Below, piece after piece: positions 1 to 35,442 of a stretch of DNA of 35,442 nt; within the stretch, counting starts at the first letter, position 1; each line of letters begins with the position of its first letter. The stretch is from Chthonomonadaceae bacterium. GTDB taxonomy: Bacteria; Armatimonadota; Chthonomonadetes; Chthonomonadales; Chthonomonadaceae. The translations under genes were made by a program, and so were the position numbers. The notes below the pieces were generated by a model. That model was not told the DNA's origin. It made no database searches and was given only the letters and a program-made list of their open reading frames with translations. Where the stretch lies: the NCBI GenBank assembly GCA_025054835.1, contig JANWZQ010000097.1, forward strand, positions 1 to 35,442, read 5' to 3'.

Positions 1-629
1 TGTGTTACAAAGAGTTGCAACTGGCAACTTTTGACCCGGAATTTGCTGCGGTGCAGGGGTTTCGACCCGGTCTACTGCACTACGCATTGATGGTCTGCGT
101 GAGCCTGACCGCAGTCGGTGCCTTTGTAGCTGTCGGTGCGATCCTTGCGGTGGCGTTGATGATCGTCCCGGTAGTGACAGCATCGCTGCTGACCCGGCGA
201 CTGCCTGTGCTAATTGGAGCGTCCCTCGGGGTCGGTGCTGGATCTGCGCTGATCGGGTGCCATCTGGCGTTATTGTGGGACCTGTCTATTGGCGGGATGA
301 TCACCGTGGTGCTCGGGGGAGCGTTCGTCGCCGGGCTCCTATTCTCACCGGAGCAAGGGTTGCTGGCGCAGGCCCTGAGGTTGCGCCGGCAGCAGGAACG
401 CTTTGCCGTGCAGATGCTCCTGATCCATCTGGCCAACCACGAACGGACAGAGGCGGAGCCGGTAGAGTGCTGCCTGCAGCATCTGCACAGCGATCTGCGG
501 TGGTCTCCTGCGTGGATCGAGCGGGTCGTGCGGCAGGCGCGCAACGCAGGGTGGGTGCACCAGCAGGGCAGTGCACTCCTGCTGACCCCATCTGGACGAG
601 ATCAGGCACGGATGCTGGCTTTCCTCTGA
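1..629 (+). CDS. Mn/Zn ABC transporter permease, 3' part, with C-terminal winged-helix-like tail (5' end outside window)
   Basis: This is the end of a membrane permease of the ABC-3 family (MntB/ZnuB/TroC type), which imports Mn2+, Zn2+ or Fe2+ with an ATPase and a binding protein. The reading frame is open from base 3 and reads [15 protein letters not shown], the conserved cytoplasmic loop of this family, so the gene starts upstream of the window. Hydrophobic helices follow (from about base 80 to 350). After the last helix there are about 85 soluble residues, where ordinary family members stop. This tail (bases about 375-629) ends in [15 protein letters not shown] and [11 protein letters not shown], which resembles the recognition helix and wing of DtxR/MntR-type winged-helix proteins. 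The family call is firm. The wHTH assignment of the tail is my inference from pattern. The ATPase and solute-binding genes would be expected just upstream. Confidence 0.85.
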
Positions 630-675
630 GGCCGTATCCGGCAGTACCTCACTGTTAGAAAGGGAGTTTCGAAAA

Positions 676-1488
676 ATGCCCGCAAAACGTGTTCGAAATA
701 CCGGCGGCTTTACGTTGATCGAGCTGCTGGTAGTGATCGCCATTATCGCCATTCTGGCGGCGATCCTCTTCCCGGTGTTCGCGCAGGCGCGTGCCAGAGC
801 CCGGCAGGCGACCTGTGTGTCCAACCTGAAGCAGATTGTGCTGGCTGTGAACATGTACGTGCAGGACTACGATGAGCAGTTCCCCATGACCATGGAGATC
901 ATCCAGGGCGTCCCCAGCACCGTGAACTGGTGGGCGGTGCATAACTATCAGTCGGCAGTGGAGTCCTACATCAGGATGGGACGCGGGACCGACAATCGGG
1001 GCAACATCTGGTGGGATCCGTCGGATCCGGATCGGAATGTCCCGGCAATGTGGGGGTCTTTCATCGACAACGGATTAATCACCGGGGTGCCACGCACGCT
1101 GGCCAGTATTGGCAGTCCGGCCGCTACAGTCTACGCGATCTTGCGGGCCGATAACTGGCAGCGAGTCACCGGGGTGACAGTGCCCAGTCCACTGCCAGTC
1201 AACAATCCCAACCATCCGTTCTGGGTTTCCGAGTTCTTTGACATGTGTCTGGACCCCTGGGCGGAGACAACGAACCCCGGTCATTCCTATCACTGGTCGC
1301 AGGGGCGGGCCACACCTCCCTGCTCTCTGTTCCCGCAGGATCCGGACTGCCACCCCTGGGACAGGCAGATTGCCAAAACGCGGTACAACGGCAGCACGGT
1401 TATCGCCTATGTGGACGGGCATGTGAAAGCCGGGCGCTTCGAACAGACCTACCGTTCTGTTACCGATAACGACTGGGATATGCAATGA
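676..1488 (+). CDS. Pseudopilin-like protein with prepilin N-terminal cleavage/methylation domain
   Basis: A 270-residue secreted or pilus-like protein. Its N-terminus is a type II/IV prepilin signal: a short basic leader, cleavage expected between G11 and F12, then [16 protein letters not shown] with Glu at mature position 5. After cleavage by prepilin peptidase the hydrophobic helix would pack into a pseudopilus or stay in the membrane. The continuation [18 protein letters not shown] is the form abundant in Armatimonadota and resembles the DUF1559 class of Planctomycetes. The C-terminal [13 protein letters not shown] matches the DGH motif at the end of such proteins. A Shine-Dalgarno-like AAAGGGAG at about 659-666 supports the start. 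Only 46 bp separate it from the permease upstream. The cargo or role of the roughly 230-residue mature domain is unknown. Confidence 0.88.
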
Positions 1489-1525
1489 ACGTCTGAATCC
1501 TCGTTGTGCTCTGGCAGATAGTCGA

Positions 1526-1562
1526 GGCCCGGTATGCCCTGAACTTCGGGAGACGCCGGGCC
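1526..1562 (+). terminator. Stem-loop after the pseudopilin gene, possible terminator
   Basis: GGCCCGG at 1526-1532 pairs with CCGGGCC at 1556-1562, with a possible inner CCC/GGG pairing. It lies 38 bases after the pseudopilin stop and before the GGDEF-EAL gene. There is no T-run, so termination is only suggested by position and stem strength. Confidence 0.35.
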
Positions 1563-1602
1563 ATAATTCTGCGCGGAAATGCTTTTATCGTGAGCCACTC
1601 TC

Positions 1603-3576
1603 ATGAAATTACGCTATCGCGTGCTCTTGTACTTCGGGGGGATCACGGCTCTGCTGGCTCTGGGCCTGCACGCAGTGCTCTCCAGACACGTCATGCACGA
1701 GTACGTGCAGATGGAGCGACAGAGCGTCGCCAGAGACATGGAGCGTGTGCAGCAGGCGTTCGAGGCCATGCTCTACAACCTGCACATCAAGACAGCCGAC
1801 TGGGCCTCGTGGGATGATACTTACCAGTACATGCAGGATCGGAACCGTGAGTACGCTCAATCCAATCTGATCCCCGAGACTTTGAACAACCTCAATGTCG
1901 ATCTGATCTTACTGACCAATCGTGATATGAAAGTCTTTGACGCGCGTGTGATCCAGCGGTTCCCCGGGCAGGAGGCCCCGGAGCCGGCAGAGGCGCTGGC
2001 ACAGATTCCGGTGCGGCGTTTGCAGTCCTGTGTTCGTAAAGAGCACGGATACTCTGCAGTTATTAACATGAAGAGCACGCCAATGCTGATAAGCGTGCGA
2101 CCTATCCTCACATCAGCCAACAAGGGTCCGCACCGGGGCTGGCTGATCTTCGGAATGTACTTCGAGCGTTCTGCTGTAAGCCGTATGGCGAAGCGGACAC
2201 GTCTGAGCGTGCAGGCGCGTGCCGTGGATCATCCGCAGGCGACCGATATGGATCGGCGCGCATGGGCCGCTCTGAGCGCGGGAGCGCCGGTCTATGTGCA
2301 GGCGCTGGACGAACAGGAGATCTGCGGGTACTGGATGATCCGTGATCTGAACAAACGCCCGTTGCGAATGCTGCAGATCACGCAGCCCCGTGTGATCTAC
2401 AGTCATGGACAGGAGAGCCTGCAACGCCTGTTGTTTCTGGTGTTTGGGGCTGCTGCACTCTTCTGCGGGATCACTTTTCTGCTGATCGAGATGGCTGTTC
2501 TGCGCCGTTTAAGTCACCTTGGCGCGCAGGTCACTGGAATTCAGATGGCGCATGATTACCATCGACGCGTCTTCCTGACAGGGCGCGATGAGCTGGTTGA
2601 TCTGGCCGGGCAGATCAACAACATGCTCTCCACCATTGAAGAGGATCATGCCCTGCTCAGGGAGCGTGAAGAGCAACTGCGCGCCTACAACGAGAACCTC
2701 GAGAGGATTGTTGAGGAGCGCACCTGCCAGATCGAATATCAGGCATACCACGACGCATTGACCGGACTGCCCAACCGCCTGCGATTTCATGACCAGCTGG
2801 AGAAGGCATTGCGGAAGGTGCGTCGATACGGGCGGGGGGTGGCCGTGCTGTTCGTGGATCTGGACAACTTCAAGACGGTCAACGATACACAGGGCCACGA
2901 AGCCGGAGATCGGCTGCTACAGGTCGTCGCAGAACGCCTGCAAGCCTGTGTGGACGGGAAGGGGATCGTTGCCCGTATGGGGGGCGATGAGTTCACGTTG
3001 CTGCTGGAGGATCTGGAGTCGGTGGAGCAGGCGCAGGCACTGGCCGGGGATATTCTGGAGCAATTACGCCGGCCCATTCCGCTGGCGCAGGGCGAGGCAT
3101 ACGTCGGTGGCAGCATCGGCATCGCGTTCACATCGAACAGTAACACGCGCCCCGACGTGCTGTTGCGTGACGCAGATACAGCGATGTACCATGCGAAGAC
3201 GCAGGGCAAGGGCAGTTACGCGGTATTTGAGCCACGTATGAATGAATTGCTTCGAGAGCGTATGGAAATCGAGAACGGCCTGCGGCGCGCTCTGGAGCAA
3301 CAGGAGCTCCGCACGTACTACCAGCCATTGATCGATCTGGCGACCGGGCAGCTGAAGGGTATGGAGGCGCTGGTGCGATGGGAGCACCCGGAAAAGGGTA
3401 TGGTCTCACCCGGGCAGTTCATTCCCATCGCGGAAGAGACCGGCCTGATTGTGCCCATCGGCTACTGGGTTCTGGAGCAGGCCTGTCTGTTCCTGCAGCG
3501 ATGGCAGGAAGCGCATCCGAATAGCACGGCGTTCACCATGAACGTGAACCTCTCGGGAAATCAATTACTGCCGTAA
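1603..3576 (+). CDS. CHASE4-HAMP-GGDEF protein with EAL domain truncated by an in-frame TAA
   Basis: This is the first 657 residues of a membrane-bound cyclic-di-GMP turnover protein. In order there are: an N-terminal transmembrane helix (about 7-25); a periplasmic CHASE4-type sensor containing DWASWDDTYQYM; a second helix at about 270-297; a HAMP-like segment and coiled coil (about 298-375); a GGDEF domain with intact GGDEF at residues 460-464; and the start of an EAL domain with the EAL motif at 588-590. The usual inhibitory RxxD site before GGDEF reads DGKG, so product inhibition through that site is unlikely. Translation stops at TAA (3574-3576), right after NVNLSGNQLLP, in the middle of the EAL fold. 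The rest of the domain continues in the same frame to 4122. As written, cyclase activity is possible and phosphodiesterase activity is not. No clear Shine-Dalgarno site precedes the ATG. Confidence 0.85.
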   Translation: MKLRYRVLLYFGGITALLALGLHAVLSRHVMHEYVQMERQSVARDMERVQQAFEAMLYNLHIKTADWASWDDTYQYMQDRNREYAQSNLIPETLNNLNVDLILLTNRDMKVFDARVIQRFPGQEAPEPAEALAQIPVRRLQSCVRKEHGYSAVINMKSTPMLISVRPILTSANKGPHRGWLIFGMYFERSAVSRMAKRTRLSVQARAVDHPQATDMDRRAWAALSAGAPVYVQALDEQEICGYWMIRDLNKRPLRMLQITQPRVIYSHGQESLQRLLFLVFGAAALFCGITFLLIEMAVLRRLSHLGAQVTGIQMAHDYHRRVFLTGRDELVDLAGQINNMLSTIEEDHALLREREEQLRAYNENLERIVEERTCQIEYQAYHDALTGLPNRLRFHDQLEKALRKVRRYGRGVAVLFVDLDNFKTVNDTQGHEAGDRLLQVVAERLQACVDGKGIVARMGGDEFTLLLEDLESVEQAQALAGDILEQLRRPIPLAQGEAYVGGSIGIAFTSNSNTRPDVLLRDADTAMYHAKTQGKGSYAVFEPRMNELLRERMEIENGLRRALEQQELRTYYQPLIDLATGQLKGMEALVRWEHPEKGMVSPGQFIPIAEETGLIVPIGYWVLEQACLFLQRWQEAHPNSTAFTMNVNLSGNQLLP

Positions 3577-3579
3577 GAT

Positions 3580-4122
3580 GTGGTGAAGCGCGTGGCGCAT
3601 ATACTGCAAACGACCGGGGTCAATCCGCAGCAATTGAAGCTGGAAATTACCGAGAGCATCTTTGTCAGAGATACCGAGGAGATCCTGGAGAAGTTGAAGG
3701 CTCTGAAATCCCTCAGGGTACAGCTGGCCATCGATGACTTCGGAACCGGATACTCCTCCCTGTCCATGCTCAACACGTTCCCCATCGACACTGTCAAGAT
3801 CGATCGCTCGTTCGTGAACCGGTTGAATGAGCCGGATGGCGCTGCGATTGTGGAGACCATCATCGCGCTCTCCCGCACCATGAACCTCACGGTGACTGCC
3901 GAGGGCGTGGAGACCGCAGAGCAGGTGGCGCAGCTGCAGGGCATGCAGTGCGACACCGGACAGGGGTACTACTTCTCCCGTCCCCTCTCGGAAGAGCAGG
4001 TGCAGCAACGCATGCAGTCCGAAGAAGGGTTCGCCGTTCCCGTTGCCACAGAACTGACTGCCGAGGCTATGGAGGCGTTGCTGGAAAGGTTGCTGGGCGC
4101 CGAACTACCGCAGGCGGCATAG
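3580..4122 (+). CDS. C-terminal remainder of the EAL domain, separated by the in-frame stop (likely one broken gene)
   Basis: About 180 residues continue the EAL phosphodiesterase domain in the same frame as the gene ending at 3576. Catalytic and fold motifs are intact: LKLEITES, AIDDFGTGYSSL, VKIDRSFV, TAEGVET and GQGYYFSRPLS. A GTG at 3580 could act as a start, but no credible ribosome-binding site precedes it and a half EAL domain should not fold alone. The simplest reading is one ancestral gene of 839 residues plus stop (1603-4122) with a recent nonsense change; CAA to TAA would be one transition. A sequencing error or stop-codon readthrough are alternatives. It ends 13 bases from the convergent UnbV-type gene. 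Confidence 0.7.
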   Translation: MVKRVAHILQTTGVNPQQLKLEITESIFVRDTEEILEKLKALKSLRVQLAIDDFGTGYSSLSMLNTFPIDTVKIDRSFVNRLNEPDGAAIVETIIALSRTMNLTVTAEGVETAEQVAQLQGMQCDTGQGYYFSRPLSEEQVQQRMQSEEGFAVPVATELTAEAMEALLERLLGAELPQAA

Positions 4123-4135
4123 GCTTCCCGTGCAG

Positions 4136-5812
4136 TCAGGGCTCTGCGACGGTGAGGTACCGATCGATCTGCGGGGCGCTGAGCGTCTGTCGGGCCCCGG
4201 AAGGCCAGTGGATCACCACGCGCTCCACGCGGTCCACGGTGCCCAGTCCGAACAGCAAACGCGTGTCCTGTGCGGAGAGGTAGCTCGACCCGCTCCGAAC
4301 CATGGCCTCCTGCACCTGCTGGCGCGTGTGTACCTCTACCCGGGCCCCGTAGGCGTTCCGGTTGGACTTGCAACCGATCAGGCGCAGGCCGATCCAGTGA
4401 TGGTCCGTTCGGGTCTCGTTGCGCAGCAGACGCAGAGCGCCGACGTTGGGGATGAGTAGAATGTCCGGGCGTCCATCGTTATCAAAGTCACCCCGGCAGG
4501 CACCCCGTCCGACCATGGGAGGGCCAAGGCCAGCGGTCTGCCCGACCTCCACAAAACGGTCCGTGGCCTGCTGCTCGAACAGCAACACAGGTTGCGGATA
4601 ACTCTGCCCCGGGTTGGTTCGCTCCACGTTATCCTCGATATGGCCGTTCGTAACCAGCAGATCCGGTCGGGTGTCCTGATTGAAGTCGGCAAAGAAGAGC
4701 CCGAAAGTGATGTACGGGTAGCTGGGCGTGTGGAGCCCGACCTGTCGGGAGCGTTCCTGATAGATCATCGGGGCCGTGCGTTCGTAGAAGGCAAGCGCCT
4801 CAAAACAGAAGTTCCCGATCGTCAGCACGCGCCGTGCCGGGGGGATACTGGTCACATCGATCCCCATGCCGGCGCGTGCTCTGCCGTTATCGTCCAGCGC
4901 GATCCCGGTATCCAGTCCTACCTCCACGAAACGCCCCCGGCCCGTGTTCCGGTAGACCGTGTTGGGCTCCATGTCGTTGGCGACCAGAATGTCCGGCCAC
5001 CCATCGTCATCGATGTCGTCAATACAGATGCCCAGCGCTTTGGAATGCGGGTTGAAAATACCGGCCTCGCGTGTCACATCGCGGAAGCGCCCCCGGCCCT
5101 CGTTTCGATAGAGCCGGCAGGTCTCACCCGGGTACTCCTGCGGGCGGCAATACGTCTTCTCAATAACGCCGCAGGTCAGGTCCGTCTCCGGGGACCACTG
5201 CAGGTAGTGCCCGACGAACAGGTCCAGCCGGCCATCACGGTTGTAGTCCAGCCAGGCTACCGAGGATGACCATCCCCGATCGTCGATGCCACTCGACGCC
5301 GTAACGTCGATAAAGCGGCGGCTTCCAGCACCGTTCGAGATGTTGTGGAACAGACGACCGCGACCGACGGCGGTCAGGAACAGGTCATCGTAGCCATCGT
5401 TGTCGTAGTCGCCGACAGCGACCCCCATACCGTAAAAGTCAGTCAGGTAGAGCCCGGCCTCCCGTGTGACGTCCCGGAAGCGGCCATTCCCCATGTTGCG
5501 ATACAGGACAACCGCCGGATCCGGGGTGTTGCCAGACTTTCGGCCAGGCCACGCCGGGTTATTCAGGATCAGGATATCCTGCCACCCGTCCTGATCGTAG
5601 TCCAGAAAGGCCCCACCTCCTCCCATGGTCTCTGGCATCCAGCGACGGCCGAACGCGCCGTTCTGGCGGAGGAGAGTCAGCCCTGCTTCCTGTGTGACGT
5701 CGCGAAAGCGCAGTGTTGTGGTTGCCGACGGCGGTGTCGGTTCCGGAGAGAGGGAGCGGCATCCTGCAGAGAGGCACAGGATGGTCAGCAGAGTTGCTCG
5801 CAGCATCATCAT
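4136..5812 (-). CDS. VCBS/FG-GAP-repeat lipoprotein with C-terminal ASPIC/UnbV domain (CRTAC-like)
   Basis: A 558-residue predicted lipoprotein. The N-terminus has a short signal peptide ending in a lipobox-like LSAGC with Cys at residue 18. The body is a series of beta-propeller repeats of the VCBS/FG-GAP type, each with a Ca-binding-like loop (DYDQDGWQD, DYDNDGYDD, DYNRDGRLD, DDIDDDGWPD, DFNQDTRPD, DFDNDGRPD). Many repeats are preceded by RFRDVTREAGL. The last 90 residues, from HHWIGLRLIGCKSNRNAYGARV to the end, form an ASPIC/UnbV domain. Such proteins are usually surface or periplasmic; their substrate is generally unknown. The start ATG overlaps the stop of the TPR gene upstream (ATGA at 5809-5812), so the two are probably translationally coupled. 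Family assignment is firm, function is not. Confidence 0.9.
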   Translation of the reverse strand: MMMLRATLLTILCLSAGCRSLSPEPTPPSATTTLRFRDVTQEAGLTLLRQNGAFGRRWMPETMGGGGAFLDYDQDGWQDILILNNPAWPGRKSGNTPDPAVVLYRNMGNGRFRDVTREAGLYLTDFYGMGVAVGDYDNDGYDDLFLTAVGRGRLFHNISNGAGSRRFIDVTASSGIDDRGWSSSVAWLDYNRDGRLDLFVGHYLQWSPETDLTCGVIEKTYCRPQEYPGETCRLYRNEGRGRFRDVTREAGIFNPHSKALGICIDDIDDDGWPDILVANDMEPNTVYRNTGRGRFVEVGLDTGIALDDNGRARAGMGIDVTSIPPARRVLTIGNFCFEALAFYERTAPMIYQERSRQVGLHTPSYPYITFGLFFADFNQDTRPDLLVTNGHIEDNVERTNPGQSYPQPVLLFEQQATDRFVEVGQTAGLGPPMVGRGACRGDFDNDGRPDILLIPNVGALRLLRNETRTDHHWIGLRLIGCKSNRNAYGARVEVHTRQQVQEAMVRSGSSYLSAQDTRLLFGLGTVDRVERVVIHWPSGARQTLSAPQIDRYLTVAEP

Positions 5813-7146
5813 GGGTCCGGGAGATCGGGCGGGGTGATCCCGAGGCGCGCGTAGAGCGTGCGGAACTCACGCCGGGCCTGCTCCGACTGTGGCTGGAGCA
5901 GGGCCGCGGCCTGTACTTCCGCCATCGCTTTCATGGTGTCGCCAATCTGCAAGTAGTATCGGGCCAGAGTCAGGCGTGCGTTTGCGTCGGATGGGCGCTG
6001 GTCGCGCCGGATAGTCAGTCGCTCCTCTTCCAGGCGATTTGCAAGCGGTCTACGCGCCAGCAACGTTTGTTCCCGGCTGCCAGCGGGATTTCCCATGAGG
6101 GCGTAGGCTTTTGCCAGTTGCATGCGCGCGTCGGGCAGATTGGGTGCGCGTTGCAACATCCGGGTGTACACGTTGGCCGCCTGGGGCATACGTCCCTGCT
6201 CCATATAAAGCTGCCCGAGACGCGACAGGGAGGTCATGTCGTCTGGATGCGCCTGCACCGCGATCAACAGGGACTCTTCAGCACGCGCAAAATCGCGCTC
6301 GGCCAGAAGCGGGTTCATGAGAATGGACCCCAGCAGGGCATGTGCCGGGGCGTTGTCGGGTTGCGCACGGATCAGTGTCTCCAGCTCCTGCCGGGCCTCC
6401 GCAAGACGTTGCAGTTTGAAAAGGATCCGGGCCAGTGTCATGGTAACATCAGGAGTGTCCGGCGCCGCCCTGTCCAGTTCCTGAACGGCCTGCAGGGCGC
6501 GTGGCAGGTCGCCGCGTTGCTCCCACTCCTGCACCAGTGCCAGCCTCTCCCGGATGCTGGCGGTCGGGACTGCGTTCCATGCGCTCTCCAGAAGGTGTGT
6601 GGCTTCCTGCCAGCGCTCCTGCATCACGAGAGCCCGACTCAAACCGATGTAGCCCTGTGCCCCCTGCGGGTCCTCGCCGATGATCTGCCGGTACGTGCGC
6701 TCTGCTCCGGTTGCCAGGCCGAGGTGCAATTGCACGCGACCGAGGGCGTCAAGCACCGGTGGTTCGGCGGGATGCGTGCGCAGGTACTCCTTCAGAGTTA
6801 GATAGGCCGTCAACGGATCTCCCGAGGCAATGCATTCCCGGGTGAAACGGCGAAGAGAACGCGCATCTTCCAATCGCGCGCGCATTGCCTGCCGCTGTTT
6901 CCACCGACGGCGCACCTCGGCGAGGCCCGGAGGAGGCGACGGCGGGGGTGGTGGGGGCAGTGGGGTTGTGACCCACTGACGCGGTACGGCGGGTGCCGGC
7001 TGTGGTGGAGCGGGGCGTTGCAGGATCAACAGGGATAACGCCGCCACCGCAAAACAGGCGAGGATGACACTGGTTACCAGTCTCCTGTCGGAGGCTGTGG
7101 AACGTGGAGATTTGCTCTGCCTATCGCTCTGTGGCTTCCCGCTCAT
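5809..7146 (-). CDS. Membrane-anchored proline-rich TPR-repeat protein
   Basis: A 445-residue protein of tetratricopeptide repeats. The N-terminus is a basic cytoplasmic segment followed by one transmembrane helix (LVTSVILACFAVAALSLLIL). A proline-rich linker with a run of seven prolines comes next, then about eight TPR units to the C-terminus (for example AYGSR-like PDNAPAHALLGSILM and PDDMTSLSRLGQLYMEQGRM segments). Such domains act as protein-protein scaffolds, here probably outside the membrane. I chose the ATG at 7146; the frame is open further upstream to 7272 but that extension lies across a strong stem-loop and has no helix-compatible signal. The stop overlaps the start of the UnbV lipoprotein by four bases. 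TPR and UnbV/VCBS proteins are often found together, so a shared envelope complex is plausible. Confidence 0.85.
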   Translation of the reverse strand: MSGKPQSDRQSKSPRSTASDRRLVTSVILACFAVAALSLLILQRPAPPQPAPAVPRQWVTTPLPPPPPPSPPPGLAEVRRRWKQRQAMRARLEDARSLRRFTRECIASGDPLTAYLTLKEYLRTHPAEPPVLDALGRVQLHLGLATGAERTYRQIIGEDPQGAQGYIGLSRALVMQERWQEATHLLESAWNAVPTASIRERLALVQEWEQRGDLPRALQAVQELDRAAPDTPDVTMTLARILFKLQRLAEARQELETLIRAQPDNAPAHALLGSILMNPLLAERDFARAEESLLIAVQAHPDDMTSLSRLGQLYMEQGRMPQAANVYTRMLQRAPNLPDARMQLAKAYALMGNPAGSREQTLLARRPLANRLEEERLTIRRDQRPSDANARLTLARYYLQIGDTMKAMAEVQAAALLQPQSEQARREFRTLYARLGITPPDLPDP

Positions 7147-7209
7147 GATGCATGATGGAAAAATTCGTGGGTTGACGCAACAGAACCTGCTGTGCCCGGG
7201 CACCGATGG

Positions 7210-7249
7210 AGAGAAGCGCAGGGGGTAAAGGACATCCCTGCGCTTCTCT
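7210..7249 (-). terminator. Perfect 14-bp stem-loop after the pseudopilin gene
   Basis: AGAGAAGCGCAGGG (7210-7223) and CCCTGCGCTTCTCT (7236-7249) form a perfect 14-bp stem with a 12-base loop. It lies 43 bases after the stop of the minus-strand pseudopilin and before the TPR gene. There is no U-tract on the minus strand, so it may terminate, attenuate or protect the 3' end of the abundant upstream message. Confidence 0.6.
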
Positions 7250-7292
7250 GCTAGCATGTCTTGCGGAGACATACTCCGGACATACCGGGGAA

Positions 7293-8141
7293 CTAGCCGC
7301 TGTAGTTAATCGGATCGCGTGGCGACTGCTCGGGTGGCCATCCGGATGCCGGAATGGTCCTCCACTTCCGCCCGAAGGGCACCAGCTTGGCATGTCCGTC
7401 AAAGAAGACCGCGTTGTAGCCCCGGGGGTGATTGTTGTTGGCATTGGGGCAGGCCCCGCCACATCCATCCGGTCCGTCCCAACCAAACACGCCACGCTCG
7501 ACCAGGAAGAAGCGGGTAGCTACGTTGTCCACACGCTCGCTGGGAGGCTGGTTCTCCAGATCGGGGCCGGTAGCAAACGCGGCGAACGGATTCCAGGAGG
7601 CGCGGAAGCTGTAGATCCATGCCGGGAACCACTGGTAGGACTGGGCGCCGATGGCCATCTGCTCCGGGGTCGGTCGACGGAACTTATCCGATGGGCAGTA
7701 CCAGATCTGCTTGTTGCGGGTGTAGGGGCCGATCTGCACATGCATGAGGGTGCGGTAGAACTCGAATCCGTAGGCACATCCGGTGTAGACGGGGCCGCCA
7801 TCTCCGGGATTAAAGCCGCGCCAACCCTGACCCGGCCAGCCCAGCGCCGCGCCGTTATCCAGACACTGGTTGGATGGTGGGTAGGGATTGACGTCCAGGT
7901 TGACCTCCCAGTTTCTGGGACCGGGGTAGGTGCCCATTGGCCACTCCTCGTCGTAGTCCTGGGCGTACATCTTGAAGCCCAGTCCGAGTTGCTTCATGTT
8001 CGACAGACAGGAGGCCGTGCGCGCCTGTTCGCGCGCCTGTGCGAACACCGGGAAGAGAATGGCCGCCAGGATGGCGATGATTGCGATCACGACAAGCAGC
8101 TCAATCAGGGTGAATCCCCTTCTGGTTGATGGGTGGTGCAT
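7293..8141 (-). CDS. Pseudopilin-like protein with prepilin N-terminal domain
   Basis: A 282-residue protein with a prepilin peptidase signal: leader MHHPSTRRG, cleavage expected after G9, then [16 protein letters not shown] with Glu at mature position 5 and the Armatimonadota-like [18 protein letters not shown]. The C-terminal [17 protein letters not shown] carries the DGH motif seen near the end of DUF1559-like proteins. The start at 8141 has a good AGGAG site about nine bases upstream; the frame is open to 8387 but that stretch shows no signal and overlaps the upstream gene. It sits in a regulator-led minus-strand cluster and is a paralogue of the protein at 676-1488 only in its N-terminal third and end motif. 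Function of the mature domain is unknown. Confidence 0.9.
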
Positions 8142-8170
8142 GATGACGTTCTCCTCATAGAGAATGGACA

Positions 8171-8192
8171 GGATACGGCGATCTGCCGTACC
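8171..8192 (-). other. Small stem-loop in the pseudopilin leader
   Basis: TACGGC (8174-8179) and GCCGTA (8185-8190) pair across a five-base loop, with flanking GG/CC. It lies about 30 bases before the pseudopilin start on the minus strand, so in its 5' leader. A role in translation or message stability is possible; only the symmetry is seen. Confidence 0.4.
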
Positions 8193-8224
8193 GGGGTAGA
8201 ACCCGATGCTTTCCTCGTCTCTGC

Positions 8225-8264
8225 GATGCCCGCACCTGCTCCCGGGCAGGTGCTTGCGGGCATC
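8225..8264 (-). terminator. Long stem-loop overlapping the stop codon of the 91-residue gene
   Basis: GATGCCC (8225-8231) plus GCACCTGC (8232-8239) pair with GCAGGTGC (8246-8253) and GGGCATC (8258-8264), leaving a 6-base loop and a 4-base bulge. On the minus strand the stem begins within the TGA of the 91-residue gene. No U-tract follows. It could end or attenuate transcription between that gene and the pseudopilin, or block 3' decay. Confidence 0.55.
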
Positions 8265-8538
8265 AGCGCCCCGTAGGCGGACCTGTAGGGATACTGGTTC
8301 CACCGGGAGCTCCTGCAGGATTGGCACCGGGAGCCGTGGGAATGGAGGTACCTCCGGGGGAAGCCCCTTTGCCTCCTGTGATCTCATTCCAGCGCGCCTG
8401 GACTTCCGGGGGCATTCCCGGCGGTTGCTGGCCGACCCGATTCTCCACGGTCGCGGAACGGGTCAGGGCAAATATGGCGACGGCAATCACGACGGCGATG
8501 ATTGCAATGGCCACAGGGGGTGAAATCTGCTGCTTCAT
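8263..8538 (-). CDS. Small single-helix membrane protein, 91 residues, with Gly/Pro-rich tail
   Basis: I do not recognise a named family. The protein starts with MKQQ, then a single hydrophobic helix (about residues 8-26, [19 protein letters not shown]), a short soluble segment ([16 protein letters not shown]), and a low-complexity Gly/Pro/Thr tail in which GGTSIPT occurs twice. The N-in/C-out topology and short length suggest an exported or membrane-tethered small protein. The start ATG at 8538 is preceded by AGGAG; a longer open frame to 8763 runs back into the regulator gene and is rejected. It lies 65 bases after the GntR/LacI regulator and 121 bases before the pseudopilin, in the same direction, so co-regulation with both is likely. 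Confidence 0.7.
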
Positions 8539-8603
8539 CAGTCCTGTACTCCTGATCGAAACGTTCTGGATGCATATCGCGCCGGTTGTGAAATAGCCTG
8601 GCT

Positions 8604-9749
8604 TCAGGTTGCAATCAGCTGCTGGTCCGGCGATACTCCCTGCCCGGTGACAGTGTTCTGCATGAGCTCCCTGTAGTGGTCCCGGATCAGCAGTGGCGCA
8701 TCGAGCACGTAGGTGCAATGCGGGGTCCCCGGTTCTATAATCCGATCCAGCAGCGCATGGCACGCGATTTCTCCCATATGCTCGAAGTCCGGCTGGCTTG
8801 TGGCGATCAGGGGCCAGAACCGCCGGGTTTCCTCACGGTTATCGAAGCCGGTCACACAGATGTCCTGAGGTACCCGGACTCCACGAGCCTGCAGATACTC
8901 GATCAGTGCGGCCGCGCGCAGATCGTCTGTTGCGAGGATCGCGGTAGGCGGGTCTGGCATAGACAACCAGCGATCAACCTGTTCGAAAGGAGCGTCCTGC
9001 CTGATTGATGTTGTCTGGCACACCAGGGCCGGCACAAAGGGGATGTTGTGATGGGCCAGCGCTTCCCGGTAACCGCGCATCCGGTTGATCAAAGGGCCGT
9101 GGCGGGTGTTCTCGCTCTGGAACAGAATGCCAATCCGGCGATGGCCCTGCTGGATAAGCCACTCCGTCATGGCATAACCAAGTCGGCGGTTATCAAAAAT
9201 GACCTGCGTGTGCCCCTGCTCCGGGGTACAGACATCGATCAGTATGACAGGCACATCGAACTGCTTATAGATCAGGTAATCGTATCGGTGTTCCTCGTCC
9301 GTACGCGCTACCGGGTAAATGATCAACCCCTGCGCTCCGGAAGCCAGCAACTGCCGGGCCGTCTGCTCCTCACGCTGGACGTTGTTGCCCGCATTGCCCA
9401 TGAGCACACAGTACCCCCGTCTGTGCGCAACACGATCGATCCCGCGGAAGGCGCTCTGCACCAGCACGGCTCCGGAGATCGGACCGATGAAACCGATAGA
9501 GCGTGAAGACCCGTGAGGCCGGAAACTGCCGGATTGGATCACGTAGTTGCCACTCCCCTGCATTTTGAGCAGTTTCCCCTCTGCAGCGAGTGCGGTGAGC
9601 GCCTTGCTAATGGTGGGGCGGCTAACCCGGTACTGTTGCTGCAGATCGCGTTCTGACGGCAGTCGCGTGGAGCGATCTCCCATGCTCCCGAGCAGATAGT
9701 CGACCTCAATTTGTTGCTTCACACGTTGATACAATGGTAAAGATGTCAA
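8604..9749 (-). CDS. GntR-type HTH regulator with LacI/PBP1-like ligand-binding domain
   Basis: A 381-residue one-component regulator of the AraR-like architecture. Residues about 1-75 are a GntR winged helix (PLYQRVKQQI, LPSERDLQQQYRVSRPTISKALTAL, and GSGNYV). Residues about 80-365 are a periplasmic-binding-protein fold of the LacI family (SIGFIGPISGAVLVQSAFRG, GLIIYP, VPVILID, HRRIGILF, ILATDDLRAAALIEYL and VTGFDN). The ligand is usually a sugar, but nothing here names it. The start is TTG at 9749: an in-frame TAG lies just upstream, and the next start would cut the conserved PLYQ. A consensus promoter (TTGACA, 17 bp, TACAAT) stands about 60 bp upstream. It heads the cluster that includes the small membrane protein and pseudopilin and may regulate them. 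Confidence 0.93.
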   Translation of the reverse strand: MTSLPLYQRVKQQIEVDYLLGSMGDRSTRLPSERDLQQQYRVSRPTISKALTALAAEGKLLKMQGSGNYVIQSGSFRPHGSSRSIGFIGPISGAVLVQSAFRGIDRVAHRRGYCVLMGNAGNNVQREEQTARQLLASGAQGLIIYPVARTDEEHRYDYLIYKQFDVPVILIDVCTPEQGHTQVIFDNRRLGYAMTEWLIQQGHRRIGILFQSENTRHGPLINRMRGYREALAHHNIPFVPALVCQTTSIRQDAPFEQVDRWLSMPDPPTAILATDDLRAAALIEYLQARGVRVPQDICVTGFDNREETRRFWPLIATSQPDFEHMGEIACHALLDRIIEPGTPHCTYVLDAPLLIRDHYRELMQNTVTGQGVSPDQQLIAT

Positions 9750-9807
9750 CGCTGTTCCCTAGCTGCGCATCCGGCAGGATTGGATTTACCAGTTGGCCGG
9801 TGTGTGC

Positions 9808-9836
9808 ATTGTAACGCGGAAACAGCGATCTGTCAA
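9808..9836 (-). promoter_or_regulatory. Sigma70-type promoter of the GntR/LacI regulator
   Basis: On the minus strand TTGACA (9836-9831), a 17-bp spacer and TACAAT (9813-9808) form a near-consensus promoter. The expected start site near 9801 gives a leader of about 50 bases before the TTG start at 9749. A 10-bp palindrome TTTCCGGAAA (9874-9883) lies upstream and GTTGA/TCAAC half-sites overlap the start; either could be an operator. Confidence 0.75.
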
Positions 9837-9946
9837 GAGACTTGATGCGTGTATTTTGCATTTTATTGCAGAATTTCCGGAAAGATTTCCGTATACCAGC
9901 TGTATTCGGAATGCCGACTTTCAATCGAGGGGATGCGGTTTCGGGT

Positions 9947-9995
9947 GGAAACCATACGGGCTCTGCAAGCCTGTCTTCAGAGCCCGATGGTTTCC
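9947..9995 (-). terminator. Long stem-loop after the E1 dehydrogenase gene
   Basis: GGAAACCAT-A-CGGGCTCTG (9947-9965) pairs with CAGAGCCCGATGGTTTCC (9978-9995): 18 pairs, one bulged A and a 12-base loop. It lies 20 bases downstream of the E1 stop on the minus strand, so it is a probable 3'-end structure. The T-rich flank (GTTGTTTTC) is on the plus-strand side, so a minus-strand terminator would lack a U-tract. Confidence 0.6.
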
Positions 9996-10015
9996 GTTGT
10001 TTTCTGTGTGTGCGC

Positions 10016-11998
10016 TCACTCCATCACAATGCGGATTGCAGTGAGCACATCCTCTATGTCGGGCAGGACAGCGTACTCTAACAGCGGGTTGTACGGAATG
10101 GGCACGTCCTTGCGAGCAACCAGCTGCGGAGGCGACAACAACAGGTTGAACCGTTCCGGGTGCGAGGTCATCTCGGTGATGATGGCCTGACCGAAGCCGG
10201 TGGTCCGTGCATCCTCATGCACGACCACAAGGCGCCCTGTGTGTGCCAGCGAGTGTTCGATGGCCTCATAATCGCAGGGCGCAATACACCGCAGATCGAT
10301 CACCTCCACAGAGACTCCCTCCTCCTCCATGCGCTCGGCGGCTTCTTCTGCCAGCTCCATGCAATTGCCCCAGGAGACGAGCGTAACATCCTGGCCGGGC
10401 CGCCGGATCGCTGCTTTGCCCGGAGGGATGGGCTCACATTCCGGGTGGACAGGCATGCGTTTGCGGAAGATGTGCTTGGGCAGGAGGAACAGCGTGGGGT
10501 CCGGACCATGGATCGCAGCCCAGAGTAACCCTGCGGCATCTTCCGGGGTGCTGGGGATGATCACATTCAGGCCGTGGATGTGTGCCCACATGCCCTCATT
10601 GCTCTCGCTGTGCCAGATGCTGCCCCCGGGCAGGTACGCACCGTACGGCGCGATCAGCACGAGAGGGCAGGACCAGTCGCCGCAGGTACGCCACCGTAGA
10701 GACGACACCTGCGTCATCAGCTGGTTGAGCGCAGGTCCGATGAAATCGATGAACTGGAGCTCGAAGACGGGCTTCCATCCCGCGCTGGCCAGTCCAACCG
10801 CGGTGCCAACGATAGTCGCTTCTGCCAGAGGGGAATTGAGGACCCGGTCGGGGAATCGCGTGGAGAGCCCCTTGGTTAAACCGAAAACCCCGCCTTTGGG
10901 GTCTTCGATGTCTTCACCGAAGAGGATCACCCGGGGGTCCGTCTCTAGAGCGCGTAACAACGTCTGGTTGACTGCCGCAACCATGGTAGCCGTCGCTTCC
11001 GGGAAGGCAACCGGAGGGGTAGAGACGGGCACTGGTGGACCAAAGAGGTGGTCCGTCACAGCTTCTGGATCCGGGTCCGGGGCCTGTGCGGCCAGATCAT
11101 AATCCTGCCGGACCTGTTGCTCGATCGCGGTAAGTTCCGCTTCCCATTCGTCACGCGTCAGTTCGCCGGTGCTGATCAGGTGACGTGCCAGGGTTTCAAT
11201 CGGGTCGCGCATCTGGTCCGCGGCGATCTCTTCTGCCGTGCGGTAGACGCGTTGATCGTCACTGCTGGTGTGCGAGCACAGGCGATCCAGTTCGCACCAG
11301 AGCACCGTCGGTCCCTCTCCCCGGCGCGCCTGCGCGATGACTTCCTGCCCGACTTCGAAGAGAGCGTACGGGTTGCGCGCGTCAACCCGGCGCAGGCAGG
11401 CCTCCCCGAGCGCTCCCAGGCGATAGGGGAAGAACCGTTGCGTGGGCGTGCTGATGCCGTAGCGATTGTCCTCGATCACAAAGATGACGGGCAACTTCTC
11501 CTGCAACGCGAATGCAATCGCCTCGTAGAACTCTCCCTGACGCGTCGCCGCATCGCCAATACAGACCATGACGACCTGATCTCTGCCCTCCATCTTGATC
11601 CCCCATGCTGTGCCAACCGCAGGCAGGCACTGGGAGGCGGTCGGAGTGGCTACCGAGAAGATGCGTCGCGCCCGATCCGAGTAGTGGCCTGGCATCTGCC
11701 GTCCGCCGCTGCTGCTGTCGCGTTTGGCCAGATAGGCCAGCGCCAGTTCATAATTGGTCACGCCCCGGGCCAGGGCCATGGCGCGGTCCCGATAGTAGGG
11801 AAAGAGGTAATCGTCGTCGCGCAGGGCATACACCAGTGCGGCCAGGGCCTCGTGCCCCATGCCAGAGACCTGAAACCAGCCCTTGCTCTGACGGAGGAGA
11901 ATGCCCTCGCGGCGGTCGCCTTCGCGTGAGAGGGCCATCAGGCTGAGCAGAGCGCGCGCGGGTAGCGCGGCATGACGCGCGGTCACCATCAGATCCAT
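10016..11998 (-). CDS. Fused E1 alpha-beta subunit of a thiamine-pyrophosphate 2-oxoacid dehydrogenase
   Basis: A 660-residue single-chain E1, in which the alpha and beta subunits that are separate in branched-chain 2-oxoacid or pyruvate dehydrogenases are joined. The alpha part (about 1-310) has the TPP site: YYRDR at 68-72, GDAATRQGEF at 148-157 and EDNRYGIS beginning at 176. The beta part (from about 335) has ILFGEDIEDPKGGVFGLTKGL, NSPLAEATIVG, and the C-terminal transketolase segment with VIDLRCIAPCDYEAI. It would decarboxylate a 2-oxoacid and pass the acyl group to a lipoyl E2. No E2 or E3 gene lies in the window, so partners are elsewhere. The substrate (branched-chain or pyruvate) cannot be set from sequence alone. 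AGGAG seven bases before the ATG supports the start. A TATAAT hexamer lies upstream at 12094-12089. Confidence 0.9.
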   Translation of the reverse strand: MDLMVTARHAALPARALLSLMALSREGDRREGILLRQSKGWFQVSGMGHEALAALVYALRDDDYLFPYYRDRAMALARGVTNYELALAYLAKRDSSSGGRQMPGHYSDRARRIFSVATPTASQCLPAVGTAWGIKMEGRDQVVMVCIGDAATRQGEFYEAIAFALQEKLPVIFVIEDNRYGISTPTQRFFPYRLGALGEACLRRVDARNPYALFEVGQEVIAQARRGEGPTVLWCELDRLCSHTSSDDQRVYRTAEEIAADQMRDPIETLARHLISTGELTRDEWEAELTAIEQQVRQDYDLAAQAPDPDPEAVTDHLFGPPVPVSTPPVAFPEATATMVAAVNQTLLRALETDPRVILFGEDIEDPKGGVFGLTKGLSTRFPDRVLNSPLAEATIVGTAVGLASAGWKPVFELQFIDFIGPALNQLMTQVSSLRWRTCGDWSCPLVLIAPYGAYLPGGSIWHSESNEGMWAHIHGLNVIIPSTPEDAAGLLWAAIHGPDPTLFLLPKHIFRKRMPVHPECEPIPPGKAAIRRPGQDVTLVSWGNCMELAEEAAERMEEEGVSVEVIDLRCIAPCDYEAIEHSLAHTGRLVVVHEDARTTGFGQAIITEMTSHPERFNLLLSPPQLVARKDVPIPYNPLLEYAVLPDIEDVLTAIRIVME

Positions 11999-12088
11999 TG
12001 TTGTCTCCTGAATTCGCGGCGTGGGATTCGTGCGGTTGCCAGAACTCCCTGCCGGTCTACGCCTTGTGGGCGGCCGGCACTTACGGTA

Positions 12089-12094
12089 TTATAC
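12089..12094 (-). promoter_or_regulatory. Candidate -10 box for the E1 dehydrogenase
   Basis: A perfect TATAAT on the minus strand about 90 bp before the E1 start. No good -35 hexamer is at normal spacing. Next to it TTCCG-TG-CGGAA (12101-12112) and CGGA-ATA-TCCG (12108-12118) form overlapping inverted repeats in the expected -35 zone, which would suit an activator or repressor site. Confidence 0.45.
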
Positions 12095-12163
12095 GTCATT
12101 TCCGTGCGGAATATCCGTGAGGTGCCTGTTGTCCGTATGCAGAAGACACGAACGGGACAGGGG

Positions 12164-12192
12164 TTGTGCCGCACCTGTGTTTTGAGTATAAT
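12164..12192 (+). promoter_or_regulatory. Sigma70-type promoter of the DUF3298 / ATP-grasp pair
   Basis: TTGTGC (12164-12169), a 17-bp spacer and TATAAT (12187-12192). The first gene starts at 12278, giving a leader of about 80 bases. It is divergent from the E1 promoter about 70 bp away. Confidence 0.6.
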
Positions 12193-12277
12193 CGCAAAAA
12201 GTTTTTCCACATTCTGTGCGATTTCCCGGATCGGCACCATGATTGCCGTGGCCTGTGGGTACTTCGGGAGATCTGGA

Positions 12278-13012
12278 ATGCATCTGGTCTTTTGCCGGTG
12301 GATCGTTTGCGCCTGCGCTGCTATCACCTGTTCGACTCTTGCTGTATCTGTGGCCAGTGGATTGGAGTTGCGCGACGTCCGGCCGGGATACTACCGGGCC
12401 GTCACGCGCATTCCGGATCTGTCGTCAGGACCCTGGCGGAAGCTGGTCTACTCCGTTTGCGTGCCCTGGGCGCGCAGAGCGCATGCGGATTTCATCCGGG
12501 AGTGTGAGGCAAGTTTCAAGACATTCGGCAAACCTGCAAGTCCGTACGAACATCAGATCCAGGGAAAAGTGATCTACCGTTCGCCGCGGCTTGTCAGCAT
12601 CCTGTTCGACATGCTGCAATACACCGGAGGCGCTCACCCCAATGCGTTCTACCGCACCTTCAACCTGGGAATGGTGAACGGAAAGCCCGCTTTGATGCGG
12701 CTGGCTGACTTCTTCGTACCCGGTTCAGACTTCCGGCAGCAGATCTCCGATGCGATCATCAACAAACTGATGCTCAACGAGGCCGCTGTCGATGTGGTCA
12801 ACGGGAAGGTGACGCGTCTGACAGAAGAGCAACTGGAACGTTTCGTTGTGGGGCCCGAGGGGTTGCGCTTCTTCTTCAATCACTATGAGCTTGGCCCGTA
12901 TGCGGCAGGACGCTTCAATGTCCGGTTAACGGTGCAGGAGCTGGGTACCGACTTCAAACGCGCGCTGCTCCCCGAGGGGCGTGCTGCTCCCGGGGCATCG
13001 GTCAGGAAATGA
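12278..13012 (+). CDS. Exported DUF3298-domain protein
   Basis: A 244-residue protein with an N-terminal signal sequence (MHLVFCRWIVCACAAITCSTLAVSVASG) and a body that matches the DUF3298/RsiV-like type: YTGGAHPNAFYRTFNLGMVNGKPALMRLADFF, LTEEQLERFVVGPEGLRFFFNHYELGPYAAG. In RsiV this domain binds lysozyme; in most family members the role is unknown and I cannot assign one. The ATG at 12278 follows GGGAG by seven bases; the ATG at 12239 is in frame but has no such site. The stop overlaps the next start (ATGA at 13009-13012), so it is probably translated together with the ATP-grasp-like protein. Confidence 0.82.
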   Translation: MHLVFCRWIVCACAAITCSTLAVSVASGLELRDVRPGYYRAVTRIPDLSSGPWRKLVYSVCVPWARRAHADFIRECEASFKTFGKPASPYEHQIQGKVIYRSPRLVSILFDMLQYTGGAHPNAFYRTFNLGMVNGKPALMRLADFFVPGSDFRQQISDAIINKLMLNEAAVDVVNGKVTRLTEEQLERFVVGPEGLRFFFNHYELGPYAAGRFNVRLTVQELGTDFKRALLPEGRAAPGASVRK

Positions 13013-14202
13013 TCCCCGATCTCCGTCGTCGTTTCAACGCGCAGTTTCGCCCGGAACGTTACCAGAGACTTCTGCGCTTTCTGGAAGAACGCTCCGGAGT
13101 TCCAATCGGCTTTCGTAACTGTGAGACGCCCTGCTTCTTCGAGCGTGCTCTGCTGGAGAAAATGGCGGACTACGGGCGGGAGCTGGTAGCACAGGTTATC
13201 AACAACACCGAGTATCTCGCGGCTGCGCGTGCGCGGATCCCGGAGCGCTTTCGTACCCCCGGAGAGACGCCGCACCCACTCTTCGTTCAGGCAGATTTCG
13301 GTCTGGATGAGCAGGGAGAACCACGACTGGTGGAGATACAGGGGTTCCCGTCGCTCTATGCCTACCAACCCCTGCTCGTGGAGGCCTATCGGACGGCGTA
13401 CGCACTGGATGACGGCCTGACCCCTTTCTTTCATGGCCTGGACGTGGAGACGTACACCGCGATGGTGCGCGATGCCATCGTGGGACCGCACGACCCGGAA
13501 AACGTGGTTCTGCTGGAGATCGAGCCGGAGACACAGAAGACGCTCCCGGATTTTGTCCTGACAGAGCGCCTGTACGGCATTCGCACGGTTTGCCTGACGC
13601 AGGTGCAGAAGCAGGGGCGCTCTCTTTTCTATCGGCGCGACGGACACCTGACGCGTATCGAACGGATCTACAACCGGGTGATACCGGACGAGCTGGAGCG
13701 GCGAGGTATCACATCCGGGTTCGACTTCCGCGACGAACTGGATGTGGAGTGGGCGGATCACCCCTGCTGGTTCTTCTTGCTCAGCAAATACGCGTTGCCT
13801 TTCTTTCATCACCCGTGTGTCCCGGAAACGCGCTTTCTGGATCAGGTCGATCCGCTTCCGGACGACCTCGAGCAGTACGTACTGAAGCCTCTCTTCTCTT
13901 TTGCAGGGCAGGGGGTGCGTATCGGACCTGTCCGGGAAGAAATCGACGCGATCGCAGACCCCTCCCACTACGTCCTGCAACGGCGCATCCACTTCCGACC
14001 CGTGATCGAAACGCCGCATGGGCCAACCCGGGTGGAGGTGCGGATCATGTACCTGTGGCCGCGACGCGAGGATGACGAGGTGCGGATCGAGGACCTGCGG
14101 CCACTGACCACGCTCCTGCGCATGGGGCGGGGACAGATGATGGGGGTAGACCACAATCGGGATCTGGAGTGGGTGGGCGCCTCCGTGGCCTTTCTGGTCT
14201 GA
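13009..14202 (+). CDS. ATP-grasp-like conserved protein of unknown substrate
   Basis: A 397-residue cytoplasmic protein without signal or helix. ATP-grasp-like features are visible: the glycine-rich loop in YVLKPLFSFAGQGVRIG, followed by YVLQRRIHFRPVIETPHGPTRVEVRIMYLW, and an N-terminal LVEIQGFPSLYAYQP. The order suggests the glutathionylspermidine synthase or circularly permuted ATP-grasp class, which form amide or peptide bonds with an acyl-phosphate intermediate. From memory, very similar uncharacterised proteins are common in Bacteroidetes (same VLLEIEPETQKT-, FSFAGQGV- and WVGASV-like blocks), so it belongs to a conserved family with no known reaction. It overlaps the DUF3298 gene by four bases. 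Fold class is fairly certain; substrate unknown. Confidence 0.75.
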   Translation: MIPDLRRRFNAQFRPERYQRLLRFLEERSGVPIGFRNCETPCFFERALLEKMADYGRELVAQVINNTEYLAAARARIPERFRTPGETPHPLFVQADFGLDEQGEPRLVEIQGFPSLYAYQPLLVEAYRTAYALDDGLTPFFHGLDVETYTAMVRDAIVGPHDPENVVLLEIEPETQKTLPDFVLTERLYGIRTVCLTQVQKQGRSLFYRRDGHLTRIERIYNRVIPDELERRGITSGFDFRDELDVEWADHPCWFFLLSKYALPFFHHPCVPETRFLDQVDPLPDDLEQYVLKPLFSFAGQGVRIGPVREEIDAIADPSHYVLQRRIHFRPVIETPHGPTRVEVRIMYLWPRREDDEVRIEDLRPLTTLLRMGRGQMMGVDHNRDLEWVGASVAFLV

Positions 14203-14217
14203 GCGCCGGGCGTAGGG

Positions 14218-14223
14218 TACAAT
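14218..14223 (+). promoter_or_regulatory. Candidate -10 box before the thioesterase operon
   Basis: TACAAT in the 58-bp gap after the ATP-grasp-like gene, 37 bp before the thioesterase start. The -35 region overlaps the end of the previous gene and is weak. If active it makes 14261-18117 a separate transcription unit. Confidence 0.4.
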
Positions 14224-14260
14224 AGGGCAGCAATTCCGGCGGAGGACGGCAGCGGAACCA

Positions 14261-14734
14261 ATGGCCTGCGACTTCAAAATGATCCATCGTGTGGATTTTG
14301 CGCACACGGACATGGCCGGAATTGCGCACTTCTCTAACTACTTCCGCTACATGGAGAACACCGAACACGCCTTCTTCCGTTCTCTGGGTTTCTCCATTCA
14401 TACCCGGATTGACGGCCGGACCTACGGATGGCCTCGTGTGCATGCCTCCTGCGACTTCCTGCAACCAATTCGCTTTGAAGAAGAGATCGAAGTACACCTC
14501 ATAGTGCGCCAGAAGCGGGCCAAATCGCTCACCTATGATTTCGTCTTTCGCAGGGCCAGTGATCCCGCAGGAACCGAGGTAGCGCGTGGTTCGTTGACTG
14601 TGGTGTGCACCGAGTGGGACGCGCAGTCGGGCAGGATGCGCGCCGTGGACATTCCGGAGATCATTGCGCGCCACATTGAAGAGTATCCCGGGCAGGTGCC
14701 ACCTGCGTCGGGGGCAGATCAGAACACACAGTGA
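14261..14734 (+). CDS. Acyl-CoA thioesterase, hotdog fold (4HBT / YbgC-FadM type)
   Basis: A 157-residue hotdog-fold enzyme that hydrolyses acyl-CoA thioesters. The active-site segment is VDFAHTDMAGIAHFSNYFRYME, with the conserved Asp of the 4-hydroxybenzoyl-CoA thioesterase family, and the partner strand is SCDFLQPIRFEEEIEVHL. Length is typical. It begins a compact plus-strand set: 16 bases to the EamA gene, which touches the CoA ligase, which overlaps the GlcD gene. Pairing a CoA ligase with a thioesterase in one operon suggests control of one acyl-CoA pool, or trimming of a mis-activated acid. The acyl group is unknown. Confidence 0.88.
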   Translation: MACDFKMIHRVDFAHTDMAGIAHFSNYFRYMENTEHAFFRSLGFSIHTRIDGRTYGWPRVHASCDFLQPIRFEEEIEVHLIVRQKRAKSLTYDFVFRRASDPAGTEVARGSLTVVCTEWDAQSGRMRAVDIPEIIARHIEEYPGQVPPASGADQNTQ

Positions 14735-14750
14735 GGAAGGGAAGCACGGG

Positions 14751-15326
14751 ATGGGCAATGGACAAGCGGCACAGAGCAACACATGGCTTCTGTTTGCACT
14801 GATGACCGTCCTCTCCTGGGGCGTCTACGGGGTGTTTCTGCACACCGGGCAGCAGAACATGGCAGATCCAGTGAATGGTCGGTACAAAGCGTTTCTGTTC
14901 GTTGGTGTCGCCTACTTCCTGACAGCGGTCATCGCGCCGATCATCGTGTTGCTGCTGAACCGCGCGCACTGGAACCTGCCGGCGCAGGGCATCGCGTGGT
15001 CTCTGACGGCAGGGATTTTCGGGGCCATCGGCGCGTTCTTTGTGCTGCTGGCGCTGGGGGCTTCCAGGGGGTCACCGGCCGTGATGTCCGTGGTGTTTGC
15101 AGGAGCACCGATCGTGAACGCTTTCGCAGCCATTCTGATGCATCCTCCGGAAGGCGGGCTCTCTGCGATCAAGCCGCAGTTTGTGCTCGGCCTGATCCTT
15201 GCGGCGACAGGCGGCTTTCTGGTCTCCATGTTCCGGCCGCAACCAGCGCCAGCGCACAGGCCGGCCGCGCATCAGAAAGCCACGTCAGTGGCGTCGCCGC
15301 TCGGTCAGACCGAGGTCAAACCCTGA
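14751..15326 (+). CDS. Half-size EamA/DMT-type membrane protein
   Basis: A 191-residue integral membrane protein with about five hydrophobic segments (WLLFALMTVLSWGVYGVFL; FLFVGVAYFLTAVIAPIIVLLL; IAWSLTAGIFGAIGAFFVLLAL; AVMSVVFAGAPIVNAFAAIL; FVLGLILAATGGFLVSM) and a polar Ala/Pro/His-rich tail. It looks like a single EamA unit of the drug/metabolite transporter superfamily, whose members more often have two such units (10 helices), so it would need to dimerise. AGGAAGG before the ATG supports the start. The stop and the ligase start share a base (TGATG at 15324-15328). Given its neighbours it may move the acid handled by the CoA ligase, but that is inference. Confidence 0.7.
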   Translation: MGNGQAAQSNTWLLFALMTVLSWGVYGVFLHTGQQNMADPVNGRYKAFLFVGVAYFLTAVIAPIIVLLLNRAHWNLPAQGIAWSLTAGIFGAIGAFFVLLALGASRGSPAVMSVVFAGAPIVNAFAAILMHPPEGGLSAIKPQFVLGLILAATGGFLVSMFRPQPAPAHRPAAHQKATSVASPLGQTEVKP

Positions 15327-16633
15327 TGACGGCTCTGCAGGGCCATCCGGATCGAGCATCCCTCACGGCCCTTCAGATCGCCAGCCTGCGTTCTCTGCTG
15401 GGGGCCCTGATCCCGAATAACCGTTTCTACACCCCCCGTCTGTCCGCGGCCGGTCTCGATGCATCCATTCCCGACCTGGAGACTTTCCGTGCGCGGATGC
15501 CTTTCACGCGCAAGCAGGATCTGGTTGCCGATCAGAGCGCACACCCGCCGTATGGCACGAACCTGACATACCCTCTGGAACGCTACACGCGCTTTCACCA
15601 GACCAGTGGCACCACGGGCACACCGTTGCGCTGGCTCGATACCCCGGAGAGCTGGGACGCACTGGTCGACACCTGGGTGGAGGTCTATCGCGCTTCCGGA
15701 GTAACACCGGGAGATTGCATCTTCTTTGCCTTCTCATTCGGGCCATTCCTCGGCTTCTGGACAGCTTTTGACGCCGGACAGCGGCTCGGGTGCCTGTGTA
15801 TTCCCGGTGGAGGTATGAGCAGTACCGCACGATTGCGCACCATTCTGGACAATCATGTGAGCGTTCTCTGCTGCACGCCCACCTATGCGTTGCGCCTGGG
15901 GGAAGTGGCGGCTGAGGAAGGGATCTCACTGGCCAGCAACCCGGTGCGCCGGATACTGGTTGCCGGGGAACCGGGCGCTTCCATACCGGCGACGCGCGCG
16001 CGGATCGAGGCACTCTGGCCCGGCGCGACACTGTACGATCATCATGGTATGACCGAGACGGGACCGGTTTCGATACCCTGCCCCGCTCGCCCCGACGTGT
16101 TGCATGTTCTGGAGTCGCGTTTTCTGCCGGAAGTGATCGTGCCAGCGACAGGTTGCCCCGTTCCTGCCGGAGAGAGTGGAGAACTGGTCCTGACCACGCT
16201 GCACCGTACAGCCTCGCCTCTGCTGCGCTACCGTACCGGGGATCTGGTACGGCCCTGCTACAGTGCACCCTGCGCGTGCGGCCGGTACGACCTCGCGCTG
16301 GAAGGCGGGATCCTGGGCCGGGTGGACAACATGGTGATCGTGCGGGGTGTCAATCTGCACCCGACGGCTGTGGAGTCCGTGGTACGGCAGTTCCCGGAAG
16401 TCGCCGAGTTCCGGGTGGAGCTCTACCGGGAGCGCTCCATGCAGGAAATCAAACTCCACATCGAGCCGGTTCCGGAGTGTCGGGATCCGGAAGGACTGGT
16501 GTCGCAGGTGGAAAAGGCCCTGCGTGCCGCTTTCAACCTGCGTTTCCCGGTGGAGCTTGTTCCACCGGGGACCCTGCCCCGCTTTGAACTCAAAGCAAGA
16601 CGGTGGATCTACCGCGAATCGGAGGACGCATGA
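15326..16633 (+). CDS. PaaK-type phenylacetate--CoA ligase family protein
   Basis: A 435-residue AMP-forming acid-CoA ligase of the phenylacetate-CoA ligase family (shorter than usual adenylating enzymes, typical for this group). Motifs: P-loop HQTSGTTGTPLRW; adenylate-binding YDHHGMTETGPVSIPC; YRTGDLVRP; the Cys-rich CYSAPCACGRYDL that is typical of PaaK proteins; and the hinge GRVDNMVIVRGVNLHPTAVES. It activates a carboxylic acid to an acyl-CoA through acyl-AMP. Phenylacetate is only the family name: no paa ring-oxidising genes are here. The start at 15326 is set by the TGATG junction. Its end overlaps the GlcD-type gene (ATGA at 16630-16633), so ligase and oxidase are coupled. Confidence 0.88.
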   Translation: MTALQGHPDRASLTALQIASLRSLLGALIPNNRFYTPRLSAAGLDASIPDLETFRARMPFTRKQDLVADQSAHPPYGTNLTYPLERYTRFHQTSGTTGTPLRWLDTPESWDALVDTWVEVYRASGVTPGDCIFFAFSFGPFLGFWTAFDAGQRLGCLCIPGGGMSSTARLRTILDNHVSVLCCTPTYALRLGEVAAEEGISLASNPVRRILVAGEPGASIPATRARIEALWPGATLYDHHGMTETGPVSIPCPARPDVLHVLESRFLPEVIVPATGCPVPAGESGELVLTTLHRTASPLLRYRTGDLVRPCYSAPCACGRYDLALEGGILGRVDNMVIVRGVNLHPTAVESVVRQFPEVAEFRVELYRERSMQEIKLHIEPVPECRDPEGLVSQVEKALRAAFNLRFPVELVPPGTLPRFELKARRWIYRESEDA

Positions 16634-18117
16634 CCCTTTCGACATCTTCCATTCGTCCTTCTCGCTCGCCCGGGACAGACACACTGATCCGGGAATTGCA
16701 GGCGATTGTCGGGCCTGATGCTGTTCTAACCGGCGAGGCCGAGTTACGGGCCTACGACTGCGATGCCTACGCGCCCGAGAAGCGTTACCCGGATGCCGTG
16801 GTGTTGCCGCAGAGCACCGAGCAGGTTAGCCAGATCGTAAAAGTGTGTAACCGGCTGGAGGTGCCGTTCACGCCCCGGGGCACCGGCACCGGGCTTTCCG
16901 GGGGCGCGACCGCGATTTTCGGTGGCGTGGTGATCTCCACCGTGCGGCTCAACCAGATCCTGGAGGTCGATATCCCCAATCGCCGGATGGTCGCACAGGC
17001 CGGAACGGTGAACGTCTATCTGACCCGGGCTGTGAAGAAGCACGGATTGCACTATGCGCCCGACCCCTCCAGTCAGGGGGCCTGTACGGTAGGAGGGAAC
17101 GTTGCGGAGAACTCCGGGGGGCCGCACACACTCAAGTATGGCGTGACAACCAATCACGTCACGGGACTGACTCTGGTGCTGCCCGATGGCGAAATCGTGA
17201 AACTCGGGGGCAAAGCAGAGGATAGTCCCGGTTATGATCTGTTCGGGCTGGTTGTCGGGTCCGAGGGCACTACCGGGATCGTCACGGAAGTCACCATCCG
17301 CCTGACCCCGCTCCCACAGGCAGTGCGTACGTTGCTGGCGATCTTCGAGACCATCGATCAGGCCACACAGACGGTCTCGGACATCATTGCGGCCGGGGTG
17401 TTGCCTGCGGCGCTGGAAATGATCGACACCTTCATCATTCAGGCCTGTGAGGACGCATTCCACCTCGGCTTCCCTGCAGATGCGCAAGCTGTTCTGATCA
17501 TCGAGGTAGATGGGCTGGAGGTCGGTCTGGATGAGGAGGCAGAACGTGCAAAGGCCATCGCGCTGCGCAACGGCGCCCGGGAGGTCCGGCAGGCCCGGAA
17601 CGACCTGGAGCGCGCACTGCTCTGGAAGGCACGCAAGCAGGCGTTTGGCGCGCTGGGTCGTCTGGGCAAGTCCATGGTCACCCATGATGGCGTGATCCCG
17701 CGCACGCGCCTTCCGGAGGTGCTACGCGAGGTGCGCCGCATCGCACACCGCTATGGCCTGGAGGTCGGCAACGTGTTCCATGCCGGAGACGGCAACCTGC
17801 ACCCCAACCTGATGTTCGACGAGCGTGACCCGGAGCAGGTACGTGCCGTGATCGAGGCGGGCCACGAAATCCTGAAGCTGTGCGTGGACGTGGGCGGTTC
17901 CATTACAGGCGAGCACGGGATTGGTGTGGAGAAGATCGATGCCATGTCCTGGCAGTTTCATGAACCAGATCTGAGGTTGATGGAGAAGATCAAGCAGGTA
18001 TTCAATCAGAACGAGCTGTGTAACCCCGGCAAAGTACTCCCCTCCGCCAAACGTTGCTGGGAGACTGCACACGGCCCGCGTCTGGCGCGGCAGGCAGGAC
18101 GGGGAGCGGCAGTGTGA
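16630..18117 (+). CDS. FAD-linked oxidase, GlcD / D-lactate dehydrogenase type
   Basis: A 495-residue flavoprotein of the vanillyl-alcohol-oxidase fold that oxidises 2-hydroxyacids (glycolate, D-lactate, D-2-hydroxyglutarate and relatives). FAD-binding motifs: PRGTGTGLSGGAT, SSQGACTVGGNVAENSGGPHTLKYGVT and GLVVGSEGTTGIVTEVT. The C-terminal cap has GNVFHAGDGNLHPN and GGSITGEHGIGVEK. In glycolate oxidase the subunit works with GlcE and the Fe-S subunit GlcF; neither follows here, so it may act alone or with partners elsewhere. Start at 16630 is chosen because GGAGG precedes it and it overlaps the ligase stop; an upstream GTG at 16603 is possible. The substrate is not determined by sequence. Confidence 0.9.
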   Translation: MTLSTSSIRPSRSPGTDTLIRELQAIVGPDAVLTGEAELRAYDCDAYAPEKRYPDAVVLPQSTEQVSQIVKVCNRLEVPFTPRGTGTGLSGGATAIFGGVVISTVRLNQILEVDIPNRRMVAQAGTVNVYLTRAVKKHGLHYAPDPSSQGACTVGGNVAENSGGPHTLKYGVTTNHVTGLTLVLPDGEIVKLGGKAEDSPGYDLFGLVVGSEGTTGIVTEVTIRLTPLPQAVRTLLAIFETIDQATQTVSDIIAAGVLPAALEMIDTFIIQACEDAFHLGFPADAQAVLIIEVDGLEVGLDEEAERAKAIALRNGAREVRQARNDLERALLWKARKQAFGALGRLGKSMVTHDGVIPRTRLPEVLREVRRIAHRYGLEVGNVFHAGDGNLHPNLMFDERDPEQVRAVIEAGHEILKLCVDVGGSITGEHGIGVEKIDAMSWQFHEPDLRLMEKIKQVFNQNELCNPGKVLPSAKRCWETAHGPRLARQAGRGAAV

Positions 18118-18158
18118 TCTCTCGCGCGGATTACACAGGCCCGACAGGTGCTCGAAGA

Positions 18159-18198
18159 CCGGGGATGCTCTCCTGCAGGAGGAGAGGGAAGCACCCGG
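18159..18198. terminator. Stem-loop between convergent glcD-type and HD genes
   Basis: CCGGG (18159-18163) pairs with CCCGG (18194-18198), then TGCT with AGCA and CTCTCCT (18168-18174) with AGGAGAG (18180-18186), with a five-base loop. It lies in the 102-bp gap between two 3' ends and could end transcripts from both sides. No strong T-run. Confidence 0.5.
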
Positions 18199-18219
18199 GA
18201 GACACAACGGACAGAGCGC

Positions 18220-19011
18220 TCAGAGCTCGACACCGTTGACAATCAGGCGGAACTTGCACCCCAGCACGTCTGCAGCACGATGGCACATGATCATGCGCGT
18301 CACGAAAATCTCGAAGTACTCCATCACGGTAGCGCGGGTCACATCGATGATCAGGTCCAGCGTGATGACCCTGTGCTCCCTGTCGATGAGAATACGGGAC
18401 TTCTGAACCGCGTTATTGACCCGGTCATGAATGTCGTAGGTAGCCGGATCGGGGTTCTGCACGCGCGTGTAGTGCACGTCGGACTTGTCCGCGATGATCA
18501 CGGCCGCAGTCACCATGTTGATCGGCACGCCCTCGGGTTCCTCATGATTTCCAATCGCGCCAATGATCGTGGCAATCTCCACAGCATCCATGCCCATCTG
18601 CTCGAGCAACTGAAAGGCCATGGTCGCACCGATCTGCGGATGGTAGGCGCGATGGACGCAGTTGCCGATGTCATGCAGGTAACCGGCAATCGCGGCGATC
18701 TCCGCAGAGCGAGGGTCCTGATCCAGCTCCAGAAGAATATTCCGGGCGATCCCGGCGACCAGTCCGGCATGACGCAGGCCGTGCTCGGAGTAACCGATGG
18801 CGGCCATCTGCTCGTTGGCCTTCTGCAGGTAGATCCGCACCCTGGGGTGGTTGCGCACGTCCCGCAACTGAATGAGCCGTGGCGTGGTGGCTTTCGGGGC
18901 AAGTCCGTTCGTCTCCGCAGGTACCGATTCCGCACGGGCAGGAGAGCTATTTCCGTTGTACGTGCCGACCATCTCGCGGTCGGTCGCCAGCAACTTGCTG
19001 GTGTCGCTCAT
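18220..19011 (-). CDS. HD-domain metal-dependent phosphohydrolase
   Basis: A 263-residue soluble protein of the HD superfamily. Metal ligands are visible: H81 (EHGLRH), H113-D114 (YLHDIGN), H156 (NHEEPEGVP) and D175 (IIADKSD). Such enzymes hydrolyse phosphate esters of nucleotides or second messengers; the N-terminal 45 residues are variable and the C-terminal 60 residues have no motif I know. Its start overlaps the stop of tgt by four bases (ATGA at 19008-19011), so it is translated after the queuosine enzyme. A functional link with tRNA modification is not established by family knowledge. The family is firm; the substrate is unknown. Confidence 0.87.
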   Translation of the reverse strand: MSDTSKLLATDREMVGTYNGNSSPARAESVPAETNGLAPKATTPRLIQLRDVRNHPRVRIYLQKANEQMAAIGYSEHGLRHAGLVAGIARNILLELDQDPRSAEIAAIAGYLHDIGNCVHRAYHPQIGATMAFQLLEQMGMDAVEIATIIGAIGNHEEPEGVPINMVTAAVIIADKSDVHYTRVQNPDPATYDIHDRVNNAVQKSRILIDREHRVITLDLIIDVTRATVMEYFEIFVTRMIMCHRAADVLGCKFRLIVNGVEL

Positions 19012-20195
19012 GCTTCCGCCTCCGATGTGTGCGCAGGGGCCTGATACCGTGACAGGAACTCCTGTCGAAACGCGCGGAAGGCCCCGGCGCGGATAGCGTT
19101 ACGAATGTCACGCATCAGTGCGTGGTAGAACGCAAGGTTGTGATAGGTCGCCAGCCGGGCTGCCAGGATTTCGTTGGCCTGGAACAGGTGCCGCAGGTAA
19201 GCCCGGGTGTGCCGCCGGCATACCCGACAGGCGCAGTATCGGTCAATCGGGCCGAAGTCCTCACGGTGCCGGGCGTTGCGCATGTTCAGCACCCCCTCCG
19301 AGGTGAATACCTGCGCCGAGCGTGCGTTACGTGTTGGCAGCACACAGTCAAACATATCTACGCCGCGCTGCACAGCGTCCAGAATATCTACCGGGGTGCC
19401 CACACCCATCAGATAGCGCGGCCGGTCCTCTGGGAGCAACGGCACCGTCACATCCAGCGTACGGTTGCGTTCTTCTGCCGGTTCGCCAACGGCCAGACCC
19501 CCGATGGCATACCCATCAAACGACATCCCTACCAGCGTGCGTGCGCTCGTGCGGCGCAGATCGGGATAGGTGCCGCCCTGAACGATACCGAAAAGAGCCT
19601 GCGGCCACCCACCGGTCGCCCGTCTCTGTGCCGCGTGATAGGCTTGAAGGCAACGTTCAGCCCATCGATGCGTTCGCTCCAGAGACTCCTGCGCGTAGGA
19701 GTGAGAACAGGGATAGGGTGGGCACTCATCAAACGCCATGATGATGTCTGCACCCAGGTCCCGCTCAATCTGCATAACGCTCTCCGGGGTGAAGATATGA
19801 CGGGAGCCATCGATATGCGATTGGAATTCCACTCCATCCTGCCCGATGCGACGTAGTTCGACCAGACTGAACACCTGATACCCGCCGCTGTCGGTCAGGA
19901 GCGCGCCATCCCATCCGGCGAAGCGATGCAGGCCACCGGCACGCGCAATCAACGTCTCTCCGGGGCGCAGGTGCAGATGGTAGGTGTTGCCCAGTATCAG
20001 GCCGAAACCGATCTCTGTCAGCTCTTCCGGCGTCATGGCCTTGACGGTTGCCTGCGTGCCAACTGGCATGAACACGGGAGTTTCAACGGTGGCATGGGGC
20101 AACGTCAGACGCCCGCACCGTGCCGCAACTCCCGGCTCGCTGCTGTGCGCCGTCACCGTGAAATCAAACGATGGCCATGCTGACAATACGTCCAT
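19008..20195 (-). CDS. tgt: Queuine tRNA-ribosyltransferase (tRNA-guanine transglycosylase)
   Basis: A 395-residue enzyme that exchanges G34 of GUN-anticodon tRNAs for preQ1 in the queuosine pathway. Key residues: general acid/base D102 in LLTDSGGYQVFSL, the nucleophile D283 in MFDCVLPTRNARSAQVFT, substrate contacts in GIVQGG and IGGLAVGEP, and the zinc site C321, C323, C326 (CACRVC) with H352. Length matches the bacterial family. The ATG at 20195 has GAGGG/GAGAG upstream; the open frame continues to 20696 but this stretch is not homologous and lies over the divergent zinc-ribbon gene. A 5-bp hairpin (CAACT 20211-20215 / AGTTG 20221-20225) is just before the ribosome-binding site. No other queuosine genes are in the window. 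Confidence 0.97.
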   Translation of the reverse strand: MDVLSAWPSFDFTVTAHSSEPGVAARCGRLTLPHATVETPVFMPVGTQATVKAMTPEELTEIGFGLILGNTYHLHLRPGETLIARAGGLHRFAGWDGALLTDSGGYQVFSLVELRRIGQDGVEFQSHIDGSRHIFTPESVMQIERDLGADIIMAFDECPPYPCSHSYAQESLERTHRWAERCLQAYHAAQRRATGGWPQALFGIVQGGTYPDLRRTSARTLVGMSFDGYAIGGLAVGEPAEERNRTLDVTVPLLPEDRPRYLMGVGTPVDILDAVQRGVDMFDCVLPTRNARSAQVFTSEGVLNMRNARHREDFGPIDRYCACRVCRRHTRAYLRHLFQANEILAARLATYHNLAFYHALMRDIRNAIRAGAFRAFRQEFLSRYQAPAHTSEAEA

Positions 20196-20320
20196 TACTC
20201 TCAAATCCCTCAACTGCAAGAGTTGCGCCACAGCGTGACATTGTCGGGCACGTATTGTGACATATGGCACCTTTCTGCGCCAGCATGGAAGAACCCGTGA
20301 TGTTCCCGGGACGTATTGGC

Positions 20321-20326
20321 TATAAT
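20321..20326 (+). promoter_or_regulatory. Candidate -10 box of the zinc-ribbon gene
   Basis: A perfect TATAAT 23 bp before the ATG at 20350. No good -35 hexamer is seen at 16-18 bp. The gene is divergent from tgt. Confidence 0.5.
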
Positions 20327-20349
20327 GAGGGACGGAGAGAACGCAGCAG

Positions 20350-20967
20350 ATGAACCCTGGATCACAGAGCTCAGAAAGAGTGCGCTGTCTGCGTTGCGGC
20401 GCCAATAACTTCCCGGGGCAGACACTGTGCTGGCAGTGCCGGGCATCTCTACCGCCCCCGGAAGAGCCGGGCACTCCGATGCGCCCGCAGGCCTTCGCGC
20501 CTGCAACGCCTGTATCTCTCCGATCGCGGCCGGGTATACCGCTGCACTTTGTTGTGGCAAGCATACTGTTCATTGCCTTCGTGGTGACGTTGCGGGCATG
20601 GTGGCCCGGCAGGATGGGAGAAACAGCGAGCACCCGCGTGCACTCCCCCCCGGTAGCACCGATGGCGCGTGAACCCGGTACCGTTCGAATGGACACCGGG
20701 CCTGCGTGGGACCCGTCGGTCTCTGCAGAGAATGATCCGGTTGCTATGGAGGCCCGCCGTGCCCTGGAGCGTGCACATCGGGAGTTAAGTCTTCCAATCG
20801 ATGGGGGCTCACGTAGTCCGCAGGAGCGCTACTCGTTGCGTGGGGGTGGTTCTTTGAGTGCGGAAGACGTGGAGCGTGCGCAACGCGCTCTCAGGGGCAA
20901 TCCGTACCTGCGCGAGATCCCTGCGGCGCCCTCATCGGCTCCGCGGGATGAGCGTTACCCCCGGTGA
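20350..20967 (+). CDS. Zinc-ribbon single-pass membrane protein
   Basis: A 205-residue protein with no named family that I recognise beyond its ribbon. Residues about 12-35 form a zinc ribbon (VRCLRCGANNFPGQTLCWQCRASLP, two CxxC pairs). A proline-rich link, one transmembrane helix (about 68-85, FVVASILFIAFVVTLRAWW) and a soluble outer half rich in Arg, Ser and Pro follow. Such ribbon-plus-helix proteins often act as membrane sensors or assembly factors, but nothing fixes a role. It stands alone between tgt (divergent) and the metalloprotease, 216 bp away. A stem-loop at 21004-21029 follows it. Confidence 0.7.
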   Translation: MNPGSQSSERVRCLRCGANNFPGQTLCWQCRASLPPPEEPGTPMRPQAFAPATPVSLRSRPGIPLHFVVASILFIAFVVTLRAWWPGRMGETASTRVHSPPVAPMAREPGTVRMDTGPAWDPSVSAENDPVAMEARRALERAHRELSLPIDGGSRSPQERYSLRGGGSLSAEDVERAQRALRGNPYLREIPAAPSSAPRDERYPR

Positions 20968-21003
20968 AACCTCACAGTTTCTTCCTCCGTATGTGTGGAG
21001 GCA

Positions 21004-21029
21004 ACCGCGCGTTTCGTATCACGCGCGGT
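21004..21029 (+). terminator. Stem-loop after the zinc-ribbon gene
   Basis: ACCGCGCG (21004-21011) pairs perfectly with CGCGCGGT (21022-21029) across a 10-base loop, 37 bases after the stop. No T-run follows; terminator by position only. Confidence 0.4.
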
Positions 21030-21123
21030 AACGGTGCCGGGAGTTGTGAACATTTCCGGCCGGCTCTATCCGATGTCCTGTCACTGTCTGCCCGTGTACG
21101 CGACAGTGCGCGCAACGTAGAAC

Positions 21124-21158
21124 CACACGCTTACATGGCCATGTGTTAGAAGCGTGTG
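21124..21158 (+). promoter_or_regulatory. Nested palindrome before the metalloprotease gene
   Basis: CACACGCTT (21124-21132) pairs with AAGCGTGTG (21150-21158), and the loop begins with the perfect 12-bp palindrome ACATGGCCATGT (21133-21144). It lies 26 bases before the start at 21184, so it is in the leader or promoter. It could be an operator or a translation-control hairpin. Confidence 0.45.
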
Positions 21159-21183
21159 TTGTTGACCAGGAGAACAGATCATC

Positions 21184-24100
21184 ATGGTGCATCTCTTGCG
21201 AACGGCGATTGTTGCTGTACTTTTCATGATCCCTGCTGTCTCCACGCTGGCACAGGACAAGGTCCTTCTGACCTACAAAGCGCAGAAAGGGCAGGTCATG
21301 CGCTACAAGGAGGAAGGCACGCTTGTCATGGAGGCGGCGGGACAGAAGCTGACCCTCGAGCTCAAGTCCAGCAAGAAAGTCACGATCGAGGACGTCTCCG
21401 CCAGCGGGGACATCACCTTCAAAAGCGAGACCGAAGAAATAGAGGTGACGGCTAACGGGCAGAAGATGCCCGCGCCCGATGACGCCAAGGACAAGTCCAC
21501 GATTGTGCTGCGGCCCAACGGCACACTGGTCTCCTACTCCTCTGATAAGGACAACAAAGAGCAGAACAGGATGGCGGTACGCCTGCTGGTAGCGCAGACG
21601 CCGATCTTTTCGGAAAAGCCCGTAGGCGTCGGGGACAAATGGAGCCATGAGTACAGGGACAATGAGGATCTCGGCATCCGGGCGGCCCGTGCGGACTATG
21701 AAGTGCTGGCGATGGAGAAGGCCAATGGCGTGGACGCCGTGAAGATCAAAATGGTCTTCAAAGAGACTGGCTCCAACCCCCCGCTAACGGTGACCAGCAC
21801 GATCTGGGTAGAGAAGACCTCCGGGGATGCCGTTGCCGCCGAGCAGGAGATCGAGAACCTGACTTTCGGCGGAGCGGAAGGGCCTCCGTTAAGTGGCAAG
21901 TCGCGTATGGATCGGGTGGAAGGCAGCCCGCTGCCGGGAGGCACCACCACGCCGGATGAGAAGAAGCCCGAGCCCAAGAAGGAAAAGACGATCGACGACA
22001 TCGTCAAAGAGTTCGAGAAAATCCCCGGCCTGTTCACCCTTTACAAGAAGAAAGAGTCCGGCCGTGACAAGATCTACATGGAGATCACCGAGGATCAGCT
22101 GGACCGTCTGGTGATGATGGAGGTCACAGCCAGCACCGGAACGGCCAGTCAGGTGGTGGCCGGTGATCCGATCAGCGACATTCTGTTCCGGTTCTCCCGG
22201 ATGGGTGACGACCGGCTGGTGATGGTGGTCCCCAATATCAATTTCCGGGCGCCAGATGGAAAGCCCATCGCCAGAGCTCTGAAGCGCTCCTTCCCGGAAG
22301 GATATCTGGAGGCGTTCAAGATCGAGGCAAAACAACCCGAGCGCAAGAGCCTGCTGATCGACGTCAGCAATCTGTTCATCGGAGATATCGCGCAGGTGAG
22401 CCAGCTGTTTGCGCAGGGAGGCAATCCTCTGAGCGCCGCGCTCGGGGGCGGACAGGTGACCTACACACTGGACCGGGATAAGACGTATGTGGAGACCATC
22501 AAGAACTTCCCGGACAATCTGGTGGTTACATCGGCCTATCACTTCCAGCGATCCGGCTCCGGTGGCGGGGGGATCAGTGTGCTGCTCTCCGGAACCGCCA
22601 GCACGCTCGCCGACCCGCGCAGTGCGCCCTTCAAGCTGGTCTATAATCTGTTCCTGCTACCTGTGAACAATGGCTATCGGCCGCGCCTGGCGGATCCCCG
22701 GGTGGGTTACTTCCTGACCGAGTTCCAGGATTGGTCCGATGACGGGCGGCAGGACATGATGACCCGTTACATCTACCGGTGGCATCTGGAAAAAGAGGAC
22801 CCGAAGGCCCCGCTTTCCAGGCCGAAAAAGCCGATCGTCTGGTACCTGGACAACGCAATCCCGGAGGAGTACCGGGCCGCTGTCCAGGACGGCATCCTGG
22901 TCTGGAATAAAGCGTTTGAACGGATCGGGTTCAAGGACGCGATTGAAGTGCGGCAGATGCCCGACAATGCCGACTGGGATCATGCCGACATGCGCTACAA
23001 CACCATCCGCTGGGTGGTGTCGCCGGATAGTGGGTATGCCGTTGCGCTCTTCCGGGTGAACCCGCTCACCGGGCAGATCCTCAACGCCAACATCACGGTG
23101 GACGCCAATCTGGTGCGCGCTTTCAAGCTGGAGCGCAAAAAGCTGGTCGAGCCGGCCGCCTTCTTCGAGCAGGAGATCGCGCGCGAGAACGGAGAGGCGC
23201 ACGCGCACGGGTATCATTCGGATCCACGTCGCTGTCGCATGGCCGAGGATGCGATGCGCGAGGCATGGTTCGGGGCGTTCGCGCTCCGGTTCTTCGCGCC
23301 CATCGGCGCACAGATCAGCGAGAAGGACTACATCAGTCAGTTCCTGCGCTATGTGATCGCGCATGAGTTTGGCCACTGTCTGGGGTTGCGGCACAACTTC
23401 ATTGCCTCCACGCTCAACTCGCTGGAGGAGCTCGGAGATCCGAAGCGGGTGGAGCGATACGGCACGTCGGCATCTGTGATGGACTACGTGGCCTTCAACA
23501 TCTCCGCACTGAAGAAGCGCAGCGTGGCGTTCTTCAACCAGACCATCGGTCCCTACGACTTCTGGGCTGTGCAGTACGGCTATCTGCCTATCGATGCGAA
23601 GACGCCAGAGGGTGAGCGGTACCGGCTCAGTCAGATCGCTTCTCGCAGCAACGAGCCGGGACTGGCCTATCAATCCGATGAGCAGGCAGATAGCTTCGAC
23701 CCGTGCGTGGCCCGATGGGACGTGGGCAAGGACCCCATGGCCTTCTGGACCCGACAGCTGCAGATCACACGCCATCTGATCCTCAATCTCGGCACGCGTG
23801 TGCCGAAGAAGGGGGAGAGCTACTGGGAGTTCACGCGCGATTTCAACCAGTTGCTGAACCTCTACGCGCGCGCTGCAGCGGTGGCGAGCCGGTACGTGGG
23901 TGGCCTGTACATGAACCGCAACTTCCGGGGTGACCCGGGCGAGAAAGACCCCCTGGTCCCGATCCCGGCGGAGCAGCAGCTGGCCGCGTTGAAATTGCTG
24001 AACACCTATGTCTTTTCGGAAAACGCCTTCAACTTCCCGAAGGAGTACTACACGAAGTTCACCGATGACCCGAACGGGATGAATATCTCGGCGATTCTGA

Positions 24101-24606
24101 CAGGCGCCAACTCCTTCCCGATCCGGGACACCATGGCGAACATTCAGTCGGCGGCTCTGCGTCGTATCTACAACCCTTCGGTGCTGAGCCGGATAGTGAA
24201 CAACGAGTTCAAAGTGACCGATCCCGGCAAGGTGCTCACGCTCCCGGTGCTGTTCAACTCCACGCGTGCAGCCATCTGGTCGGAGCTGGGGACCGGCAGT
24301 CGGATTCCGGAGCTGCGCCGGCAGCTGCAGCGCGCGCATCTGGATCAGCTGATCAGCATGGTGGTGAATCCGTCCGGGCCCGCACCGGAGGATGCCCGGG
24401 TGCTGGCATGGGATCAACTGCGTCGACTGCAGCGCGCCATTCAGGCAGCGCGCAAGCGTGCCGCCGATGAGTACACGCGCGTGCATCTGGAGGAGAGCGC
24501 CATGCGTATCGCACGCGCTCTGGATGCGCGGCAGATGATCGGTGCGCCTGCGCCGCAACGGACAACCAGTCTGCTGGATCTGTTGCTCGGAGGTGCGCGC
24601 AAGTAG
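21184..24606 (+). CDS. Large exported zinc metalloprotease (DUF5117/DUF4953-type, metzincin motif) with extra N-terminal domain
   Basis: A 1140-residue secreted protein. A signal peptide (MVHLLRTAIVAVLFMIPAVSTLAQ) is followed by about 230 residues that resemble beta-rich DUF6263-like exported domains, a Lys/Pro/Glu-rich linker (about 258-275), then the body of the DUF5118/DUF5117/DUF4953 zinc-dependent metalloprotease family. The active site is HEFGHCLGLRH at residues 727-737 (HExxHxxGxxH) with a Met-turn at SVMDYV (M766), both hallmarks of metzincins. It probably cleaves proteins in the periplasm or outside; the target is unknown. AGGAG 11 bases before the ATG supports the start. A classic terminator follows directly, so it is monocistronic or last in its unit. 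The N-terminal addition is unusual relative to the core family as I know it. Confidence 0.9.
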   Translation: MVHLLRTAIVAVLFMIPAVSTLAQDKVLLTYKAQKGQVMRYKEEGTLVMEAAGQKLTLELKSSKKVTIEDVSASGDITFKSETEEIEVTANGQKMPAPDDAKDKSTIVLRPNGTLVSYSSDKDNKEQNRMAVRLLVAQTPIFSEKPVGVGDKWSHEYRDNEDLGIRAARADYEVLAMEKANGVDAVKIKMVFKETGSNPPLTVTSTIWVEKTSGDAVAAEQEIENLTFGGAEGPPLSGKSRMDRVEGSPLPGGTTTPDEKKPEPKKEKTIDDIVKEFEKIPGLFTLYKKKESGRDKIYMEITEDQLDRLVMMEVTASTGTASQVVAGDPISDILFRFSRMGDDRLVMVVPNINFRAPDGKPIARALKRSFPEGYLEAFKIEAKQPERKSLLIDVSNLFIGDIAQVSQLFAQGGNPLSAALGGGQVTYTLDRDKTYVETIKNFPDNLVVTSAYHFQRSGSGGGGISVLLSGTASTLADPRSAPFKLVYNLFLLPVNNGYRPRLADPRVGYFLTEFQDWSDDGRQDMMTRYIYRWHLEKEDPKAPLSRPKKPIVWYLDNAIPEEYRAAVQDGILVWNKAFERIGFKDAIEVRQMPDNADWDHADMRYNTIRWVVSPDSGYAVALFRVNPLTGQILNANITVDANLVRAFKLERKKLVEPAAFFEQEIARENGEAHAHGYHSDPRRCRMAEDAMREAWFGAFALRFFAPIGAQISEKDYISQFLRYVIAHEFGHCLGLRHNFIASTLNSLEELGDPKRVERYGTSASVMDYVAFNISALKKRSVAFFNQTIGPYDFWAVQYGYLPIDAKTPEGERYRLSQIASRSNEPGLAYQSDEQADSFDPCVARWDVGKDPMAFWTRQLQITRHLILNLGTRVPKKGESYWEFTRDFNQLLNLYARAAAVASRYVGGLYMNRNFRGDPGEKDPLVPIPAEQQLAALKLLNTYVFSENAFNFPKEYYTKFTDDPNGMNISAILTGANSFPIRDTMANIQSAALRRIYNPSVLSRIVNNEFKVTDPGKVLTLPVLFNSTRAAIWSELGTGSRIPELRRQLQRAHLDQLISMVVNPSGPAPEDARVLAWDQLRRLQRAIQAARKRAADEYTRVHLEESAMRIARALDARQMIGAPAPQRTTSLLDLLLGGARK

Positions 24607-24630
24607 CGCCGTTCAGGGCAATGGCCTGTA

Positions 24631-24669
24631 ACCCCTCCCTGCTTCTCAACAGGGAGGGGTATTTTGTTT
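24631..24669 (+). terminator. Rho-independent terminator of the metalloprotease gene
   Basis: ACCCCTCCCTG (24631-24641) and CAGGGAGGGGT (24650-24660) form an 11-bp perfect stem with an eight-base loop, followed by ATTTTGTTT (24661-24669). It lies 24 bases after the stop codon. This is the clearest intrinsic terminator in the window. Confidence 0.92.
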
Positions 24670-24798
24670 CCTCTGCGGGGCCGTACTGGTGAATGAAGGC
24701 GCCCCGGCCGGGTATGTTCGATGCGCAATCGAGAGGATTATGAGGCATGGAAGTACAAACTAGCGCGCGAGCAACAATGTGCATACGGAGATGACGGA

Positions 24799-26064
24799 AT
24801 GACACAGTGGGTACGTGTCTGGGCATGTGTCTGCCTCGCGCTGGTACTGTCGGATGGCGCGATAGCGCAGGGCCGGGGGTTCGTCAGGTTATTCGATGGG
24901 CAAACTCTGAACGGATGGACCATTGTGGGCAAGAAAGGTGTGGGGTACGTGGTCCGCGATGGAGCTATCGTCTGTCCGGCGGATGGCGGGGGCAACCTGA
25001 TGTCCGAAAAGACGTATTCGGACTTCATACTGCGCTTTGAATTCAAGCTGGCCCGGGCGGGGAACAACGGGGTCGCCATTCGCACGCCCCTCCATGGTCA
25101 CCCGGCCTCGGAGGGCATGGAGATCCAGATACTGGACGACCGTGATGAGATGTATCGGGATATCAAGCCCTGGCAGGCACATGGCTCTATCTATGGCGTG
25201 GTGCCGGCCCGACGCGATGCGTTGAAGCCGGTGGGCGAGTGGAATCAGGAAGAGATCTCCGTGATTGGGAGGCGCGTCCGCGTGAGAGTTAACGGTAAGA
25301 CCGTTGTGGACGTGGATCTGAACACGATCACGGACCCTGCCATTCTGGCGGCGCATCCCGGCCTGTTGCGCGACAGCGGGCACATCGGGTTTGCCGGACA
25401 TGGACCGAGTGAGGTGCAGTTTCGCAACATCGCCATCCGGGATCTTTCAAAACCCGAAAAGGACAACACCCCGCCGCCCGGTTTCGTCGCGCTTTTCAAT
25501 GGCAGGGACCTGACCGGGTGGAAAGGGCTGGTTGCCGATCCGCCAACACGCGCCCGAATGACACCGGAGCAACTGGCCGAGGCGCAGAAAAAAGCCGACG
25601 CAGCCGCGTTTCAGCACTGGAAGGTGGTGAACGGTGAGATCGTCTACGACGGCAAGCAGAACAATCTCTGCACCGTTCGGGACTACGGCGACTTCGAGTT
25701 GCTGGTAGACTGGAAAATCCACGCCGGGGGTGACAGCGGCATCTACCTGCGCGGAAGCCCCCAGGTGCAGATCTGGGATCGTCCGGAGGGCTCCGGAGGG
25801 CTCTACAACAACCAGAAGAACCCCTCCAACCCCATCAAAAAGGCGGATCGTCCGGTGGGGGAGTGGAACCGCTTCCGCATCCTGATGATTGGCGATCGCG
25901 TCACGGTGTTCCTGAACGGCGAGCTTGTGGTGCACAACGTGGTAATGGAGAACTACTGGGAGCGCGACAGGCCGATCTACCCGACCGGACCGATCGAGTT
26001 GCAGCACCACGGAGACGCGCTCTGGTTCAAAAACATCTATATCCGGGAGATCCCGCGCAAGTGA
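24799..26064 (+). CDS. Exported protein with two DUF1080 (3-keto-disaccharide hydrolase-like) domains
   Basis: A 421-residue secreted protein with a signal peptide ([18 protein letters not shown]) and two tandem DUF1080 domains. The first begins at [13 protein letters not shown] (about residue 28) and the second at [15 protein letters not shown] (about residue 232). Each shows the later blocks of this fold ([21 protein letters not shown] versus [22 protein letters not shown], and a closing [11 protein letters not shown] versus [11 protein letters not shown]). The domain is a concanavalin-like beta-sandwich linked to sugar hydrolysis, including 3-keto-glycoside cleavage in some characterised members. 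GGAG eight bases before the ATG at 24799 supports the start; the open frame extends back to 24721 with no signal. The 129 bp before it, after the terminator, show no obvious promoter. Confidence 0.9.
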
Positions 26065-26078
26065 CCCGGCCGGGTCAC
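26061..26078. terminator. 18-bp perfect palindrome holding both stop codons of convergent genes
   Basis: GTGACCCGGCCGGGTCAC reads the same on both strands. It contains the TGA of the DUF1080 gene (26062-26064) and the TGA of the permease gene (26075-26077 on the minus strand). It may act as a bidirectional 3'-end structure; no T-run on either side and no loop bases, so the stem would open at the centre. Confidence 0.5.
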
Positions 26079-27388
26079 TCGTGGCGCATCGCCTCGATGG
26101 GATCCATGCGGGCCGCACGCATAGCTGGCGTGACACCGAACAGCACGCCTACAGCGATGCAGACGCCGAGCGCCATGCCGATGACGGACGGTGTCATCTC
26201 TGGTGTCAGGGGAGAGAAGCGGGCGATCAGGCCGCAGATCAGCGCTGAGAGCCCGATCCCTGCGCCGCCCCCGAGCACAGAAAGGATGACGGCCTCCGTG
26301 AGAAACTGCAGGAAAATATCCGAGCGGCGCGCGCCCACCGTCTTCCGAATGCCGATCTCCCGCGTGCGCTCCGTGACCGTGACCAGCATGATGTTCATGA
26401 TCCCGACTCCGGCGACGAACAACGAGATGGCTGCGATCAGCACCAGCAGGGACTGCGCCATATTAACCAGGCGGATGATGATCTCCAGACCTTTCTCCTG
26501 CGTTAGAAGGCCGAAGTCCTCACGTCCGTTATGCGCCTGGAGCAATGTCTGATGCATCTGCTGGATCATCTGCCTGGCCGGGTGCTGATAATCGGTGCGC
26601 AGGACAATGCGATTGGTCTGCAACCCGGGGATCTCCCGCTTGGCCGCCTCGAAGGGAATGTACACGAAGGTACTCAGGCCGAGCATCTGATTGCCCAGCG
26701 TGCCATCGTTTTCCGGCTTGCTCAGCACCCCGATCACGCGCCATTTCTTCTTCTGGATGATCACCGTCCTTCCGAGAGGGGACGTGTCGCCGAACAGGTC
26801 ACGTGCAGGGCCATAACAGAGGATACAGACGTTCTGATCTTCCTCCGAGGCGTCAAAGTAGCGACCCTCTGCCAGCGGAGTCGGGTTCATCACCACACCA
26901 TCTCGATTCGTGGCCACAACTGCGGCGCTCGCGCTGCGCCGGGCCGGCTTCCCGGGGGGCGTGCCGTCGGCGGCGGGTTCTTCGGTCTCGATCACTCCGG
27001 ATACAATCGCAACCGGTGAGATCTGCTCCACGCCCGGCACACGCCGCAACGCCTCCACATCCTGTTCCGTGAGCGTGGAGATCCCCATCATGGCGACCGG
27101 GTTCACCGGTTGTCCGTCTACATTCAACTTGCCCGGCACCACAATGACCAGATTTGCGCCCAGCCCTTCAACCTGCCGGGCAACTTCCGTCTTGACACCT
27201 TTGAGAATGGCTACCAGCGTGACGATCGCCAGTACCCCGATCACGATGCCGGTCATGGTGAGCAGGGAGCGCATCCAGTTCTGCTGCAGAGCCTGTATGG
27301 CACAGAGCACGTTGTCCCGGCCACTGAACACAACGCGCTCGACGTGCACAGCACGAGCAGGACGGAGGGTTTCTTCAAGCTCCATCAT
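26075..27388 (-). CDS. ABC transporter permease, MacB/FtsX type
   Basis: A 437-residue inner-membrane protein of the MacB-like permease family. Order: cytoplasmic N-tail, helix 1 (about 40-62, LLTMTGIVIGVLAIVTLVAIL), a large periplasmic MacB core domain (about 63-310), then three helices of the FtsX domain (LLVLIAAISLFVAGVGIMNIMLV, AVILSVLGGGAGIGLSALICGLIA, SVIGMALGVCIAVGVLFGV) with the conserved RTREIGIRKTVGARRSDIFLQFLTEA loop. Such permeases work with an ATPase and often an adaptor in efflux or lipoprotein/envelope transport; neither gene is adjacent here. The two ATG codons at 27388 and 27385 are both possible starts. A TATAAT lies at 27447-27442 upstream. Confidence 0.9.
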   Translation of the reverse strand: MMELEETLRPARAVHVERVVFSGRDNVLCAIQALQQNWMRSLLTMTGIVIGVLAIVTLVAILKGVKTEVARQVEGLGANLVIVVPGKLNVDGQPVNPVAMMGISTLTEQDVEALRRVPGVEQISPVAIVSGVIETEEPAADGTPPGKPARRSASAAVVATNRDGVVMNPTPLAEGRYFDASEEDQNVCILCYGPARDLFGDTSPLGRTVIIQKKKWRVIGVLSKPENDGTLGNQMLGLSTFVYIPFEAAKREIPGLQTNRIVLRTDYQHPARQMIQQMHQTLLQAHNGREDFGLLTQEKGLEIIIRLVNMAQSLLVLIAAISLFVAGVGIMNIMLVTVTERTREIGIRKTVGARRSDIFLQFLTEAVILSVLGGGAGIGLSALICGLIARFSPLTPEMTPSVIGMALGVCIAVGVLFGVTPAMRAARMDPIEAMRHE

Positions 27389-27441
27389 ATGCAGACTGTA
27401 AACCTCTCGGTTGGACTTTTCCGGGGGTGAAAAACCTGAGT

Positions 27442-27447
27442 ATTATA
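27442..27447 (-). promoter_or_regulatory. Candidate -10 box of the MacB-type permease
   Basis: Perfect TATAAT on the minus strand 53 bp before the permease start, in the same ACGTATAAT context as the E1 candidate at 12089-12094. No proper -35 at 16-18 bp. Confidence 0.4.
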
Positions 27448-27561
27448 CGTCCTGACTACCCCGGGGTACTGCAACTCGCAATCACCGCGCACCTCCCGAA
27501 GCCGTTTTCCTGTGCATGATGCCAACCGGGCTTGGAACCGGTACCCGGATAGCAGGAAAGG

Positions 27562-27591
27562 TTGCGGGGGAAACACGCTTGCCTGTATAAT
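27562..27591 (+). promoter_or_regulatory. Promoter of the VKOR-DsbA operon, apparently leaderless
   Basis: TTGCGG (27562-27567), an 18-bp spacer and TATAAT (27586-27591). The ATG at 27601 is only nine bases further, so transcription would start at or next to the start codon, and there is no Shine-Dalgarno sequence. Confidence 0.6.
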
Positions 27592-27600
27592 GTAGCCACT

Positions 27601-28887
27601 ATGAGCAAAGCGCTATCCAATCTTTTCACCCTGATCATTGCTGCTACAGGCGTACCCGTCACGCTGATCCTGACGTACCTGCACTTCAACCCGGAGCAGA
27701 GTGTAGGATGTACCGCAGGCCCGACAGGATGTCAGGGGGTGTTGCAGAGCCAGTACGGTCATCTCGGGCCGATCCCGACCTCGCTGATCGGTCTGGGCAT
27801 GTATCTGATTTTCATCGGGCTCTGTCTCCAGCGACGGAACCTGCTGAACGCGTGGCGCGCGGAGGAAGCGGCCAGAGCCACGGCCTACGCCGCTGCCGTG
27901 GAGCCTGTGGACGCTACTGCCCGGGATGAGGGCACAGCCAGTTCCTCACAGAATTTGGAGCGCACGGCACCTTCCACTCTGCCGCGGCAGATCCGCATGC
28001 TGGATATGGCCGTCTGGGGAGTCGCACTCATCGGTTTCTTAATCTCCTGGTGGTTGCAGTACAAAGCCATCTTTGAGATTGGAGCGATCTGTCCGTGGTG
28101 CCTGACCTCCGCATTGCTGGTCACCATGATTTTCGGGCTGGCCTCGCATGACTTTCTCCTAGAAGGGCGCCCTCTGCAGGGCGAGCAGAAGATGCTGGCC
28201 GGTGTCAGCGTGTTCGTGCTGATACTGGCAGGGATCATCGGATGGCCGCAGTTGCAGGAGCAACTGGGAAAGATCCGGGAGACGACCCGACGGCAGAAGT
28301 TCATGATGGGTAAGGACATGCGGGAAGCTTTAATTGACCGGAACATGCACATCAAGGGAGATCCGAACAGCCCGGTCGTGGTCATTGAGTTCGCGGACTA
28401 TCAGTGTCCTGCCTGTCGTGAGGCCTTCCAGATGGTCCAGGAGTACATGCGGAAAGATCCAAAACGGTTCCGTCTGGCGTTCCGGCACTTCCCGCTGGCC
28501 ATTGCCAGCCACCCCTGGGCGCGCCATGCAGCCCGGGCGGCAGAGGCAGCCGGCAAGCAGGGTAAGTTCTGGGAGATGCATGAGTATCTGTTCACCAATC
28601 AGGACAGAATGAAGGAGCCGAACTTCTCGCCAGAACGCTTCGCAGACTTCGCGCGCGCGATCGGTCTGAACGTGGACCGTTTCAACCGGGACTTCGCCAG
28701 TCAGGAGGTGGAAGAGCGCGTGGAGAACGACGTGATGGCAGGAAAGGTGGCACGTGTGGAAAGCACGCCAACGTTCTTCTTCGTCACGCGAACGACGATC
28801 CTGATGATCCGGGGGCAGGATGCGTTCAAATCTGTAATGGACGACCCGAAGCATCCCGTGTGGCAGAAGGCAGCCGCCGGGCAGTGA
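27601..28887 (+). CDS. Vitamin K epoxide reductase fused to a DsbA-like thioredoxin domain
   Basis: A 428-residue membrane protein that makes disulfides in the periplasm by coupling a DsbA-type oxidant to quinone. The N-terminal VKOR part (about 1-215) has loop cysteines C37 and C44 and the active-site CPWC at 164-167. The C-terminal part (about 245-428) is a DsbA/thioredoxin-4 domain with CPAC at 269-272 and a cis-Pro loop in VESTPTFFF. Between the second and third VKOR helices there is a roughly 50-residue polar insert (about 77-130) that I do not expect in the compact family. The frame is open to a TTG at 27562 but the ATG at 27601 is preferred. It starts a probable operon with an exported protein 50 bases downstream, then hemC, nadB and ung. 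Confidence 0.92.
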   Translation: MSKALSNLFTLIIAATGVPVTLILTYLHFNPEQSVGCTAGPTGCQGVLQSQYGHLGPIPTSLIGLGMYLIFIGLCLQRRNLLNAWRAEEAARATAYAAAVEPVDATARDEGTASSSQNLERTAPSTLPRQIRMLDMAVWGVALIGFLISWWLQYKAIFEIGAICPWCLTSALLVTMIFGLASHDFLLEGRPLQGEQKMLAGVSVFVLILAGIIGWPQLQEQLGKIRETTRRQKFMMGKDMREALIDRNMHIKGDPNSPVVVIEFADYQCPACREAFQMVQEYMRKDPKRFRLAFRHFPLAIASHPWARHAARAAEAAGKQGKFWEMHEYLFTNQDRMKEPNFSPERFADFARAIGLNVDRFNRDFASQEVEERVENDVMAGKVARVESTPTFFFVTRTTILMIRGQDAFKSVMDDPKHPVWQKAAAGQ

Positions 28888-28937
28888 CGCAGAGCGATCT
28901 GGCTCGTGCGGGAAGTGTCTTTGCAAGGAGATGTACG

Positions 28938-30056
28938 ATGATCCGGAGGCTACACAGAAAAGCGTGGTGCGTGTGGACTCTCTGGGTGCTGTGGAGCACG
29001 CTCGGAGGAGCCTCTCCGGCGATCGGGGCTGGCACCGAGGACCTGGTCTGGACGACGGGGCGTGTCGTCGACGCGAACGGCAAACCGGTGACCAATGCGG
29101 TAGTGGCCGTCTACGACGACAGAAATCAGGTGGTGGATTATGCCCGGACCGACAGCAACGGGGAATACGCACTGGCAGTGCCCCGCAAGGTGATGCATCT
29201 GGATAAACCGCGCCGTGGCTTCCTCACGCAGGTCTTCACCGGCGTGACCCGCTTCGTCGGAGGAGCCACAGAGTTTGTGACCAATCCGTTGCGCGTCGGT
29301 GTACGCGCAATCACGGCCAGTCAGGCGGCGACTGCCACGGATCCTGTCACGCAGGGCGGTATCGCGGCCGCCGGAGCCGCGGTCGATCAGGTGCTCGGGA
29401 TGATAACGCCCCGTCGTCGCCCTCGTGCTACTTCCGGCACCGATGAGCGCAAGGAGCCCGGGGCACTGGTCATCAAAGTAACGGCGCCGGGACATAAGGA
29501 CCTGGTTGCCGTAAACCGCGTCTACTGGATGCAGCAAGAGACTTTCCGGGCAGGGGGCAAGCAAACCCGAACGACTGCCGCATGGTTGGACCCGATCAAA
29601 GTGGTGCCGGCGCACACCGGCGGCTCCTCCGAGATCCTGGATGACTACCTGAACTTCACATCTGCGCGCCTGGAACCCAGCATCGCAGAAGCAGGGCAGC
29701 GTGTGAAGATCATCGCGCATCTGGCGATGCCTCCGGAGCCCCGTATCCATGCAGTGGTGGTGGCACGCAACAATCGCACCGGGCAGATCTGGGAACTGTA
29801 TCCTGCGGAGCCGGGAGTGTACGTGGGCGAGTTCATGGTCGACCGTCGTTTCCCCCGCAACGATCAGGTGATCAGCATTCTGGCCTACGCCGCCAACGAC
29901 ACGGCGCCGGGCCGGAGGCCGGAAGTCGAGCGGGCGCTCCTCCGATCCGGCCTCTGGGATGCCAGCAAACCCTTTGCCTATGACCCGTTGAAAGTGGTCA
30001 GTCGCAATCGTGCGGACGTCGTGCTGACGGTGGTGGCTTCTGGAAAGAGGCGGTAG
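28938..30056 (+). CDS. Exported protein with an N-terminal carboxypeptidase-regulatory-like domain
   Basis: A 372-residue secreted protein. A signal sequence (about 1-30, WCVWTLWVLWSTLGGASPAIGAG) is followed by a transthyretin-like beta-sandwich of the CarboxypepD_reg type (VWTTGRVVDANGKPVTNAVVAVYDD through SNGEYALAVP). A central region rich in Ala, Thr and Gly with basic PRRRPRATS follows, then a beta-rich C-terminal half without a family that I recognise. The AAGGAG site seven bases before the ATG at 28938 is strong. It lies 50 bases after the disulfide-forming enzyme, but only a few Cys are seen in it, so it is not an obvious DsbA client. Its stop TAG shares a base with the GTG of hemC. 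Function is unknown. Confidence 0.78.
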   Translation: MIRRLHRKAWCVWTLWVLWSTLGGASPAIGAGTEDLVWTTGRVVDANGKPVTNAVVAVYDDRNQVVDYARTDSNGEYALAVPRKVMHLDKPRRGFLTQVFTGVTRFVGGATEFVTNPLRVGVRAITASQAATATDPVTQGGIAAAGAAVDQVLGMITPRRRPRATSGTDERKEPGALVIKVTAPGHKDLVAVNRVYWMQQETFRAGGKQTRTTAAWLDPIKVVPAHTGGSSEILDDYLNFTSARLEPSIAEAGQRVKIIAHLAMPPEPRIHAVVVARNNRTGQIWELYPAEPGVYVGEFMVDRRFPRNDQVISILAYAANDTAPGRRPEVERALLRSGLWDASKPFAYDPLKVVSRNRADVVLTVVASGKRR

Positions 30057-30955
30057 TGGCGCGACGCGTGCTGCGCGTGGGCACACGCGGGAGCTTACTG
30101 GCCCGAACACAGACAGAATGGGTAACAGCACGCCTGCAACGGGTGCATCCTGACCTGCATGTGGAAATCCGGGTCATTCAGACGACGGGGGACCTGCACC
30201 AGAGCGTACCGTTCCATCAGGTCGGAACGCGGGGCATGTTCGTGAAAGAGATCGAGCAGGCCCTGTATGATGACGTGATTGATGTGGGGGTGCACAGTCT
30301 CAAGGATCTGCCCTCGGTGCTTCCCGAGGGGTTGGAACTGGCCTGCATTCCGGAACGAGAGGACCCTCTGGATGCACTGATCGCTCCGAAAGGGCAGGCG
30401 GTCCGGTTGTTGCCGCAGGGCGCACGCGTCGGAACGAGCAGTCTGCGACGGCGAGCGCAACTGCGGCATTTTCGTCCGGATCTGCAGGTGATCGAGCTGC
30501 GGGGCAATCTGGATACCCGGTTGCGCAAATGGGAGGAAGGGCAGTACGACGCAATCGTGCTGGCCTGCGCCGGCCTGCGACGCCTGGGGCTTGCAGGGCG
30601 TATTACGGAGCGAATCCCTCTGGAGGTCTGTGTGCCCGCGCCCGGACAGGGTGCGCTGGGGCTCGAGATCCGTTGTGGGGATCGGGAAACCCGGCGCCTG
30701 CTCGCAGCAGTCCATGATCCCGACAGCGCAGATTGTGTGGCTGCCGAGCGGAGCTTCCTTGCGGCCATAGAAGGTGGATGCAGTGTGCCTGCAGGTGCGC
30801 TGGCCACACTGCAGGGAGATCGCCTGACCCTGACAGTGGTGCTGGCGTCTCCGGATGGAGCGTGGGTGCGGCGGCATACCATCTCCGGTGCGCGCACAGA
30901 AGCGCGACAGATTGGAGAGACCGCGGCGCGTGTGCTGCTGGAAGCAGGGGAGTGA
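30056..30955 (+). CDS. hemC: Porphobilinogen deaminase (hydroxymethylbilane synthase)
   Basis: A 299-residue cytoplasmic enzyme that condenses four porphobilinogens to hydroxymethylbilane in heme and corrinoid synthesis. The N-terminus LRVGTRGSLLARTQTEWV is typical. The dipyrromethane cofactor is carried by C242 in IEGGCSVPAGALA, the same position as in the E. coli enzyme. Other conserved blocks are DVGVHSLKDLPSVLPEGLELACIPEREDPLDALI, RVGTSSLRRRAQL and RGNLDTRLRKWEEGQYDAIVLACAGLRRLG. The start is GTG at 30056, overlapping the previous TAG, with AGAGG upstream. The next gene, nadB, is 51 bases away. Confidence 0.97.
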   Translation: MARRVLRVGTRGSLLARTQTEWVTARLQRVHPDLHVEIRVIQTTGDLHQSVPFHQVGTRGMFVKEIEQALYDDVIDVGVHSLKDLPSVLPEGLELACIPEREDPLDALIAPKGQAVRLLPQGARVGTSSLRRRAQLRHFRPDLQVIELRGNLDTRLRKWEEGQYDAIVLACAGLRRLGLAGRITERIPLEVCVPAPGQGALGLEIRCGDRETRRLLAAVHDPDSADCVAAERSFLAAIEGGCSVPAGALATLQGDRLTLTVVLASPDGAWVRRHTISGARTEARQIGETAARVLLEAGE

Positions 30956-31006
30956 TCGTGCGCAGGCCGGTTGGAAGACGTATATTCGGAGAGTTGAGCG
31001 AATCGC

Positions 31007-32599
31007 ATGATACAACATAAGGTCGATTATCTGGTCATCGGGAGTGGTCTGGCCGGCCTGACGTACGCGTTGCAGGTTGCGCGTCACGGATGCGTTGCTG
31101 TGCTGACCAAGCGCAATCGTACCGACGCCAACAGCAGCTGGGCGCAGGGGGGGATTGCGGGCGCGCTGGCCGATGACGACTCCTTTGAGCTGCACAAGCA
31201 GGATACGCTGGTTGCCGGTGCAGGACTGTGTAACGAGCAAGCTGTAGAGGTGCTGGTCAGTGAAGGTCCGGAGCGCATTCGCGACCTGATACGGATGGGC
31301 GCGCGGTTCGACACACGTCTTGACGCGGAGGGTCGGATGACGCTGGACCTTGGCCGGGAGGGGGGGCATTCGCGCAACAGGATCGTCCACACTGCCGATT
31401 TCACCGGTTGGGAGTGCGAGCGTACGCTCCTGCAAGCCGTCCGGCAGAACCCTGGCATTCAGATCCACGAGCATCTCTTTGTAACAGACCTGACGCTGGT
31501 GGATACCTGCACAGGACCGGTCTGCGCCGGGGCACAGGGGCTCGATACAGGCACCGGTCAGTCAGTACAGTTCTACGCGCGTGCCACCTTGCTGGCAACC
31601 GGCGGCTGCGGACATGTCTACCAGCATACCACCAATCCTCTGGTCGCCACTGGAGATGGGGTCGCCATGGCGTGGCGTGCCGGGGCCCGGATCGCCAACA
31701 TGGAGTTCATCCAATTTCATCCCACCACGCTGTACCATCCGGAGGCGCGTGCGTTCCTCATCACCGAAGCGTTGCGTGGAGAAGGGGGCATCCTGCGACA
31801 CGCGGACGGCGAGGCGTTCATGGAGCGGTATCATCCCCTGCGAGAGCTGGCTCCTCGCGATGTGGTGGCCCGTGCCATCGTCAATGAGATCAAACGGCGT
31901 GACGTTCCCTGTGTATACCTGGACGTGACGCATCTGGACCCGGTGCGATTGCGCACGCATTTCCCGACCGTCTACGAACGATGTTTGAGTGTCGGCATCG
32001 ATATCACCCGGGAACCCATCCCGATCGTGCCGGCGCAGCACTATCAGTGCGGGGGCGTGGTAACCGATCTGGACGGCGCAACAGACATTCCGCGCCTCTA
32101 TGCGGCAGGGGAGGTCGCCTGCACAGGCGTCCACGGGGCCAATCGTCTGGCCTCGAACTCTTTGCTGGAGGCCATGGTGTTCGGCTATCGTGCCGCGCAG
32201 CATACTCTGCGCATGGCGCAGGAACTCCCACCGCTACAGGGGGGGGCTCCGGAACCGGACAGCGATATATCGGAGGCTGGAGAGAAAAAACGCAATGTGA
32301 CGCAGATCCGGGAACAGATCCAGAAGACCATGCAGCGCAATGCCGGCATTGTCCGTTGCGTGGCGGACCTGCAACGCTGCCTCCGGGAACTGGAGGAGAT
32401 CCAGACGGAGCTGGAAGCGATGTCAGAACCGTACTCGGTGGAGTACTGGGAGACGCGCAACACCGCGCAGGTCGCGTGGTTGATCGTCAGGAGCGCACTG
32501 ATGCGTCGGGAGAGCCGTGGCCTGCATTACGTTCTGGACTACCCGGAGCCCGTTGAGGCAGAGCGGCACGATACCGTTCTGTGCAGGTGCCTGCGATGA
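31007..32599 (+). CDS. nadB: L-aspartate oxidase
   Basis: A 530-residue flavoenzyme that converts L-aspartate to iminoaspartate, the first step of de novo NAD synthesis. The FAD Rossmann motif is GSGLAGL at residues 12-18. The family blocks SSWAQGGIAGAL, GREGGHSRNRIVHTADFTGWE, ATGGCGHVYQHTTNP, QFHPTTLYHPE, LRGEGGILRHADGE and GANRLASNSLLEAMVFG are all present, and the C-terminal helical domain is complete. NadA and NadC are not in the window. GGAGAG lies about 15 bases before the ATG. It overlaps ung by four bases (ATGA at 32596-32599), so the two are probably co-translated. Confidence 0.96.
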   Translation: MIQHKVDYLVIGSGLAGLTYALQVARHGCVAVLTKRNRTDANSSWAQGGIAGALADDDSFELHKQDTLVAGAGLCNEQAVEVLVSEGPERIRDLIRMGARFDTRLDAEGRMTLDLGREGGHSRNRIVHTADFTGWECERTLLQAVRQNPGIQIHEHLFVTDLTLVDTCTGPVCAGAQGLDTGTGQSVQFYARATLLATGGCGHVYQHTTNPLVATGDGVAMAWRAGARIANMEFIQFHPTTLYHPEARAFLITEALRGEGGILRHADGEAFMERYHPLRELAPRDVVARAIVNEIKRRDVPCVYLDVTHLDPVRLRTHFPTVYERCLSVGIDITREPIPIVPAQHYQCGGVVTDLDGATDIPRLYAAGEVACTGVHGANRLASNSLLEAMVFGYRAAQHTLRMAQELPPLQGGAPEPDSDISEAGEKKRNVTQIREQIQKTMQRNAGIVRCVADLQRCLRELEEIQTELEAMSEPYSVEYWETRNTAQVAWLIVRSALMRRESRGLHYVLDYPEPVEAERHDTVLCRCLR

Positions 32600-33270
32600 G
32601 AGAGCTGCCAGAGGGGTGGTGTACGGTCCTGGCAGAGGAACTCCACAAACCCTACTTCAGGGACCTTGTGGCGTTCCTGCAGGCCGAGCGGCAGCAGCAC
32701 ACTGTCTACCCGCCAGAGAATGAAGTGTTCGCTGCGCTGGAGGTCACTCCCTATGCGCGTGTCGCTGCAGTGATCCTGGGGCAGGACCCCTACCATGGCC
32801 CCGGTCAGGCACACGGGCTGAGCTTTTCTGTGCGACCCGGCGTCAGGCCCCCACCGTCCCTGAAAAACATTCTGAAGGAGCTTCATGCCGACCTGGGAGT
32901 GCCCGTTCCGGAGCATGGCTGCCTGACACGCTGGGCAGAACAGGGAGTGTTACTCCTGAACACCGTGCTCACTGTGCGGGCTGGCGAGCCGCTGTCACAC
33001 CGGGGCAGAGGATGGGAGACATTCACCGATGCGATTATCTGGCAGTTGAACGCACGGCCGGATCCGGTAGTGTTTGTGCTCTGGGGCGCCCCAGCCCAGC
33101 AGAAGACCCGGATCATTGATGCCACGCGCCATCCCGTGATTACCGCGCCGCATCCCTCTCCGTTGTCCGCACGAAGCGGGTTCTTCGGGAGCCGTCCCTT
33201 CTCCAGGGTGAACACAGCCCTGCGTGCGCTGGGCCGAGCTGAGATCGACTGGCGCCTTCCACCGGTATGA
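32596..33270 (+). CDS. ung: Uracil-DNA glycosylase, family 1
   Basis: A 224-residue DNA repair enzyme that removes uracil from DNA. The water-activating motif GQDPYHG is at residues 62-68 (D64), and the leucine-loop motif HPSPLSARSGFFGSRPFS starts at H186. FVLWGAPAQQK also fits the family. Length is normal. The start at 32596 overlaps the nadB stop. Its 3' end faces the metallophosphoesterase gene across 29 bases, where a small GGCT-TCG-AGCC hairpin is present but no T-run. Confidence 0.96.
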   Translation: MRELPEGWCTVLAEELHKPYFRDLVAFLQAERQQHTVYPPENEVFAALEVTPYARVAAVILGQDPYHGPGQAHGLSFSVRPGVRPPPSLKNILKELHADLGVPVPEHGCLTRWAEQGVLLLNTVLTVRAGEPLSHRGRGWETFTDAIIWQLNARPDPVVFVLWGAPAQQKTRIIDATRHPVITAPHPSPLSARSGFFGSRPFSRVNTALRALGRAEIDWRLPPV

Positions 33271-33299
33271 GCAGTGCGCGGAAGGGGCTTCGAGCCAGC

Positions 33300-34061
33300 T
33301 CAGGAACGCATGTACGGGATCTGATAGAACTGTGGTCGGGGTAACTGGCTGGCTGGCAACCCGGGCGTGAGGGCAGCCAGCGTTAACGGGCCACCGAAAA
33401 CGGCCCCGGTGTCAATGCCAATCTTGTTGTGTTGCACCAGCGGTTGCCCGTTGAGCTGTGGTGTGTGCCCGAATACCACAATGCGCCCGTCGTAACGCTC
33501 CTGACTGGACAGAAACGGTTCGCGAATCCAGAGCCGTGGTTCCATCCCCCACGTCGCCCCTTCCCAGGACTGTCCCGGGGGGAGCAGGCCCGCATGCACG
33601 AAGTGATAGTGCGGCGTTAGAAACTCCAGTTGCGTGGCGCGCAGAAACTCCCAGTGACTGTGCGGGATCCATTCCCACCATCGGGCTATTGCATCTTCTA
33701 CCGAACCCGGAGCTATTCCGGCCATGTAAGACTCCAGCGTCTCGATGCCTCCATTCTGCAGCCAGAGAAGCGTTTCTGGAGAGAGTTCCTGCATAGCGTT
33801 CGACGGCACGACGGTTGTGGCGCTGTCACGCGCGTCCAGCATCAATTGCTCGTGATTACCCCGGAGGAAGGTGACGTTGTCGAAACGACTTCGGAATTCC
33901 AGCAGAAGGTCCAGCACTCTGCAGACATTCTCGCCCCGATCCACATAGTCGCCAAGGAATACGACGTTGTCTTCCGCACGGAGCGGCATGTCCTGCAACA
34001 GGTCAAGAAGCGCTTGCAGCATTGTCGCCTGACCATGTATGTCACCGATGGCGTAGAGCAT
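33300..34061 (-). CDS. Metallophosphoesterase, Ser/Thr-phosphatase (PrpE/ApaH) type
   Basis: A 253-residue cytoplasmic phosphoesterase with a two-metal site: GDIHG at 6-10 (D7, H9), GDYVDRG at 37-43 (D38) and GNHE at 68-71. HTPQ near residue 195 and a later H in the C-terminal third complete the set. Members dephosphorylate phosphoproteins or hydrolyse dinucleoside tetraphosphates; the substrate cannot be read from sequence. It starts 15 bases after panD with no Shine-Dalgarno site, so it may depend on coupling to panD translation. The ATG at 34061 gives a start right at the first motif. Confidence 0.9.
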   Translation of the reverse strand: MLYAIGDIHGQATMLQALLDLLQDMPLRAEDNVVFLGDYVDRGENVCRVLDLLLEFRSRFDNVTFLRGNHEQLMLDARDSATTVVPSNAMQELSPETLLWLQNGGIETLESYMAGIAPGSVEDAIARWWEWIPHSHWEFLRATQLEFLTPHYHFVHAGLLPPGQSWEGATWGMEPRLWIREPFLSSQERYDGRIVVFGHTPQLNGQPLVQHNKIGIDTGAVFGGPLTLAALTPGLPASQLPRPQFYQIPYMRS

Positions 34062-34076
34062 GGGGCGAGGTCAGGG

Positions 34077-34424
34077 CTACAGGTCGCGCACGTAACGGTT
34101 CCGTTCGTCAACCAGGATGACTTTCGGAGTGACCGGTTCGTCGGTCAGGCAGAACGCCGCAATAATGAGCCTGTGTCCTTTCTGCACGCGATGGGCCGCC
34201 GCACCGTTGACCACGATCTGCCCGGACCCCGGTTCCGCTTCCAGCACGTAGGTCTCGAAGCGCTCCCCGTTCTCCACGTCCCAGACGTGTACCAGTTCAT
34301 ACGGTTGCAGGCCCGCACGTTCCATCAGGTCCCGGTCGATGGTAATGCTGCCAATATAGTTCACGTCCGCCCCGGTAACGGTCGCGTGATGAATTTTGCT
34401 TTTCAGCAGGTTGAGCAATCGCAT
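34077..34424 (-). CDS. panD: Aspartate 1-decarboxylase precursor
   Basis: A 115-residue pyruvoyl enzyme that makes beta-alanine for pantothenate and CoA. The self-cleavage site is G25-S26 in NYIGSITID, from which S26 becomes the pyruvoyl group. The family blocks SKIHHATVTGADVNYIGSI, NGERFETYVLEAEPGSGQIVVNGAAAH and GHRLIIAAF are present. Length is normal. A TACAAT -10 box lies six bases before the ATG, so the message may be leaderless. The metallophosphoesterase follows closely in the same direction. The other pantothenate genes are not in the window. Confidence 0.97.
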   Translation of the reverse strand: MRLLNLLKSKIHHATVTGADVNYIGSITIDRDLMERAGLQPYELVHVWDVENGERFETYVLEAEPGSGQIVVNGAAAHRVQKGHRLIIAAFCLTDEPVTPKVILVDERNRYVRDL

Positions 34425-34430
34425 GCCTGT

Positions 34431-34436
34431 ATTGTA
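34431..34436 (-). promoter_or_regulatory. Candidate extended -10 promoter of panD, near the start codon
   Basis: TGGTACAAT on the minus strand (TG at about 34439-34438, TACAAT at 34436-34431) ends six bases before the panD ATG. It has no clear -35 box, but the TGn element can replace one. Transcription would begin at about the start codon. Confidence 0.5.
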
Positions 34437-34524
34437 CCAGACCGCTCCTCGTCTGCGATACCCTGATCTGCGACAGCAGCAGGGCTCCGGTGATCTTCAG
34501 ATGCTCCATGGAAGATCGATCCGG

Positions 34525-34557
34525 CACCCGACCACTCCGTTGCAGAGTGGTCGGGTG
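34525..34557 (-). terminator. Perfect 13-bp stem-loop after the calcineurin-like gene
   Basis: CACCCGACCACTC (34525-34537) pairs with GAGTGGTCGGGTG (34545-34557) across a seven-base loop, 27 bases after the stop of the minus-strand phosphoesterase. The T-rich flank ATTTT is on the plus side; on the minus strand A-rich DNA comes before the stem. Confidence 0.65.
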
Positions 34558-34584
34558 ATTTTCCGTGATGTGGCCATGCACCAC

Positions 34585-35442
34585 TCATCGGATCCGGATC
34601 ACGCGGCAGTCCTGATAGGTCTTGCCGAACATGTCGGTGGTGCGCACATGGATCACGTGGGTGCCTGCCGGGGCGTTGGGCGGGAGCGTTGCCTGCCAGA
34701 TGTGCGGGGACTTGATAATTTCGGGCAGCTTCCTGCCGGGCGGGGGAGTGTCCGAGCGTTCCATCTCCTTCAACCGGGCGTAGTCCGGGTCCTCGATATC
34801 CACGCGCTGCATGGGGATCCAGTTGCCCTTCTCCCCGAGGCGCATTTCGACTTTCGAGCGTTCCGACCCGGCAAACACGTTGACCAGCACCGGTGTCTGC
34901 CCGCTCTCCGCAGAAGTGATGCTCTCCGGGGCATAGATGTTCATCTGATGCGAGGCCGGGCGTCGCGCCGGGCAGAACTCGATGGTGTACCGGTTCCCGC
35001 TGAAGGTGACGATAGAGTAGCCGTTGGGCGCGCCGTCTCGCATGGTAGTGTGCGGAATTCCACGCTCGTCGGGGGCACCCGTCCACCAGCTGCCGCAGAC
35101 GGTCACGCTGTTAAAGTGATGATGCGGCTTGCGGCCCCGCCATCCCTGCTCAGGGCCGAGGAATAGGTGACGCTGGATGTGAGTATGCGCTGAAATCGAG
35201 AGCGTGTGGGGCCTGTCTTCGAGCAGGCGGAAGAGCTCTTCGCGCTCTTCGATCTCGAGGATGGGGATGTGCATCAGCAGGACTACCAGCTGGTTGCGGG
35301 GCACATGCGCCAGATCCTGCCGGATGAACTCCAGCTGGTCCCGGCCCAGACCACCCCGATAGGAACCGGGTCTGCTTGCAGTCGCGCCGGTCCAGATGAC
35401 ATCGTCCAGCACCAGAAAATGCACCGGTCCGTAGTCGAACGC
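34585..35442 (-). CDS. Calcineurin-like phosphoesterase, C-terminal part (5' end outside window)
   Basis: The last 285 residues of a larger phosphoesterase. The frame is open to the window edge and reads AFDYGPVHFLVLDDVIW, the internal strand of the family, so the gene begins beyond 35442. The visible metal ligands are in VVLLMHIPI and LSISAHTHIQRH (the GHTH-like motif). The remaining half, from about FNSVTVCGSWWTG, matches the C-terminal calcineurin-associated domains (MetallophosC/N type) usually found on exported enzymes of Bacteroidetes and Planctomycetes. The N-terminal signal and first motifs cannot be seen. Terminator-like stem at 34525-34557 follows. Confidence 0.88.
   Translation of the reverse strand, partial: AFDYGPVHFLVLDDVIWTGATASRPGSYRGGLGRDQLEFIRQDLAHVPRNQLVVLLMHIPILEIEEREELFRLLEDRPHTLSISAHTHIQRHLFLGPEQGWRGRKPHHHFNSVTVCGSWWTGAPDERGIPHTTMRDGAPNGYSIVTFSGNRYTIEFCPARRPASHQMNIYAPESITSAESGQTPVLVNVFAGSERSKVEMRLGEKGNWIPMQRVDIEDPDYARLKEMERSDTPPPGRKLPEIIKSPHIWQATLPPNAPAGTHVIHVRTTDMFGKTYQDCRVIRIR

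Follow-up and report, generated by a model that had tools for sequence, protein, structure and literature searches.

The window analysed here is the whole stretch of 35,442 nucleotides, and the feature under study is a reading frame on its forward strand (1603–4122). The translated product is 839 residues long and is interrupted just once, by a TAA at 3574–3576 (residue 658); the frame ends naturally at a TAG (4120–4122). Before the stop, Pfam recovers CHASE4 (residues 53–204), GGDEF (residues 381–536) and positions 3–96 of the EAL profile; positions 101–236 of that profile follow after the stop in the same frame (E 1e-39). A first-pass annotation had described a CHASE4-GGDEF-EAL protein split by one in-frame TAA, and both translation and Pfam bear this out, with its coordinates and domains correct. 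The complete architecture occupies one frame only if the stop is disregarded. The features are as follows:

1603–3576, + strand: open part, comprising the CHASE4 sensor, membrane helices, GGDEF and the first third of EAL, ending at the TAA
1759–2214, + strand: CHASE4 extracytoplasmic sensor domain (Pfam PF05228, E 7.9e-33)
2743–3210, + strand: GGDEF (diguanylate cyclase) domain, GGDEF motif intact
3277–3984, + strand: EAL (phosphodiesterase) domain, interrupted (PF00563, 251 bits, one TAA inside)
3574–3576, + strand: in-frame TAA in the loop between the third barrel strand and the next helix
3577–4122, + strand: same-frame continuation, comprising the last two thirds of EAL and a tail up to the TAG

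Elsewhere in the window lie genes for two pilin-like proteins with an N-methylation motif and DUF1559 (676–1488, + strand; 7293–8387, − strand). Between them, genes for an FG-GAP/UnbV-ASPIC protein and a TPR protein overlap by a few bases and are probably one operon (4136–7272, − strand). Further along is a regulator in which a GntR-type DNA-binding domain is fused to a LacI-type sugar-binding domain (8604–9749, − strand). No neighbour recurs beside the homologues in the stretches examined, and therefore orthology is based on sequence alone.

Codon-position composition gives a coding signal on either side of the TAA, with third-codon-position GC at 0.80 after the stop and 0.78 in the pre-stop part of EAL. 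Chance does not account for the open, motif-complete continuation of 181 codons, since third-position GC stays at this level. The same annotation had listed the EAL catalytic motifs after the stop as intact. ITES (in full, EITES), DDFGTG, VKID and AEGVE are indeed there; the EAL motif proper (EALVRW) and the NVN motif, which it had overlooked, are encoded before the stop. Neither repeats nor inverted repeats were found close to the stop, and no second lesion was seen in the gene beyond the TAA itself.

Stop usage was sampled over 587 kb of the genome, containing about 457 predicted genes. The 442 frame ends comprised 274 TGA, 121 TAG and 47 TAA, this gene counted; TAG thus outnumbers TAA by more than two to one in the sample. 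Twelve other TAA-ended genes in the first 195 kb were checked singly and showed no coding continuation beyond the TAA. Among the 41 tRNA genes there is no suppressor and none whose anticodon matches TAA; a leucine tRNA labelled ‘taa’ was rejected as a decoder, as it reads TTA. The genome also encodes release factor RF2 and another protein that resembles RF1. TAA is therefore a true stop in this genome, since there is no suppressor tRNA, both release factors are encoded and about 46 other genes end with it. It could be argued that TAA, being the least used stop, is read by the organism as a sense codon. However, we consider this extremely improbable, because other genes end at TAA with non-coding sequence behind, the matching tRNA is absent, RF1-like and RF2 proteins are both there, and the remaining GGDEF and EAL genes contain no further in-frame TAA.

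Comparison with relatives, which the first-pass annotation had proposed as a check, yielded only uninterrupted genes. The search took in 31 genomes of the order and no homologue closer than 42–45% identity was among them. The nearest full-length homologues (L005, L006 and L007/L024), from three related Armatimonadota genomes, have the architecture of the query and this level of identity over their full length, but differ in having no stop. Two paralogues from the query's own genome likewise lack an interruption. One of them, G000:C62:17250–19979 (928 codons), resembles the query in its CHASE4-GGDEF-EAL architecture, with 50% identity in GGDEF-EAL, but is a single open frame. A further GGDEF gene adjoins this paralogue on the opposite strand (C62:16565–17068). 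Across the genome, 1 of 14 GGDEF-containing places and 1 of 4 EAL domains are interrupted, in each case this gene only. A stop in a related EAL gene (G004) sits at the C-terminal end, outside the domain, and was thus set aside as not a comparable interruption.

None of the 71 homologues has a stop at the column of the TAA. Pro is found there in 39, Ala in 8, Ser in 5, Thr in 4, Gln in 2 and Glu in 1. The commonest residue, Pro, is two changes away from TAA, which counts against a simple history: no trivial one-step change leads from the family consensus to the stop. An origin from CAA, as had been suggested, is possible but not established, given that Gln occupies the column in only 2 of the 71 homologues and most have Pro. 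Read from this column, the ancestral codon could hardly be named with confidence.

If the stop were old, the sequence behind it should have drifted. Random changes in the post-stop part would be about 70% missense and 3% nonsense, and with missense changes so predominant, drift free of constraint should be visible unless it had lasted for only a small part of the branch. On a fixed topology, the terminal branch of the query makes up 3.6% of tree length for the pre-stop part (GGDEF and the start of EAL) and 3.25% for post-stop EAL, a ratio of 0.90 (median of 30 site bootstraps 0.93, range 0.56–1.51). Post-stop identity of the query to the homologues is 0.48, compared with a mean of 0.45 among the homologues themselves. 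Moreover, the query deviates at 2 of 33 strongly conserved post-stop columns, which is mid-range for intact homologues. Neither relaxed constraint nor further lesions, as expected of a decayed pseudogene, were therefore found. The post-stop EAL has evolved no faster than the part before the stop, and thus the stop is either very recent or absent from the organism.

The second of these options, in which the TAA entered the draft consensus by mistake through sequencing, assembly or the mixing of strains, deserves to be taken seriously, although we regard it as the less likely of the two. The source genome, an Armatimonadota draft of 3.71 Mb, consists of 202 contigs (completeness 97%, contamination 1.45%), and contig count and relatives indicate that it is probably metagenome-assembled; such a draft lends itself to errors of this kind. 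The lack of any decay after the stop is also what an intact gene would show. No other conserved gene among the approximately 457 of the 587-kb sample is clearly interrupted, and occasional base errors could account for so low a frequency. On visual inspection, the other same-frame continuations in the sample looked like non-coding sequence or adjacent genes, mostly with their own start soon after the stop, and a genome-wide excess of interrupted genes is not supported by this sample. On the other hand, base errors in contig consensus sequences are usually rare, and no frame errors are apparent in the adjacent genes of the window. A search for literature on spurious stops in metagenome-assembled genomes returned nothing. 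We infer that the stop is probably present in the organism and not in the assembly only.

When GGDEF-EAL is modelled with AlphaFold2 as if the stop were read through (pLDDT 91), the stop falls at model residue 288, between strand 275–280, which bears the NVN motif, and helix 290–301. In this model three barrel strands precede the stop and five follow it. The second metal-ligand Glu and both Asp, the Lys, the Glu and the Gln of the EAL active site are encoded after the stop, these residues having well-known roles in EAL enzymes. All catalytic residues are thus encoded but split by the TAA behind the third barrel strand, and the complete barrel with its set of E, N, E, D, D, K, E and Q is not contained in one polypeptide. 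Because the stop lies behind the third of eight strands, phosphodiesterase activity of the truncated product should be lost.

The GGDEF motif and all invariant columns of the GGDEF region are preserved in an alignment of 27 sequences, so that the motif and the metal and nucleotide residues expected of an active cyclase appear to be present. The RxxD product-inhibition site before GGDEF is missing; CVDGKGIVARM stands where most homologues have CVRxxDTVARL. This replacement is located at window positions 2950–3010. The RxxD site is regulatory and dispensable for cyclase activity. The truncated product could be a cyclase without the RxxD brake, by analogy with YciR cut after GGDEF (PMC10333796), or could be unstable because its C-terminus would be an unfolded one-third barrel. 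Besides this gene the genome retains three EAL domains, one of them in the intact CHASE4-GGDEF-EAL paralogue, and 13 GGDEF domains. The proposal that the interruption changes the cyclic-di-GMP balance is accordingly speculative, both because these domains remain and because the truncated GGDEF protein may be unstable.

A stop need not mean that no product is made. In Shigella, diguanylate cyclase pseudogenes that carry nonsense mutations can remain sources of cyclic-di-GMP, seemingly through readthrough or a restart of translation, and some of these interrupted dgc genes yield full-length-sized or restarted protein (PMC11327459). With this precedent, a conserved post-stop frame and in-frame GTG codons directly behind the stop (3580, 3583 and 3592), one might envisage a functional split or regulated readthrough here, yielding the full-length protein or a second EAL piece. 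We find this unlikely, as TAA is a normal stop in a genome with both release factors and no suppressor tRNA, and related genes have no stop at this position. Nor does a Shine-Dalgarno-like sequence precede any of the three GTG codons, leaving them without a ribosome-binding site, and a restart product would have just five of the eight barrel strands. Programmed readthrough would be marked by conservation of the stop in relatives or by a suppressor or recoding signal, none of which was found. The functional readthrough suggested in the first-pass annotation is therefore unsupported, whilst its other suggestion, a very recent nonsense change or an assembly error, fits one stop without later decay and without another clear interruption in the sample.

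In summary, these data probably reflect a recent single nonsense change in a CHASE4-GGDEF-EAL gene, with no further decay visible. On this reading, the gene of an uncultured Armatimonadota bacterium would have gained one nonsense codon in EAL and translation would halt at residue 657. The product would retain the sensor, the membrane anchor, a motif-complete GGDEF and three of the eight EAL barrel strands, and would either work as a cyclase that has lost its phosphodiesterase activity or be unstable, a fragment en route to a pseudogene. A more elaborate scenario is a selected population-level switch, in which some of the cells have a truncated protein, lacking both RxxD and the phosphodiesterase half, that makes cyclic-di-GMP constitutively, whilst leaky readthrough restores a little full-length enzyme; we give this very little credence. 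Whether mutation or error, the biology of the interruption is ordinary. Should it be real, it adds to the examples of how quickly cyclic-di-GMP enzymes turn over, here in a phylum that has seen few experiments. In practice the case is a warning: automatic annotation will report either a pseudogene or a pair of genes at 1603–4122, and a cyclic-di-GMP census of the genome would miscount one phosphodiesterase.

Among proteins of solved structure, 5m3c scores best across the EAL region (E 1e-70). This is MucR (PDB 5m3c, 5m1t), which together with the MorA-type ‘motility regulator’ (4rnf, 4rnh, 4rni) and DosP belongs to the GGDEF-EAL phosphodiesterases. The query shares with them the tandem GGDEF-EAL arrangement and the EAL catalytic residues; unlike them, it has CHASE4 as its sensor and its EAL frame is cut by one TAA. 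In losing part of a gene by a stop or truncation, the query resembles the degenerate dgc genes of Shigella (PMC11327459) and truncated YciR of E. coli, which acts as a cyclase when cut just after GGDEF (PMC10333796). The Shigella and E. coli alleles come from cultured enterobacteria with relatives and experiments, whereas the query is known from one draft genome. Moreover, YciR was cut between domains, whereas the cut in the query falls inside EAL.
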